Shown: one piece after another, positions 1 to 64,000 of the stretch
Layout: every line of letters begins with the position of its first letter
Numbering within the stretch: position 1 is the first letter of the stretch
Source: Gammaproteobacteria bacterium
Lineage (GTDB): Bacteria; Pseudomonadota; Gammaproteobacteria; Steroidobacterales; Woeseiaceae
Assembly (NCBI GenBank): GCA_029863125.1
Contig: JAOTWB010000006.1
Coordinates: 39,438-103,437, forward strand
Direction of reading: 5' to 3'
Length of the DNA: 64,000 nt
The notes under the pieces: generated by a model
Database searches by the model: none
What the model saw: only the letters and a program-made list of their open reading frames with translations
What the model was told of the DNA's origin: nothing
Made by a program: the position numbers and the translations under genes

Positions 1-1
1 G

Positions 2-931
2 GTCGCCAGGCTCGCTGCCCTGACGCGTAGCGAAGGACTCGACATCGGGCACGCCGGGCGCCGGTTTTTTGCGCCACTCGATATCGATTCCTTCGCGACC
101 ATTTACTCTCGCAATCCGGATGCGACGATTCTTGCCGGGGGCACCGATGTAGGACTTTGGGTCACCAAGCAACATCGTGAACTTGAGAAAGTAATTTACA
201 CCGGGCGCGTCGCGGAACTTGCGGATCTCTCCGTTGCGTCGACACACATCGAGGTTGGTGCAGCCGTCACATTGTCGGACGCCATGCCGGTCATCGTCGA
301 CCAGTATCCGGGCCTCGACGAGCTGTTTCGCCGCTTTGCGTCACCGCCTATCCGCAATGCCGGCACGCTTGGCGGCAATATCGCGAATGGCTCGCCGATC
401 GGCGATACGATGCCGGCCCTGATGGTGCTTGGTGCGTCACTCGTCTTGCGATGCGGAGACGCAATGCGAGAGCTGCCGCTCGACGAGTTCTATCATGACT
501 ACCAGGTCAACGATCTCGCGCCGGGCGAATTCCTGGTGAGCGTACGAATTCCGGCTGCCGATCCGGACGCAATCGTTCGCAGCCAGAAGTGGTCCAAGCG
601 ATTCGATCAGGATATTTCCGCGGTTTGCACGGCTTATCGCCTGAAGCTCGACGGCGACACGGTCAGCAGCTTTCGCATGGCTTGTGGCGGCCTCGCTGCC
701 GTTGTCAAGCGTGCCACGCACTGCGAAGCTGCGCTCGCCGGGAAAACCTGGAACGACGAGAGCATCGAAAAAGCCTGCCGCGCGTTACAACAGGACTTCA
801 CGCCGATAAGCGACATGCGCGCATCAGCAGACATTCGATTACGTGCGGTCCAGAACTTGTTGCGACGTTTCTTTCATGAGACCCAGGGGAACGTCGACTC
901 GACGGTGTACACGTATGGACGCCAGCGTTAA
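2..931 (+). CDS. xdhA: xanthine dehydrogenase small subunit (FAD-binding part), 5'-truncated by window edge
   Basis: Frame 2 open from the window start; FAD-domain motifs ILAGGTDVGLWVTK and RNAGTLGGNIANGSPIGDTMPAL; followed by xdhB and xdhC. Confidence 0.95.
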   Translation, partial: VARLAALTRSEGLDIGHAGRRFFAPLDIDSFATIYSRNPDATILAGGTDVGLWVTKQHRELEKVIYTGRVAELADLSVASTHIEVGAAVTLSDAMPVIVDQYPGLDELFRRFASPPIRNAGTLGGNIANGSPIGDTMPALMVLGASLVLRCGDAMRELPLDEFYHDYQVNDLAPGEFLVSVRIPAADPDAIVRSQKWSKRFDQDISAVCTAYRLKLDGDTVSSFRMACGGLAAVVKRATHCEAALAGKTWNDESIEKACRALQQDFTPISDMRASADIRLRAVQNLLRRFFHETQGNVDSTVYTYGRQR

Positions 932-3230
932 CAGGGGCGCAAAGCGCTTGCCTGCTGTGGGACAAGCATTACCACACGACAGCGCGCACCTGCATGTAAC
1001 GGGTTCGGCGGCGTACACCGACGATCTGCCCGAGCCGAGAGACTTGCTGCACCTCGCAGTCGGCATGAGCCAGAAGCCGCATGCAAAAGTTATTGCAGTC
1101 GACCTGGCCGACGTTCTCGATTCACCGGGTGTCGTTGATGTTTGCCTCGCCGGCGATATCCCCGGCAGGAATAACTACGGCGCGATTGTTGCCGATGACC
1201 CGGTTTTTGCCGATGGGCTCGTGCAATACGTTGGCCAGCCGGTATTTGCGGTGGCGGCGACGACCGTGGACGAAGCGCGCAAAGCGGCGCGCAAGGCAAT
1301 TGTCGAATACGAAGAGCTCGAGGCGATTCTCGATCCGCTGACCGCCGTCGAGAAGCGGTCGTTTGTTCTGCCGAGCGAGACGCTGGTGCGCGGCGACCCC
1401 GACAGCGCGCTGGAAAACGCAGCGCATCGCGTGCGGCGCCGTGTCCGTCTGGGCGGCCAGGACCAGTTTTACCTCGAAGGCCACATCGCGATGGCCATTC
1501 CGCAGGAAGCCGGCGGACTGCTTGTGTACAGCTCCACTCAACACCCGGACGAAGTGCAGTCCATGATCGCGCAGGCAAGCAATCGGCCAGCGAAAGACAT
1601 CGTCGTCATTTGCCGTCGCATGGGCGGCGCTTTTGGCGGCAAGGAAAGCCAGGCGGCGCTGATCGCAGTGATTGCCGCAATTGCGGCGGACAAGACCGGG
1701 AGGCCGTGCAAACTGCGGCTCGATCGCGACGACGACATGATAATGACCGGCAAGCGGCACGATTTCGTTATCGACTATGAGGTCGGTTTCGACGATACCG
1801 GGAGAATACTCGGCATCGATTTCGAGTTCGCGTCTCGCTGCGGCATGTCGGCAGACCTGTCCGGCCCCGTTAATGATCGGGCAATGTTCCACTGCGACAA
1901 TGCCTATTACCTGGAAAACGTTCGCATCGTTTCACATCGGTGCAAAACCAATACGGTGTCGAACACGGCATTTCGCGGATTCGGCGGACCGCAGGGCATG
2001 TTTGCCGCCGAATACGTTATTGAAGACATTGCGAGCGCTCTCGGCAAGGATCCGCTGGAAATTCGCCGCCGTAACTTCTACGGGAAAAGCGAGCGCAATG
2101 TCACGCAGTATCAGCAGACCGTGGATGACAACATTATTGGCGAGATTTTCGACAAACTGGTTGTCGACAGCGACTATGAAAAACGGCGCGCCGAAATCCG
2201 GACGTTCAACGCCGAGAGCAAGATCCTGCGACGCGGTATTTCGATTACGCCCGTCAAGTTCGGGATCTCGTTTACAAATACTTTGCTGAACCAGGCCGGG
2301 GCGCTTGTACACGTCTACAAAGATGGCACCGTGCAGCTCAATCATGGCGGCACGGAAATGGGCCAGGGACTCTATGTCAAAGTCGCGCAGATCGTCGCCG
2401 ACGAGTTTCAGATCGGCGTGGACCGCATTCGCAGCATGGCGGCGGACACGAGCAAAGTGCCGAATGCGTCGGCAACGGCAGCATCGAGCGGATCGGACAT
2501 GAACGGCAAAGCCGCGCAAATGGCCGCCGCCAAAATCCGGCGGAGACTGACGGAATTTGCCGCGCGGCACTTTTCGGTGTCCGAGGCCAGCGTCGAGTTT
2601 TCGGCGGGCAGGGTTTACGCCGGAGATCACTCGCTGGAGTTTGCGGAGCTCGTGCGGTTGGCATGGGCCGATCGCGTCTCGCTTTCAGCCGCGGGCTTCT
2701 ACAAGACGCCGAAGATCAACTATGACCGCAAATCATTCTCGGGCAGGCCGTTTTTCTATTTCGCATACGGCGCGGCGGTCACCGAGGTCGTCGTGGACAG
2801 GCTGACGGGTGAACATCGCGTGCTGCGGGTCGACATCCTGCATGACTGCGGCGACTCCCTGAACCCGGCGGTCGATCTTGGCCAGGTCGAGGGCGGTTAC
2901 ATCCAGGGCGTGGGCTGGCTGACGACCGAAGAACTTTGGTGGAACGACGCCGGGGAACTCGGAACGCACTCGCCGTCGACCTACAAGATTCCGACCTGTT
3001 CGGATCTCGCACCGGATTTTCGCGTGGAACTGATGCAGGGCACCGCCAATCGGGAAGACACCGTTTATCGTTCCAAGGCCGTCGGCGAGCCACCCTTGAT
3101 GTTGAGCCTGTCGGCGTTCCATGCGATTCGCGATGCGATCGGGGAGAGCGACGGGCTGGCGCCGGACCTGCGGGCGCCGGCGACACCGGAAGCCGTCCTG
3201 CGCGCAATCCAGGGACGCGCCGATGAATGA
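915..3230 (+). CDS. xdhB: xanthine dehydrogenase molybdopterin-binding subunit
   Basis: Mo-cofactor oxidase motifs GGAFGGKESQ, AFRGFGGPQG, GTEMGQGLYVKV; start chosen at MDASVN overlapping the xdhA end. Confidence 0.95.
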   Translation: MDASVNRGAKRLPAVGQALPHDSAHLHVTGSAAYTDDLPEPRDLLHLAVGMSQKPHAKVIAVDLADVLDSPGVVDVCLAGDIPGRNNYGAIVADDPVFADGLVQYVGQPVFAVAATTVDEARKAARKAIVEYEELEAILDPLTAVEKRSFVLPSETLVRGDPDSALENAAHRVRRRVRLGGQDQFYLEGHIAMAIPQEAGGLLVYSSTQHPDEVQSMIAQASNRPAKDIVVICRRMGGAFGGKESQAALIAVIAAIAADKTGRPCKLRLDRDDDMIMTGKRHDFVIDYEVGFDDTGRILGIDFEFASRCGMSADLSGPVNDRAMFHCDNAYYLENVRIVSHRCKTNTVSNTAFRGFGGPQGMFAAEYVIEDIASALGKDPLEIRRRNFYGKSERNVTQYQQTVDDNIIGEIFDKLVVDSDYEKRRAEIRTFNAESKILRRGISITPVKFGISFTNTLLNQAGALVHVYKDGTVQLNHGGTEMGQGLYVKVAQIVADEFQIGVDRIRSMAADTSKVPNASATAASSGSDMNGKAAQMAAAKIRRRLTEFAARHFSVSEASVEFSAGRVYAGDHSLEFAELVRLAWADRVSLSAAGFYKTPKINYDRKSFSGRPFFYFAYGAAVTEVVVDRLTGEHRVLRVDILHDCGDSLNPAVDLGQVEGGYIQGVGWLTTEELWWNDAGELGTHSPSTYKIPTCSDLAPDFRVELMQGTANREDTVYRSKAVGEPPLMLSLSAFHAIRDAIGESDGLAPDLRAPATPEAVLRAIQGRADE

Positions 3231-4272
3231 GTGGATCGATGAGTTAACGGACCTCTGCGCCGCAGACGAACCTGCGGTTGTCGTTACGGTCGCAGGCATT
3301 CGCGGCTCCGCTCCGCGCGAGATCGGTGCCAAGATGATCGTCACGGCAAGAGAAACCATTGGTACGATCGGCGGGGGCCAGCTCGAGTATCAGTGCACGA
3401 AACTCGCCGTGGACATGGTTGAGGAGGCGGCCCCGTCATTGCGGAGCTTCCCACTGGGATCTTCGATGGGACAGTGCTGTGGCGGAGTCGTGGAAATACT
3501 CTTCGAACCGACCGGTAGCGACATCCCGGCCTGGCTGCGGGACCTCAAAGCTCTGCACGGGCAGCGTGAACCGGCTGTCATCGTAACGCGCATTTCCAGG
3601 AGCTCGCCGTCCAAATTCGTCGTGACAGCCGATCGTGTTTTTGGCAGCGACGAGCAGGACGCACTTTCGGGTCTCGTGTCTGCGGCCCGGTCGATCCTCG
3701 ACGGTGACAGAATGCCGCAGCGGGACGTGCAAGATTTTTTCGAGCCGGTTGTCGCCCCCGACCTGAACATCGCGGTGTTCGGAGCGGGGCACGTCGGCAC
3801 GGCCGTCGTCAGCGCTTTGTGCAGCCTGGACTGCAATATTCGCTGGGTCGACAGCCGGCGCAATATATTCCGGCACGTGCCTCGAAACGTGCGCGCGATC
3901 GAGACCGCGGAACCCGCGCTCGAAGCTGCAGCCATGCCCGCGGGCAGTTATTTCCTCGTAATGACCCATAGCCATGCGCTGGATTTCGATATCTGCGACC
4001 GCATCCTGCGGCGCAATGATGCGCGCTACTGCGGACTCATCGGATCGGTGTCCAAACGGCGTCGATTCGAGAAACGCTTTCGTCAGCAGGGGCTTTCGCA
4101 CGCGCTGATCGATGCGCTGGTCTGCCCGATCGGGGTGGACGGCATCAGCGGAAAGAAGCCGGCTGAAATAGCCGTCGCCGTTGCCGCGGAAATACTGAAG
4201 CTCAGGGGTCAGGCGACCTCGTTTTCGGTGCCGTCGTTTGCCGATAATGTTCACCCCCTGAACAGGGCCTAG
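3223..4272 (+). CDS. xdhC: xanthine dehydrogenase accessory protein XdhC
   Basis: RGSAPREIGAKMIV, GSSMGQCCGG, Rossmann VFGAGHVG, YCGLIGSVSKRRRF; overlaps xdhB by 8 nt. Confidence 0.93.
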   Translation: MNEWIDELTDLCAADEPAVVVTVAGIRGSAPREIGAKMIVTARETIGTIGGGQLEYQCTKLAVDMVEEAAPSLRSFPLGSSMGQCCGGVVEILFEPTGSDIPAWLRDLKALHGQREPAVIVTRISRSSPSKFVVTADRVFGSDEQDALSGLVSAARSILDGDRMPQRDVQDFFEPVVAPDLNIAVFGAGHVGTAVVSALCSLDCNIRWVDSRRNIFRHVPRNVRAIETAEPALEAAAMPAGSYFLVMTHSHALDFDICDRILRRNDARYCGLIGSVSKRRRFEKRFRQQGLSHALIDALVCPIGVDGISGKKPAEIAVAVAAEILKLRGQATSFSVPSFADNVHPLNRA

Positions 4273-4273
4273 C

Positions 4274-5461
4274 GTGGAAGCATACATCGCCGACTGGTTG
4301 AACCTCCTCGTGCGCTGGCTGCACGTAATCACCGGTATCGCCTGGATCGGCGCGTCTTTCTATTTCATTTGGCTCGACGACCACCTGGAAGCACCCAGGG
4401 ACCCGCCAGATGCTGCCAAAGGCGTCGGCGGTGAGGTCTGGTCCGTACATGGCGGCGGCTTTTACCACGCCCAGAAATACCGGGTTGCACCGTCGTCGAT
4501 TCCGGAGACTCTGCACTGGTTCAAGTGGGAGGCTTACACGACCTGGATGTCCGGCATGGCCATGCTGGCTCTTGTCTACTGGTACGGCGCCGAGCTTTAC
4601 CTGATCAACCCTGCCGTTGCGGACCTGTCGGCAGCTCAGGCAGTCGGTATTTCGATCGCCTATATCGTCGGCGGGTGGATCGTATACGACCTGTTGTGCA
4701 AGTCACCGCTGGCACGTGATGCGCGCGTATTTGCGCTGGTATTGATGCTGCTTTGCAGCGCACTGGCCTGGAGCGTGTGCCAGCTTTATAGCGGCCGCGG
4801 CGCTTACATCCAGTTCGGCTCCGTGCTCGGTACGATCATGGTTGCCAATGTTTTCTTCGTTATCATTCCGGGCCAGAAGAAAATGGTGGAAGCGGCAGTG
4901 CGCGGCGAGGCTGCCGATCCGGAGCCGGGCATTCAAGCGAAGCAACGCTCCGTACACAACACCTACTTCACGCTGCCCGTGCTGTTTGTCATGACCAGCA
5001 ATCACTACGCGATGACCTACGGCCACGAATACAACTGGGCCATACTCATCGGCATCTCATTGATCGGCGCGCTGATTCGTATTTACTTCGTTGAACGGCA
5101 CAAAGGCCGGGCCTCGATGGCGCCCGTAGCCTTATCGTTTGCAGTGCTCGCGGCGATCGTCGTGGCCATAGCGCCGCGCTCACAGGCGAGAGATGCCGCG
5201 GCCGTAAACTTCGACCAGGTGCGCAATGTCATAAACGCACGATGCGCGACCTGCCACGCCGAGGCTCCGGTGCACCCCGCATTCCCGGCACCGCCGCTCG
5301 GCGTCATGCTGGACACGGACGAGCGGATCATGGCGGAAGCGGCGCGCATCCATCAACAGACGGTCGTGACCCGCGTCATGCCTATCGGTAATCTGACGTC
5401 GATGACCGCGGAAGAGCGGCAGGTCATCGACCGGTGGTACCAAGGGTTGCAGGACCAATAG
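4274..5461 (+). CDS. puuD: membrane urate hydroxylase PuuD with C-terminal cytochrome c-type domain
   Basis: N-terminal LLVRWLHVITGIAWIGASFYFIWLD with multiple TM segments; C-terminal CATCH haem motif; in purine operon; GTG start. Confidence 0.9.
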   Translation: MEAYIADWLNLLVRWLHVITGIAWIGASFYFIWLDDHLEAPRDPPDAAKGVGGEVWSVHGGGFYHAQKYRVAPSSIPETLHWFKWEAYTTWMSGMAMLALVYWYGAELYLINPAVADLSAAQAVGISIAYIVGGWIVYDLLCKSPLARDARVFALVLMLLCSALAWSVCQLYSGRGAYIQFGSVLGTIMVANVFFVIIPGQKKMVEAAVRGEAADPEPGIQAKQRSVHNTYFTLPVLFVMTSNHYAMTYGHEYNWAILIGISLIGALIRIYFVERHKGRASMAPVALSFAVLAAIVVAIAPRSQARDAAAVNFDQVRNVINARCATCHAEAPVHPAFPAPPLGVMLDTDERIMAEAARIHQQTVVTRVMPIGNLTSMTAEERQVIDRWYQGLQDQ

Positions 5462-6373
5462 ATGTCGGACGGCGGCTATCCCAGGGACATGAGTGGCTAC
5501 GGCCAGCGTCCTCCGGATGCCGGGTGGCCGTACGAGGCGCGCACGGCCGTCCAGTTTGTCGTCAATTACGAGGAAGGCGGCGAGAACTGCGTCCTGCACG
5601 GGGACGCCGCTTCCGAGGCTTTTCTCTCCGAGATTGTCGGTGCACAGGCGATTCCCGGCCAGCGGCACATGAACATGGAATCGCTCTACGAATACGGGTC
5701 GCGCGCCGGGTTCTGGCGCCTGCACCGGCTTTTTACCGAACGCAGGATGCCGGTAACGGTCTTCGCCGTTGCGATGGCTCTCGAGCGCAACCCCGCGGTC
5801 GTCGCAGCGATGAAAGCGGCGGGCTGGGAGATTGCAAGCCATGGTTACCGGTGGATCGACTACCAGTTCATCGACGAGGCGACCGAGCGCCGGCACCTGC
5901 GCCGTGCGATTGAAACGCACGAGCGCGTGGTCGGCGCCCGGCCGGGTGGCTGGTACCTCGGCCGCTGCAGTCCGAACAGCCATCGAATCGCAGCCGAGGA
6001 GGGTGACTTTGTTTACAGCGCGGACAGCTATGCCGACGACCTGCCGTACTGGGATTATTCGTTCGGAACGCCCCAGCTGATGGTGCCCTATACCCTCGAT
6101 GCGAACGACATGCGTTTTGCGACACCCCAGGGATTCAATTCAGGAACGCAGTTTTTCGACTACCTGAAGGATACCTTCGATGTGCTGCATGCCGAGGGCG
6201 GCCGCATGATGTCGGTTGGCCTGCACTGCCGGATTGCGGGTCGCCCGGGCAGGGCCGCTGCGGTGGCGCGGTTCGTCGATTACGTCGCGTCGCACGACGA
6301 CGCCTGGGTGGCAACCCGACTGGAAATCGCGAAGCACTGGCGTAAGGCCCATCCGGCAAAGGTCGGCGATTGA
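5462..6373 (+). CDS. puuE: allantoinase PuuE (polysaccharide deacetylase fold)
   Basis: VNYEEGGENCVLHGD, GWEIASHGYRWIDYQF, LHCRIAGRPGR; operon context. Confidence 0.93.
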   Translation: MSDGGYPRDMSGYGQRPPDAGWPYEARTAVQFVVNYEEGGENCVLHGDAASEAFLSEIVGAQAIPGQRHMNMESLYEYGSRAGFWRLHRLFTERRMPVTVFAVAMALERNPAVVAAMKAAGWEIASHGYRWIDYQFIDEATERRHLRRAIETHERVVGARPGGWYLGRCSPNSHRIAAEEGDFVYSADSYADDLPYWDYSFGTPQLMVPYTLDANDMRFATPQGFNSGTQFFDYLKDTFDVLHAEGGRMMSVGLHCRIAGRPGRAAAVARFVDYVASHDDAWVATRLEIAKHWRKAHPAKVGD

Positions 6374-6861
6374 TGGAAGCGCGCGATTTCATTGCCCGGT
6401 ACGCCGGCGTCTACGAGCATTCGCCGTGGGTTGCTGAGCGCGTGGCAGCGATTGCAGCTGACGACGCTGACACCGAACGGCTGGCAGCGCTGATGGCCGA
6501 CTGCGTTGACAATGCGTCGACCGAACTGCAGCTCGAGCTGATCCGGGCGCATCCCGATCTTGCGGGCCGGGCGCAGGTTGCGGGCGAACTCACGGCCGAC
6601 TCCGCGCTCGAGCAGGCCAGCGCAGGACTGGATCAGTGCACTCCCGAAGAGTTCGAACGGTTTCAATCGCTAAACGCGGCCTACCGGGAAAAGTTCGGGT
6701 TCCCGTTCGTGATGGCCGTACGCGGCAGTGATCGCGCCGAAATTCTCGATACATTTGCAGCGCGCCTGCAAAATGACTACGACCTCGAATTCGAAACAGC
6801 GCTTGTCGAGATTCACAAGATAGCCCGCCTTCGCCTGGATGCCATGGGAGCCAATGAATGA
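6373..6861 (+). CDS. uraD: 2-oxo-4-hydroxy-4-carboxy-5-ureidoimidazoline (OHCU) decarboxylase
   Basis: LIRAHPDLAGRA and KFGFPFVMAVRG motifs; start ATG overlaps puuE stop. Confidence 0.92.
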   Translation: MEARDFIARYAGVYEHSPWVAERVAAIAADDADTERLAALMADCVDNASTELQLELIRAHPDLAGRAQVAGELTADSALEQASAGLDQCTPEEFERFQSLNAAYREKFGFPFVMAVRGSDRAEILDTFAARLQNDYDLEFETALVEIHKIARLRLDAMGANE

Positions 6862-7826
6862 CGCGTTCAATCCGCAAATGGGTACAGCTTGAACAGCCTC
6901 GGCTTGGAACGCGCGTGACGTTTGCAAGCGACGAGTTTTTTGGCGCCAAGGAGCGGCTCATCGATCCTGCTGAGCCGGTCTTCATCGCCGACAAGTTCGA
7001 TAATCACGGCAAGTGGATGGATGGCTGGGAGAGCCGCCGCCGCAGAGGCTCTGGACACGACCACTGCGTCATCCGACTGGGCGTACCCGGCGTCATACAC
7101 GGCTTCGATGTCGATACGAGCCACTTCACCGGTAATTACCCACCGCAGGTCTCGATCGAAGCCTGCACGAGCGACCTGGAGACACCCGAAGAAGGCTGGG
7201 TGGAACTTGTACCCAAGACGGATGTTTCGGGCGATTCGCACAATTTCCTGGATGCGCGAGACAACGAGGTCCGAAGCCACGTTCGCCTGCACATCTACCC
7301 GGACGGCGGCGTTGCCCGCCTGCGGATATTTGGCGAGATTCGGGCCGATTTCACCGACGTCGACGGCTATGTCGATTTGGTGGCCGTAGAGCACGGCGGT
7401 CGCGCGATCGCCTGCAGCGACGAGCACTACGGCAGCATGCACAACCTGACGGCGCCCGGCCGCGGAATCAACATGGGCGACGGCTGGGAAACGGCGCGTC
7501 GCCGCGGGCCCGGCAACGACTGGGTGATTATCGCGCTCGGCCAGCCGGGCGTCATCGAGAGGGCCGAAATCGACACCGCGCACTTCAAGGGCAATTATCC
7601 CGATCGTGTATCGCTTGAAGGAGCCATCTTCGAAAGTGACGAGCAGGCGGTCGACGGCGACAAGGAATGGCAAACGCTGTTGCCCGAGACAAAACTGAAG
7701 ATGGATCAGCAGCATTACTTCGACGAGACTCTGCAGGCTATCGGCGCGGTGAGTCACGTGCGCGTGTCGATCTATCCCGATGGCGGCGTCAGCCGTGTCC
7801 GTTTGTTTGGCCAGGTTCATGGCTGA
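6858..7826 (+). CDS. alc: allantoicase
   Basis: Duplicated allantoicase domain (DGWESRRRRGSGHDHCVIRLG / DGWETARRRGPGNDWVIIALG); 4-nt overlap with uraD. Confidence 0.94.
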   Translation: MTRSIRKWVQLEQPRLGTRVTFASDEFFGAKERLIDPAEPVFIADKFDNHGKWMDGWESRRRRGSGHDHCVIRLGVPGVIHGFDVDTSHFTGNYPPQVSIEACTSDLETPEEGWVELVPKTDVSGDSHNFLDARDNEVRSHVRLHIYPDGGVARLRIFGEIRADFTDVDGYVDLVAVEHGGRAIACSDEHYGSMHNLTAPGRGINMGDGWETARRRGPGNDWVIIALGQPGVIERAEIDTAHFKGNYPDRVSLEGAIFESDEQAVDGDKEWQTLLPETKLKMDQQHYFDETLQAIGAVSHVRVSIYPDGGVSRVRLFGQVHG

Positions 7827-8328
7827 GGGCACGGCAATCTCGCTGACGCCGGAGCCCCTCACGCGCGAGCGCTTCGCGCCTTATGGCGACGTCATCGAAG
7901 CGGCGCTCGGCCGAGCGACGGCAATGAATGCGGCGCGGTTCGAGCGTTTTGACGATCTCTGTAAGATTGACATGGCGGACGGCGGCCATCTTGCAATGAG
8001 TGTCGCGCGATGCCGTACGCCAACGGCACTGCCGTTGCGGGTCGATATTGTGGAGCGGCATCCGCTCGGCAGCCAGGCTTTTGTCCCGCTGCAGCGATGC
8101 CGGATGGTAATAGTCGTTGCACCTCCGGGCGAGTCGGTCGAGGCAGGCGACCTGCGGGCATTCGTGACCAACGGCAAGCAAGGCTTTAACTACCATCGCG
8201 GTACCTGGCATATGCCGCTGATTGCATTTGAGGCGGGGCAGGAGTTTCTTGTCGTAGATCGAGGTGGTCCGGAGCCAAACTGCGAGGAACACGCGCTCGA
8301 TGACGTGGTCATGCTGGAGGCGGTCTGA
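7819..8328 (+). CDS. allA: ureidoglycolate lyase
   Basis: FAPYGDVIEA start region, GKQGFNYHRGTWHMPL; overlaps alc end. Confidence 0.9.
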   Translation: MAEGTAISLTPEPLTRERFAPYGDVIEAALGRATAMNAARFERFDDLCKIDMADGGHLAMSVARCRTPTALPLRVDIVERHPLGSQAFVPLQRCRMVIVVAPPGESVEAGDLRAFVTNGKQGFNYHRGTWHMPLIAFEAGQEFLVVDRGGPEPNCEEHALDDVVMLEAV

Positions 8329-8333
8329 ATACG

Positions 8334-9629
8334 ATGCGACAAGCTTTTCGTTCTTCCATTTTGCACTGCCTTGCGGATCCGGGCGAAGCGTCGCGCGCAT
8401 CCGCCTTCGAGTACTTCGAAGACGGTCTGCTGATTATTGAAGGCGGTGCTGTTCTGGAGGCAGGCAACGCCGCGACCTTGCTTGACGGGCTGGCGGAAGA
8501 TGTGTTGCTTACCGAGTTTCCCGGCAAGCTGATTGTGCCGGGATTTATCGATTGTCACGTTCATTATCCGCAGCTCGACATCATTGCGTCCTACGGCGAA
8601 CAGCTGCTCGACTGGCTGCACCGCTATGCTTATCCGGCTGAAGCGCGCTTCAGCGACCCGGAATACGCGCGCGAGTCCGCAAAGGTCTTTGTCGACGAAC
8701 TGTTGAACAATGGCACGACTACAGCGCTGGTGTTCGGCACCGTGCATCCGCATTCCGCCGACGCGATATTTGAAGCGGCGGCGGCGCGCGATATGCGCCT
8801 GATTGCCGGCAAAGTTCTCATGGACTGCAACTGCCCCGACGAACTCAGGGACAATGCCGACTCGGCATATGCCGATAGCAAAGCACTGATCGAGCGCTGG
8901 CACGGCCAGGGCCGTCTCGGCTATGCGATCACGCCGCGCTTTGCGCTGACATCAACTGAAGAGCAGCTCGCCGCGGCCGGAAGGCTTGCGCGTGAGTATC
9001 CCGAGGTGTGGGTTCACACGCATCTCGCCGAGAATCACGACGAGGTGGAACAAATTGCGAGACAGTTCCCGTCCTCGAGAAGCTACCTCGACGTGTACGA
9101 TCAATTCGGTCTGCTGCGCGAGCGCTCTGTTTTTGCGCACTGCCTGCACCTGGATGACCAGGACCGCGCGCGCATGGCGGGCACCGGCGGCGCGGCTGCG
9201 TTTTGTCCGACATCCAATCTGTTCCTGGGCAGCGGCTTGTTCGATCTGCCCGCGATGCGTGCCGCCAACGTGCGCTGCGGGCTGGGCACGGACGTCGGTG
9301 GTGGCACGAGCCTGTCCCTGCTAAAGACGGCCAGCGAGGCCTACAAGGTGCTGCATCTGCAGGGTCACGCGCTGCCGGCAACGCGGGCACTTTACCTGGC
9401 AACGCTTGGCGCGGCCGAGGCGCTGTACCTGGATGACGCCATCGGCAATTTCCGGGCCGGCAAAGAAGCGGACTTTGTCGTACTCGACCCGAAGGGTTCG
9501 AAGCTGACGGCTCGCCGCATGTCGTCGGCAGAGACGATCGAGGAGGCGTTTTTCGCGCTGCTGACGCTCGGGGACGAGCGGCATGTCGCGGCGACATACA
9601 TCAAAGGGTCGGCGCCAAAAAATAATTAA
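8334..9629 (+). CDS. guaD: guanine deaminase
   Basis: PGFIDCHVHYPQLDIIASYGEQLLDWL, HTHLAEN, GLGTDVGGGTSLSLL; operon context. Confidence 0.93.
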   Translation: MRQAFRSSILHCLADPGEASRASAFEYFEDGLLIIEGGAVLEAGNAATLLDGLAEDVLLTEFPGKLIVPGFIDCHVHYPQLDIIASYGEQLLDWLHRYAYPAEARFSDPEYARESAKVFVDELLNNGTTTALVFGTVHPHSADAIFEAAAARDMRLIAGKVLMDCNCPDELRDNADSAYADSKALIERWHGQGRLGYAITPRFALTSTEEQLAAAGRLAREYPEVWVHTHLAENHDEVEQIARQFPSSRSYLDVYDQFGLLRERSVFAHCLHLDDQDRARMAGTGGAAAFCPTSNLFLGSGLFDLPAMRAANVRCGLGTDVGGGTSLSLLKTASEAYKVLHLQGHALPATRALYLATLGAAEALYLDDAIGNFRAGKEADFVVLDPKGSKLTARRMSSAETIEEAFFALLTLGDERHVAATYIKGSAPKNN

Positions 9630-9674
9630 AAACAGAGTATTACGGCGCCGCGGCCGCGCATCTCTCGGATCGGT

Positions 9675-9697
9675 GACCGGCCAAACGGTCTATTTTT
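9675..9697 (+). terminator. possible Rho-independent terminator after guaD
   Basis: GACCG-gccaaa-CGGTC stem followed by TATTTTT. Confidence 0.45.
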
Positions 9698-9715
9698 CCC
9701 AGATGGTCTTTTTTC

Positions 9716-10402
9716 ATGGCGGACGTTCAAAAGTGCGCCTATATTCCCAACGTCGTGCAAGATCATCCTAATAAACTCAATATCGTTTTCTTCGCGTTGC
9801 TGCAGCCCCTTGCACGCATTTTCCTGCGCTTTGGCAGGGGCTACCGGGAATTCTCGGAGCTCTCGAAAGCGGCCTTTGTTGCCGTTGCCGCCGAAGACTA
9901 TGGCGTGCACGGCCGGCCGACCAACGTGTCGCGCATTGCCGCAATGACCGGGCTCACGCGCAAGGAAGTCAGCCGAATCCGCAATCGGATTGAGGAACGT
10001 AAAGCTGTGGTCACCGACCGCGGAACGCCGCTGCAGGAGGTCATCTCGGCGTGGCGAATGTCCGACGAGTTTCGTGGCGAGAACGGCGAAGCGGCGGTAC
10101 TCCCGCTAACGGGTAAGCGCGGTTCGTTCCAGTCGCTCGTCAGGCAATTCGCCGGCGACATTCCCGAGGGCGCCATGCGTAAAGAGCTGCAGCGCATCGG
10201 CGCAGCCTACATTTCCGACGACGCCATTGAGCTGTGTCCGAAGAGGCCGGGCATTGACGAAGCAGAGGCAGAATTGGCACGCAAGCTGCGGGCTGGACCC
10301 TATGAAGTCCTGGTTGCGCTGGCTCAATATGCCGCGGAGCAGAATGGCAACGACTGCAGGCCGTTCGAATCCGCTGAACGTGGACATCATTCGGCGAATT
10401 GA
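9716..10402 (+). CDS. DUF6502-like hypothetical protein
   Basis: MADVQKCAYIPNV...LARIFLRFGRGYREFSELSKAAFVAVAAEDYG plus helix-turn-helix-like NVSRIAAMTGLTRKEVSRIR. Confidence 0.7.
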   Translation: MADVQKCAYIPNVVQDHPNKLNIVFFALLQPLARIFLRFGRGYREFSELSKAAFVAVAAEDYGVHGRPTNVSRIAAMTGLTRKEVSRIRNRIEERKAVVTDRGTPLQEVISAWRMSDEFRGENGEAAVLPLTGKRGSFQSLVRQFAGDIPEGAMRKELQRIGAAYISDDAIELCPKRPGIDEAEAELARKLRAGPYEVLVALAQYAAEQNGNDCRPFESAERGHHSAN

Positions 10403-10824
10403 ACCTTCGCGCTGAGGCGCGTCCCCGCTTTCAGGGAATTGGTGATCAGGCAGTGATGTTCTGCCTTTTCCAGGAGACGAAGCGCTTTTTTTTCGTCCGT
10501 ACCGGGGGGCACGCCGAGTTGCACGGTGAGATCAAAGCTCGTGAACCGAGTAACCCGCTCGATTTTGTCGAGCGTGCCTGAAACGTTACAGCTCAGCGAC
10601 ACCCATTCGAATCTCGAGGCCCGTGCGATCGCGCGAAAAGAGAGTATGAAGCAGTCCGCCACTGAGCCAACCAGGAGGGTCTCGGGCGACCAGAGATCGC
10701 CGGGGCCACCAAACTCCGGGGGGGCTGCGGTCTCGAGGGGCGCGAGCCCCGGGCTCGACAGTACGACCTGGCTGTCTGCGCCGGCGCTCGCGGAGACGGC
10801 GTAATGATGCGGCAGTTCCTGCAT
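10387..10824 (-). CDS. OsmC family protein
   Basis: PEFGGPGDLWSPETLLVGSVADCFILSFRAIAR; C-terminal LEKAEHHCLITNSLK. Confidence 0.88.
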   Translation of the reverse strand: MQELPHHYAVSASAGADSQVVLSSPGLAPLETAAPPEFGGPGDLWSPETLLVGSVADCFILSFRAIARASRFEWVSLSCNVSGTLDKIERVTRFTSFDLTVQLGVPPGTDEKKALRLLEKAEHHCLITNSLKAGTRLSAKVQFAE

Positions 10825-10998
10825 GTTTCTTTCGATTATGGCTAACGGAAACCCAGTTTTTGGGTAGCGACGCGGAATAGCAAGTATCGGAAAACCGAAA
10901 TGCGCGAATTGTCGAAAAAAGGAATTAGGTCACAGGATCTGCCGTCCGGATTTTGCATAATTCAAACAGTGCAGTGAACGTGACGACCCGGTAAGCCG

Positions 10999-11586
10999 AT
11001 GCGCGACACGCCTATAGACAGGATCATGACGACAGATCCCGTGATTATCGGGCCGGGTGATAGTGCGGCAAAGGCGAGAAAGCTATTGGAAACGTCCAAT
11101 ATCCATCATCTGCCCGTCGTTGACAACGGCAGGTTGGTGGGCATGGTGTCATCGGCGGATCTCCTGAAGCTCTACGTGCTTGACGAAGATGTGGCATTGG
11201 CTACGCTCGCAACCGTCAGCCAGATTATGGAACTGGACCCGGTGGTTCTTAGCTCGGCGGCGACGCTGCGCGATGCCGCGGAGAAGCTCATGAACGGTGG
11301 TTTTCATGCGCTCCCTGTTGTCGATGCCGATCGTAGTCTCGTCGGTATCGTGACGTCGGTTGACCTCGTCGACGCATTGCTGAGGTCATTGCCTGTCGGC
11401 GATGGCAGCATTATCGAAGCACCGGCGCACAGCCTGTCAGACCTTATGGAAGACAACCGGCTTCTACGGCAGGTTTGCAAAGCGGCGGAACTCTACGTTC
11501 GAAGCGGCCATGGTGAGCATGAACACAGCGTGTTGATCAAGCGCCTCGACGACGTCGGGCGTCGCACCGCAACCGTCGATGTCTGA
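10999..11586 (+). CDS. CBS domain-containing protein (two CBS repeats)
   Basis: DRIMTTDPVIIGPGD...HHLPVVDNGRLVGMVSSADLL, repeated as HALPVVDADRSLVGIVTSVDLV. Confidence 0.9.
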   Translation: MRDTPIDRIMTTDPVIIGPGDSAAKARKLLETSNIHHLPVVDNGRLVGMVSSADLLKLYVLDEDVALATLATVSQIMELDPVVLSSAATLRDAAEKLMNGGFHALPVVDADRSLVGIVTSVDLVDALLRSLPVGDGSIIEAPAHSLSDLMEDNRLLRQVCKAAELYVRSGHGEHEHSVLIKRLDDVGRRTATVDV

Positions 11587-11610
11587 AGATTGCGGCCGTA
11601 ATTGCATGGC

Positions 11611-12213
11611 TTATCGGGCTGCGGGCTCGCCGTCGGTTTTTACGTGAGGGGCAAGCCGGTCCAGCAGGCCGGCCATTTCGGGTCGGTTGGCGCGCAATTC
11701 GTCGACGGAAAAACCCGATAGCTCGTAAGGCAGAACCAGCCAGTCATCCGTCTCATGGATATAGTAGTCGGGCGCGCTCAGCGTCTTATCCATCGGCCGG
11801 TACCAGACTGACGCCGTGCGGATTTCATGCGGCAGATTGCGGCGCGTTCTCGTTGCGAGCTGGTTGATGACGGCAGTCACGCTCGATCCGGTACTGTAGA
11901 CATCATCGACGATGAGCATGGAGTGATGCGAGCATAGAGTCTCGAGAAGGTACTGCATGCCGTGTACGCGGATCGAGTCCGCCTTGCTGACCATTTGCGA
12001 GTAGCGCGGTGCGCCCGAATAGGATGTGCGAATCGCAATGTGGTCGGTCTTGACCCCAAAGAAATCGAGTCCCTCCTGTACCGCGATACCGACCGCACTT
12101 CCACCCCGCCAGAGACCGACGAGAAAGTCCGGTTTGAAGCCGGACTGGTAGATATTCGCCGCGAGCTGAAACGAGTCCCGGAGCAAATCATCGGCGGCTA
12201 TGAATCGCTCATT
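11611..12213 (-). CDS. phosphoribosyltransferase
   Basis: PRTase signature SMLIVDDVYSTGSSV; FLVGLWRGGSAVGIAVQEGLDFFG; start at MNERF. Confidence 0.85.
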   Translation of the reverse strand, partial: NERFIAADDLLRDSFQLAANIYQSGFKPDFLVGLWRGGSAVGIAVQEGLDFFGVKTDHIAIRTSYSGAPRYSQMVSKADSIRVHGMQYLLETLCSHHSMLIVDDVYSTGSSVTAVINQLATRTRRNLPHEIRTASVWYRPMDKTLSAPDYYIHETDDWLVLPYELSGFSVDELRANRPEMAGLLDRLAPHVKTDGEPAAR

Positions 12214-12299
12214 CATTGTTGTTGTATCCGGGCTGCACTGAGTAGAATTAGGCTGCGCATTATACCGGCAGCCACCGGTCCGCATTCAAGAGAAAAATA

Positions 12300-12872
12300 A
12301 TGGAAAAAACCGTTCTCTCCGCCCAGGAGCTCCTCGAGGATTCCATCGAACTCGGCATCAGAATTCTCGAGAGCGGATTCGAGCCGACCTTGATTATTGC
12401 AATCTGGCGAGGTGGAACCCCCGTCGGCATGGCCGTGCAGGAAGTCCTGAGCTACTGCGGCATAGAGTCGGACCACATCGCCATTCGCACCTCGTCCTAT
12501 GTCGGGGTCGACGAGCGAGGCGCCGTTGCGGTTCACGGACTCAATTACATTATCAAGAAGATTTGTCATGACGACCGCCTGCTGATCGTTGATGACGTAT
12601 TCGACACCGGCAATACGATTGCAGCCGTGATCGACGAGCTGTCCAGGCGTGCCCGTGGCAACACGCCGGAAGACATCCGCATCGCCGTGCCGTGGTTCAA
12701 ACCCAGCCGTAACGAGACGGATCTCATCCCCGATTATTTCCTCCACGAGACGGCTGAATGGCTCGTGTTTCCCCACGAACTGGACGCATTGACACCTGAG
12801 GAACTGCGCAAGCACCGGCCGGAAATCGCGAGGATCGTGCAAAATGCGAAGTCGGCCGCGCTTTCGGCCTGA
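12300..12872 (+). CDS. phosphoribosyltransferase, paralogue of the divergent neighbour
   Basis: PRTase signature RLLIVDDVFDTGNTI; IIAIWRGGTPVGMAVQEVLSYCG; co-linear similarity to 11611-12213. Confidence 0.87.
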   Translation: MEKTVLSAQELLEDSIELGIRILESGFEPTLIIAIWRGGTPVGMAVQEVLSYCGIESDHIAIRTSSYVGVDERGAVAVHGLNYIIKKICHDDRLLIVDDVFDTGNTIAAVIDELSRRARGNTPEDIRIAVPWFKPSRNETDLIPDYFLHETAEWLVFPHELDALTPEELRKHRPEIARIVQNAKSAALSA

Positions 12873-12879
12873 TTGGGCG

Positions 12880-13449
12880 ATGCGGCGCGTCTGTGTCTAC
12901 TGTGGTTCCAACGTGGGCGCCCGCCAGCTGTATGCAGACGCTGCGCGCGAATTGGCCGAAGTCCTTGTCCGGCATGATCTCGACCTCGTCTATGGCGGCG
13001 CTGATAAAGGCCTCATGGGGGTTCTTGCGAACACCGTCCTCGAGCGTGGCGGAAAGGTGCACGGCGTCATTCCGAAATTGCTCTGCGAAAAGGAGATTGC
13101 GCACGAGGGCTTGACCGAATTGCACGTTGTGTCGTCAATGCACGCGCGCAAGTCGATGATGGCGGCGTTGTCCGACGGCTTCATAGCGATGCCGGGCGGT
13201 TTCGGGACGCTCGAGGAGATCATTGAAATCATCACCTGGGGACAGCTTCGTTTCCACGACAAGCCGTGTGGACTGCTCAATGTCGGCGGCTATTTCGATC
13301 ACCTGCTCGGCTACCTGGATCATGCACAGAGGGAAGGATTCCTGCGACCCGAAAACCGTCAGATGCTGCTGTGCGACAGGAGTGCGACCGGATTGATCCA
13401 GAAGTTCGAGCAATACACGGCACCACATGTCGAAAAGTGGATCCGCTAG
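12880..13449 (+). CDS. LOG family protein (TIGR00730-type nucleoside 5'-monophosphate phosphoribohydrolase)
   Basis: VCVYCGSNVGA, PGGFGTLEEIIEIITWGQL. Confidence 0.93.
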   Translation: MRRVCVYCGSNVGARQLYADAARELAEVLVRHDLDLVYGGADKGLMGVLANTVLERGGKVHGVIPKLLCEKEIAHEGLTELHVVSSMHARKSMMAALSDGFIAMPGGFGTLEEIIEIITWGQLRFHDKPCGLLNVGGYFDHLLGYLDHAQREGFLRPENRQMLLCDRSATGLIQKFEQYTAPHVEKWIR

Positions 13450-13756
13450 TCGGGCGCGTTCCTGAAGTTCAGCCGCAGTGTTCGCGTGGCTGGCGATCTC
13501 AGATTCTGGCCGTGTAAAGCGTGGCGAATTCCGAAACGCCGACCGACGAGACCCGGTCTGTACCGGGATCGGGTCATTGAATTTTCTTTCGAACCTGCAC
13601 TCCGTCGCCCGGGGTGCCAGACCGGGCTATGTTCGCCAAATGCTTCATGAATCGGCCAATTTGGTCAGCTTATGTTCAAAAGAACGGGAACCAATCGACA
13701 TTTCGGGTAATCGATGGGCGATTTACAGCGTGACGCGCATTGGCCAAACTGCGTGG

Positions 13757-14806
13757 ATGTCCCCGCCCGTAACAGCGCACACGGTCGTATCGGCCGAGCC
13801 GCCGCACATTCCTGTCGCTGAGGTCGAGCTTGCTGTGACACAGCAGTTCGGTGTCCACGGCAGCTATATGCCGCTGGTCAGCGAGCGCGACCAGAACTTC
13901 CGGCTACGGACGAGCAGCGGCGCCGAGTACGTTGTCAAAGTAGCGAGTTCGGCCGAGCCCGGGCGGGTGACCGACTTCCAGCTTGCCGCGCTACGCCACC
14001 TGGAGACGGCCGGGACCGTACCTGTGCCCAAGGTCATGGCGACGCTCGACGGACGGCACGCAGGAAGCATCGAGAATGCGGGCCAGGTTTACAGGCTTCG
14101 CCTGGTGAGCTATCTGGCGGGAGAGACGCTTGCGTCGGTACCGCTGGATACGGATATGTCGCGGGATCTCGGCGCCAGCCTCGCGCGTCTGGACCTGGGG
14201 CTCGACGGCTTTTCGCATGAGGGCGAGCGCCCGGTATTGCTGTGGGACCTGCAGCGAGCCGGTGAACTGCGCGACCTGCTTGACGGTATCGACAGTCCTG
14301 CCATTCGCGGCGAGGTATTGCGCGTCATTGACGACTTTGATCAGCGCGTTCGGCCCGAGCTGAACACGCTGCGTAAACAGGTGATACACGGCGATGCGAA
14401 CCCGGAAAACGTCCTCGTGAATCCGGTTAGCCGCCGTGTATCGGGGTTCATCGATTTCGGCGACATGATTCGGGCACCGCTGGTCTTCGACGTCGCCATT
14501 GCCGCGGCATACCTGCGTGCTTCAAAGGCGGACGCACTCGGGCTGATTGCGCCGTTCGTTGCCGGCTATCATGCCCTCCGGCCGCTCTTTCACGCGGAGC
14601 TGGCGCTGCTGTTCGATCTCGTGCGCGCGCGTCTTGCAACGACGATAACCCTGCTTTACTGGCGCCTGGATGCGCGCGATGACGACGATCTTTACCGCCA
14701 GAAAACACTGGCCCGGGAAAGCGATGCGGTGGATTTCCTGGCCGCGCTGGACGACCTGGGAAGAGCCGCGTTCTTGCACCGGCTGCAGCGCGCGACAGGC
14801 GCCTAG
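13757..14806 (+). CDS. APH-fold phosphotransferase (hydroxylysine/homoserine-kinase-like)
   Basis: VIHGDANPENVLVNPVSRRVSGFIDFGDMIRAPLVFDVAIA; start MSPPVTAH chosen over the longer ORF. Confidence 0.85.
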   Translation: MSPPVTAHTVVSAEPPHIPVAEVELAVTQQFGVHGSYMPLVSERDQNFRLRTSSGAEYVVKVASSAEPGRVTDFQLAALRHLETAGTVPVPKVMATLDGRHAGSIENAGQVYRLRLVSYLAGETLASVPLDTDMSRDLGASLARLDLGLDGFSHEGERPVLLWDLQRAGELRDLLDGIDSPAIRGEVLRVIDDFDQRVRPELNTLRKQVIHGDANPENVLVNPVSRRVSGFIDFGDMIRAPLVFDVAIAAAYLRASKADALGLIAPFVAGYHALRPLFHAELALLFDLVRARLATTITLLYWRLDARDDDDLYRQKTLARESDAVDFLAALDDLGRAAFLHRLQRATGA

Positions 14807-14947
14807 GTCCCGCGATTTAACAATAATCAGCCCGCATTCCGACAGGCCGCGGCAGTATCTCCGTCCAATTGAGAAACAGTTCCTTAAATCAGCGGCTTAC
14901 GAGCCGTAGGATGAGGTTCCCTGTATCGCTATTTGGGCACGGTACTG

Positions 14948-16900
14948 ATGAACATGGACCTGGCGCTGTCCGTACTGCTGGTCTTCACTGCGGCCTGCTT
15001 CCTGGTGATGGGTTCCAGCCTCGTGGCGGCCAAGCGGGAGATTGGCAGTATGCCGATCGGCGTACTGTTCGTCGTGATCAGTATCTGGGTTGCGGGCGGC
15101 GCGGTCGAACTGCTGGCGGAGAGCTTCACCGTATTCTCTATAGGCCGCACCGCGCATTTCATTGGTACGGCATTAGTACCCATCGTCGCGTATGTCTATT
15201 TTCGTGAGTACACCGGATTGCAGACACCATCGCGTCGGCTCGCGTTGATGAGCATCATTCCGTTCGTGTCGGTGCTGCTGGCAGCCACGAACATTTATCA
15301 CGAGTCCATGTGGTATTTGCCCATTGCAAACGAGGCCGGTGAATTCCTTACGCGGCCGGAACGATGGGGCCCATGGTTCCTGTTTGTGCATCTTCCATAC
15401 AGTTACACTGTAATTGGTGCTGCGATCATTTCGCTGCTGACCCATATTTCGGCCGTTGCGCCGGCACATCGGCGTGGACTGTTTCAGCTAACCGCTGCGT
15501 GCATTGCGCCACTGTCGGCGACCATGGCTTACGATCTTGGTTTTGGGCCACACACAATTTCCTATGTGCCGCTCGTGTTTTTCGCGATGCTGCCCATTTA
15601 TGCGTGGCTCATTTACGGCGAAAAAATCGTGGAATTCACGCCGCTCGCATATGAAGCTGTGTTTCAACACATGCAGGATCCTGTTGTCGTCCTTGATGAT
15701 AAATGTCGCGTTATCGGTTTGAACCGTGGCGCCGAGAATCTCCTGAGCATCGCGGAATCGGCGGCGCTGCGTGAACCGCTGGAATTGCTTTTTGGCGAAG
15801 ACTCCCCCGAAGTGTTCGAGGCGCTTGAATCCGGCATGCCGCAGAAAATGATGACTTCGACCGGTCGCTTTCTGCACGTTCAGGTCTCGCCGATCGATTC
15901 AAACCGCGCGGCAGCCCGTGGTGGCAAAGTGTTGATGTTCCGCGATGTAAGTGACGTCGAAAAAGCACAAAATGAAGTCCGCAAGAGCGAGCAACTGCTG
16001 CGTACGATCATCGATCATTCGGTCAACGGCATTATTCGATTCCGTTGGGAGGAAGATGAGGACGGCAAGAGAATGCTGCGCAGTATTTTCGCCAATCCGG
16101 CAGCCGGCCGTTTCCTCGGTGCTGACGTCAATGATCTCGTCGATCGAATTGGACCAGACCTTGTCCGGCTCGCTACAAGTGGAATGGACGCTAACTCTGC
16201 CGAAGATATCGTGCGTCGCTTCGAGACAGCCGTTAATCGCGGCGACAGCCTGGAAATCGAGGTACACCAGTGTAACCGCGGAGAAGATCGCTGGCTGCGC
16301 ATGATTTGCGAGCCAATGGGCGACGACATTGCCGCGACTTTTGTCGACATCACCGACGACAAGGCAAAAGAGCGCCAGATGGAGTCGATCGCGACATCGG
16401 ACCCCTTGACCGGCGTCCTGAATCGACGTGGCTTCGAGCGCAATGCAACCGAGCGGCTGACCGCCAGCGACGATGACGCGACCGGCGCGTTGCTCTTTAT
16501 CGACTTGAACGAATTCAAGCAGATCAACGACCAGTGCGGGCACGAAATTGGTGACCAGTTGCTGCGCATTGCCGCCGAACGGCTAAAGAAGAGCCTGAGG
16601 TCGCAGGACATCATCGGACGCCCGGGTGGCGATGAGTTCGTTGCACTGGTACCAGACGTTGATGCTGCCATCGCCGACCAACTCGCAGTGCGCCTGGCCA
16701 ACGGCCTGGAAAAGCCATACGTCATCGGCGACAAGACCCTTCGCTGCGCAGCCAGTATCGGTCTCGCCCTGTACCCGGACAACGCCAATACTTTGACCGG
16801 GCTGCTGCGCGAGGCCGACCAGGCAATGTACCGTGCCAAAGCGCGCTGCCGTGGTGTCAGCAATATAGGTGGCGACGACCTGCTTGAAAAAGCGATCTAG
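14948..16900 (+). CDS. membrane diguanylate cyclase with 7TM N-terminal sensor and PAS domains
   Basis: Hydrophobic 7TM-like N-terminus, PAS-like segments, C-terminal DPLTGVLNRRGFE...GRPGGDEFVALV GGDEF motif. Confidence 0.87.
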   Translation: MNMDLALSVLLVFTAACFLVMGSSLVAAKREIGSMPIGVLFVVISIWVAGGAVELLAESFTVFSIGRTAHFIGTALVPIVAYVYFREYTGLQTPSRRLALMSIIPFVSVLLAATNIYHESMWYLPIANEAGEFLTRPERWGPWFLFVHLPYSYTVIGAAIISLLTHISAVAPAHRRGLFQLTAACIAPLSATMAYDLGFGPHTISYVPLVFFAMLPIYAWLIYGEKIVEFTPLAYEAVFQHMQDPVVVLDDKCRVIGLNRGAENLLSIAESAALREPLELLFGEDSPEVFEALESGMPQKMMTSTGRFLHVQVSPIDSNRAAARGGKVLMFRDVSDVEKAQNEVRKSEQLLRTIIDHSVNGIIRFRWEEDEDGKRMLRSIFANPAAGRFLGADVNDLVDRIGPDLVRLATSGMDANSAEDIVRRFETAVNRGDSLEIEVHQCNRGEDRWLRMICEPMGDDIAATFVDITDDKAKERQMESIATSDPLTGVLNRRGFERNATERLTASDDDATGALLFIDLNEFKQINDQCGHEIGDQLLRIAAERLKKSLRSQDIIGRPGGDEFVALVPDVDAAIADQLAVRLANGLEKPYVIGDKTLRCAASIGLALYPDNANTLTGLLREADQAMYRAKARCRGVSNIGGDDLLEKAI

Positions 16901-17076
16901 CGGGGTATTGTCCCGTCGGCTTTGTCTTCCATATCACTACAAGATTCGCTTCTCCGCCGACAATCTACCGGCCGCGTCCGGCGGCATCGCCACACCCGAA
17001 TGACAGGTGCTGCTGATGCATCGTGGCGTCGGCTAATGATAGGCTTCGTGCTCAGCAGAAGGGCACGGAGAGTCCC

Positions 17077-17355
17077 ATGGTTACAGCGATCGTTCTGATA
17101 AAGGCGGAGACGAACCGTATTCCGGACCTGGCCAACAAAATCGCGGACATGGCGGGTGTTTCCGAGGTTTTTTCCGTTGCCGGCCGCTACGATCTCGTCG
17201 CGATAGTCAGGGTAGCGAAAAACGAGGATCTTGCCGACGTGATCAGCGACAAGATGCGTCTGCAGGAGGGCATCGTCGAAACCGAGACGATGATCGCGTT
17301 CCGCGCATACTCGCGGCAGGAGCTCGAGGCCGGCTTCGAACTGGGACTGGACTGA
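17077..17355 (+). CDS. stand-alone Lrp/AsnC ligand-binding (RAM) domain protein
   Basis: MVTAIVLIKAETNRIPDLANKIADMAGVSEVFSVAGRYDLVAIVRV; no HTH domain. Confidence 0.85.
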   Translation: MVTAIVLIKAETNRIPDLANKIADMAGVSEVFSVAGRYDLVAIVRVAKNEDLADVISDKMRLQEGIVETETMIAFRAYSRQELEAGFELGLD

Positions 17356-17903
17356 TGGGTCTGAGAAACTCGAGAACAGAGTTCGGCGCATTGGCCAGGT
17401 CCCTGCACTGGCTGGTGGCTGTTGGCATTTTCATGCTGATTTTTCTCGGTCTCGAGCAATCCGGTATGGAGCAGGGTCCCGAAAAAACCGAGATCCGCTT
17501 CATTCATGCCTCGATTGCGCTGACCGTGTTCGTCCTGATGACCATCAGGATAATTTGGCGCTTCATGAACGAGGTACCGGCACATCCGGACGGCATGGCC
17601 GTCTGGCAGCGGATAAGCGCGACTGTTGTCCATTGGGGACTGTACGCGGTGGTATTCCTGCAGCTGGCGTCGGGTGGCATGACAGTTGCAACCGGCGGCA
17701 AGCCACTGCCGTTTTTTGGATTGTTCTCGATACCGTTGCCCGTGGCGGAGAATCGTGACAACCACGAATTCTGGGAAGAAATTCATGAATTCGCGTGGAA
17801 GATGATCGCGGTGCTGATCGTCATTCATGTGCTGGGCGCGATTTACAACCATTTCATCGCAAGAAACGACGTACTGCGTCGGATGACGGTCGGTGTGAAA
17901 TAG
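17355..17903 (+). CDS. cytochrome b561 family protein
   Basis: LARSLHWLVAVGIFMLIFLGLE, four TM segments with His, IHEFAWKMIAVLIVIHVLGAIYNHFI. Confidence 0.88.
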   Translation: MGLRNSRTEFGALARSLHWLVAVGIFMLIFLGLEQSGMEQGPEKTEIRFIHASIALTVFVLMTIRIIWRFMNEVPAHPDGMAVWQRISATVVHWGLYAVVFLQLASGGMTVATGGKPLPFFGLFSIPLPVAENRDNHEFWEEIHEFAWKMIAVLIVIHVLGAIYNHFIARNDVLRRMTVGVK

Positions 17904-17911
17904 AAAAGAAA

Positions 17912-19117
17912 ATGGCCGAGGCGTTTATTTGTGATGCCGTGCGAACGCCCATCGGTCGTTACGGCGGAGCGTTGTCTTCGATTCGCGCAGACGATCTGGG
18001 CGCAATCCCGATGGCGGCGCTGCTCGAGCGCAACGAAAACTTGAATCCCGTCGCGATCGAAGACCTCGCTTATGGCTGTGCAAACCAGGCGGGCGAGGAT
18101 AATCGCAATGTCGCCCGCATGTCACTGCTGCTGGCAGGCCTCCCCGTTACGGTCCCGGCCGTCACGGTAAATCGTCTTTGCGGATCCGGCATGAACGCGA
18201 TCGGCAACATCGCCGACGGCATTCGTACCGGCGCGATCGAGCTGGGTCTGGCCGGCGGCGTCGAGTCCATGTCACGCGCGCCCTTTGTCATGGCCAAGCA
18301 AACGGCAGCGTTTGGCAGAAACGCTGAACTTTACGATACGACGCTGGGCTGGCGCTTCGTCAACAGGAAGCTGGAGACACAATACGGCATCGATTCGATG
18401 TCCGAAACGGCCGAGAACGTCGCCGACGGTTTCCTGATTTCGCGCGAGGACCAGGATCAGTTTGCGTTGCGCAGCCAGCAGCGCGCCGAGGCCGCAAGTG
18501 CAGCCGGTAACTTCAACGATGAGATCATTCCTGTGTCAGTGCCGCAGCGGCGCGGCGATGCAGTAATTGTGGACAAGGATGAACACCCGCGGCACGGATC
18601 AACGATCGAGGGACTGGCCAGGCTCAAGCCGATTGTTCGCGAAGGCGGGACGGTTACAGCCGGCAACGCATCGGGAATAAACGATGGCGCTTGTGCGATG
18701 CTCGTCGCTTCGGAGAAATCGGCCACGTCGCACGGGCTCGAACCGTTGGCCCGCGTGGTGGGCTGGGCAGTTGCAGGGGTCGAACCGCGAATCATGGGCA
18801 TCGGTCCCGCTCCGGCGTCACAAAAAGTGCTCGAGCAATGCGGAATGACCGTCGAACAGATGGATGTGATCGAACTCAACGAGGCATTCGCGGCCCAGGG
18901 GCTGGCTGCCCTGCGGCAGCTGGGCATCGAGGATGACGCTCCGCACGTCAATCCCAACGGTGGCGCGATTGCCCTGGGGCACCCGCTCGGCATGTCCGGC
19001 GCGCGACTCGTCACGACGGCGGCGTACCAGCTGCGGCGGAGCGGCGGACGCTTGGCGCTGTGCACGATGTGCATCGGTGTAGGGCAGGGCATCGCGATGA
19101 TCATTGAACGGGTCTGA
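17912..19117 (+). CDS. acetyl-CoA acyltransferase / 3-oxoadipyl-CoA thiolase-like
   Basis: AVRTPIGRYGG, VNRLCGSGMNAI, GGAIALGHPLGMSGARL, LCTMCIGVGQG. Confidence 0.92.
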   Translation: MAEAFICDAVRTPIGRYGGALSSIRADDLGAIPMAALLERNENLNPVAIEDLAYGCANQAGEDNRNVARMSLLLAGLPVTVPAVTVNRLCGSGMNAIGNIADGIRTGAIELGLAGGVESMSRAPFVMAKQTAAFGRNAELYDTTLGWRFVNRKLETQYGIDSMSETAENVADGFLISREDQDQFALRSQQRAEAASAAGNFNDEIIPVSVPQRRGDAVIVDKDEHPRHGSTIEGLARLKPIVREGGTVTAGNASGINDGACAMLVASEKSATSHGLEPLARVVGWAVAGVEPRIMGIGPAPASQKVLEQCGMTVEQMDVIELNEAFAAQGLAALRQLGIEDDAPHVNPNGGAIALGHPLGMSGARLVTTAAYQLRRSGGRLALCTMCIGVGQGIAMIIERV

Positions 19118-19701
19118 TGAAAAAACGCCCGCCCAGCTACGAAACGCAGGAGCTGAGAGAGTTCGAGGAAGTCCTGCGCGGCCGGCGTACGATCAACCTT
19201 TTCTTGCAAACGCCGGTGCCGGACAAGCTCGTGCACGATGCGCTGGAGGTGGCCACGTGGGCACCGAATCACCACGTAACGGAACCCTGGCGCTTCATTC
19301 TTCCGGGCGAGCAAACGGTGCAGAAGATTCTCGACCTTTGCCAGGTGATTGCGGCCGAGAAGAAAGGCGATGAACTGGCGCTGCACAAACGTGAGAGCTG
19401 GGCGGAGAAGCCGGGCTGGCTGGTCGTAACCTGCGAACGCAGCGTGGACGAGCTGCGGCAGCAGGAGGACTATGCGGCGTGCTGTGCTGCCGCGCAGAAC
19501 TTCATGCTGTATCTCTGGAAAGCCGGCGTCGGATCCAAGTGGACAACGGGCGCTATTACGCGAGATTTGCGCTTCTTCGACATTATTGGGGTCGATCAGT
19601 CGCAGGCATTCGTCGTCGGTCTATTCTGGTTCGGCTACCCGAAGCTGACGCCGGGCCAGGCGCGAAAAGAACTCTCCAGCGTATTGCGTCGGCTGCCTTA
19701 A
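19117..19701 (+). CDS. nitroreductase family protein
   Basis: [42 protein letters not shown]. Confidence 0.9.
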
Positions 19702-20915
19702 GGCGGTAACTGCGGTTCTTTGGCCGCCACTGCCGCGGTGAAGACCACGTCGGTCGAACTGTTCAATGCGGTCTCGGCCGAATCCTGAAGGATGCTGATG
19801 ACGAATCCGACAGCAACGACCTGCATTGCAACGTCGTTCGAAATGCCGAACAAGCCGCAGCTCAGCGGAATCAGCAGCAACGACCCTCCGGCAACGCCCG
19901 ACGCCCCGCAGGCAGACAGTGCTGCAACGACGCTCAGCAGCAGCGCCGTAGGCAGGTCGACACTGATTCCAAGGGTGTGTGCCGCAGCAAGTGTCAGAAC
20001 GGTGATCGTGATTGCGGCACCACCCATGTTGATCGTCGCCCCGAGCGGAATAGACACAGCGTAGGTGTCTTTTTCCAGATCGAGTTTCTCGCACAGCGCC
20101 AGGTTGACCGGAATATTGGCTGCCGAACTGCGCGTAAAAAACGCCGTGACGCCGCTTTCCCTGAGCGCAGCCAGTACGATCGGGTAGGGGTTGTCGCGCG
20201 TTTTTATCCAGACAATCAGCGGATTGATCAGCAACGCCATGATGAGCATGCTGCCCAGCAGCACGGTCAGGATGCGCGCGTAGCCACCGAGCACGGAAAG
20301 GCCCGATTCGGCAAGGTTGCCGGCCACGAGACCGAAGATCCCGACTGGTGCCAAGCGAATGACCAGCCGAACGATATGCGTCACGGCATCGGCAATATCT
20401 TTAAGCAACTGCCGTGTAGAGTCCGCCGCGTAGTGCAGGAAAACGCCTAACAGTACGCCCCAGACCAGGATGCCGATGAAGTTTCCGGTCAGTATGGCGT
20501 TGACCGGGTTGTCCACGAGTTTCTGCAGCAGACCGCCGAGAACCTCGGTGATTCCCTGTGGAGCGCTCGCACTGATTTCCGGGACCTGCAGCGCAAGCGT
20601 GGTGGGAAACAGCGTGCTCATCGTGACCGCAAGCAGAGCGGCCGCGCCGGTTCCGATGAGATACAGAATGACGATGGGCCGGATCTGCGAGGTGTGGCTG
20701 ATTCGGCGATTCGCTATCGCCGAGGCAACCAGCACCAGGACCAGCACCGGGGCTACCGCTTTGAGCGCCTGGACGAACAAATCGCCGAGCAGCATCGACG
20801 CTTTCGCCGCGTCCGGCCAGCTCAGTGACAAGCCGACGCCGGCAATGATGCCAATCGCGATCTGCAGCACCAGGCTGCCAGACATGATTCGGTCGATTAC
20901 TGTTTTTGTTGTCAT
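19698..20915 (-). CDS. sstT: serine/threonine:Na+ symporter SstT (DAACS family)
   Basis: [52 protein letters not shown]. Confidence 0.92.
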
Positions 20916-20975
20916 CAGCTCATATCGTAGTCGTATCCGCCTGCAAGGATAACCGACTACGGATATGAGTTTGCT

Positions 20976-21761
20976 TCAATCTGCGGGCGCGTCGATATGC
21001 AGGCCATCGAGCGCCGTGCTCGTGTCGATGACAAGCCGGTGCTCGCCCGTCGCGTCGGTGTAGACCAGCTCGACCCTTTTCGGCGACGGTGCCAGCGGGA
21101 AAAAGACATCGAGGCCGAGCTCTTCGCTTGCCGGAATCTCGAGCGGCAATTCAGTCTGACGCTGCTCGATCTGGGTGTTGACCTTGCTGTTGTTAACGCC
21201 ACGGACAACACCACCGACAGCGAGTGCCGGACCCAGCAATAACAAGCCGCCGGCTGCGGTAGCGGCTCCCGTCGATACGCCGCCAAGCCCAATTGACGCA
21301 GCGGCGACTCCATACCCCGCCACGGTCACGGCCGCACCGCCGGCCATCAATACGCCGGCACCCCGGCCCGCCCTTACTCTCATTCCGGATTTCTTGTAAC
21401 GTTTAGCGGTTTTCTTGCTGCCCTTGACCAGTTGCTTCCGCCCGGGCTGCGACCCGATGCGTGTGTCTAGCGAGTCAACGACGGTCAGCCGGGTGACCTG
21501 TATCGGCTGGCCAGACTGATTGCTGATTCTCAAGAGGTATTCATCCCAGTCGGCATTCCTGGCCCAGGTTCCGGGACCATCGCGCACGATGACCCAGTCG
21601 AGCGTAGAGCTGACTCGCTGGTCGGCAGCCGCCGCGAGCGGCCTGGTGGTTTGTATGGGCTGCGGTTCTTTCAGCATCTTGGTGCCACCGCATCCGGCGA
21701 GCAGGCAGGCAAGCAACAACAAGGCGATTGCGGGGCGTAGTACGGGGGTCGAGATAATCAT
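20976..21761 (-). CDS. hypothetical lipoprotein with Gly/Ala-rich membrane segment
   Basis: Signal peptide with lipobox LLAGC; no recognised enzymatic domain. Confidence 0.7.
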   Translation of the reverse strand: MIISTPVLRPAIALLLLACLLAGCGGTKMLKEPQPIQTTRPLAAAADQRVSSTLDWVIVRDGPGTWARNADWDEYLLRISNQSGQPIQVTRLTVVDSLDTRIGSQPGRKQLVKGSKKTAKRYKKSGMRVRAGRGAGVLMAGGAAVTVAGYGVAAASIGLGGVSTGAATAAGGLLLLGPALAVGGVVRGVNNSKVNTQIEQRQTELPLEIPASEELGLDVFFPLAPSPKRVELVYTDATGEHRLVIDTSTALDGLHIDAPAD

Positions 21762-21906
21762 GGGTTCCTCTCTTGCGAGAAGCGCAGTGCACGCCTCTCA
21801 TAATGAAAGATACGCCCCGTGGCTTGGGAAAACCTTATGAAAGCCGGTTTATTTTCTGATGGTTGGACGGACGTGATCGGTTCATGCGATCGCGCCAGCC
21901 CTCGAT

Positions 21907-21934
21907 GCCGGGCGCCCTGGAGCGGGCGCCCGGC
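21907..21934 (-). terminator. perfect 11-bp GC-rich hairpin just downstream of the M16 protease gene
   Basis: gccgggcgccc-tggagc-gggcgcccggc; no T tract, so terminator role is inferred. Confidence 0.45.
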
Positions 21935-21941
21935 GTGCAGC

Positions 21942-24695
21942 TCAGTGCGCCGACGTCGTCGTGATGATGTTGCCGTCGGCGTCGATCTGCGTGATCTCGC
22001 CAAGCTCGAGCTGGCGGATGCGCGATTCGATCTTCTCGCGATCACCGACGACGACCCAGGTCAGGTTGTCGGGCCTGATGGCCTGCCCGGCAACTTCGTT
22101 GATCTGTTCCAGCGACAGCCCGCGAACAGACTCCGCATAAGTATCCCAGTAGTCATCCGGCAGGCCATAGCTAACGATCTCGCCGATGTCGCGTAGTACC
22201 GCGGCGTTGGTCTCCCATCGGCCCGGCAGGCTCAGCGTGTTGTTGTCTTTGACCTTTGCCATCTCGGCGTCGGTCGCCGGATTGGATGACAGGTATTCGC
22301 CCAGCTCACGCTTGATTTCGGCCATGGACTCCATGGTCTTGTCCGTCTGCACCGGCGCGTAGGCGATAAACGGGCGCTGACCCGCGGCATCCGGGATGAA
22401 CGTCAACGCGCCATAGGCCCAGCTCTTGTCCTCACGCAGGTTCATGTTAATGCGCGACGTAAAGCTCCCGCCGATGATCTCGTTCATCGTCTCGAGGGCA
22501 ATTTCGTTGACCTTGCCAGCCGGCGGCGCGATGTTGCCTGCGAAAATGATGGACTGCTCCGAGTTCGGGCGGTCGATCATGAAAACTCGTTCCTCGTTGC
22601 TGACTTCAACGATGCCGATGTTCTTCGTCGGTATGTCGCCCGGCTTCCACTTCGCGAACTGCTTTTCGAGCCTGGGCTTGATCTCCGCCAGCGTGGTGTC
22701 GCCGACTACAATTAACGTGCCGTTGTTGGGCTTGAACCAGGTCCTGTGATAGTCGACCAGGGAGTCGCGCGTTATGCGTGCCACCGATGCTTCGGTGCCG
22801 GACCCCGTTAAAGGCTGCGCGTAGGCGTGACCGTCTCCGAACAGCAGTTTTGGGAAGGTGCGCAGCGCCATCTGGACAGGCTGGTTCTTCTCCTGCTGAA
22901 TCTGCGCGATTCGCTGTTTGCGCAGCCGCTCGAGATCGGTTTCGGGAAATACCGGGTTGAGTATGACGTCAGCATAGATGTCGAGCGCCTTGTCCAGGTT
23001 TTCCGATAGCGTGTCCAGCGTGACGGTTGAGGAATCGAGGTTGGAGCCCGCGCCGATCATAGCGCTGATACGATCGAGTTCGTCGCTGATCTGGAGCGCC
23101 GTGCGCCGTTTCGTACCCTCGTCCAGCATTGCCATCGCGAGGCTCGACGTGCCGGGCTCACCGAACTGATCGGAGGCAAAGCCGGCGTCGAAGCGCAGGC
23201 TCATGTTGATCGTCGGAATTGACCTGCGCGTTGCAACGATCAGCTCAAGACCGTTCGATAGCGTGTCACGCTCAAAGTCGCTGAAAGCAACTTCGGGGAA
23301 CGACGTTGTGTCGGGAATACCGGAACGATCAGCGCTCTCGCTCGCGGCACTGAGCACCGGAAAGGGCCGAACCTCGAGGTGATAGGCGCCGGCCTTAAGC
23401 CAGCGATCAATGGCGGCCTCGATCGAGTCGATCGACGCGTTTTCGAATCGCTGCAGCTGCACCTTGTAGAAATCCGGGCGGCCGGCGTAGACGGCATTCC
23501 TGGCGAGTACGTCGGACTTGCCGCCGAAACCACCGATACGTTCGATGCCACGAACGAAGCCGCCGCGTCGCGCGGCCTTGACGCGCTCGAGCTCGTCTTT
23601 GGAAATTCCTTCCTGCATGAGTCGATCGACTTCTTCGTCTACGGCGCGCTTGAGCGTTTCCATGTCGCCGCCAGGCTGCGCCGTGACGACGACCCAGAAA
23701 ATGCCGGCGATCTCGTTCGCGAACATGCCGGCCTGGGCGCTCGTGGCGATCTGCTCGTTGTATACCAGGCGCTCATACAGCCGCGAGTTTTTGCCACCGG
23801 CGAGCACGTCGCCGGCGAGGTCAAGCAAATCGGTATCCTCCGACGTCAGGTGCGGGCCGCCCCAGATCTTGTAATACCGCGCCTGCGGCACGCGATCCTG
23901 CAGGACTTCGAATTTGTCGCTTTCCAGTTGAGCCTCCCAAACGTCGTACCTGGATATCGGTGGCCCCGGCGGAATGTCGCCGAAATACAGTTTGACCTTT
24001 TCGAACACTTCGTTGGCGACGACGTCACCGGCGACGACCAGCACGGCATTACTGGGACCGTAGTAGGTTTTGAACCATTCCTGCACGTCCTCGAGACTGG
24101 CCGCGTTCAGGTCTTCCATCGAACCAATGACGGACCACGAGTACGGGTGTCCTTCCGGAAACGCGCCCTCGAGGAGGTGATAAAAGACCTTGCCGTAAGG
24201 CTGGTTGTCGCCCTGGCGCTTTTCGTTTTGCACGACGCCGCGCTGTTCGTCGAGTTTTTCCTGTGTCACGGCGCCCAACAAATGTCCCATGCGGTCGGAC
24301 TCCATCCAGAGCGCCATGTCGAGTGCTGTCTTTGGAACGTTCTGGAAGTAGTTGGTGCGATCAAAGTTTGTCGTACCGTTCATATCGGTAGCCCCTACGC
24401 GCTCGAAGGGCTTGAAGTACTCGTCGTCATAATTCTCGGTGCCCTGGAACATCAGGTGTTCAAACAGGTGCGCGAAGCCGGTCTTACCGGGCTTCTCGTT
24501 TTTCGAACCGACGTGGTACCAGATATTGACGGCCACGATCGGGGCTTTGTTGTCCTCATGGACGATCAGCCGGAGACCGTTATCGAGCGTGTACTCCGTG
24601 TAGGGAATTTCGATATCGGCGGCCGTCGCGACAGGCGCGAAAACCAGTAGAACAAACGACACGAGGGTCGCCGGCAGTGACGGACTTTTTTGCAT
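21942..24695 (-). CDS. M16 family zinc metallopeptidase (fused two-domain pitrilysin type)
   Basis: HXXEH motif in GFAHLFEHLMFQGTENYDDEYF; second M16 half; signal peptide. Confidence 0.93.
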   Translation of the reverse strand: MQKSPSLPATLVSFVLLVFAPVATAADIEIPYTEYTLDNGLRLIVHEDNKAPIVAVNIWYHVGSKNEKPGKTGFAHLFEHLMFQGTENYDDEYFKPFERVGATDMNGTTNFDRTNYFQNVPKTALDMALWMESDRMGHLLGAVTQEKLDEQRGVVQNEKRQGDNQPYGKVFYHLLEGAFPEGHPYSWSVIGSMEDLNAASLEDVQEWFKTYYGPSNAVLVVAGDVVANEVFEKVKLYFGDIPPGPPISRYDVWEAQLESDKFEVLQDRVPQARYYKIWGGPHLTSEDTDLLDLAGDVLAGGKNSRLYERLVYNEQIATSAQAGMFANEIAGIFWVVVTAQPGGDMETLKRAVDEEVDRLMQEGISKDELERVKAARRGGFVRGIERIGGFGGKSDVLARNAVYAGRPDFYKVQLQRFENASIDSIEAAIDRWLKAGAYHLEVRPFPVLSAASESADRSGIPDTTSFPEVAFSDFERDTLSNGLELIVATRRSIPTINMSLRFDAGFASDQFGEPGTSSLAMAMLDEGTKRRTALQISDELDRISAMIGAGSNLDSSTVTLDTLSENLDKALDIYADVILNPVFPETDLERLRKQRIAQIQQEKNQPVQMALRTFPKLLFGDGHAYAQPLTGSGTEASVARITRDSLVDYHRTWFKPNNGTLIVVGDTTLAEIKPRLEKQFAKWKPGDIPTKNIGIVEVSNEERVFMIDRPNSEQSIIFAGNIAPPAGKVNEIALETMNEIIGGSFTSRINMNLREDKSWAYGALTFIPDAAGQRPFIAYAPVQTDKTMESMAEIKRELGEYLSSNPATDAEMAKVKDNNTLSLPGRWETNAAVLRDIGEIVSYGLPDDYWDTYAESVRGLSLEQINEVAGQAIRPDNLTWVVVGDREKIESRIRQLELGEITQIDADGNIITTTSAH

Positions 24696-24812
24696 GATCA
24701 ACTCTCTTTAGCCGTGGCGGCGCTGCGGCTTTTCATACCACAGTCCGCTGCGCATTATCAGAATGGGATTGGAGTCATTTTCCGGGTTGCGCGGAGTATA
24801 GCAACCGCCCGG

Positions 24813-26039
24813 TCAGTCGCGCGCCAGTTCCTCGGGGTGATGCACGAACGGCCCCGGGGCGATCAGTGGCCGCATCAGGAAAACCAGGGTCGTGAGTAGT
24901 CCAACGACCGTCATAATGATCACCGCGTTGCGCACCGAGCCGTCATAAATCAGCGCCGCTAGCAGCGCACCGCCTGCACCGGCAAGGTTCTGCAGCGTGC
25001 CGACAATGGATGAGGCGACGCCCGCGATTTTCGGCAAGGGATCGAGCGCGACGACCATCGTATTCGACATCAGGATTGCGATCGTAAACATGAACAGGCA
25101 AACGCATAGCCATACCCACCAGAAGGGCGCGGTGTCCAGCCAGGCGATGAGGGCCAGCTGCGCGCTGGCCGCGAAAATGATGCCGACGCTAATGCCGATG
25201 AGCTGCAGCTGGTCGAAGTGCATCACGAGCAGACGATTGAGCGCCGAACCGGCCAGGATCGACAGTCCGGCACAGGCAAAGATCAGCCCGTATGCCCGCA
25301 CCGAATAGCCGTAGATCTCGACGGTGAGTGCCGCCGATACAGCGATGACCGACAGAAAACCTGCCGGCGGCAGCAGCAGCAGCAGCAAACCGAAAATACT
25401 CTGGCGATGAGAGAAGAACTCGCCAAAACTGGAGACGAGCTGCCGCACCGGGTGCTCGCTGATCTCGGGCCGGTGTGTCTCGACGAGGTTTTTCCTGATC
25501 GCTATGATCATCAGGTACGCGCACACGGCGATCGCAATGAACGGTGCCCGCCAACCCCATTGCGCAACGAGCAGTGCGCCGAAGGTCGGCGCGATGACAG
25601 GGGCAGCCGTGAATATCATCGTCATCAGTGACATCAGGCGCGCCGCGTCCTGGCCCGACGCGATATCTCGCACGATGGCTCTCGACAGGACGACAGCGGA
25701 CGCGGCGCCAACGCCCTGGATAAAACGGGCAACGAGCAGCCACTCCATGTCGCTCGCCGATGCAGCCACGGTTGCGGCGACGGCGAACAGGGTCATCCCG
25801 ACATACAAGGTGGGCAGCCGACCCAGGCGATCGGAGAACAGGCCGGCGGGAATTTGTCCGATGGCCATGCCGGCCATGAAAACGCCAACAATCTGCTGGC
25901 CGCGTGTCAGGGTCGAGCCGAGCGCGTCGACCATGGAAGGAATGGCGGGCAGGCTGAGATCCACAGTCAATGCCGCCATGGCCGTAAGCACGCCGAGGGT
26001 CAGGACAAAGCTGCGGGAGTGGAGGAGGTGGGCGTTCAA
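24813..26039 (-). CDS. MFS transporter, Bcr/CflA-like
   Basis: 12-TM protein; LPAIPSMVDALG...GQIPAGLFSDRLGRLPTLYVGMTLF; 4-nt overlap with hutI. Confidence 0.88.
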   Translation of the reverse strand: MNAHLLHSRSFVLTLGVLTAMAALTVDLSLPAIPSMVDALGSTLTRGQQIVGVFMAGMAIGQIPAGLFSDRLGRLPTLYVGMTLFAVAATVAASASDMEWLLVARFIQGVGAASAVVLSRAIVRDIASGQDAARLMSLMTMIFTAAPVIAPTFGALLVAQWGWRAPFIAIAVCAYLMIIAIRKNLVETHRPEISEHPVRQLVSSFGEFFSHRQSIFGLLLLLLPPAGFLSVIAVSAALTVEIYGYSVRAYGLIFACAGLSILAGSALNRLLVMHFDQLQLIGISVGIIFAASAQLALIAWLDTAPFWWVWLCVCLFMFTIAILMSNTMVVALDPLPKIAGVASSIVGTLQNLAGAGGALLAALIYDGSVRNAVIIMTVVGLLTTLVFLMRPLIAPGPFVHHPEELARD

Positions 26040-27256
26040 GGGCCTGTAGTGTGCCCACCTATGATCAGCTCCGCCAGCTGCGGCGTGCCGATCCAGTACG
26101 CCAGTTCTCGCGGATGACTGATGTCCCAGATGGCGACGTCGGCGCGTTTACCGACTTCGAGCGTGCCGCGATCGTGCGACAAGCCGAGCGCACGAGCCGC
26201 CTCGCGCGTGGTGCCGGCAAGACATTCGAGCGGCGTCAGGCCGAACAAGCGGCTCGCGAGCATCATGGCATTTCGCAGGGAGCAAATAGGAGACGTGCCC
26301 GGGTTGCAGTCACTGGCCACGGCGATGGGCACACCGTTCGCCCGTAGCGCCTCGATCGGCGGGCGCCGAGTTTCGCCAAGCGTCAGGAACGCGCCCGGCA
26401 GCAGAACCGCGACGGCGCCCGCCGCGGCCATGGCCTCGACCCCAGCGGCTGATGTGTATTCGAGATGGTCGGCAGAGAGCGCGTTGAAGTAGGCCGCGAG
26501 TTCAGCGCCGCCGCCATCGCTGAGCTGGTCGGCGTGCAGTTTGACGGGCAGGTCAAAATCTATGGCCTGGCGAAACAGCTTCGCGATTTGCGGGGCGCTG
26601 AAAGCGATTGACTCGCAGTAAGCATCGACGGCGTCCGCGAGACCGCGTTTGGAAACTTCAGGCAGGAGCTCATCGCCGATCAAGTCGATGTAATCGTCGG
26701 CTTTGCCGTCAAACTCGGGCGGCACGGTGTGCGCCGCGAGCAGCGTGGAGCGAATCGTGAGGTCTGTCGATTCGCCGAGTCGTCTCGCCACTTCGAGCAT
26801 TTTCAGCTCGTTCTTGACGTCGAGTCCGTAGCCGGATTTTATTTCCAGGGTTGCAACGCCTTCGGCCGCGAGTGCCCGGACACGCGGCAGGGCAGTATCG
26901 AACAGCTCTTTCGCCGATGCCGCTCGCGTCGCACGCACGGTCGAGAGAATTCCGCCACCGGTTTTGGCGATCTCCTCATAGCTGACGCCGTTCAGGCGCT
27001 GCTCGAATTCCTGCGATCGGTCGCCGGCAAATACCAGGTGAGTGTGGCAGTCGATCAGCGCAGGCGTTATCCAGCGACCGCCCAACGATCGCGTCTTGCG
27101 GGATTTTCCGGCAGGCCGGTCCTTTTGCGGCCCAACCCAGGCGATCGAGCCATCGGCGATGGCGATGGCGCCGTCGCCGATCTCGCCGTATTCCGGCGCA
27201 CTGGCGGCGAGCGTCGCGACGCGTGCGTCCGTCAGCAGCAGGTCCCAATCGGCCAT
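26036..27256 (-). CDS. hutI: imidazolonepropionase
   Basis: DCHTHLVFAGDRSQEFEQRLNGVSYEEIAKTGGGILSTV; hut context. Confidence 0.95.
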   Translation of the reverse strand: MADWDLLLTDARVATLAASAPEYGEIGDGAIAIADGSIAWVGPQKDRPAGKSRKTRSLGGRWITPALIDCHTHLVFAGDRSQEFEQRLNGVSYEEIAKTGGGILSTVRATRAASAKELFDTALPRVRALAAEGVATLEIKSGYGLDVKNELKMLEVARRLGESTDLTIRSTLLAAHTVPPEFDGKADDYIDLIGDELLPEVSKRGLADAVDAYCESIAFSAPQIAKLFRQAIDFDLPVKLHADQLSDGGGAELAAYFNALSADHLEYTSAAGVEAMAAAGAVAVLLPGAFLTLGETRRPPIEALRANGVPIAVASDCNPGTSPICSLRNAMMLASRLFGLTPLECLAGTTREAARALGLSHDRGTLEVGKRADVAIWDISHPRELAYWIGTPQLAELIIGGHTTGP

Positions 27257-27301
27257 GGATTGTCTCCGGGAAATTGCATTCGAAATTACCATGTACTAGC
27301 C

Positions 27302-27311
27302 TGTATATACA
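27302..27311. promoter_or_regulatory. candidate HutC operator
   Basis: Perfect palindrome TGTATATACA in the hutI/hutF divergent intergenic region; matches the remembered GntR/HutC-type TGTA..TACA core. Confidence 0.6.
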
Positions 27312-27327
27312 ACTTGAAGAGGGTTCC

Positions 27328-28686
27328 ATGAGCTGCGTATTCGCGAGCAAAGCGCTGTTGCCTGACGGTTGGTCAGACGACGTTCGTTTCGGTATCGATG
27401 GGGGCCGTATCCAGAGCGTCGAGGTCGCGGCCAAACCGTCTTCGGGCGATGCGATCGCCGGCTGCGTCATCCCGGGTATCTGCAATGCACACAGCCATGC
27501 CTTCCAGCGCGCGCTGGCCGGGCATACCGAGCAGCGTTCGCCAACCGGGCGGGACAGCTTCTGGACCTGGCGCGAGCGCATGTACGAACTCGCCGGGCTG
27601 GTGGATGCCGTGGCGCTTGCGGCGATCGCGCGGCAGGTCTACTGCGAAATGCTGACCAGCGGCTACACGTCGGTTGCCGAGTTTCACTACCTGCACCGTG
27701 ACCCCCGAGACCCGGAAAAGCAGGATGCGATGCTCGAGGCTATCATGCAGGCCGCGACCGACAGCGGCATCCGCCTGGCCTACGTACCTGTTCTTTATGA
27801 GCGTGCCGGTTTTGACGACCCCGAGCCCGCGGAGCATCAACGCAACTTCGCCATGTCGCTCGACGAATTCCTGGCACATCGCAGGCGAGCAGTAAACTAT
27901 GGCAGCGAGTCGGTCACTATCGGCATCGGGGCGCACAGCTTGCGCGCGGTCAGCCGCGAGTCACTCACGGAAATCGCGCGTGTCGCTGCCGAAAATGATG
28001 CACCGATGCACCTGCACATCGCCGAGCAGTATCGCGAAGTCGACCAGTGCATGGCGGCTTACGGCCGCCGGCCGGTTCGCTGGCTGCTCGAAAATCTCGA
28101 TGTCGGCGAACGTTGGTCCCTGGTGCATGCCACCCACATCGACTTCGACGAAACGGCGGCCCTGGCGGGCTCCGGTGCCGTCGCAGTGCTGTGTCCAAGC
28201 ACCGAGGCAAACCTGGGGGACGGCTTGTTCCCGTTGCACCATTTCCTGGAGGAAGGGGGCCGCATCGCCATCGGATCCGACAGCCACGTTTCGATCAACC
28301 CGTTCGAGGAACTGCGGTGGCTCGAGTACGGACAGCGGCTGGCGACCCAATCGCGCAATGTCGTATCGCTGCGGCACAGCCACGTCGGCAGCGAACTGTT
28401 TTCCCGCGTTCTCGAAGGTGGCGCGGCGGCCAGCGGCCGGAGCATGGTCGGCCTTGCGAAAGGAGCGCCCGCCGATCTCGTCGTTCTCAGTGACGACGAC
28501 CCGATGCTTGCAGGCCACGGGGATGCGTCGCGGCTCGATGCGCTCGTATTCTCCGGGTACCCGCTGCCGGTCGAACGCGTCATGGTCAACGGCGACTGGC
28601 GCGTGGTGGATGCCGTGCACGTAGACCGGGCGCGAGCCCGGGCCGAGTACGCGACGGCTCTGAAGAAACTCGGAGAGGCGCGATGA
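27328..28686 (+). CDS. hutF: formimidoylglutamate deiminase
   Basis: IPGICNAHSHAFQRALAG, MHLHIAEQYREVDQC, IGSDSHVSINPFEELRWLEYGQR. Confidence 0.94.
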   Translation: MSCVFASKALLPDGWSDDVRFGIDGGRIQSVEVAAKPSSGDAIAGCVIPGICNAHSHAFQRALAGHTEQRSPTGRDSFWTWRERMYELAGLVDAVALAAIARQVYCEMLTSGYTSVAEFHYLHRDPRDPEKQDAMLEAIMQAATDSGIRLAYVPVLYERAGFDDPEPAEHQRNFAMSLDEFLAHRRRAVNYGSESVTIGIGAHSLRAVSRESLTEIARVAAENDAPMHLHIAEQYREVDQCMAAYGRRPVRWLLENLDVGERWSLVHATHIDFDETAALAGSGAVAVLCPSTEANLGDGLFPLHHFLEEGGRIAIGSDSHVSINPFEELRWLEYGQRLATQSRNVVSLRHSHVGSELFSRVLEGGAAASGRSMVGLAKGAPADLVVLSDDDPMLAGHGDASRLDALVFSGYPLPVERVMVNGDWRVVDAVHVDRARARAEYATALKKLGEAR

Positions 28687-29447
28687 ACCAGGCCAAGCCG
28701 CGCTATCAGCAGCTCAAGGATCTGATCATCGGGCGTATTTCATCGGGCGAGCTGCAGCCGGCCGATCGCGTGCCCTCCGAGAACGAACTCGTCGAGTCGA
28801 TGCGCGTATCCCGCATGACGGCGAATCGTGCGCTGCGGGAGCTGAATGATGAAGGTTATGTCGAGCGCGTCGCAGGGCGCGGTACGTTCGTGTCGGACTA
28901 CCGATCGCAGTCGCATCTGCTCGAAGTACACAACATCGCAGACGAGATCGCGCGGCGCGGGCATACGCATACGAGCTGTGTCATTCGCCGGTCGCCACAG
29001 CACGCGCGAGGCGAAGTTGCGAAAGCGCTGCACGTGCAGCAAGGCACCGACGTTTTCCATCTGCTGCTGGTGCACGCCGAAAACGGCATCCCGATCCAGC
29101 TCGAAGATCGCCACGTGCTGGCGAGTTTTGCGCCGGACTGTTTGCAGCAGGACTTTGAAACGGTAACACCGAGCGCTTACCTGACATCGATATCACCGCT
29201 GCAGGAAGCCGAACAGGTGGTGCGCGCGAGCCTGCCGAACCGTGCCGTGCAAGAGCATCTCGATATGAAGGACGGCGAGGCGAGCCTCGTCGTAATCCGG
29301 CGCACCTGGTCAAACGGACGTCCGGTGACCTTTGCGCGCTTACATCACCCCGGCAGCCGCTATGAGCTGACCGGACACTACACGCCGCCCGGGACAAGCC
29401 GCTCGACATCGTCGGACGTCGTGCAGCTGGAGGAGCTGAGACAATGA
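28683..29447 (+). CDS. hutC: GntR-family histidine utilisation repressor
   Basis: GntR HTH ([40 protein letters not shown]) plus UTRA domain; inside hut operon. Confidence 0.93.
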
Positions 29448-31108
29448 AACGAATCATCAGGGCGCCCACGGGCACAGAACTGCAGGCCAAAAGCTGGCTG
29501 ACCGAGGCGCCACTGCGAATGCTCATGAACAACCTGGATCCCGAGGTTGCCGAGCGGCCGCAGGATCTCGTGGTTTACGGCGGCATCGGCAAGGCGGCGC
29601 GCAACTGGGAGTGTTTCGATGCCATCGTCACGTCACTCAAGGGGCTCGAGAGCGATGAGACACTGCTGGTGCAGTCAGGCAAACCGGTCGGTGTGTTCAA
29701 GACCCATGCCGATGCGCCACGCGTATTGATCGCCAACTCCAACCTGGTGCCCGCCTGGGCAACCTGGGCGCACTTTCGCGAGCTGGACAAGAAAGGCCTG
29801 ATGATGTTCGGGCAGATGACGGCGGGCTCCTGGATTTACATCGGCAGCCAGGGCATCGTGCAGGGCACCTACGAGACTTTCGTCGAGATGGGCCGGCAGC
29901 ATTACGACGGTGATCTCGCCGGGCGATGGATCCTGACGGCGGGCCTCGGCGGCATGGGTGGCGCGCAGCCTCTGGCGGCAACGATGGCCGGCGCGTCGAT
30001 GCTGGCGATCGAGTGTCAGTCCGACCGTATCGACATGCGGCTGAAAACAGGTTATCTCGATGCGCGGGCGGAGACGCTCGATGAGGCCATCGAACGCATC
30101 GAGAAATCACTTCGCGACAAGACCCCGGTTTCAGTCGGCTTGCTCGGCAACGCGGCGGAAATTCTGCCCGAAATGGTCCAGCGCGGTATCCATCCGGATG
30201 CGGTCACCGATCAAACCTCGGCACACGATCCGGCCAACGGCTACCTGCCAATCGGCTGGACCATCCCGCAGTGGTTCGAGCAGCGCGAGAATAATCCCGA
30301 CGCCGTCGTCGCAGCCGCGGTCAAATCGATGGCGGTGCACGTGCGCGCGATGCTCGATTTTCAGAGCCGCGGCATACCGACCTTCGACTACGGCAACAAT
30401 ATTCGGCAGGTGGCGTTCGACGAGGGCGTCGAAAACGCATTCGACTTCCCGGGATTTGTGCCTGCCTACGTGCGCCCACTGTTTTGCCGCGGAATTGGCC
30501 CGTTTCGCTGGGCCGCACTATCCGGCGACCCGGACGACATTTACAAGACGGATGCAAAGGTGAAAGAGCTGATACCGGACGATCGTCATCTGCACAACTG
30601 GCTCGATGCGGCGCGTGAGCGCATTCACTTCCAGGGACTGCCTGCGAGGATTTGCTGGGTCGGGCTCGGGCAGCGCGACCGGTTGGGGCTTGCATTTAAC
30701 GAGATGGTTCGAAACGGCGAACTCAAGGCGCCGGTCGTGATCGGGCGCGACCATCTCGACAGCGGCTCCGTGGCCAGCCCAAATCGGGAAACCGAATCGA
30801 TGCTGGATGGTAGCGACGCCGTTTCGGACTGGGCGATGCTGAACGCACTCCTGAACACCGCGAGCGGCGCCACCTGGGTATCGTTGCACCACGGCGGTGG
30901 GGTCGGCATGGGCTACTCGCAGCACGCAGGGCTGGTCATTGTCTGCGACGGCAGTGTCGATGCCGACCGGCGAATCGGGCGCGTGCTGTGGAACGATCCG
31001 GCGAGCGGTGTCATGCGGCATGCCGACGCGGGCTATCAGATCGCCATCGATTGCGCCCGCGAAAACGGTCTCAACCTGCCAATGGTCGATACCGGGAATG
31101 CATCATGA
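29444..31108 (+). CDS. hutU: urocanate hydratase
   Basis: [48 protein letters not shown]. Confidence 0.97.
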
Positions 31109-32634
31109 AACTGACGATCGATAACCAGCTCGTAACGCTGGCCGATCTGCGCGCCGTCTGGCACGACGGCGTGACGGTCTCGCTCGGTAGCGACGCCAGG
31201 GTTCGCATCGCGGAAGCGCACGAATTCATCGACGACGTCGTCGCGCACGACGACACGGTCTACGGCGTGAATACCGGTTTTGGCCAGATGGCCCAGGTCC
31301 GTATCAGCGACAGGGAGCTCGTGCATCTGCAGGAAAACCTCGTGCGTTCGCACGCTGTCGGCGTTGGTGAAGATCTGGATGACGAGATCGTTCGCCTGAT
31401 CATGCTCATAAAAGTCATTGCGCTCGCGGCAGGTTTCTCGGGCGTGCGCCTCGAGCTCGTCGAAACGCTGTGCGCGCTCATCAACAGCGAGATCTATCCG
31501 CGGATACCGTCGCGTGGTTCGGTCGGTGCATCCGGGGACCTTGCGCCGCTGGCACACATGGCCGGCGCGCTGATCGGCATCGGCGAGGTCCGCGTCAAAG
31601 GCAATCTTGTGCCGGCCGCGATTGCCCTCAAGGCCGCAGGTATAGAGCCAATCACGCTCGCGCCCAAGGAAGGGCTGGCGTTGCTGAACGGTACGCAGGT
31701 CTCGACGGCACTGGCGCTGGCGGCGGTATTTCGCACGGAGAACGTCCTGTCCGCGTCGCTGATGGCGGGCGCCATGTCGTCCGATGCCATCAAGGGCAGT
31801 GACACGCCGTTCGACAGGCGCATCCAGAGCGTGCGCGGCCACGGCGGCCAGATCGCCGTAGCGGGCGTGCTGCGGGACCTGATGGACGGCAGTGAAATTC
31901 GCAAATCGCATCTCGAGTGTGACCGCGTCCAGGACCCGTATTCGATTCGCTGTCAGCCGCAGGTGGTCGGCGCCTGTCTCGATGTCCTGAAGCACGTTTG
32001 TGGAGTGCTGCGAACCGAGGCAAATGCCGTTACCGACAATCCACTGGTGTTCGCCGAATCAAACGCCGTGTTGTCCGGCGGGAACTTTCACGCCGAGCCG
32101 GTTGCGATGGCGGCCGATTACCTGGCCCTGGCCATCGCGGAGATCGGCGCTTTGTCGGAGCGCCGTATTGCGCTGCTGATCGATTCCCACCTTAGCGGTT
32201 TGCCGCCGTTTCTGGTCGCCGAGAGCGGTCTCAACAGCGGTTTCATGATGGCCCAGGTGACGGCCGCGGCGCTGGCCTCCGAGAACAAGTCGCACGCACA
32301 CCCGGCGAGCGTGGACAGCTTGCCGACCTCTGCCAATCAGGAGGACCACGTCAGCATGGCGACGTTCGCCGCGCGGCGATTACACACGATGCTCGACAAT
32401 ACGGCAGACATCGTGGCAATCGAGTTGCTCGCTGCTGCGCAGGGAATCGACTTCCATCATCCGCAAAAGAGTTCGCCAGCGATTGAAAACGTCATTACGG
32501 CGTTGCGCAAGATTTCGCCGCGCTACGTCGAGGATCGCTCGCTGTCGTCCGATATTCGGCGCATCGCGGCCACGATTGACGACGGCAACTACTGTCAGTA
32601 CGCGGAGTCGATACTGCCGAGCCTGAGGAAGTGA
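31105..32634 (+). CDS. hutH: histidine ammonia-lyase
   Basis: [18 protein letters not shown]-forming ASG in [21 protein letters not shown]. Confidence 0.97.
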
Positions 32635-33422
32635 TTGACGTCTTTAACAGCTACGAGGGCGAACTGCCGCTCCTGATCAGCGTGCCGCACGACGGTTGGC
32701 ACCTGCCGGGAGAACTGCAGGGTCGCATGAGCAAAATCGGGCTCACGCTTCCGGATACCGACTGGCACGTTGCCGAGCTCTATGACTTTGCGCGCGATCT
32801 CGGTGCGTCGATGCTGGTGGCAAACTTCTCGCGCTACGTCGTTGACCTCAATCGCTCGGCCTCGGATGAGGAGCTTTATCCGGGCCAGCTTGTTACGGGC
32901 CTTTGCCCGGAGCAGACGTTTTCCGGCGAGGATATCTACTCGTCGCGTGGTGTCACGGAGCAAGAGAAAGCCGATCGTTTGTCGAAATACTGGCGGCCCT
33001 ATCATACGTACATTGATGCAGCGCTTGCGGCAATGCGGGCCGAGCACGGCTACGCGCTGCTTTGGGATGCACACTCGATTCCAAGTCTGGTGCCGCGCCT
33101 TTTTGACGGCGAGCTGCCCGAACTCAATATCGGGACCAACGACGGCAAGAGCTGCGCCGCCGCGATGCAAGCGGCCGTCGCGGACATTGCCAGCGCCAGT
33201 CCATACAGCGTCGCTGTCAATGGGCGCTTTAAAGGAGGCTACATCACGCGCCATTACGGCCGTCCGGACGACGGTGTTCACGCCATTCAGCTGGAGATCG
33301 CTCAGCGAGCTTATATGGACGAGGCGACGACCGTTTTCGATGCAGAAAAGGCGGGGCGCCTCCGGGAAACGCTGCGCCGGATACTCGAGGCGTACGTCGA
33401 TGCCGCCCGCGAGCTGGCATGA
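32631..33422 (+). CDS. hutG: N-formylglutamate deformylase
   Basis: PLLISVPHDGWHLPGEL, LWDAHSIPS, NGRFKGGYITRHYG; GTG start; 4-nt overlap with hutH. Confidence 0.94.
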   Translation: MIDVFNSYEGELPLLISVPHDGWHLPGELQGRMSKIGLTLPDTDWHVAELYDFARDLGASMLVANFSRYVVDLNRSASDEELYPGQLVTGLCPEQTFSGEDIYSSRGVTEQEKADRLSKYWRPYHTYIDAALAAMRAEHGYALLWDAHSIPSLVPRLFDGELPELNIGTNDGKSCAAAMQAAVADIASASPYSVAVNGRFKGGYITRHYGRPDDGVHAIQLEIAQRAYMDEATTVFDAEKAGRLRETLRRILEAYVDAARELA

Positions 33423-33546
33423 GGCGTGAAGAATTCAGCGGTGGTTCAGGGGCAGGGAAATACGCTGCCTGTGACAGTTTGGGCTATTATTGCCCTCCAT
33501 CGGCGGGCCCAGCGGCCCGATTGCAGTATTTACGGGAATCTGAGTA

Positions 33547-34098
33547 ATGATCAAGACAAGTAAAGTTCTGCGCCCGTGGGCGCTGGTTGTGGCGCTGCTG
33601 TGTGCCACATCGGTTCTGGCCGCGTCGGCGGACAAGATAAACCGGGAGGCTAGTAAAGCACTGCAGGTATTCAAGGAAGATATCAGTGGTGCGGATGCAT
33701 TCCTCAGCCAGGCGGCCGGCTACCTCGTGTTTCCGCGCGTTATTAAAGTTGGCGTGGGCGTGGGCGCGGAGACAGGCGAGGGCGTGCTGCGTGTTGGCGG
33801 CTCCACGGTGGCTTACTATCGTACGACCAGCGGATCGATCGGGTTTCAGCTTGGCGCGCAAGCGAAATCGATTGTCATCGCGTTCATGACGCGCGAGTCA
33901 CTCGACAAGTTTCGTAGCTCAAGCGGCTGGAAAGTGGGCGTAGACGGATCGGTCGCGCTGATCGACCTCGGTGTCGGCAAAACCATCGATACGGACAACG
34001 TCAGGGATCCGGTAGTTGGCTTTATCTTTGGCTCCAAGGGGCTGATGTACAACCTCACGCTCGAAGGATCCAAGTTTACGAAACTCGATAAGTCCTGA
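33547..34098 (+). CDS. SYLF (YSC84-like) lipid-binding domain protein, exported
   Basis: Signal peptide; AAGYLVFPRVIKVGVGVGAETGEGVLRVGG. Confidence 0.85.
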   Translation: MIKTSKVLRPWALVVALLCATSVLAASADKINREASKALQVFKEDISGADAFLSQAAGYLVFPRVIKVGVGVGAETGEGVLRVGGSTVAYYRTTSGSIGFQLGAQAKSIVIAFMTRESLDKFRSSSGWKVGVDGSVALIDLGVGKTIDTDNVRDPVVGFIFGSKGLMYNLTLEGSKFTKLDKS

Positions 34099-34102
34099 TC
34101 GC

Positions 34103-34537
34103 TTGGCTGACGAACCTGCACCAAAGGCAAGTCGTAATCGCTCCATGAGCCAGCTCATCGGCGACGGCGCGCGTGTCCTGCCGGAGAAGTCACATGGCTG
34201 GTTTCGCGACTGGTTTCGCAAGGTCTGGAAAGTTCGCGGTGGCGGCCTTTATGCGCTCGGCTTCGCCGTGTCTTTTATTATTTTTGAAGTGGGCTCGCTG
34301 GGCGACGACATTCTGGGTATCGGCAGCCTGTTTAACGGCCAGGCTGTCGATTTTGTCATTCAGTTCTTCATCGACTCGCTGACGAACACCATCAAAGCGT
34401 TCGTGTGGCCCGTTTATGTTGTGCAGGCCGCCCCGCCGTGGGGGGCGCTAGGCTTAGGGCTCGCGTATCTGGGTTTCAGCAAGTTTCTGAAACCGCCCAT
34501 CGATCGATGGTTGTTTCCTGAAGATTCGACAGGCTAA
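34103..34537 (+). CDS. hypothetical membrane protein
   Basis: ORF with TM segments directly after the SYLF gene; non-ATG start assumed. Confidence 0.55.
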   Translation: MADEPAPKASRNRSMSQLIGDGARVLPEKSHGWFRDWFRKVWKVRGGGLYALGFAVSFIIFEVGSLGDDILGIGSLFNGQAVDFVIQFFIDSLTNTIKAFVWPVYVVQAAPPWGALGLGLAYLGFSKFLKPPIDRWLFPEDSTG

Positions 34538-34556
34538 GAATTTCCGTTGACGTGTG

Positions 34557-35090
34557 TCAGGCCTCTGGCTTCGAACTTGTGCAAGTTTGCTGCCGCGCCG
34601 CATTCCGAAACAGCCAGGCAGCTAATAACCACAGTGCGACGAAGAAGCCCGTCAGCATCAGGATGTCTTCGGGCCATATCGGCGCGGTGGAACCCAACCC
34701 GAAGATCAGTGCGACCACGGCGACCGCTACCTGAGCGATTGCCGTCGCGAACAAAGCGCGTGCCATTCCACGTGGTTGGAAGCGTGCGATGATGGCACCG
34801 ATGATTCCAACGGCGAGCACTCCGAAAAAAATCAGGTTGGCATCGTTGCTCTCATTCCCGATGATGCCGACTGCGCCGTTCACCCAGATGAGGATGAATG
34901 CCGCCGCAAGCGCAACGCAAACGGCGAGCCGGTACGCTGCACTGCTAGCCGCCCGCTTCGCTAGCGTATAAATGACGGCGGCGCCTGCCAGCATGGCACC
35001 GAAGATGGTGAAATCGACAACATCCCAGTCCACGACATCCTCCCAGGTCACGCTGTCCGGTGACCCTGTCATCGAGTCAAAAACCGTCAA
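34557..35090 (-). CDS. hypothetical membrane protein
   Basis: ORF with five to six predicted hydrophobic segments; no family recognised. Confidence 0.6.
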   Translation of the reverse strand: MTVFDSMTGSPDSVTWEDVVDWDVVDFTIFGAMLAGAAVIYTLAKRAASSAAYRLAVCVALAAAFILIWVNGAVGIIGNESNDANLIFFGVLAVGIIGAIIARFQPRGMARALFATAIAQVAVAVVALIFGLGSTAPIWPEDILMLTGFFVALWLLAAWLFRNAARQQTCTSSKPEA

Positions 35091-35227
35091 ATTTGGGGCG
35101 AGATCCTGCGGCTAGCGTGTCCGTTTCCGGCCGCTAACGGCCGGTCGTTGAACCCATTTCCGGTGACGGGGAACAGACTACTTTAGACGAAAGCCGCCGC
35201 GAAGCGCCAGAGGTCATTAGCGCTCAC

Positions 35228-35256
35228 GGGCACGCGGCTTCTTCGGCCGCGTGCCC
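35228..35256 (-). terminator. hairpin downstream of the histone-like gene
   Basis: Perfect 11-bp stem gggcacgcggc / gccgcgtgccc; no T tract. Confidence 0.4.
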
Positions 35257-35302
35257 CGGTTTCGGTGGCGGCATCCCGGCGGCTCATGCACCGGGCTCCT
35301 GC

Positions 35303-35914
35303 TTAAGCTCTGCGGGCCGTTTTTCTGCGGGCCGGCGCTTTTTTCCTCGCGGTTTTTTTACGAGCCGGCGCTTTTTTCCTGGCCGTCTTTCGTCGTGCCG
35401 GTGCCTTTTCCCTGGTCGCCTTCTTCTTCGTCACTTTTTTCTTGGCCGCTTTTTTCCTGGTCGCTTTCTTTTTCTTGGCGGTCTTTTTCTTCTTGGCTTT
35501 TTTCTTCGCAGCGGGCTTACCGGCGAATTGGCGGCGAACCTTTGCGAGCGCCCGGTCGACATGCAGCGCGTGCGACAGGTGAGCACGGGCTTTCCCCAGG
35601 TCGTCCATTACGGGTGCAAGGTCTTTGCGAAATTGAGCCGCATCACTCTTCGCCCCGTCGAGCATTTTTTCGAGATTGCGGATCTGTTTTCTCAGCTCCC
35701 GTTTCGCTTTGTTGGCCGTGGTGTTTGCCAGTCTTTCGCTCTTCTTCTGGAGTTGAGCGCGGGCTCGCTTGGCGCGAGTGTTGGCGCGAGTGATTTCTCT
35801 GCGCAAAGCCTTGCGCCGCCGATCCAGCTCTTTGGTGGCGCTTTTCGCCGTGGCTAGGAATTGCTTCTTGGTCTTCTGCAGGTTCTTTTCGAGTTCGCTC
35901 AGTGCTTTGGTCAC
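35303..35914 (-). CDS. histone H1-like Lys/Ala-rich protein with N-terminal coiled-coil
   Basis: C-terminal tail AKKKAKKKKTAKKKKATRKKAAKKKVTKKKATREKAPARRKTARKKAPARKKTARKKAPARRKTARRA. Confidence 0.8.
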   Translation of the reverse strand: MTKALSELEKNLQKTKKQFLATAKSATKELDRRRKALRREITRANTRAKRARAQLQKKSERLANTTANKAKRELRKQIRNLEKMLDGAKSDAAQFRKDLAPVMDDLGKARAHLSHALHVDRALAKVRRQFAGKPAAKKKAKKKKTAKKKKATRKKAAKKKVTKKKATREKAPARRKTARKKAPARKKTARKKAPARRKTARRA

Positions 35915-35996
35915 GGTATTGCCTCCCTAAAAACACGGTGTCGCGACAGCAACAATAACAGGGATTCAGTCGGGATTCTGTAATGGAAAGCCGCAG

Positions 35997-37907
35997 TTAA
36001 CCAACGGTTTTGCCCAACAGTCGATGCGCGGCGACAAGAGCGATCGCGGCAGCAGGCAGCAACAGGTACCACGGCAGTCCGAACCCGGCCGGGAGAACAC
36101 CGATGAGTAGCGCCGCCGTACCGCCTAACATCGCATACGGCAACTGCGTACGCACGTGATCCATGTGGTCGCAGCCGGTTGCAATTGAAGAAAGAACCGT
36201 AGTGTCGGAAATTGGCGAGCAATGATCGGCCCAGACGGCGCCTGTGAGAACACAGGCTATGCAGGAATACAGAATGTGCATGTGCTCCGCATCTGCGATT
36301 CCTTTGGTTTGCAGGACCGCCCAGCACAGCGGGATGACCAGGGGCATAAGAATGGCCATCACGCCCCAGCTCGAACCTGAGGCAAAGGCCGTGGCGCCGG
36401 CTAACAGGAAAATAACCGCCGGCAGACTGTACGGCGACAGCGAGTCGCCCAATACGCTAATGAGGTACGGTGCGGTCTGCAAAACGGCGGCAACGTCGGC
36501 GATCGCCCACGCCAGAATCAGCAATACGAGACCGGTCATCATGAAGCGGGCGCCGGCCAACCACGCATTGATGGTTTCATCCAGCGTCAGCAGGCGCTGT
36601 CCCAGCGACAGCAGGGCAGCCATGAAGCTGCCCAGCAGCGATGCCCATATAAGAACCGAGTACGCGTTGGCGCTGCCGATGATATCCGTCATCGTTTCGC
36701 CTTCGCCGCTGATGAACAGGCCGATAATCACGGTCGAGACCATGGTTACGATCGGCAGCACGGCGTTGATTGCCCGGCACGGGATTATTTCCTTGTGATA
36801 AAACTCGTCGCCCGACTTATCGGTGCTTTTCGCCGACGCCTTGCGCACCACCTCGCCACTGTGGCGCGCACGCGTCTCGGCCTTGTACATCGGACCAAAA
36901 TCCTTGCCCGTGTAGACAACCAGGAAGACGAAGAAAATCGCAAGGAAAGGGTAAAAGCTGTAGGGAATCGAATTCAGGAACAGCATGTACGGCGTTTGGT
37001 CGATGCCGTCCAGCCCCTTGATGGCAGAATCGATCAACCCAACCTGGAAGCCGATCCAGGTAGTAATGACGGCAATCGTTGAAACCGGTGCGGCTGTGGA
37101 GTCTACGAGGTACGCCAGTTTTTCGCGCGAGATATGCAGCTTGTCGCTCATGGGACGCGTCGCGTTGCCGACGATCATCGTGTTGGCGTAATCGTCGAAG
37201 AAGATCGCCAAACCGAGCGTTGCGACCACGCCTTGCCCGCGCCGTGGGCTGCTGGCGAACGGCATGATGCGATCAACAATGCCGACCATGCCGCCGTTGC
37301 GCGAGATCACGCCCACCATTCCGCCGATCAGGAACGTGAAAATCATGATGGCCATGTGGTCTGGGTCGACTGCGGTATTGAGGATGTAAATCGTGCCGGT
37401 TTCAAAAAAACCGCGAAATGCACCGGACCAGGTCATGCCATTGATGGCCCACGCGCCGACCACGAGGCCGATGAACAGGGCGGGAATCACCGAGCGCAGC
37501 ACAAAAGCCAGCAGAATCGCGACGAGCGGAGGCAATATCGACACCGCGGCCGGGATTATCGGGATTTCTGTTTGCAGGATCTCCGTGCCGTTGCGCAGAA
37601 CCTCGACGCGGGTAGTGCCGGTCTCCGCGACCGTAATGCCGGTAGCAGAAAGGCCCGTTCCCGTACCGGCAGCGACTTTTTTTCCGTTCAGCAACAGCTC
37701 GATGCGACTGCCGGCCGGCAGGTCATCGACCCTGATGTCGAAAGCGACGTTGGTCAGCAGCACTTTGGGCGCGTCGAGCGTGGCGTCGGCGGCCAGGGCT
37801 GTCGGGCCGATGAAAAGGAACACGAGGGACGCGAGAATGCCCGCCAGGCTTGCGGTCGTTAGGCGATTCAGAGTCTTCCCCCTTGTACTTATTTCTGTGC
37901 GGGTCAC
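35997..37907 (-). CDS. NhaC-family Na+/H+ antiporter-like transporter with N-terminal extracytoplasmic extension
   Basis: Many TM segments, GGMVGVISRNGGMVGIVDR, FFDDYANTMIVGNATRPMSDKLHISREKLAYLVDSTAAPVSTIA; signal peptide and ~85-residue soluble segment first. Confidence 0.88.
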   Translation of the reverse strand: MTRTEISTRGKTLNRLTTASLAGILASLVFLFIGPTALAADATLDAPKVLLTNVAFDIRVDDLPAGSRIELLLNGKKVAAGTGTGLSATGITVAETGTTRVEVLRNGTEILQTEIPIIPAAVSILPPLVAILLAFVLRSVIPALFIGLVVGAWAINGMTWSGAFRGFFETGTIYILNTAVDPDHMAIMIFTFLIGGMVGVISRNGGMVGIVDRIMPFASSPRRGQGVVATLGLAIFFDDYANTMIVGNATRPMSDKLHISREKLAYLVDSTAAPVSTIAVITTWIGFQVGLIDSAIKGLDGIDQTPYMLFLNSIPYSFYPFLAIFFVFLVVYTGKDFGPMYKAETRARHSGEVVRKASAKSTDKSGDEFYHKEIIPCRAINAVLPIVTMVSTVIIGLFISGEGETMTDIIGSANAYSVLIWASLLGSFMAALLSLGQRLLTLDETINAWLAGARFMMTGLVLLILAWAIADVAAVLQTAPYLISVLGDSLSPYSLPAVIFLLAGATAFASGSSWGVMAILMPLVIPLCWAVLQTKGIADAEHMHILYSCIACVLTGAVWADHCSPISDTTVLSSIATGCDHMDHVRTQLPYAMLGGTAALLIGVLPAGFGLPWYLLLPAAAIALVAAHRLLGKTVG

Positions 37908-37928
37908 TCGCGTTCGCCGCCGATCGAA

Positions 37929-40763
37929 TCAGTTCGTTTCGACGATCTTGCCCTGTTGGCGCGCGCGGGCTGCAAAGTCTTCCTGCCAGCCCGAACGATG
38001 CGATGCCGGCGCAATCTGGACCGCAGTGACCTTGTACTCGGGGCAATTGGTTGCCCAGTCGCTGTATTCCGTCGTCACGACATTGGCGCCGGTTTCCGGG
38101 TTGTGAAACGTGGTGTACACGACTCCCGGTTTTACGCGCGTCGTTATCTTGGCGCGCAAGGTAATGTCGCCCTTGCGGCTCGCGAGCGCGACCAGTTCGC
38201 CGTCGCGAATGCCGCGTGTCTCGGCATCGTGTGGATGGACCTCCAGCAAATCTTCTTCGTACCAGACGTTGTTCGCCGTCCGCCGGGTCTGCGCGCCAAC
38301 ATTGTATTGCGACAGGATTCGTCCGGTAGTCAGCAGTAGCGGGAACCTGCGGTTGGTGCGCTCTTCTGTTGGCACGTAGTCCGTTTCTACGAACAGGCCT
38401 TTGCCGCGCACGAAATGGTCGATATGCATGATCGGCGTGCCCATTGGCGCCTCGTCATTACAGGGCCACTGCACGCTACCGACTTCATCGAGGAACCGGA
38501 AACTGACGTTGCTGAATGTCGGCGTCAGTTCGGCGATCTCGTCCATGATTCCGGCCGCATTGTCGTAGTGCATCGGGTAGCCCATCGCAATGCAAAGTTC
38601 CTGCGTGATCCGCCACTCATCCTTGCCTTGCTGAGCTTCCATGACCGGACGTACACGGTTAATGCGGCGCTCGGCGTTGATGAACGTACCGTCTTTTTCG
38701 AGAAACGAAGTGCCCGGCAGGAACACGTGCGCGAATTTTGCCGTTTCATTGAGGAACAGGTCCTGAACGACAATGCACTCCATGTTGCTCAATGCGGCCT
38801 CGACGTGATGCGTATTCGGATCAGACTGGGCGAGATCTTCGCCCTGGATGTACATACCCTTGAATTGACCGGCGCAGGCGGCGTCAAACATGTTCGGTAT
38901 GCGCAAGCCCGGTTCGGGGTCGATCGTGACGCCCCAGTGCTGCTCGAACTGGTTGCGTACCGCATCGTCGGCAACGGGCCGGTAGCCGGCAAGCTCGTGC
39001 GGAAACGACCCCATGTCGCACGAACCCTGGACATTGTTCTGGCCGCGCAGCGGGTTCACGCCAACCCCGGAACGACCAAGGTTGCCCGTCGCCATCGCCA
39101 GATTCGCCATGCCCATGACCATGGTCGAACCCTGGCTGTGCTCGGTAACACCGAGGCCGTAGTAGATCGCCGCGTTCCCGGCACCGCCGTACAGTCGCGC
39201 CGCGGCCCGAATAGTCTCTGCATCGACCCCGGAGATTTTGGCCACTTCTTCGGGGGAATTCTCCGGTCTGAGAATCATGGCCTTCCATGACTCGAAAGAG
39301 TCGACTTCGCAACGTTCGCGTACGTACTCGTCGTCGACCAGCCCCTCTGCAACGATGACATGTGCGAGGGCATTGATGACGGGCACGTTGGTGCCAGGCT
39401 GCAAGGGCAGGTGATAGCTCGCTTCGATATGCGGCGAGCGAACCAGGCCGATTTCACGCGGATCCACGATGATGAGTTTTGCACCCTCGCGCAGTCGCCG
39501 CTTCATTTGCGAGGCGAATACGGGATGAGCGACGGTCGGGTTGGCGCCAATTACCATGATGACGTCTGCATCCATGACGCTGTCGAACGGCTGCGTTCCA
39601 GCCGAGGTGCCGAGCGTGGTCTTGAGTCCGTAGCCGGTCGGCGAGTGGCAGACCCGCGCGCAGGTATCGACGTTGTTATTACCGAACGCCGCGCGAACGA
39701 GTTTTTGCACGACAAACACTTCTTCGTTCGTGCAGCGAGATGATGTGATGCCGCCGATCGACTTTCGTCCGTGCTCTTTCTGTATTTCCCTGAAGCGCCG
39801 CGCCGCATACGAGATTGCCTCTTCCCAGCTGACTTTCCGCCAGGGGTCACTCGTGTTGTCGCGAATCATCGGCTGCATGACGCGATCGCGATGCGACGCA
39901 TATCCCCAGGCAAAACGGCCCTTGACACAGCTGTGGCCGTGATTGGCCTGGCCATCCTTGTATGGCGTCATGCGTACGACCTGGTCGCCCTTCATCTCGG
40001 CCTGGAACGAGCAGCCGACGCCGCAGTAAGCGCAGGTCGTGACGACCTTATGATCGGGCATGCCGTGATCGACGATACTTTTTTCCATGAGTGTGGCCGT
40101 CGGGCAAGCCTGTACACAGGCGCCGCAAGACACGCATTCGGAATCGAGAAAACTCTCGCTGATGCCGGCCGATACTTTCGATTTGAAGCCTCGGCCCTCG
40201 ATCGTCAGCGCGAATGTACCCTGGACCTCGTCACAGGCGCGCACACAGCGTGAGCAGACGATGCACTTGCTCGCATCGAATTGAAAATAGGGATTGCTGG
40301 CATCGACGGTCGCATCGAGATGATTTTCACCGTCGAAGCCGTATCGTACGTCGCGAAGGCCAACAGCGCCGGCCATGTCCTGCAGCTCGCAGTCGCCGTT
40401 TGCCGAACAGGTCAGGCAGTCGAGCGGATGGTCGGAGATATACAGCTCCATGACGTTGCGGCGCATCTTCGCCAGTGCGTCGGTTTGCGTGCGGATTTTC
40501 ATACCGTCTTCGGCAGGCGTCGTGCACGAGGCCGGATAGCCCTTGCGGCCTTCGATTTCCACAAGGCAAAGACGGCAGGAGCCGAAGGGCTTCACGCTGT
40601 CGGTCGCGCAGAGTTTGGGGATGTCGACGCCCGACTCACGGGCCGCGCGCAGGATGCTGGTTCCTTCCCGGACGGTCGCCGGAAGGCCATCAATCTCGAT
40701 CGTGACGGTCTCGCTGCGGCGGCTCGCCGGAGTACCACGGTCAATTTGTCGGGTCTTGTTCAT
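37929..40763 (-). CDS. fdsA: NAD-dependent formate dehydrogenase alpha subunit (Cys type)
   Basis: N-terminal 2Fe-2S/NuoG-like and ferredoxin clusters; CARVCHSPTGYGLKTTLGTSAGTQPFDS; molybdopterin domains. Confidence 0.93.
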   Translation of the reverse strand: MNKTRQIDRGTPASRRSETVTIEIDGLPATVREGTSILRAARESGVDIPKLCATDSVKPFGSCRLCLVEIEGRKGYPASCTTPAEDGMKIRTQTDALAKMRRNVMELYISDHPLDCLTCSANGDCELQDMAGAVGLRDVRYGFDGENHLDATVDASNPYFQFDASKCIVCSRCVRACDEVQGTFALTIEGRGFKSKVSAGISESFLDSECVSCGACVQACPTATLMEKSIVDHGMPDHKVVTTCAYCGVGCSFQAEMKGDQVVRMTPYKDGQANHGHSCVKGRFAWGYASHRDRVMQPMIRDNTSDPWRKVSWEEAISYAARRFREIQKEHGRKSIGGITSSRCTNEEVFVVQKLVRAAFGNNNVDTCARVCHSPTGYGLKTTLGTSAGTQPFDSVMDADVIMVIGANPTVAHPVFASQMKRRLREGAKLIIVDPREIGLVRSPHIEASYHLPLQPGTNVPVINALAHVIVAEGLVDDEYVRERCEVDSFESWKAMILRPENSPEEVAKISGVDAETIRAAARLYGGAGNAAIYYGLGVTEHSQGSTMVMGMANLAMATGNLGRSGVGVNPLRGQNNVQGSCDMGSFPHELAGYRPVADDAVRNQFEQHWGVTIDPEPGLRIPNMFDAACAGQFKGMYIQGEDLAQSDPNTHHVEAALSNMECIVVQDLFLNETAKFAHVFLPGTSFLEKDGTFINAERRINRVRPVMEAQQGKDEWRITQELCIAMGYPMHYDNAAGIMDEIAELTPTFSNVSFRFLDEVGSVQWPCNDEAPMGTPIMHIDHFVRGKGLFVETDYVPTEERTNRRFPLLLTTGRILSQYNVGAQTRRTANNVWYEEDLLEVHPHDAETRGIRDGELVALASRKGDITLRAKITTRVKPGVVYTTFHNPETGANVVTTEYSDWATNCPEYKVTAVQIAPASHRSGWQEDFAARARQQGKIVETN

Positions 40764-42313
40764 GGCCTGTCTCCAGAGGACGCGAAGTCCTCGGCGAAGT
40801 GCTTGAGCACGCTCCTGACGGGATAGGGCGTCATTCCCCCCATCGCGCAGAGGGAGGCGCCTTCCATGGTGTCACAAAGTTCGACCAGTAAATCATAGTT
40901 TTCTTCCCGGTTTTCGCCGGCAATGATCCGATCGATGACCTCTACGCCTCGCGTAGAGCCGATTCTACAGGGTGTGCACTTGCCGCAGGACTCGATTGCA
41001 CAAAACTCCATCGCAAAACGCGCCTGCTGGGCCATATTCACCGTGTCGTCGAAGACCACGATGCCGCCGTGCCCGATCATTGCACCGATGTCGGCAAACG
41101 CCTCGTAGTCGAGCGGTGTGTCGAGCTGCGCGGCGCTCAGGTAAGCGCCCAGTGGACCACCCACCTGCACGGCCTTGACGGGCCGGCCGCTCGCGGTACC
41201 GCCGCCCCAGTCTTCGATGAGTTCCCGCAAGCTGATGCCGAATGATTTTTCGACGAGGCCGCCGCGCTTGATATTGCCGGCCAGCTGGAACGCGAGCGTA
41301 CCTTTGGAGCGGTTGACGCCCATCTGCGAATAGCGCTCGCCGCCGAGATTCACGATGTTCGGAACGGATGCGAGCGTAACGACGTTGTTCACGACCGTCG
41401 GTTTGCCGAACAACCCCTCGTGGGCAGGCAGTGGCGGCTTGTAGCGGACGATGCCTTTCTTGCCCTCGAGACTCTCCAGCATCGCGGTTTCCTCGCCGCA
41501 CACGTAAGAGCCGGCGCCGAGGTGCAGTTCGACGTCGAAATCAAAACCGCTGTCCTGGATGTTCGCGCCGAGCCATCCGCTTTCCCGCGCTACGTCTAGC
41601 GCACGTGACAGAATGGCATGCGTCAGCGGGTACTCCGAACGCAGGTAGATGTAGCCTTTGTTCGCGCCGACAGCGAAACCGGCAATGGCCATACTTTCGA
41701 TGAGGCCGAGTGGATCGCCCTCCATGAGCATGCGGTCGGAGAACGTGCCACTGTCACCTTCGTCGGCATTACATGCGATGTATTTCTGACCGGCCGGGGT
41801 TTCGGCGACCGTACGCCACTTGATGCCGGTCGGAAAGCCGGCGCCGCCGCGTCCACGCAGTCCGGATTCGCTGACGGCATCGAGCACGGCGTCGGCACCG
41901 TCGGCAAACGCCTTTTCGAGGGCCGTGAAGCCCTGGTGTGCGCGAAAATCCTCGATCGAGAGCGGATCGATCAGTCCGCAGCGCCAGAAAGTCCAGCGGT
42001 CCTGGCTGATCAGGTAGTCGACTTCCATGATCGGACCGAGTCGTCGCTCGTGTTCGCCGCCTTCGACAAAGCCGGCGGCAAACAGTGTGGGCACGTCGGA
42101 GGCGGCTACATTGCCGTAAGCGATTCGAGTACCGTCCACGTCGACTTCGACCAGCGGCTCCAGCCACGTCGCACCCCAGGAACCGTTACGAATCAGTTCG
42201 ATGCTCGTACCGCTACGCTTTGCTTCACGCGCAATTTCAAGGGCCACGTCGTCGGCGCCTACCGAAACCGAAGAGGTCTCGCGCGGTACGTATATTCTGC
42301 GAACCGATGTCAT
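40760..42313 (-). CDS. fdsB: formate dehydrogenase beta subunit (NuoF-like, NAD/FMN)
   Basis: GLRGRGGAGFPTGIKW, CNADEGDSGTFSDR, ESCGKCTPCRIGSTRG. Confidence 0.94.
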   Translation of the reverse strand: MTSVRRIYVPRETSSVSVGADDVALEIAREAKRSGTSIELIRNGSWGATWLEPLVEVDVDGTRIAYGNVAASDVPTLFAAGFVEGGEHERRLGPIMEVDYLISQDRWTFWRCGLIDPLSIEDFRAHQGFTALEKAFADGADAVLDAVSESGLRGRGGAGFPTGIKWRTVAETPAGQKYIACNADEGDSGTFSDRMLMEGDPLGLIESMAIAGFAVGANKGYIYLRSEYPLTHAILSRALDVARESGWLGANIQDSGFDFDVELHLGAGSYVCGEETAMLESLEGKKGIVRYKPPLPAHEGLFGKPTVVNNVVTLASVPNIVNLGGERYSQMGVNRSKGTLAFQLAGNIKRGGLVEKSFGISLRELIEDWGGGTASGRPVKAVQVGGPLGAYLSAAQLDTPLDYEAFADIGAMIGHGGIVVFDDTVNMAQQARFAMEFCAIESCGKCTPCRIGSTRGVEVIDRIIAGENREENYDLLVELCDTMEGASLCAMGGMTPYPVRSVLKHFAEDFASSGDRP

Positions 42314-42780
42314 CGCCTTTCCTTGATCGCGCCGACAAGTTCGTCGAATCGAAGCTGGGTGACGCGGCCATGAGTTTTACCGTCAATCATCACGGCCGGA
42401 GCGCAGGCGCAGTTGCCGAGGCAGTACACCGGTTCGAGCGTGACGTCGTCTTTCGTTTCGTGCAGGCCGGCCCCGAGTGACCTGCGCGCGTGATCCGTCA
42501 GTTCGCGGCCGCCCATCGCCTGGCAGGCTTCGGCCTGACAGATCTTCACGATGTGTTCGCCGGGCGGCTCTCTTCGAAAGTCGTGGTAGTAAGTCACCAC
42601 GCCAAAAACGTCGGCGCGCGAGAGGTTTAACTCGTCTGCAAGCTGCCGGATGGTCTCTTCGGACACCCAGCCGCTGCGCATGACGATCGCCTGGAGAATT
42701 TGCACGAGCATTTCGGGTTTGCTACCGAACTGCCTGACGATCTCATTCGTGGTTTCCCTGTCGATGCGTGGTGCCACCAT
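42310..42780 (-). CDS. fdsG: formate dehydrogenase gamma subunit (NuoE-like 2Fe-2S)
   Basis: GVVTYYHDFRREPPGEHIVKICQAEACQAMGG, YCLGNCACAPAVMIDGK. Confidence 0.93.
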   Translation of the reverse strand: MVAPRIDRETTNEIVRQFGSKPEMLVQILQAIVMRSGWVSEETIRQLADELNLSRADVFGVVTYYHDFRREPPGEHIVKICQAEACQAMGGRELTDHARRSLGAGLHETKDDVTLEPVYCLGNCACAPAVMIDGKTHGRVTQLRFDELVGAIKERR

Positions 42781-43622
42781 CAGACTACGCGTTCCTCTGC
42801 CGTATAAATATTGAACCTGTCGCCGCTCAGAAACCCCACCAGCGTGATGTTGAACTCGCGCGCGAGGTCGACCGCAAGGCTCGACGGCGCGCCGACCGCC
42901 GCCAGGATCGGCATACCCGCCATCAGCGCCTTTTGCATGAGCTCGAAGCTGGCTCGTCCGGAAACCATCAGTCCGAGCTCATTCGCCGGCAGCAGCTTAC
43001 GCGATAATAACGTGCCGATGACTTTGTCGACAGCGTTATGACGGCCGACATCCTCGTGCGTGACAAGCAAATCGCCGTTCGAACCGAACGCTGCGGCGGC
43101 GTGTAGTCCGCCGGTTTCCTCAAAGGTCTTTTGCGCCGCGCGAAGCTTGTCGGAAAGCGACGTCAGCATTTTCCTGCTGAATGTCGTGTCGTCGAAAGGC
43201 CTTTTGCTGGCGCCGGAAACGCGCAGCGCATCGAGCGATGTTTTACCGCACACACCGCAGCTCGAGGTTGTATAGAAGTGTCTCTGCAGGCGATCGAGAT
43301 CAAAGCGCACGTCCGGCTCGAGCTCGACGCGCGTTACATTGTGATAGCCGCTGTCCGGTGCGGGCGGGCCGCACGGCTTCACGAGCGCGATGTCCGACAG
43401 CCCGCGAATGATCGACTCCGAGTACAGAAAGCCCGTTGCAAGCTCCTCGTCATTGCCGGGCGTCCGCATCGTGATCGAGATGCTCGTTTCGCTGCGGCCT
43501 GCCGGCGTTTCATACCCGAGCCGAATTTCCAGGGGCTCCTCGACCGCAACCCGATCGTCCCGCGAGCGCCGCGAGTTGCCAAGGACTTCGATGACGGTGA
43601 TGGGGGCACTGTTGCCTGGCAT
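42780..43622 (-). CDS. fdhD: formate dehydrogenase accessory sulfurtransferase FdhD
   Basis: SSCGVCGKTSLDAL, THEDVGRHNAVDKVIG, VSGRASFELMQKALMAGMPILAAVGAPSSLAVDLA. Confidence 0.95.
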   Translation of the reverse strand: MPGNSAPITVIEVLGNSRRSRDDRVAVEEPLEIRLGYETPAGRSETSISITMRTPGNDEELATGFLYSESIIRGLSDIALVKPCGPPAPDSGYHNVTRVELEPDVRFDLDRLQRHFYTTSSCGVCGKTSLDALRVSGASKRPFDDTTFSRKMLTSLSDKLRAAQKTFEETGGLHAAAAFGSNGDLLVTHEDVGRHNAVDKVIGTLLSRKLLPANELGLMVSGRASFELMQKALMAGMPILAAVGAPSSLAVDLAREFNITLVGFLSGDRFNIYTAEERVV

Positions 43623-43685
43623 GTGTCGCTGCTGCAGGATGATGGGAAGGTAGTATATCGCAGCGCCGGGGCCTGCAGGCCGTAA

Positions 43686-43700
43686 TGAGAATCGTTCTCA
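43686..43700. promoter_or_regulatory. Fur-like palindrome
   Basis: TGAGAAT-C-GTTCTCA, near-perfect 7-1-7 dyad between divergent fdhD and HiPIP genes. Confidence 0.4.
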
Positions 43701-43839
43701 AATGTTCATGAAAATCATGTGCCTATCCCGTTTTGCTGCTGTTCAGGTACATGCACTAGAATGCGCGTCGACGAACAAATCTGGTTTAGACTATCTCCGG
43801 CCGGTAGTGCCGGCCCGGAACCGCATTAAGGAGACTCCC

Positions 43840-44163
43840 TTGAGCAAGATCGCACGCCGCAAGTTTATCCAGCTGTCAGCCGTAGCCGCTGCCGGCTGCT
43901 TCGTAGCACCCGCTCGCCAGTCACAGGCCGGCGAATTGCCGCGCCTGTCGCCAGACGACGCCATGGCTGCCGCCATGAAATACACCGAAGATGCATCGAC
44001 AGTCGATCCAGCAACCCGCAACAACCCGGCGGAGGTGCAGGACTGCGCCAACTGCGCGCTGGTGCAGGGCAATGATGGCGACGCGTGGCGTCCCTGCCAG
44101 ATTTTCCCGGGCAAGGTCGTTGCCGCGGCAGGGTGGTGTTCGGTTTGGGCCCCCAAAGCCTGA
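43840..44163 (+). CDS. high-potential iron-sulfur protein (HiPIP), Tat-type signal
   Basis: SKIARRKFIQLSAVAAAGCF leader; CANCALVQG...WRPCQIFPGKVVAAAGWCSVWAPKA cluster-binding Cys; TTG start with GGAG upstream. Confidence 0.9.
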   Translation: MSKIARRKFIQLSAVAAAGCFVAPARQSQAGELPRLSPDDAMAAAMKYTEDASTVDPATRNNPAEVQDCANCALVQGNDGDAWRPCQIFPGKVVAAAGWCSVWAPKA

Positions 44164-44189
44164 CAATATCGTTACAATACTCCCAGGGA

Positions 44190-44215
44190 CGCCGGCTCTT
44201 TAGCCGGCGTTTTTT
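44190..44215 (+). terminator. Rho-independent terminator after HiPIP
   Basis: cgccggct-cttt-agccggcg stem followed by TTTTTT. Confidence 0.85.
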
Positions 44216-44227
44216 GGGAGAACTCAC

Positions 44228-45409
44228 TTGTTTGAAACGCTCAAGCCGGCCCCGGCCGACGCCATTCTCGGTCTGATTACCGAACACAGGAACGACCCGC
44301 GTCCTCAAAAGGTCGATCTGGGCGTCGGCGTGTTTCGCACCGCCGAGGGCGAGACACCCGTACTCGACGTTGTGAAAATCGCCGAGCAACGGCTCGTGGA
44401 GACCCAGAACAGCAAAGCCTATATCGGGACGGCAGGTGACCCGTCATTCAATGCGGCGATGCAGGCGCTGACGTTTGCCGAGGCTTCTGACAAGGATCGA
44501 CTGTTGACCATACAAGCGCCGGGTGGCTCGGGCTCATTGCGCGTTGCCGCCAGCCTGATTCTGCGCGCACGTCCTGAGGCGACCGTTTGGGTCAGCGATC
44601 CGACCTGGGCCAATCACATTCCCCTGTTAGGCGGCGCCGGCCTGACGCTCAAACCCTACCCGTATTACGACACCGAGAATCACGTCATCCGCATCGACGA
44701 GATGCTCGAAACGCTGAGCCAGGTTCCGGCGGGCGACCTCGTGTTGCTACACGCCTGCTGCCATAACCCGTCCGGCCTGGATCCTTCCGAGGACGAGTGG
44801 CGGGCGATTGCCGATGTCATTGTCGAGCGTGAACTCGTGCCGTTCGTTGACATGGCCTACCAGGGTTTTGCCGAAAGTCTCGGCGCCGATGCATTTGCGG
44901 TTCGGCACATGGCCGAACGCGTATCGGAAATGATCGTGACAAATTCCTGTTCGAAGAACTTTGGTCTCTATCGTGATCGCGTGGGCACGCTGTCGATACT
45001 CGCCGCCGACGAGGCTTCGAGAGATACGGTGTACAGCCAGGTCAATAATGTGGTCAGGACCATCTACTCGGTACCGCCGGATCACGGCGCCGTGGTCGTC
45101 GCAACCATCCTCAATGACCCGGAACTGAAAGCCGCATGGCGCGTCGAGCTTGCGACAATGCGGGCCCGGTTGCGTGAGATGCGCGTGCTGCTGACTGATG
45201 CGCTCCAGGCCAGGGCGCCGGAGCATGACTTCTCACACCTGGTGCGTGCCGTCGGCATGTTTTGTTTCCTGGGTGTAACGGCCGACCAGGTTGCGCGTCT
45301 GAAAAAAGACTATGGCGTGTACATGGTCGATTCCAGCCGCATCAATATCGCCGGCATCACCGCGCACAACGTGAACTACCTGGCCGATGCCATTGCTGCC
45401 GTGCTTTGA
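44228..45409 (+). CDS. aromatic/aspartate amino acid aminotransferase (class I)
   Basis: LKPAPADAILGLITEHRNDPRPQKVDLGVGVFRT, NSCSKNFGLYRDRVGTLS; TTG start. Confidence 0.93.
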   Translation: MFETLKPAPADAILGLITEHRNDPRPQKVDLGVGVFRTAEGETPVLDVVKIAEQRLVETQNSKAYIGTAGDPSFNAAMQALTFAEASDKDRLLTIQAPGGSGSLRVAASLILRARPEATVWVSDPTWANHIPLLGGAGLTLKPYPYYDTENHVIRIDEMLETLSQVPAGDLVLLHACCHNPSGLDPSEDEWRAIADVIVERELVPFVDMAYQGFAESLGADAFAVRHMAERVSEMIVTNSCSKNFGLYRDRVGTLSILAADEASRDTVYSQVNNVVRTIYSVPPDHGAVVVATILNDPELKAAWRVELATMRARLREMRVLLTDALQARAPEHDFSHLVRAVGMFCFLGVTADQVARLKKDYGVYMVDSSRINIAGITAHNVNYLADAIAAVL

Positions 45410-45897
45410 TCCGGCTTCCAGATGAGTTTACTGCCGGCGCCGATGTTCAGGCGCCTCGCAACACCGGCATTGAGTTCCAGCACAAATCGGACGGGTTCAA
45501 CGGCGCTCAACGATCGTAGCGACAGCGGCTCGGCGTCATGGATGACCGATGAAATCGTACCATCGCCCCGGGCAAACACGATGTCCAGCGAGATGTAGGT
45601 GTTCTTCATCCACATCGAGCGTATGCCGGCGTCGTCATACACGAACAACATGCCCGTGCGTTCGGGAAGATTCCGAACGAACATCAGGCCACGGCGCTGC
45701 TGCTCGGGGCTGATCGCGAGATACACATCAAGAACGTGACGAGCACCATCATTAGCGACGATGACGAGCTCGTCGAGTTCGAACATCGATTCGAGGCTCG
45801 AGTCATTGGCGGTACTGGGCGCGGGTGGCGGGCTGCATGCCGCGACAGTGCCGAAGGCTGCAGCGGTCACGACTGACAGCAGGAGCGATCGGATCAT
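45376..45897 (-). CDS. DUF192 family exported protein
   Basis: SPEQQRRGLMFVRNLPERTGMLFVYDDAGIRSMWMKNTYISLDIVFA; lipoprotein-like leader. Confidence 0.9.
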   Translation of the reverse strand: MIRSLLLSVVTAAAFGTVAACSPPPAPSTANDSSLESMFELDELVIVANDGARHVLDVYLAISPEQQRRGLMFVRNLPERTGMLFVYDDAGIRSMWMKNTYISLDIVFARGDGTISSVIHDAEPLSLRSLSAVEPVRFVLELNAGVARRLNIGAGSKLIWKPDQSTAAMASAR

Positions 45898-46481
45898 GTT
45901 GCGCTCCATTCGATGATGCCGCTGAATTCGAGCTCGGGAATCGAGATGGCCGCGTCCCCGTTTATCTCGCCGAGTGGTGCGACGCAAAATAGTATGCCGC
46001 TGATGGTGTAACGGTCGCTGCTGTCGTCGACAGGTTCCTGGGCCGCTATGTCTGACCAGCAGGAGTCAAGCGTCGGCGTGCTGAAAAACCGGCCGCTGCC
46101 TTCAACGGTCAACGTGACGACAGTCGGCGATTCCACGGTGGTACTACCGCGCTCGAGCTCGGGCATCGCCAGGATGATTGCGAGCCGGCTGTCGGCGGCA
46201 CGACCGACCATACGTAGTCGAATACCCTTGCCGTCCGGTCGCAGCATGCTCTCGCACTCCAGCTCCCCGGAAGACCAGCTGATTTCTCGTGTGATACTGC
46301 CGTAGAGCTGTGCCGCCAGGCGGCCGTCGTCGCCGCAACTCGTCGCGGCCGAGCTGTCCGGTTCCGGCGGCGACGAGTCAGGCTGAGGCGTCCTTTCGCA
46401 GGCCCCGAGAAGCGCCAGCAGTGCCAGGCCGGCTGCGGTCGGCCTGGCCGTTCGACACGCTTTTTTTCCGTCTGATTGCAA
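45894..46481 (-). CDS. hypothetical lipoprotein
   Basis: LALLALLGACERTPQ lipobox; 4-nt overlap with the DUF192 gene. Confidence 0.65.
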   Translation of the reverse strand: MQSDGKKACRTARPTAAGLALLALLGACERTPQPDSSPPEPDSSAATSCGDDGRLAAQLYGSITREISWSSGELECESMLRPDGKGIRLRMVGRAADSRLAIILAMPELERGSTTVESPTVVTLTVEGSGRFFSTPTLDSCWSDIAAQEPVDDSSDRYTISGILFCVAPLGEINGDAAISIPELEFSGIIEWSAT

Positions 46482-46586
46482 TGTATCGGCTCTGGCAAGG
46501 TCGGAAGTGGAGACAATACTACTGAAGTGGGCGCAATTTTGAATAAAAACGCCCGTGACCGGCTGGCCTGCCCACGCATCCTATTT

Positions 46587-46849
46587 GTACTCCGGCTGGG
46601 TGATATCGGTCAGCTGAGCGAGTCGTGGAGCAGTTGGCCGCCAGGCGCGCCTTGTCGGCAATGGCGGGTCCTTGCCAAGAGGCGCAACGCCGCGGACGAT
46701 CGCTCCACGACTCGCCCGTCGGGAGCTATCCGGATGATCCAGTGCGGCGTTGCAGTCCTTGAAAAGGATTCACCATTTCCTGCAGACTGCGCCTTGCCTT
46801 GGATCATCGAGGTAGCTCTCAGTCCACCGATATCACACAGGCGGAGTAC
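46587..46849. repeat. 263-bp cloverleaf-like inverted-repeat element (MITE-like or structured RNA candidate)
   Basis: 32-bp terminal inverted repeats (46587-46618 / 46818-46849, 27/32 matching) enclosing two further stem arms. Confidence 0.65.
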
Positions 46850-46885
46850 CAGAATGGCACGCCGCTTTATCCTTCGGAGCCATAA

Positions 46886-47854
46886 ATGAGCGTCGCAGAA
46901 CAGTTTCAGAAACTCGAAGCACACGCGAGTGGGCTGATTATCGGTCAGGCCCACCTGATCAACAGGATGTTGATCGCGTTGCTTTGCGACGGCCACCTGC
47001 TCGTGGAGGGCGCCCCGGGCCTTGCCAAGACGCGTGCGATAAAGGTGCTCGCCGACAGTATCGAAGGGGATTTTCACCGCCTGCAGTTCACGCCCGACCT
47101 GCTGCCTGCCGACCTCACGGGTACGGACATTTATCGGCCGCAAGAGGGCACTTTCGAATTCCGCAAAGGCCCGTTGTTCCATAACCTGATTCTCGCCGAC
47201 GAGATCAATCGTGCGCCGGCAAAAGTGCAGTCGGCGTTGCTCGAGGCGATGGAGGAACGGCAGATCTCGGTAGGCGACAGGAGCTACCCGCTGGAAAGCC
47301 TGTTCATGGTGATGGCCACCCAGAATCCGATCGAGCAGGAGGGCACGTATCCGCTGCCAGAGGCGCAGCTCGATCGCTTCTTGCTGCACGTCGAGGTTGG
47401 CTATCCGAGCGTTGCGGACGAGCGCCGCATTCTCGTGCTGAATCGCGACGAAGCGAAGCAGGCTCGACGAAACTTGTTCGAGCCACCGGAACTACTGTCG
47501 ATCGAGTCGATCATGCAGGCTCGCCAGGATATACTGAATTTGCATCTTGCTCCTGAACTCGAGGAGTACATCGTCAATGTCGTTGTCGCGACGCGGAACC
47601 CGGGTACGGTCGACCCGGCGCTCGAGGGCCAGGTGCAGTACGGAGCAAGCCCGCGTGCCTGCATGGGCATCGATCGCGGCGCGCGAGCGCACGCGTGGCT
47701 GTCCGGCCGGGACTTTGTTGGGCCGGAAGATATCCAGGCGATTGCGCCGGACGTCCTGCGTCACCGGCTTGTCTTGAGTTTTGAAGCCGAGGCTGACGGC
47801 GTCGACGCGGACTCCGTGATCAAGGGCGTTCTGGACGGTGTCGGAGTGCCGTAG
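46886..47854 (+). CDS. MoxR family AAA+ ATPase
   Basis: LLVEGAPGLAKTRAIK Walker A, LILADEINRAPAKVQSALLEAMEE, MVMATQNPIEQEGTYPLPEAQLDRFL. Confidence 0.95.
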   Translation: MSVAEQFQKLEAHASGLIIGQAHLINRMLIALLCDGHLLVEGAPGLAKTRAIKVLADSIEGDFHRLQFTPDLLPADLTGTDIYRPQEGTFEFRKGPLFHNLILADEINRAPAKVQSALLEAMEERQISVGDRSYPLESLFMVMATQNPIEQEGTYPLPEAQLDRFLLHVEVGYPSVADERRILVLNRDEAKQARRNLFEPPELLSIESIMQARQDILNLHLAPELEEYIVNVVVATRNPGTVDPALEGQVQYGASPRACMGIDRGARAHAWLSGRDFVGPEDIQAIAPDVLRHRLVLSFEAEADGVDADSVIKGVLDGVGVP

Positions 47855-48798
47855 TGCCGCGGCTGGACCACATTCCCGCAGACGCATCGCCGGTCAGCGT
47901 GAGCCAGGCGGACCTGATCCGGCTCAGTGGCCCTGCCAGGGCCATTGCGCTCGATGTGCTGCGCGTAAACTCCCTGCAGACCGGTGCCTATGTGTCGCAT
48001 TTTCGCGGGCGCGGCATGGAATTCGATGAATCGCGTCCGTATCAGCCGGGCGATGATCCCCGCAGCATTGACTGGCGCGTAACGGCACGCAGCGCGACGG
48101 CCTATACCAAACTGTTTCGCGAGGAGCGCGAACGCCCGGTGCTCGTGGTTGTCGATCTTCGTTCCACGATGCACTTTGCAACGCAGGGCTGCTTCAAGTC
48201 GGTTAACGCGAGTCGGGCGGCTGCGCTGCTGGCATGGGCAGCGCACCACCGCGGCGATCGTCTCGGCGGCCTGATCTTTGGCGACACGACGCACTGCGAG
48301 CTCAAGCCGCGGCTCGGCCGGATGGCCGCGTTACGCTTCGTTCACGAACTCGTTGGTCACGCCGACTGGGCGCAGCGTGACGGCGCCGCGTCCGAAGGGG
48401 CGGAACTGCTAACGCAGGCAATGTCTTCGCTGCGACGCGTAGCGCGACCCGGCAGCCTGGTTATCGTGATCAGTGACTTCACGGGATTTGTGCGCGGTGC
48501 ACAGTCCTATTTGTCGAGCGTGGCGCGCCACAACGAGGTGCTCGCAGTATTCATAAACGATCCCCTGGAAAGAGAGCTGCCGCCGCCCGGGCGTTATCGG
48601 CTCGTATCCGCCGACGACGAACTTGAAATCGACACGTTTGCTACGGCCGCACGACGTGACTACCACAACGAGTTTGAACAACGCAGCCGGGAACTGGAGG
48701 CGTTTTGTCAGCGCTACGGCGTGCACCTGATGCCAATGTCCACCGACGACGATCCGGTCAGCACCCTGCAAACGGCGCTAAGGCGGAGGTCACGCTAG
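47854..48798 (+). CDS. DUF58 domain-containing protein
   Basis: FRGRGMEFDESRPYQPGDDPRSIDWRVTARS; follows MoxR. Confidence 0.94.
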   Translation: MPRLDHIPADASPVSVSQADLIRLSGPARAIALDVLRVNSLQTGAYVSHFRGRGMEFDESRPYQPGDDPRSIDWRVTARSATAYTKLFREERERPVLVVVDLRSTMHFATQGCFKSVNASRAAALLAWAAHHRGDRLGGLIFGDTTHCELKPRLGRMAALRFVHELVGHADWAQRDGAASEGAELLTQAMSSLRRVARPGSLVIVISDFTGFVRGAQSYLSSVARHNEVLAVFINDPLERELPPPGRYRLVSADDELEIDTFATAARRDYHNEFEQRSRELEAFCQRYGVHLMPMSTDDDPVSTLQTALRRRSR

Positions 48799-48800
48799 AC

Positions 48801-49292
48801 GTGGACGAGACGCAGCTGCCGCTTCGCGACCTGCACCTGCCGGATCCGATCGGCTGGTGGCCGCCGGCACCTGCCTGGTGGTTCCTGGTACTGCTGGCCG
48901 CGATCGCGATCGGCTACCTGACCTGGCAGGCGTACAAGAAATGGCGGTTCAACCATGCGCGCCGATTTGCGCTGCAGGAGCTCGCGCGCTACGAAACGGA
49001 GTATTGCGAGCATCGCAACCCGGTCAGGCTCGCGAAGCAGCTGTCTGAGCTGTTGCGACGCGCCATGCTGGCGTACGCGCCAAGAGACCAGGTGGCCGGG
49101 CTTACGGGTGAGGCGTGGCTGCAGTGGCTGGATCAAGGCATGCCGTTGCCGTATTTCCACACTGAAGGTGGCAAGAGCCTGCTGCAGCTGCCGTATCGGG
49201 ATCCGGCCAGTGATTTTTCCAGCGTAGATGTGGATGCGCTGCTGTCCGCCGTGCGCATACGCCTGCGTGTGCCGCTGGAAGGAGCGGCCTGA
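48801..49292 (+). CDS. DUF4381 domain-containing protein
   Basis: LPLRDLHLPDPIGWWPPAPAWWFLVLLAAI; Bat operon position; GTG start. Confidence 0.85.
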   Translation: MDETQLPLRDLHLPDPIGWWPPAPAWWFLVLLAAIAIGYLTWQAYKKWRFNHARRFALQELARYETEYCEHRNPVRLAKQLSELLRRAMLAYAPRDQVAGLTGEAWLQWLDQGMPLPYFHTEGGKSLLQLPYRDPASDFSSVDVDALLSAVRIRLRVPLEGAA

Positions 49293-50338
49293 TGTGGTCG
49301 CTGGCCTGGCCATGGGCGCTGCTGGCACTGCCGCTGCCGTTGATCGTTCGCGCACTGCTGCCGGAAGCACGTGGCTTGTCGCAGGCCGGACTCCGCGTGC
49401 CGACGCTCGCGAGCTTCGAAACACTCAGAGACCGGTCGGCGACCGAGCAGCTGTTCAACTGGCGCGCCTGGGTCGCGGTGGTTGCCTGGCTGCTGCTCGT
49501 CTTGGCGGCGGCGCGCCCGGAACGCATTGGTGACGAACTCGACGTGCCTGTCTCCGGACGCAATCTCATGCTCGCTGTCGACCTGTCCGGGAGCATGGAT
49601 CAAAAGGACTTCGAGCTCGGCAATCGCCGCGTCGATCGCCTGACCGCGACCAAGGCGGTTGCCAGTGACTTTATAGAGCGACGCGAGGGAGACCGTATTG
49701 GACTGATCCTGTTCGGCGAACGGGCTTACCTGCAGGTGCCGCTGACGCTGGATCGCAAGACCGTCAACGTCCTGCTCATGGAAGCTTTCATTGGCCTCGC
49801 GGGTGAGAAAACGGCGATTGGCGACGCGATTACGCTGGCCGTGCGCCGCGTACACGAGAAGCAAAAAGAACAAGGCGACCAGGTGCTGGTGCTGCTGACG
49901 GATGGCGCAAACACGGCCGGCGAAGTTGAGCCGCTCAAGGCGGCTGAACTGGCGCAGCAGGTGGGTCTGCGAATCTACACGATTGGCATCGGTGCCGAGC
50001 AGCTGGAAGTCGCGTCTCTCATTGGCGGCCGGCGCCGTATAAACCCGTCGGCCGACCTCGACGAGGAGACGTTGACGCGCATCGCAGAACTTACCGGCGG
50101 CCGGTATTTCAGGGCAACCGACACCGCCAGTTTGCAGGACATCTATCGGCTGGTTGACGAGCTCGAGCCGGTCGAGGAGCCGGAGTCCGGTTTTCGGCCC
50201 GTGAAATCGCTGTACTTCTGGCCACTGGGCGGAGCTTTTGTCCTCGTGGCGATGATCGGTGCCGTCAGCCTGCTTAAGCGACTGACTCGTCGTCGAGCAG
50301 CCGAGCTCCGTGCCAGGGGAAGCACCGATGCTGGCTGA
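49292..50338 (+). CDS. VWA domain protein (BatA-like)
   Basis: MIDAS AVDLSGSMDQKDF; N- and C-terminal TM; Bat operon. Confidence 0.92.
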   Translation: MWSLAWPWALLALPLPLIVRALLPEARGLSQAGLRVPTLASFETLRDRSATEQLFNWRAWVAVVAWLLLVLAAARPERIGDELDVPVSGRNLMLAVDLSGSMDQKDFELGNRRVDRLTATKAVASDFIERREGDRIGLILFGERAYLQVPLTLDRKTVNVLLMEAFIGLAGEKTAIGDAITLAVRRVHEKQKEQGDQVLVLLTDGANTAGEVEPLKAAELAQQVGLRIYTIGIGAEQLEVASLIGGRRRINPSADLDEETLTRIAELTGGRYFRATDTASLQDIYRLVDELEPVEEPESGFRPVKSLYFWPLGGAFVLVAMIGAVSLLKRLTRRRAAELRARGSTDAG

Positions 50339-52124
50339 CTTCCACTGGCTGCGTCCGGCATGGCTGTTGGCCGTTCCGCTCGTCGTCCTGGCGGCCGTTC
50401 TTTTCGCGCGGGGTCGCCTGGACTCCGGCAACTGGCGCAATGTAATCGACCCGGCGCTGATGCCTTACGTATTGTCCCGCGCTCCGGGTCGCGGCGCCGA
50501 CTATCGCTGGTGGCTGCTGGCGATCGGCGGCGTTCTCGCGGCACTGGCGCTGGCCGGACCGGCCTGGCAGCGCATCGAACAACCGGTCTTTCGTGCCGAA
50601 CAGGCGCTGGTCGTTGCGCTTGACCTTTCCAGATCGATGGATGCGCAGGACATTTCACCGAGTCGCCTGGCGCGTGCGCGCCTGAAGATCCTTGACATAC
50701 TCGCTCGCCGCAAGAGCGGGCAGACGGCCCTCGTTGTTTATTCGTCGAATGCTTTCACGGTCACCCCGCTGACAACGGATACCGATACGGTGGCGGCGCT
50801 CGTCAACAGCCTGAGTACCGACATCATGCCGAGTCGCGGCAGCAACCCGGTTGTCGCGATCGAAAAGGGCCGGCAGTTACTCGATCAGGCTGGTGTCGGC
50901 TATGGTGAAGTGCTGCTGATTACTGATGGCGGCTCATCGGCCGCTACAGAGAAAGTCGCGCGTGAGCTGAAGTCGGCAGGCTATACCCTGTCCGTACTGG
51001 CTGTCGGTACGCGCGAGGGCGCGCCTATTCCGCGCGCGTCCGGGGGGTTCGTGACCGACAATCGCGGCAGGATCGCCGTACCAAGACTCGAAGAGACCGC
51101 GCTGCGCGCGCTGGCCGCCGCGGGCGGCGGGCGCTTCGCGGTGCTGTCTGCCGACAATCGTGATCTCGACATTCTGCTGTCCGGCGAAGTGATAACGCCG
51201 GCCGCGTCCGCCGAATCGCTGGCCACGGACCAATGGCGGGAAGAAGGACCGTGGCTATTGCTGCTGCTCCTGCCGTTTGCGGCGTTGGCATTTCGGCGTG
51301 GCTGGGTCCTGATCCTCTTGGTCTTCATCGCGCCGCAGACGGCAGAAGCATCGCTGTGGGACGATCTGTGGCGAAACAGGAATCAACAGGCACAAAAGCA
51401 GCTCGAAGCGGGCAATGCTGAAGCGGCGATCGCACTCTTCGAGGACCCCGAGTGGCGCGCCGTCGCCCGCTATCGCGCCAAAGATTATGCGGGCAGTGCG
51501 GCCGAGTTTGCCGAACGCGGCGACGCAAGAAGTTTCTACAATCTTGGTAACGCGATGGCTTACCAGGGTGAGTTCGATTCGGCCATCGATGCCTACGAGC
51601 AGGTACTCGAAATGGAGCCCGACAACGAAGACGCGGCTTATAACCTCGAACTCATAAAGAATCTCAAGAATCAGCAGCAACAGCAGCAGGAAAACCAGGG
51701 CGACCAGCAGCAGCAGGGCGACGGGCAGGAAGGCGAGGGGGAGCCATCCGACTCCGAGAGCCAGCCTGGCCAGGAAGGTTCGGAGGGATCGTCGGCTATG
51801 GAAGACCAGTCCGCCGAAAGCGACGCATCGCAACGGGGCAATGAGGAAATGAGCGACGAGGATCTCGAAGCGCTGCAGCGGGAACTGCAGCGCGCAGCCG
51901 AAGAGGCGCAAACGGGCGAAAAGCCCGAACAACTGTCGGCCGCCGAGCTGGCCGAGCTCCGCCAGCAGCAGGAGCAGGAGCAGGCGATGGAGCAATGGCT
52001 GCGCCGCATACCCGACGATCCGGGCGGTCTGCTGCGGCGCAAATTCAGGCACCAGTATCAGCGTTCCGGCAAGGACCAGGACGGCAACGATGTCTGGCCG
52101 GATAATGAGGCGCAGCCGTGGTAG
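50328..52124 (+). CDS. VWA + TPR protein (BatB/BatC-type fusion)
   Basis: VALDLSRSMDAQDISPSR MIDAS, then TPR (FYNLGNAMAYQGEFDSAIDAYEQVLEMEPDNEDAAYNLELI) and Gln/Glu-rich tail. Confidence 0.92.
   Translation: MLADFHWLRPAWLLAVPLVVLAAVLFARGRLDSGNWRNVIDPALMPYVLSRAPGRGADYRWWLLAIGGVLAALALAGPAWQRIEQPVFRAEQALVVALDLSRSMDAQDISPSRLARARLKILDILARRKSGQTALVVYSSNAFTVTPLTTDTDTVAALVNSLSTDIMPSRGSNPVVAIEKGRQLLDQAGVGYGEVLLITDGGSSAATEKVARELKSAGYTLSVLAVGTREGAPIPRASGGFVTDNRGRIAVPRLEETALRALAAAGGGRFAVLSADNRDLDILLSGEVITPAASAESLATDQWREEGPWLLLLLLPFAALAFRRGWVLILLVFIAPQTAEASLWDDLWRNRNQQAQKQLEAGNAEAAIALFEDPEWRAVARYRAKDYAGSAAEFAERGDARSFYNLGNAMAYQGEFDSAIDAYEQVLEMEPDNEDAAYNLELIKNLKNQQQQQQENQGDQQQQGDGQEGEGEPSDSESQPGQEGSEGSSAMEDQSAESDASQRGNEEMSDEDLEALQRELQRAAEEAQTGEKPEQLSAAELAELRQQQEQEQAMEQWLRRIPDDPGGLLRRKFRHQYQRSGKDQDGNDVWPDNEAQPW
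51671..51990 (+). repeat. low-complexity Gln/Glu-rich coding stretch with CAG runs
   Basis: NQQQQQQENQGDQQQQGDGQEGEGEPSDSESQPGQEG... encoded partly by CAG/CAA runs. Confidence 0.8.
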
Positions 52125-53803
52125 CGCTGAACGACCGACTTTTTCGCTGCCTGACGCTGACGCTGATCGTTGCTGTCGCTCTGATGTCGAGCGCGTCGGC
52201 GGCCGTGCGTGCGCAGGTCGACCGTCTGACCGTGGACCTGAACGAGTCGTTCATGCTTGAAATCATCGTCGATACGAATACCGACATGGAACCCGATCTC
52301 ACGGTCCTGGAAGAAGGGTTCTACGTGGGCCAGGTCAGCCAGCTCAGCAACACATCAATTTACAACGGCGAAATCCGGCGCAGCCGGACATGGACGATCG
52401 CGCTGATGCCGAAAACAACCGGGGAGCAGGAAATCCCGGCCATCACGGTCGGCAATGAGCAGAGTGCCCCGGTGAGCATCACTGTCAACGAACCGTCGCA
52501 GGAGCCGCCGGGTGAGGCGGATGTATTCATTTCGAGCGAGATAGACCAGGCGGAAGCTTACGTGCAGGCGCAGATCCTTTATCGCATCAAGGTGTATCGT
52601 GCGGTGCCAACCCGGCAACCGACGTTGCGCGAGCCGACGATCAGCGGCGCCGAAGTTCTCGTGGAATTGGCCGGGGACGAAAAAAGTTATGAAGCGATTC
52701 TCAGCGGCAAGGCGTACAACGTCGTAGAACGAGTCATAGCACTGTATCCGCAGCAGAGTGGCGAGATCGCGATTTCTCCGGCGCTGTTCGAGGCGCGCGT
52801 GCTGAGGAACGGTCGTATCACAGGTCGCAAGGTATTCCAGTCGGATGCGCACACGGTCAAGGTGCTGCCGATACCGGAAGCGCCTGACGAATTTCCGGAT
52901 GCAGTCTGGTTGCCGGCACGCGATGTAGAGCTGAGTGAGGAATGGTCGCGTGACCCGGAGCGTATCAATGCAGGCGAGCCCGTCACGCGGCGTGTGACGA
53001 TAAGCGCGCTTGGACAAATCGAAACGCAAATCCCGGCGGTCGCGCCACCGACGGTAGAGGGTCTCAACATTTACGCCGATAAACCGGAACTGAGTCGCCG
53101 CGTGGAAAGCGGTGGAATCCGAGGCATTCGGAAAGACCAGTACGCGATCATCGGCGTCAACGCAGGTGCCATTGAAGTGCCCGAGCTGGAGGTGCCCTGG
53201 TGGGATATCGATGCGGCGACCTGGCGCGTCGCGAAGCTGCCGGCGCGCACGATCAACGTCAAGGCGGTCGACATGCCGGCCACTGTTGAGCCAGTTGCCG
53301 AAACAACGCCGGAAGCGGACGTTGCGCAAAAGGTCGTGCCCCCGTTCATGCCCGGCGGTTTTTGGCAACGAGTGAGCCAGCTGCTGGCGGCAGTCTGGCT
53401 GCTGACGATCTTCGGCTGGTGGTGGTCCTCGCGCGATCGCAAGCGTCCACCGCGACAGCCCGAGCCCCCGCCGGTGTACAAGCGGCAGGCGAAGTTGGTG
53501 AAGGTGGCCTGCAAAGCCGCGCTGGCCGGTGACGGCACGGCAGTGCGTTCAGCGCTGATCGAGTGGGGTCGCCTGCAGTGGCCGGATGAGGCGCCGTGCA
53601 GCGTTGGCGAGCTGGCACAACGCGTTGCAGCGCCACTCTCGGACGAATTGCGAGCACTGTCAAAGGCGAGTTACGGCCCCGGCGGCAGTGAATGGGACGG
53701 CGCGGCGCTGGCAAAATCGCTCAGGTCCATTGCTGCCGTAAGCAAGGATTCCCGGCTTGATCACGAGGATCCTCTGCCGCCGCTGATGCCGCCCGTCGCC
53801 TGA
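52118..53803 (+). CDS. BatD-like protein (oxygen tolerance domain)
   Basis: Signal peptide, AAVRAQVDRLTVDLNESFMLEIIVDT, C-terminal TM; end of Bat operon; start overlaps previous stop. Confidence 0.9.
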   Translation: MVALNDRLFRCLTLTLIVAVALMSSASAAVRAQVDRLTVDLNESFMLEIIVDTNTDMEPDLTVLEEGFYVGQVSQLSNTSIYNGEIRRSRTWTIALMPKTTGEQEIPAITVGNEQSAPVSITVNEPSQEPPGEADVFISSEIDQAEAYVQAQILYRIKVYRAVPTRQPTLREPTISGAEVLVELAGDEKSYEAILSGKAYNVVERVIALYPQQSGEIAISPALFEARVLRNGRITGRKVFQSDAHTVKVLPIPEAPDEFPDAVWLPARDVELSEEWSRDPERINAGEPVTRRVTISALGQIETQIPAVAPPTVEGLNIYADKPELSRRVESGGIRGIRKDQYAIIGVNAGAIEVPELEVPWWDIDAATWRVAKLPARTINVKAVDMPATVEPVAETTPEADVAQKVVPPFMPGGFWQRVSQLLAAVWLLTIFGWWWSSRDRKRPPRQPEPPPVYKRQAKLVKVACKAALAGDGTAVRSALIEWGRLQWPDEAPCSVGELAQRVAAPLSDELRALSKASYGPGGSEWDGAALAKSLRSIAAVSKDSRLDHEDPLPPLMPPVA

Positions 53804-53811
53804 TCCTCATG

Positions 53812-53860
53812 GGGACATTCTCAATTCAACGTCTCAATACGTTAAATTTGAGAAGGTCCC
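53812..53860. repeat. REP-like palindrome after batD
   Basis: GGGAC-a-TTCTCAATTCAACGT-ctcaat-ACGTTAAATTTGAGAA-g-GTCCC inverted repeat. Confidence 0.6.
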
Positions 53861-53925
53861 GAGGCGAATGGGAGTACAATAAAAGGGCAATTCGCCGAGC
53901 GAACCGGCGCGACAAAAGCACTAAT

Positions 53926-54123
53926 ATGGAAACGCTGTTTCAGTTTATCGATAACGTGGAAGACGCCATCGTCGCGATGGGACTGCGTCTGCGGCGTTAT
54001 CTGACCCGACGCCCGAAGGAGCGGCGGCGAGTTGCCAGAACACCGATGGTCAAACCGCAGCATCGGGATCCGCCGCAGGCCGACGACGGGCGGACGGGTT
54101 CCGCCGACGCAAACGATAGCTGA
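53926..54123 (+). CDS. small Arg-rich hypothetical protein
   Basis: 65-aa ORF METLFQFIDNVEDAIVAMGLRLRRYLTRRP...; no homology recognised. Confidence 0.4.
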   Translation: METLFQFIDNVEDAIVAMGLRLRRYLTRRPKERRRVARTPMVKPQHRDPPQADDGRTGSADANDS

Positions 54124-54126
54124 GGT

Positions 54127-54546
54127 CTACCAGTGCCCGACGCTGGGCATTGAAGCCCACGGTTCAGCGGGCGGCAGGGCGTCTCCTTTTTGCAGCAGCT
54201 CGATAGATATATTGTCGGGCGAGCGAACGAACGCCATGTGGCCGTCGCGCGGAGGGCGGTTAATGGTGACACCGCCATCCATGAGCTTCTGGCAAATCGC
54301 GTAAATGTCATCGACCTGGTAAGCGAGGTGACCGAAATTGCGCCCCTCGTCGTATTCCTCCGGATCCCAATTGTAGGTCAGCTCGACCTGTGCTTCCTCA
54401 TTGCCCGGTGCCGCGAGAAAGATCAACGTGAATCGTCCCTTTTCGCTGTCGTAGCGTTTGAGCTCGGTGAGCCCCAGCTTGCCGCAGTAGAAATCCAGAG
54501 ACTTTTCGACGTCGGTCACACGCACCATGGTATGCAGGTATTTCAT
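54127..54546 (-). CDS. gloA: lactoylglutathione lyase (glyoxalase I)
   Basis: MKYLHTMVRVTDVEKSLDFYCGKLGLTELKRYD...ELTYNWDPEEYDEGRNFGHLAYQVDDIY. Confidence 0.93.
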   Translation of the reverse strand: MKYLHTMVRVTDVEKSLDFYCGKLGLTELKRYDSEKGRFTLIFLAAPGNEEAQVELTYNWDPEEYDEGRNFGHLAYQVDDIYAICQKLMDGGVTINRPPRDGHMAFVRSPDNISIELLQKGDALPPAEPWASMPSVGHW

Positions 54547-54609
54547 GATCTTGCTCCGGGTGGGTCTTGACCCCACAATGGTCGTTGATCATCGGGCCGC
54601 AGGCAATAC

Positions 54610-55299
54610 GTGAAGGACATCCGCACCATTACCCTGGATCTGGACGATACGCTCTGGGAAATTCACCCGGTCCTGCGGCGCGCCGAAGAACAGCTGTGGG
54701 CCTGGATCGCCAAACACTATCCGCGCATCACTGAGCAGTTTCAGCGGGCGGACGTGATGCAGCTGCGCTCGGAGGTGATCGCCGAATTCGAGGACCAGTC
54801 GCATGACCTGACGTTTCTGCGTCGCACGGTACTGGCGCGGCTGGGTGAGGCCGCAGGTTATGGCGACAGCTATGTTGATGAGGCGTTCGAAGTATTCAAC
54901 CGGGTCCGCAATGATGTCACCCTCTTTCCCGAAGCGCGGCCGGCGCTCGTCGCGTTGCGCGAACGCTTCGTGTTGATTGCCGTTACAAACGGCAACGCGG
55001 ACCTGGAGAGGATCGGTATACGCGACTTGTTCGACGGCGCTGTTTCGGCAGCCATGGCCGGCGCTGCCAAGCCTGCGAGCGAGATATTTGAGATGGCTGT
55101 GGCGGCCGGTGGTGCAAGCGCGGCGCAGACTCTCCACGTTGGCGACCACCCTTGGCATGATGTTCACGGCGCTCGCGACGCGGGGCTGAAAGCCGTCTGG
55201 GTCAACCGCAACGGCGACGAGTGGCCCGACGAGTATCTCGCGCCGGACGGCGAGGTCCGGCATGTCGGAGAGCTGCACGCTCTGCTGACGCAGACCTAG
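54610..55299 (+). CDS. HAD-superfamily hydrolase
   Basis: ITLDLDDTLWEIHPVL, VTNGNADLERIGI, HVGDHPWHDVHGARDAGLKAVWVNR; GTG start. Confidence 0.9.
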   Translation: MKDIRTITLDLDDTLWEIHPVLRRAEEQLWAWIAKHYPRITEQFQRADVMQLRSEVIAEFEDQSHDLTFLRRTVLARLGEAAGYGDSYVDEAFEVFNRVRNDVTLFPEARPALVALRERFVLIAVTNGNADLERIGIRDLFDGAVSAAMAGAAKPASEIFEMAVAAGGASAAQTLHVGDHPWHDVHGARDAGLKAVWVNRNGDEWPDEYLAPDGEVRHVGELHALLTQT

Positions 55300-55308
55300 C
55301 GTTTACCA

Positions 55309-56229
55309 GTGGCCGCTCATCCAATCATCCTGTACGTCCCGGGCCTGCTTCCCAAGCCCGAGCCGGCGGCGCATCGAGACGCGCTGCTGCGCTGCCTGTC
55401 CGCAGGTTTACGCCGCGTCGACGAATCGGTTGCCGAGGTCGTGGCGTCGACGACGGGCGGCTTCGACATTGTCTCCTGGACGTTCGACTTTTATCGGGAG
55501 CACAGGGATATCGGCATCGACCGCGCCTCCATCGCGGACGTTATCAGCAAGCCCGGTGTGAGCGAACGCGACGTTGCCGAAGCCAGGTCATGGGGGCGAA
55601 GACTGACTCTCTGGATATACAGGCTGGGTGACCGGCTGCCGTTTCTGATTCCGCATATTGCAAGCGAGCGAACGGAAATGCATCTGCGCGATCTGCGTCG
55701 CTACACGCAGGATGACAACGGCATCGCGGAGCATACGCGACGCATGCTCAAAGTGCCGCTGCGGGCCGCGACAGAGGGGCACCACCCGGTGTTGCTGATC
55801 GGGCATAGCATGGGATCGGTTATTGCCTACGACACCTTGTGGGAAATGTCGCACAACAGACGTGACCACGCCGCGGTCGATCTGCTGTTGACAATGGGCA
55901 GTCCCTTAGGTCAGCACTATATTCAGAAACGACTCAAAGGTGGCACGGTGCGTGGTGCGAGTCGCTATCCGCACAACATCCGGAAGTGGAAGAACCTCTC
56001 GGCGGTTGGTGATCTCACTGCCATTGATCCAGGGCTCAGAAATGACTTCGGAGAAATGCTGGAGCTAGGGCTTGTCGAGCGCTTCGAGGACGTCGAGATA
56101 CATAACTACTTTCGTCTCGACGGCGTGCTTAACGTGCACTCCGAGTATGGCTACCTCGTCAATGAAACGACCGCGCGCACCGTTGCAGCCTGGTGGCGCG
56201 GCCATGATTCAACATTGTCAGACGGCTAA
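55309..56229 (+). CDS. hypothetical protein with alpha/beta-hydrolase-like GHSMGS motif
   Basis: HPVLLIGHSMGSVIAYDTLWEM; GTG start. Confidence 0.7.
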   Translation: MAAHPIILYVPGLLPKPEPAAHRDALLRCLSAGLRRVDESVAEVVASTTGGFDIVSWTFDFYREHRDIGIDRASIADVISKPGVSERDVAEARSWGRRLTLWIYRLGDRLPFLIPHIASERTEMHLRDLRRYTQDDNGIAEHTRRMLKVPLRAATEGHHPVLLIGHSMGSVIAYDTLWEMSHNRRDHAAVDLLLTMGSPLGQHYIQKRLKGGTVRGASRYPHNIRKWKNLSAVGDLTAIDPGLRNDFGEMLELGLVERFEDVEIHNYFRLDGVLNVHSEYGYLVNETTARTVAAWWRGHDSTLSDG

Positions 56230-57692
56230 CTCGCTTCGAGATTCGGCTTGATAACAATATCGATGCGGCGGTTGCGCGCGCGGCCAGCGGCGGTTTCGTT
56301 GCTGGCTACGGGCCGTGTTTCTCCGTAACCGGTCGCGATCAAACGATACGTCGGAATGCGCATTGCGTTGATCATGTACTGTTGGACAGATTCGGCCCGT
56401 GCCTGTGAAAGCGTCTGGTTAAAATCATCGCCACCGTGCGAGTCCGTGTGGCCCTCGATCGTGATTTCGCTGCGGGGGAAGACGTCGATGGCTTTTTCAA
56501 CTTTCGCGAGAAGGTCGAAGTTTGCCGATTTGATCTGCGATTCGCCGCTGTCGAAGCTCAGGCCGACGAGTCGCATAATGATGCTGTTGCCCTCACGGAA
56601 CACACGGGCCTCGTCCGCTGTAAACATCTTTTCGATTTGCTCGAACTGCTGTTTAACGCGGGCCTGCGCTTCGAGTCGCTGTACCAGCGCGGCCCGTTCG
56701 GCCGTCGCGCCGCCGAGGCGCTCGTCCAGCGCGCTGAGTTCTTCTTCCAAATCAGCAATACGAATTTCGTTTTCAGCCTTTTCCTGCTGCAGGCTTTGCA
56801 GCTGATTGCGCTGATCTTCAAAGAAAGCGACGAGTTCCCGGGTCAGCCTGTCCGGACCATCTGCCATATTCGGAATAGCATCCGCAACGCCGGCAATCGC
56901 TTGCAGCGGCTGCTCCCACTGCAGCACCAGCTCCTCCGGCGCCAGCTTCTTGTCACGGACGTTGCGGACAACCTCGGAAAGATACAGCGCGTGTTTGGCC
57001 TCGTAGTTCGCCTGCTGCGCGAGGCTGCGCGGCAGATCGGTGTCATACCGGTTCTCGCTCAGTTCGCGTTCGGCATCGGCGAGCAACTGTTTGGCTTTGC
57101 CAAGCGTGATTGGCGCGTAACGCCCGACGCGAGCCCGATCGGCGTCTGCCAGTAGACGACGGGTTTCACTCAGGTACTGTGCTTTGATAGCAATGAGTTC
57201 GGCGTCGCGATAAAGGCTCGTCGCCTCGATATCGCGACGTTTCGAGTTCTTAAGATCGCCGCGTTCCAGGAGCCGGATGGCATCAGAGAACTTGCGCTGT
57301 GCTTCCTGCCAGATTTCAGTGGACAGTTCCGGCGCCCTTGCATTCGCAGCATCCTGGCGGCTCTTCATTACCTGGGCCAGCGCGGTCTTTGCGAGCCTGG
57401 CTTTTTCGGCCGCCGTATTGAAATACGTCGTGGCATTGGCCGCGTTCGAGCGAACGAATTCGATGTTCCGTCCGCGTTCCAGGGCCGACTCGGCGTCGCC
57501 GTACTCTTTGAGGCCCTGTTCGTAGCTTCTTGGGGCGAGCAGCTCGGCATTGGCCGCATCCGCTGCCGCCTTGGCGGCATCGGCCTCCTTGAAAAACGTC
57601 TTGCGTAACTCGTTTTGCGCGTAGCCATTGGCGGCTGAAAAAAGCAGCAGGCTCATTGCCACGAGTTTGACGAAATCGACTTTCGCGATCAT
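56226..57692 (-). CDS. OmpA-family protein with N-terminal DUF4398-like coiled region
   Basis: C-terminal SEITIEGHTDSHGGDDFNQTLSQARAESVQQYMI...GYGETRPVASNETAAGRARNRRIDIVI; long helical repeats before it. Confidence 0.88.
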   Translation of the reverse strand: MIAKVDFVKLVAMSLLLFSAANGYAQNELRKTFFKEADAAKAAADAANAELLAPRSYEQGLKEYGDAESALERGRNIEFVRSNAANATTYFNTAAEKARLAKTALAQVMKSRQDAANARAPELSTEIWQEAQRKFSDAIRLLERGDLKNSKRRDIEATSLYRDAELIAIKAQYLSETRRLLADADRARVGRYAPITLGKAKQLLADAERELSENRYDTDLPRSLAQQANYEAKHALYLSEVVRNVRDKKLAPEELVLQWEQPLQAIAGVADAIPNMADGPDRLTRELVAFFEDQRNQLQSLQQEKAENEIRIADLEEELSALDERLGGATAERAALVQRLEAQARVKQQFEQIEKMFTADEARVFREGNSIIMRLVGLSFDSGESQIKSANFDLLAKVEKAIDVFPRSEITIEGHTDSHGGDDFNQTLSQARAESVQQYMINAMRIPTYRLIATGYGETRPVASNETAAGRARNRRIDIVIKPNLEAS

Positions 57693-58031
57693 GTATTCAG
57701 TCCTCACATCGTTCTTGCGATCCAGGTCTGCCCAAGCGGTGGCAGGTGCAGCGCGATATTACATATGGTGTGACAGTAAATCTGTGCAGCGTGTCCAAAA
57801 TCCCCTCGAATTTTACGCACTCTGGGCCAAAAAGCCCGAAAAATCGTGCGCTTATCCCCTATTTGACGCTGTTTCGGCGCCGGATTTCACGCGAATTCTG
57901 AAAAGTCGCCGGTGCAGTATTTCCGGGGCCAAGTGTGATTCAGGTCAATTTTTCGACGATCTGTTCGTGCGGAACGGCAATTTGTGCTGTGGCTCACAGA
58001 TACCGATTGCGGGCACCGGTAGTCTTTAGCC

Positions 58032-58229
58032 ATGTCCGCGAAGTACTACACGCAGTTCATCCTGACCGACGCGCAATATCGTGACGGCAACGAATTCTGT
58101 GGTGTTGTCGAGCTGAATCGCCCGATGGGGCATGACTCGGACGAGCGCGACATCGAAGCCATTCTGGCCCGCAACTTTGACCTGCAGCAGAGCGCTGTAA
58201 AACTGGTCAGCTGGTCGAGACTGCACTAA
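58032..58229 (+). CDS. small hypothetical protein (65 aa)
   Basis: MSAKYYTQFILTDAQYRDGNEFCGVVELNRPMGHDSDERDIEAILARNFDLQQSAVKLVSWSRLH; followed by terminator. Confidence 0.65.
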   Translation: MSAKYYTQFILTDAQYRDGNEFCGVVELNRPMGHDSDERDIEAILARNFDLQQSAVKLVSWSRLH

Positions 58230-58262
58230 CACCTCTGGCGTTTTTGATTTCCCCCTGACTCT

Positions 58263-58288
58263 CCCGGCTTCGGCCGGGATCTTTTTTT
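58263..58288 (+). terminator. Rho-independent terminator
   Basis: cccggc-ttcg-gccggg stem then TTTTTTT. Confidence 0.85.
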
Positions 58289-58346
58289 GTGCGTTTTTTG
58301 TGCGACAATGCGCTCCCCAAAACACCACAGGCTGTGCACGGTTCGA

Positions 58347-59351
58347 ATGAGCAACAAGGACAAACAATTCCAGGGTATCCCGATCGTTCAGAGCGGCCGG
58401 AAGTACACGACGGACGCCGGCTTTGTAGCAATCAAGAACGGCATGAAGGACCGCCGCAACAGCGAACCCCTGGTTCGTGGCGACAAGCCGCACTGGCTGC
58501 GTGCAAAAATGCCCTCCGGACCCGGTTTTTCAGGCACCCGGAAAATTGTTCATGAGCACAGACTAAGTACGGTCTGTGAAGAATCGATGTGCCCGAATAT
58601 CGGTGAATGCTGGAACGCCGGTACCGCGACGATCATGGTGCTCGGGTCGGTTTGCACCAGAGCCTGCCGGTTTTGTGCCGTGGACACGGGTAACCCCAAG
58701 GGCTGGCTTGATCCGGAAGAACCACTGAATTCGGCGCGTGCCGTCAAGCTGATGGGCCTTCAGTATGTCGTTATCACGTCGGTGGATCGAGACGACCTCG
58801 CCGACGGCGGCGCGTCGCACTATGCGGAGTGCGTACGTGAGATCAAGAAACTCAATCCGAATACCGCGGTCGAGGCATTGACGCCTGATTTCAATGGCGT
58901 CAGGAAACATGTCGAGCTGGTCGTAGACTCCGGTCTCGAAGTGTTCGCTCAAAACGTCGAAACGGTTCGACGCCTGACCCGGCGCGTGCGGGATCCGCGC
59001 GCCGGCTACGAACAGACCATCGAGGTGTTGCGGCACGCCAAGGCGCATCGTCCCTCGGTGTTGACCAAGACCAGCCTGATGCTCGGCCTCGGCGAACGCG
59101 ACAATGAAATTGTGCAGACCATGCAGGACTTGAGCCGCGCGAACGTCGATATCCTCACACTGGGGCAGTATTTGCGGCCGACGCCGAACCACCTTCCCGT
59201 CGAGCGCTATGTTACGCCGCAGGAATTCGAGGCGTATCGGACGGAAGGACTCGAGATGGGATTTGTCGAAGTCGTCGCCGGACCCATGGTGCGCTCGAGC
59301 TACCGCGCCGAACAGGTGCTACAAAAAAATAACGTCGGCATTGCGATCTAA
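58347..59351 (+). CDS. lipA: lipoyl synthase
   Basis: [41 protein letters not shown] radical SAM and auxiliary cluster Cys. Confidence 0.97.
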
Positions 59352-59378
59352 CGATCCTGGCCGGGCTTCAGGACTCCA

Positions 59379-60398
59379 ATGACCCAGTTTCTCGCTGAAT
59401 ACGGTTTATTTCTTCTAAAAGTCATTACGATCCTGGCCGCGATTATCGTGGTCATCGTGGTTGCGGCATCGGCCGGGCGGAAGGCCAGCCACGAAGGTCT
59501 CGAAGTCGAAAACCTGAACAAGAAGTACAAGACGCTCGCCGATGTGCTGCTCGCAGCGGTATCGACAAAGAGCGCAAGAAAAAAAGCGGCAAAGGCCCGA
59601 AAGAAAGAAGAAAAGGCCGAGAGCAAGGCCCCGTCAGCAAGGCCGCGCAGTTTCGTCATCGATTTCAAAGGGGACCTCAAGGCCACCGCCGTCGCCTCGC
59701 TGCGCGAAGAAGTTAGTGCAATCCTCGATGTTGCGGCCGAGCGAGACGACGTGATCGTCCGGCTCGAGAATCATGGTGGCGTAGTGCACGAGCACGGACT
59801 TGCGGCGTCTCAGCTGGCAAGAATCCGAGACCACGAGATTCCGCTGCTGGTCTGTGTCGACAAAGTTGCAGCAAGCGGAGGGTACCTGATGGCTTGCGTT
59901 GCATCGAAAGTGTATGCCGCGCCGTTCGCTATTCTCGGCTCGATCGGAGTCCTCGCGCAAATCCCGAACTTCAATCGGATGCTCGATAGTCACGGTGTCG
60001 ATTTCGAGCAGGTCACGGCGGGTAAGTACAAGAGAACGGTGACAATGTTCGGCAAAAACACCGATGAAGATCGCGCAAAGTTGAAGGAAGAGCTCGAAGA
60101 CGTGCATGCGCTGTTCAAAGATGCTGTCGCGAAGTACCGCCCTGCGCTGGACCTCGACAAAGTCGCCACGGGCGAACACTGGTACGGCACGAGGGCACTC
60201 GAATACGGCCTTGCCGACGAGATCAGGACGAGCGATGAGCTGCTTAAGGAGCGCGCATCGGAGCGCGACCTGTACCTGGTCTCCTACAAGGTCAAGCAGC
60301 CGCTGCAGAAGCGGGTGCTGGCGCACATCGACAGCCTGCTCGAGAAAGCGGATGCGGCCGGCTGGCGACGCCGATTTGAATCCCGCCTGCCGCGCTAG
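59379..60398 (+). CDS. sohB: inner membrane S49-family peptidase SohB
   Basis: TM N-terminus, VDKVAASGGYLMACVASKVYAAPFAILGSIGVLAQIPNFNRML. Confidence 0.93.
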   Translation: MTQFLAEYGLFLLKVITILAAIIVVIVVAASAGRKASHEGLEVENLNKKYKTLADVLLAAVSTKSARKKAAKARKKEEKAESKAPSARPRSFVIDFKGDLKATAVASLREEVSAILDVAAERDDVIVRLENHGGVVHEHGLAASQLARIRDHEIPLLVCVDKVAASGGYLMACVASKVYAAPFAILGSIGVLAQIPNFNRMLDSHGVDFEQVTAGKYKRTVTMFGKNTDEDRAKLKEELEDVHALFKDAVAKYRPALDLDKVATGEHWYGTRALEYGLADEIRTSDELLKERASERDLYLVSYKVKQPLQKRVLAHIDSLLEKADAAGWRRRFESRLPR

Positions 60399-60463
60399 GG
60401 CCAAGGAACTGGCTTGGCCGATTCGGGTCGAATGTCGTGCGGGTCCGGAGCGCATCGAGGCGC

Positions 60464-60469
60464 TATAAT
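60464..60469 (+). promoter_or_regulatory. candidate -10 box upstream of the M48 protease gene
   Basis: Perfect TATAAT 30 nt before the start codon; no convincing -35. Confidence 0.35.
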
Positions 60470-60498
60470 CCGGCAAAACCCGAGGAGTCCCTGATCGC

Positions 60499-61308
60499 AT
60501 GCGCAGACTTAACTTACTGATAACTCTTGTTTTTGCGGCGCTGATTGTTGCGTCGTGCGCCACTTCACCGACGGGCCGCAGCCAGATGATCTGGAAATCG
60601 GACGCCGAGCTCGAGGCTGAAAGCGCGCGCGCTTTCAACCAGATGCGCGCCGGGCTGCCGCTGTCGACCGACCGTCAGAAAATCGACTTTGTCGCCTGTG
60701 TTGCCGAAGCGGTCGTCACAACGCTCGAACCTCCGCTCAGTGATATCGAATGGGAGCTGGCGATATTCGACAGCGAGTCGATCAACGCGTTTGCGATGCC
60801 AGGCGGCAAGATCGGCGTTTTTACGGGCATCCTGGAAGTGACCGAGAATCAGGATCAGCTCGCGGCCGTGATTGGCCATGAAATCGCCCACGTGACCGCG
60901 CGGCATTCGAACGAACGCGCGTCGAGAGCGTCGTTGACGGGTGTGGGCATCAACGTGGCGGCGATTATCCTGGGCGGCGGGCACAGAGGTGCTACCTATA
61001 CGGCCCAGCAAGCCCTCGGCGCAGGCGCAGCGCTCGGTATATCCCTGCCGCACACGCGTGGCCAGGAAAGTGAGGCGGACATCATTGGCCTCGAGTACAT
61101 GGCCAAAGCCGGGTTCGATCCGCGAGAGGCGGTGAAACTCTGGCAGCGCATGGATGCCACCACTGACAAGAAGCCCGCAGAATTCGTCTCCACGCACCCC
61201 GCCAGTGAAACTCGGATCGAAGCGCTGGTCTCCGAATGGCCCAAGACGTTACCCTTGTATAACGAGGCCGTCGCGGAAAACCGAGTTCCAAGCTGTTCAA
61301 AAGAGTAG
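60499..61308 (+). CDS. M48 family metalloprotease, lipoprotein
   Basis: Lipobox-like leader (VASCA), HEIAHVTARHSNER (HEXXH), ESEADIIGLEYMAKAGFDP. Confidence 0.93.
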   Translation: MRRLNLLITLVFAALIVASCATSPTGRSQMIWKSDAELEAESARAFNQMRAGLPLSTDRQKIDFVACVAEAVVTTLEPPLSDIEWELAIFDSESINAFAMPGGKIGVFTGILEVTENQDQLAAVIGHEIAHVTARHSNERASRASLTGVGINVAAIILGGGHRGATYTAQQALGAGAALGISLPHTRGQESEADIIGLEYMAKAGFDPREAVKLWQRMDATTDKKPAEFVSTHPASETRIEALVSEWPKTLPLYNEAVAENRVPSCSKE

Positions 61309-61316
61309 AGAATAGG

Positions 61317-62450
61317 GTGCTAAGACGTCTCGCGCTGCTGCTGCTGCCGCTGCTGGCTTTGGGCGGCTGCGCGACGCTGGATGATTTCTTGGCCGGCATC
61401 AAGAAGAGCCACGGTCGAGGGGCGGTGGCGTTCAAGGACCGTCCGATCGAGGAACCGATCGCTCCCAACGCGTTCCTGCTGACGCACCCCGAGCAATCGG
61501 TGGTCGGCGAACCACAGGTCGTGTTCACACGCGCAGAAGATACCTTGTCCGACCTGGCGCGCGAATACGGCCTGGGTTACGACGAAATCGTGAGCGCGAA
61601 TCCCGGCATCGATCCGTGGACCCCCGGCGACAACACGCCGATCCTGCTGCCCACGCAATACGTGTTGCCGAACGTGCCGAGAAAGGGCCTCGTTCTGAAC
61701 ATTGCAACCAAGCGCCTGTTCTATTTTCCGGAACCGGCCGCTGGTGAGTCCCAGGAGGTGCTGACATATCCCATCGGTATCGGGCGCGTCGGGTGGGAAA
61801 CGCCGTTGGGCTCAACAGAGGTCGTATCCAAGGCGCGGGATCCGCACTGGTGGGTCCCTGCATCCGTCCGGCGCGAGCATGCGGAGATGGGGAATCCGCT
61901 GCCCGCAATCGTGCCGCCCGGGCCCGACAATCCGCTCGGCAGCCATGTGCTGAAACTCGAGATGCCGGGCTACCTGATACACGGTACCAACCAGCCCTAT
62001 GGGGTTGGTATGCGAGTCAGTCACGGCTGCGTGCGGCTTTACCCGGAGAACATCGAGAACCTGTATTCGCTCGTGGATATCGGCGAGGCCGTCACGATTA
62101 TCAACGAGCCGTACCAGATGGGGCAGCGGGATGGGTTCCTGTACTTTGAAGCGCACGCGCCACTGAAAGACGATGCAGTGCCCGCGGCAGAGCGACTGCA
62201 GGCATTGTTTGATGCGCACGCCGATGCTTCCGGGCGGCCGTTGAACGATCATCTGCAGAATCACGTCAGGTCGCTGGCGGAATTAGCTTCGGGCGTGCCC
62301 GTGAGTATCGCAATGTACGACGCCGATGAGTTTCTTGCCCGGGCACGCGTTGTGCGCAACACGGTCGAGGCCGATCCGAATGCGCCGACCTTGATTGAAA
62401 TCCGCGAAATGATGGATGAAGTCGACGACGAGGAAGAGGAATTGTTGTGA
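61317..62450 (+). CDS. L,D-transpeptidase (YkuD) with LysM-like segment
   Basis: Lipobox LGGCA; LSDLAREYGLGYDEIVSANPGIDPWTPG; HGTNQPYGVGMRVSHGCVRLYPENIE. Confidence 0.92.
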   Translation: MLRRLALLLLPLLALGGCATLDDFLAGIKKSHGRGAVAFKDRPIEEPIAPNAFLLTHPEQSVVGEPQVVFTRAEDTLSDLAREYGLGYDEIVSANPGIDPWTPGDNTPILLPTQYVLPNVPRKGLVLNIATKRLFYFPEPAAGESQEVLTYPIGIGRVGWETPLGSTEVVSKARDPHWWVPASVRREHAEMGNPLPAIVPPGPDNPLGSHVLKLEMPGYLIHGTNQPYGVGMRVSHGCVRLYPENIENLYSLVDIGEAVTIINEPYQMGQRDGFLYFEAHAPLKDDAVPAAERLQALFDAHADASGRPLNDHLQNHVRSLAELASGVPVSIAMYDADEFLARARVVRNTVEADPNAPTLIEIREMMDEVDDEEEELL

Positions 62451-62587
62451 GCGAGTGGCTCGACCTCATGCTTGACGAAATTGCGCGTAAACGACGCGAA
62501 TCTCGGGAAGCTGAAGATGAGCTCAGACGACGCGCAGAGTCTGAAAAAGAAAGGCAGGCAAAACCGGCCCCGGCTCAGTCGAAGTAG
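62447..62587 (+). CDS. tiny hypothetical protein (46 aa) overlapping the transpeptidase stop
   Basis: GTG start in a 4-nt overlap: VSEWLDLMLDEIARKRRESREAEDELRRRAESEKERQAKPAPAQSK. Confidence 0.5.
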   Translation: MSEWLDLMLDEIARKRRESREAEDELRRRAESEKERQAKPAPAQSK

Positions 62588-63630
62588 CGCATGAATTCCG
62601 CGGGGATATTGCCCGCCGCGAGAGGTCGATCGCTCGTCACGGGAAGAGGCCGCGAATTATAGGTATTCCAGAAGAGGTAGTTCTCCCCCGCATAGTCTTC
62701 CACTGCGAGGTCATGCAACAGCGCGGCCATGGCTTTACCCGTATAGGTCGGTTCCAGTGCGAGTCCAAGCTTGTCGCGTGCCACTGAGACGGCACTGGCC
62801 GTGACGCCGTCCCAATGCGCGTAGCCACCGGCAAAGAAGTCGTCGCGCCAGCGCAACTGCCTGGAATCCGCGGCACTTAGCGGGATCGACGGATCCAGCC
62901 GGTTCAGCAGCAAGGCCGTCTTGCGCAGCAGGCGCACAAAGCTCGCCGTATTCGTAATGTGTCTGTCCACGACCCGGACGGCATGCACCTGGGCTGGCAG
63001 TCCGGCCAGTGTGAGGCCCAGTAGCAGACCGGCGGCGCTGCCCATCGTGCCATTGGCAATGTAGATGCGCTGTGGAACAGGAACCTCATTGGCCGCGATC
63101 TGAGCGGCGAGTTCGAGCCCGGCGTTGACAAAACCCACGGCACCGAGCCAACAGGACCCGCCGAACGGGACGACCCAGGATCGTCGCCCCTGCAGGTAGC
63201 GACGAAACGTCGCCAGCCGATCGGCGTCGCCGGGGTAAGGGACAATTTCCGTTCCTATCCGGCGATGCATGTTCAGCGTTTTGGAAATGTTCGGCGTCTT
63301 CTTCTGGTCAGTAAGAATGCAGGTGCATTCGAAGCCCAGCTGCACCGAAAAAACAGCCGTCGCGAGCGCGTGATTCGAACCGACCGCACCAAAGGTCGCG
63401 ACGCGCCGCGCACCTCGCTCTCCGGCCCGTTGCAGAATGTACTCGAGTTTGCGGATCTTGTTGCCGCCATAATGCGCGCTGCTGACATCATCGTGTTTTA
63501 TCGACATCGTGCGTAGCCCTTGAGCCGTGTCGAAACGAACCGTCGAGACCGGCGTGGGCAGATCTGCGATTGGCACTTTCTGCAGCCGATCTGCCAGCAA
63601 AGGGTATGCAGCAGCCAGAGAGTCAGTCAT
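62575..63630 (-). CDS. PLP-dependent D-cysteine desulfhydrase / ACC deaminase family protein
   Basis: SIKHDDVSSAHYGGNKIRKLEYIL, FGAVGSNHALATAVFS, IANGTMGSAAGLLLGL. Confidence 0.88.
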   Translation of the reverse strand: MTDSLAAAYPLLADRLQKVPIADLPTPVSTVRFDTAQGLRTMSIKHDDVSSAHYGGNKIRKLEYILQRAGERGARRVATFGAVGSNHALATAVFSVQLGFECTCILTDQKKTPNISKTLNMHRRIGTEIVPYPGDADRLATFRRYLQGRRSWVVPFGGSCWLGAVGFVNAGLELAAQIAANEVPVPQRIYIANGTMGSAAGLLLGLTLAGLPAQVHAVRVVDRHITNTASFVRLLRKTALLLNRLDPSIPLSAADSRQLRWRDDFFAGGYAHWDGVTASAVSVARDKLGLALEPTYTGKAMAALLHDLAVEDYAGENYLFWNTYNSRPLPVTSDRPLAAGNIPAEFMRYFD

Positions 63631-63712
63631 GAACAGAGACTACCGAAGTGCATCGGGTATCGCGAATGCTTTAGAATGCAGGCACGCTTTTCTGACCCGA
63701 TCGGAGACAGGT

Positions 63713-64000
63713 TTGTCAGAGGCAGTTGACCATGGCATCACGGTCACAGAAATTGCGGCGATGGACCAGTCCATCGACCTATCCAAAGAAACGACGGCGG
63801 CTTTTGTCGGCCGCGCGCTCCGTGGTCCGCTCAATTCGCCGGTGCTGCTCAAAAATTTTGGTGAGTTTCGCCGACGCTTCGGCGATATCTGGTCGCGCTC
63901 GAGTCTCGGTCCGGCCGTAAATCAATTCTTTGAACATGGCGGTCGGCGACTGTATGTCGTGCGCGTCGCGAACAACGCACGCGGTGCGATGATCTGTTTA
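63713..64000 (+). CDS. phage tail sheath-like protein, N-terminal part, truncated by window edge
   Basis: TTG with GGAGACAGG upstream, open to the end: LSEAVDHGITVTEIAAMDQSIDLSKETTAAFVGRALRGPLNSPVLLKNFGEFRRRFGDIWSRSSLGPAVNQFFEHGGRRLYVVRVANNARGAMICL; TAAFVGRA.RGP / F.RRFG / AV.QFFEHGGRR.YVVRV are typical sheath N-terminal motifs. Confidence 0.82.
   Translation, partial: MSEAVDHGITVTEIAAMDQSIDLSKETTAAFVGRALRGPLNSPVLLKNFGEFRRRFGDIWSRSSLGPAVNQFFEHGGRRLYVVRVANNARGAMICL

Follow-up and report, generated by a model that had tools for sequence, protein, structure and literature searches.

Results

A sheath gene at the right edge of the window

The window, as the whole 64,000-nt stretch analysed here is called, ends inside a gene on the forward strand. 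Its reading frame runs open from 63527 up to the right edge at base 64000, and the gene starts with a TTG codon at 63713, with codons 1–96 (63713–64000) inside the window. A Shine-Dalgarno GGAG lies 6 nt before the TTG (63703–63706, forward strand) in a context that is conserved in same-genus relatives: each of the 29 loci read from the same genus (L010–L038) starts with TTG, in the Shine-Dalgarno context CGGAGACAGGT-TTG with few variants. Further upstream, a TAGAAT -10-like box (63672–63677, forward strand), for which no -35 hexamer was established, is kept in most aligned upstream regions of relatives and sits within a conserved intergenic block (~63636–63700) that could also serve the divergent gene for a PLP enzyme. 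A first-pass annotation of the window had described a frame open to base 64000 with sheath motifs, its own GGAG and the TAGAAT box; all of these were borne out, and the frame was completed by a second contig.

Contig C62 (103437 bp) ends at window base 64000, and this end shares an overlap of 167 bp with 1 mismatch (99.4% identity) with another contig of the assembly, C6. Joining the two yields a sheath gene product of 523 aa, the rest of the gene being on the minus strand of C6, to ~83113. The join is backed independently by two other genomes, G009 and G023, each of which shows the same gene order on a single contig: PLP enzyme, sheath, ECF sigma factor, DUF1800 and DUF1501. That the contig break separates two different loci was therefore rejected, as both genomes hold the run from the PLP enzyme through the sheath and ECF sigma factor to DUF1800 on single contigs.

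The identity of the product is clear over its whole length: it is a homologue of contractile sheaths and belongs to the branch of the contractile injection systems (CIS). Even by itself, the 95-aa fragment finds CIS sheaths in the PDB (8bky, E 2e-11); the full 523-aa protein matches the Streptomyces CIS sheath with E 3e-24 (phmmer), and a profile of 25 orthologs reaches E 3e-72 for the Streptomyces CIS sheath and 6e-65 for 9ezm. In Pfam, the window protein falls just under the gathering scores of the sheath models, while an ortholog that is 83% identical to it (L039) passes PF17482 with 28.3 vs 26.9 bits and matches PHROGs 'tail sheath' with E 1.8e-33; no NCBIfam model matches the sheath. An AlphaFold2 model of L039, built on a 10-sequence alignment and poor at both ends (pTM 0.69, pLDDT 67), gave as its best PDB match in Foldseek 9ezm, the sheath of the H. 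borinquense CIS in its contracted state (E 5e-26); phage sheaths and Streptomyces CIS sheaths came next.

The sheath gene stands alone among housekeeping genes

Directly to the left, the PLP enzyme (62575–63630, minus strand) is of the D-cysteine desulfhydrase / ACC-deaminase-like family (Pfam PF00291; NCBIfam TIGR01275 below cut-off), and this divergent gene adjoins the sheath in the family's loci and in many others of the order. Beyond it lie a LysM + YkuD L,D-transpeptidase (61317–62450, plus strand), which synteny shows to be the conserved gene most often found upstream of the sheath in the order, and two further syntenic neighbours, an M48 peptidase (60499–61308, plus strand) and a SohB-type S49 peptidase (59379–60398, plus strand). 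For these scanned immediate neighbours, the earlier statement that no phage genes lie to the left holds.

To the right, C6 continues with an ECF sigma factor, a pair of short familyless proteins, DUF1800, DUF1501, a DUF885-like protein, GTPases and metabolic genes, names that past the first five genes were mostly assigned by eye. The first-pass annotation had suggested looking for tail and baseplate genes to the right, and had taken their absence within about 30 kb as a refutation of its reading; over the 40 kb downstream of the sheath on C6, no tail genes were recognised, and neither were lysis genes, a P2-type tube, a capsid or a terminase by eye. An ECF sigma factor, a possible anti-sigma factor and a small secreted-looking protein start shortly past the sheath stop (L003:17182–18528, on C6), and co-transcription of the sheath with the downstream ECF sigma genes is possible in part of the genus. 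A heavy-metal efflux block (CusABC-like RND, multicopper oxidase, P-type ATPase) was noted by eye ~17–30 kb from the joined end of C6.

The same isolation was found well beyond this locus. In neighbourhoods from many families of the order, with genes called by a simple script, the sheath gene was solitary in 48 of 48, surrounded by conserved housekeeping genes and often with the L,D-transpeptidase ahead of it; hereafter it is referred to as the orphan sheath. A tblastn search with the gp19 tube of a related extracellular CIS (eCIS) found no match in the 48 neighbourhoods, and the orphan loci fall short of the ten or more core genes in one operon by which PMC8213781 recognises an eCIS. In a search for a functional partner, no gene proved to be adjacent to the sheath in all 48 loci, and the adjacency of the L,D-transpeptidase may be mere ancestral synteny. 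In family f15 (L075, L181), two conserved unknown genes of ~220 aa lie directly downstream of the orphan sheath.

Machine genes are missing from nearly all orphan-bearing genomes

In a class-wide sample, the closest full-length relatives retrieved from other orders are ~30% identical to the orphan and lie in gammaproteobacterial eCIS operons (G388, G390, G399 and others). There the sheath precedes a gp19 tube (E 1e-47), T4_baseplate, the cap protein Pvc16_N and an AAA protein, and several operons add CIS_tube and DUF4157-type proteins, whereas the orphan stands alone.

A panel of machine genes was searched in 30 orphan-bearing genomes, 29 of them near-complete and the remaining one the window's own assembly (G000, 74% complete). 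The gp19 tube (PF06841), gp25 (PF04965), Baseplate_J (PF04865) and the Pvc16 cap (PF14065) were each found in one of the 30, always G065, and were thus absent from the window's own assembly and from 28 of the 29 near-complete relatives. Even the single-contig genomes of the panel (G078, G117, G134) lack gp19, gp25, Baseplate_J and Pvc16_N, and mostly Hcp. G065 has an eCIS besides its orphan and serves as a positive control, showing that the searches for machine families work. This eCIS of a close relative (L161, on C12) has two gp19 tubes along with large frames of 638 and 990 aa that are related to sheaths. Across the order, a gp19 tube was found in only 11 of 248 genomes as against a sheath in 210, which leaves ~200 sheath-bearing genomes without one. 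These absences are judged by known families, and many of the genomes are draft MAGs.

The first-pass annotation had proposed that the window may hold the first gene of an eCIS, a tailocin or another tail-derived machine. Sheath homology speaks for this reading, as does the break between contigs where the window ends, but it fails on the completed locus: the 40 kb downstream are without recognised tail genes, the join is confirmed by synteny, and tube, baseplate and cap genes are absent from the assembly. Only a false join, together with an operon located in the 26% of the genome that the assembly lacks, could save it, and its chances are accordingly negligible. A tailocin or integrated phage is likewise at odds with the lack of gp19 tube, gp25 and Baseplate_J in the assembly. 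Type VI secretion would call for an Hcp tube, and Hcp occurs in only 3 of the 30 genomes, with none in G000.

Another alternative is that the orphan belongs to a cryptic machine whose remaining parts are encoded elsewhere and come from families not yet described. The searches reach known families only and machine genes could be unlinked, which leaves some room for this idea. Against it, the canonical relatives use ordinary gp19 tubes, which are absent even from the single-contig orphan genomes, and motifs that are conserved in tube-bearing relatives have been lost in the orphans (see below). A cryptic machine is thus improbable, if less so than the operon reading.

Distribution and selection

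The gene was present in 119 of 149 relatives. The genome collection used assigns Woeseiaceae to an order of marine and soil bacteria (in NCBI the family belongs to Woeseiales), and across this order a sheath was found in 210 of 248 genomes and 55 of 62 genera. Matches in a few of these genomes (G097, G095, G105) are weak and probably come from other sheaths, and the orphan is accordingly put at ~205 of 248 genomes. Restricting the count to near-complete, clean genomes gave 195 of 232 (~84%). Several relatives with small genomes of 1.4–2.0 Mb (G004, G011, G051, G076, G086, G090) are without the orphan sheath, and the presence of small genomes among the absences suggests that the orphan is lost on genome reduction.

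The orphan sheaths form one clade with 100/100 support and branch by host family. Their dN/dS was 0.07–0.13 in 16 of the 17 computable pairs and 0.29 in the other, and the reading frames are intact in almost all genomes. The orphan sheath has been inherited vertically through an order of Gammaproteobacteria, under purifying selection.

This mode of inheritance bears on the idea that the lone sheath is a decoy, a domesticated anti-phage part that co-assembles with and poisons the sheaths of incoming contractile-tailed phages or CIS. In principle, a solitary sheath that is kept under selection without a machine of its own fits such a dominant-negative role. Most defence genes, however, are not inherited slowly and vertically throughout an order, and the positions of the sheath gene are fixed, amid housekeeping genes and outside variable islands; PADLOC did not match the orphan sheath to any defence system, its one weak hit (E 0.005) being for a neighbour. 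A decoy is improbable.

Divergence from canonical sheaths

Comparing 95 orphan sequences (some genomes being represented twice) with 18 canonical sheaths showed that the orphans keep 32 invariant canonical positions, including those of AFVGRA, RGP and FF-x-x-GG, and lose 41 others. The losses include GVWKAPAG, a motif that hardly varies among canonical sheaths, and a large part of the PAEF strand region at the C-terminus: K357, P359, A360 and A511 (numbering of the canonical alignment) occur in 0–8% of the 95 sequences, and the orphans do not carry the set of canonical core motifs made up of GVWKAPAG and the R-T and PAEF regions. Conversely, 15 residues are present in at least 90% of orphans and not in canonical sheaths. 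The N-terminal arm motif (GITVTE-like) is found in most orphans and is missing in a few of family f10, the first 20 orphan positions have a mean identity of 0.70, and the C-terminal strands are still predicted in the AlphaFold2 model, though divergent in the alignment.

In contractile systems, the N- and C-terminal strands of adjacent sheath subunits form a 'handshake' (PMC10457771), and the conserved core of the sheath sits next to the tube (PMC9230969). Read against these structures, the lost canonical residues point to freedom from the tube and possibly to altered assembly. The arms that link sheath subunits may also not work everywhere, given the loss of GVWKAPAG and PAEF and the missing arm motif in f10.

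The same changes could mean that the orphan has given up polymerising altogether and become a soluble scaffold or binding protein, with the sheath fold kept and a new conserved patch proposed at E114, D123, Q136, R137, Q148, Y215, D216, G219 and S220. Such a neofunctionalised protein would account for the loss of GVWKAPAG and much of PAEF, the gain of 15 family-specific residues and the f10 members without the arm motif. It would not explain why most orphans retain a GITVTE-like arm with well-conserved first 20 positions, or why the predicted C-terminal strands remain, and I consider this reading unlikely.

Interpretation: a sheath probably retained for a job of its own

Sheath proteins are familiar as components of the injection machines of phages, type VI secretion systems (T6SS), eCIS and tailocins. 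The product of the window-edge gene is very probably a sheath without a machine, whatever its job. With no tube, spike or baseplate it cannot inject, and as selection maintains it with the other parts of the syringe almost always missing, there must be another job for it. The chances appear evenly balanced that the gene encodes a stand-alone, domesticated sheath that forms a self-assembling polymer in the cytoplasm, the polymer part of this reading being drawn from what other sheaths do. Recombinant T4 gp18 makes polysheaths by itself (PMC9230969). Sheath proteins are known to assemble even when no tube is present, which would make a tube or filament the simplest use.

On this account, the order would descend from an eCIS-bearing ancestor; later losses would have removed the genes for tube, baseplate, cap and ATPase, and the sheath would have been kept for a function of its own. 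Without further components, it would then form a cytoplasmic tube or filament like the polysheaths of T4 gp18, and this structure may serve as a structural or stress-related element. By analogy, self-assembly of the orphan sheath into such a cytoplasmic element is plausible at slightly short of even chances. The broadest version, in which a phage-tail sheath has turned into a housekeeping polymer, that is, an order-wide core protein forming cytoplasmic tubes or filaments, a sheath-derived filament system with a cellular role unconnected with injection, is offered more tentatively still.

Several known systems invite comparison. With the CIS and eCIS sheaths (Cis2; Streptomyces 8bky/8bl4, H. 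borinquense 9ezm), the orphan shares full-length homology, the predicted fold and a length of ~520–575 aa, as well as the N-terminal G-x-x-V-x-E arm and the AFVGRA, RGP and FF--GG motifs; it differs in having no tube, baseplate or cap gene, in having lost GVWKAPAG and degraded PAEF, and in conserved residues of its own. T4 gp18 polysheath resembles the proposed polymer in that a sheath protein can polymerise without a tube (PMC9230969), but it is a by-product of a phage protein, whereas the orphan is the product of a conserved bacterial gene. The type VI sheath (TssB/TssC), which works with an Hcp tube, has a related fold; the orphan, in contrast, is a single 523-aa chain of the CIS branch, and few orphan genomes have Hcp.

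Among open-access papers, no literature was found on a stand-alone sheath, or on tail sheaths or contractile injection in Woeseia, Woeseiaceae or Steroidobacter. One large survey required ten or more core genes (PMC8213781) and another required tube and baseplate genes (PMC12210884), and both would have passed over the orphan sheath because of these requirements. A sheath kept across a bacterial order under strong selection, without the machine in nearly all genomes, raises a testable question of what a lone sheath does, and a 'tail sheath' match by itself must not be taken to indicate an injection system or a prophage.

Second sheaths in two same-genus genomes

G012 and G030, two genomes of the same genus, each have an additional sheath of canonical appearance, which falls among the eCIS sheaths of other orders in the tree. 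In G012 (L160, on C36, ~8500–8820, minus strand), the gp19 tube gene that comes after the second sheath carries an internal deletion that keeps the frame. In G030 (L056/L057, C3:385211–386650), it lies alone among metabolic genes, and the genome has no gp19 tube. The dN/dS of the two second sheaths is 0.21, which may still reflect a past in a machine. They look like the same road to orphanhood taken again more recently, and the second sheath beside a broken tube gene in G012 shows how orphans can arise and how injection systems erode.

The G012 locus also lends some colour to the notion that the order-wide orphan is itself a functionless, decaying eCIS remnant. This was rejected: with dN/dS ~0.1, near-universally intact frames and presence in ~84% of near-complete genomes, there is next to no prospect that the orphan is a decaying pseudogene.

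Three IMG/VR contigs labelled 'viral' (L088, L089, L091) carry a sheath and a gp19-type tube that are highly similar to those of chromosomal eCIS operons (tube ~85–90%), and are probably bacterial eCIS fragments that were called viral.
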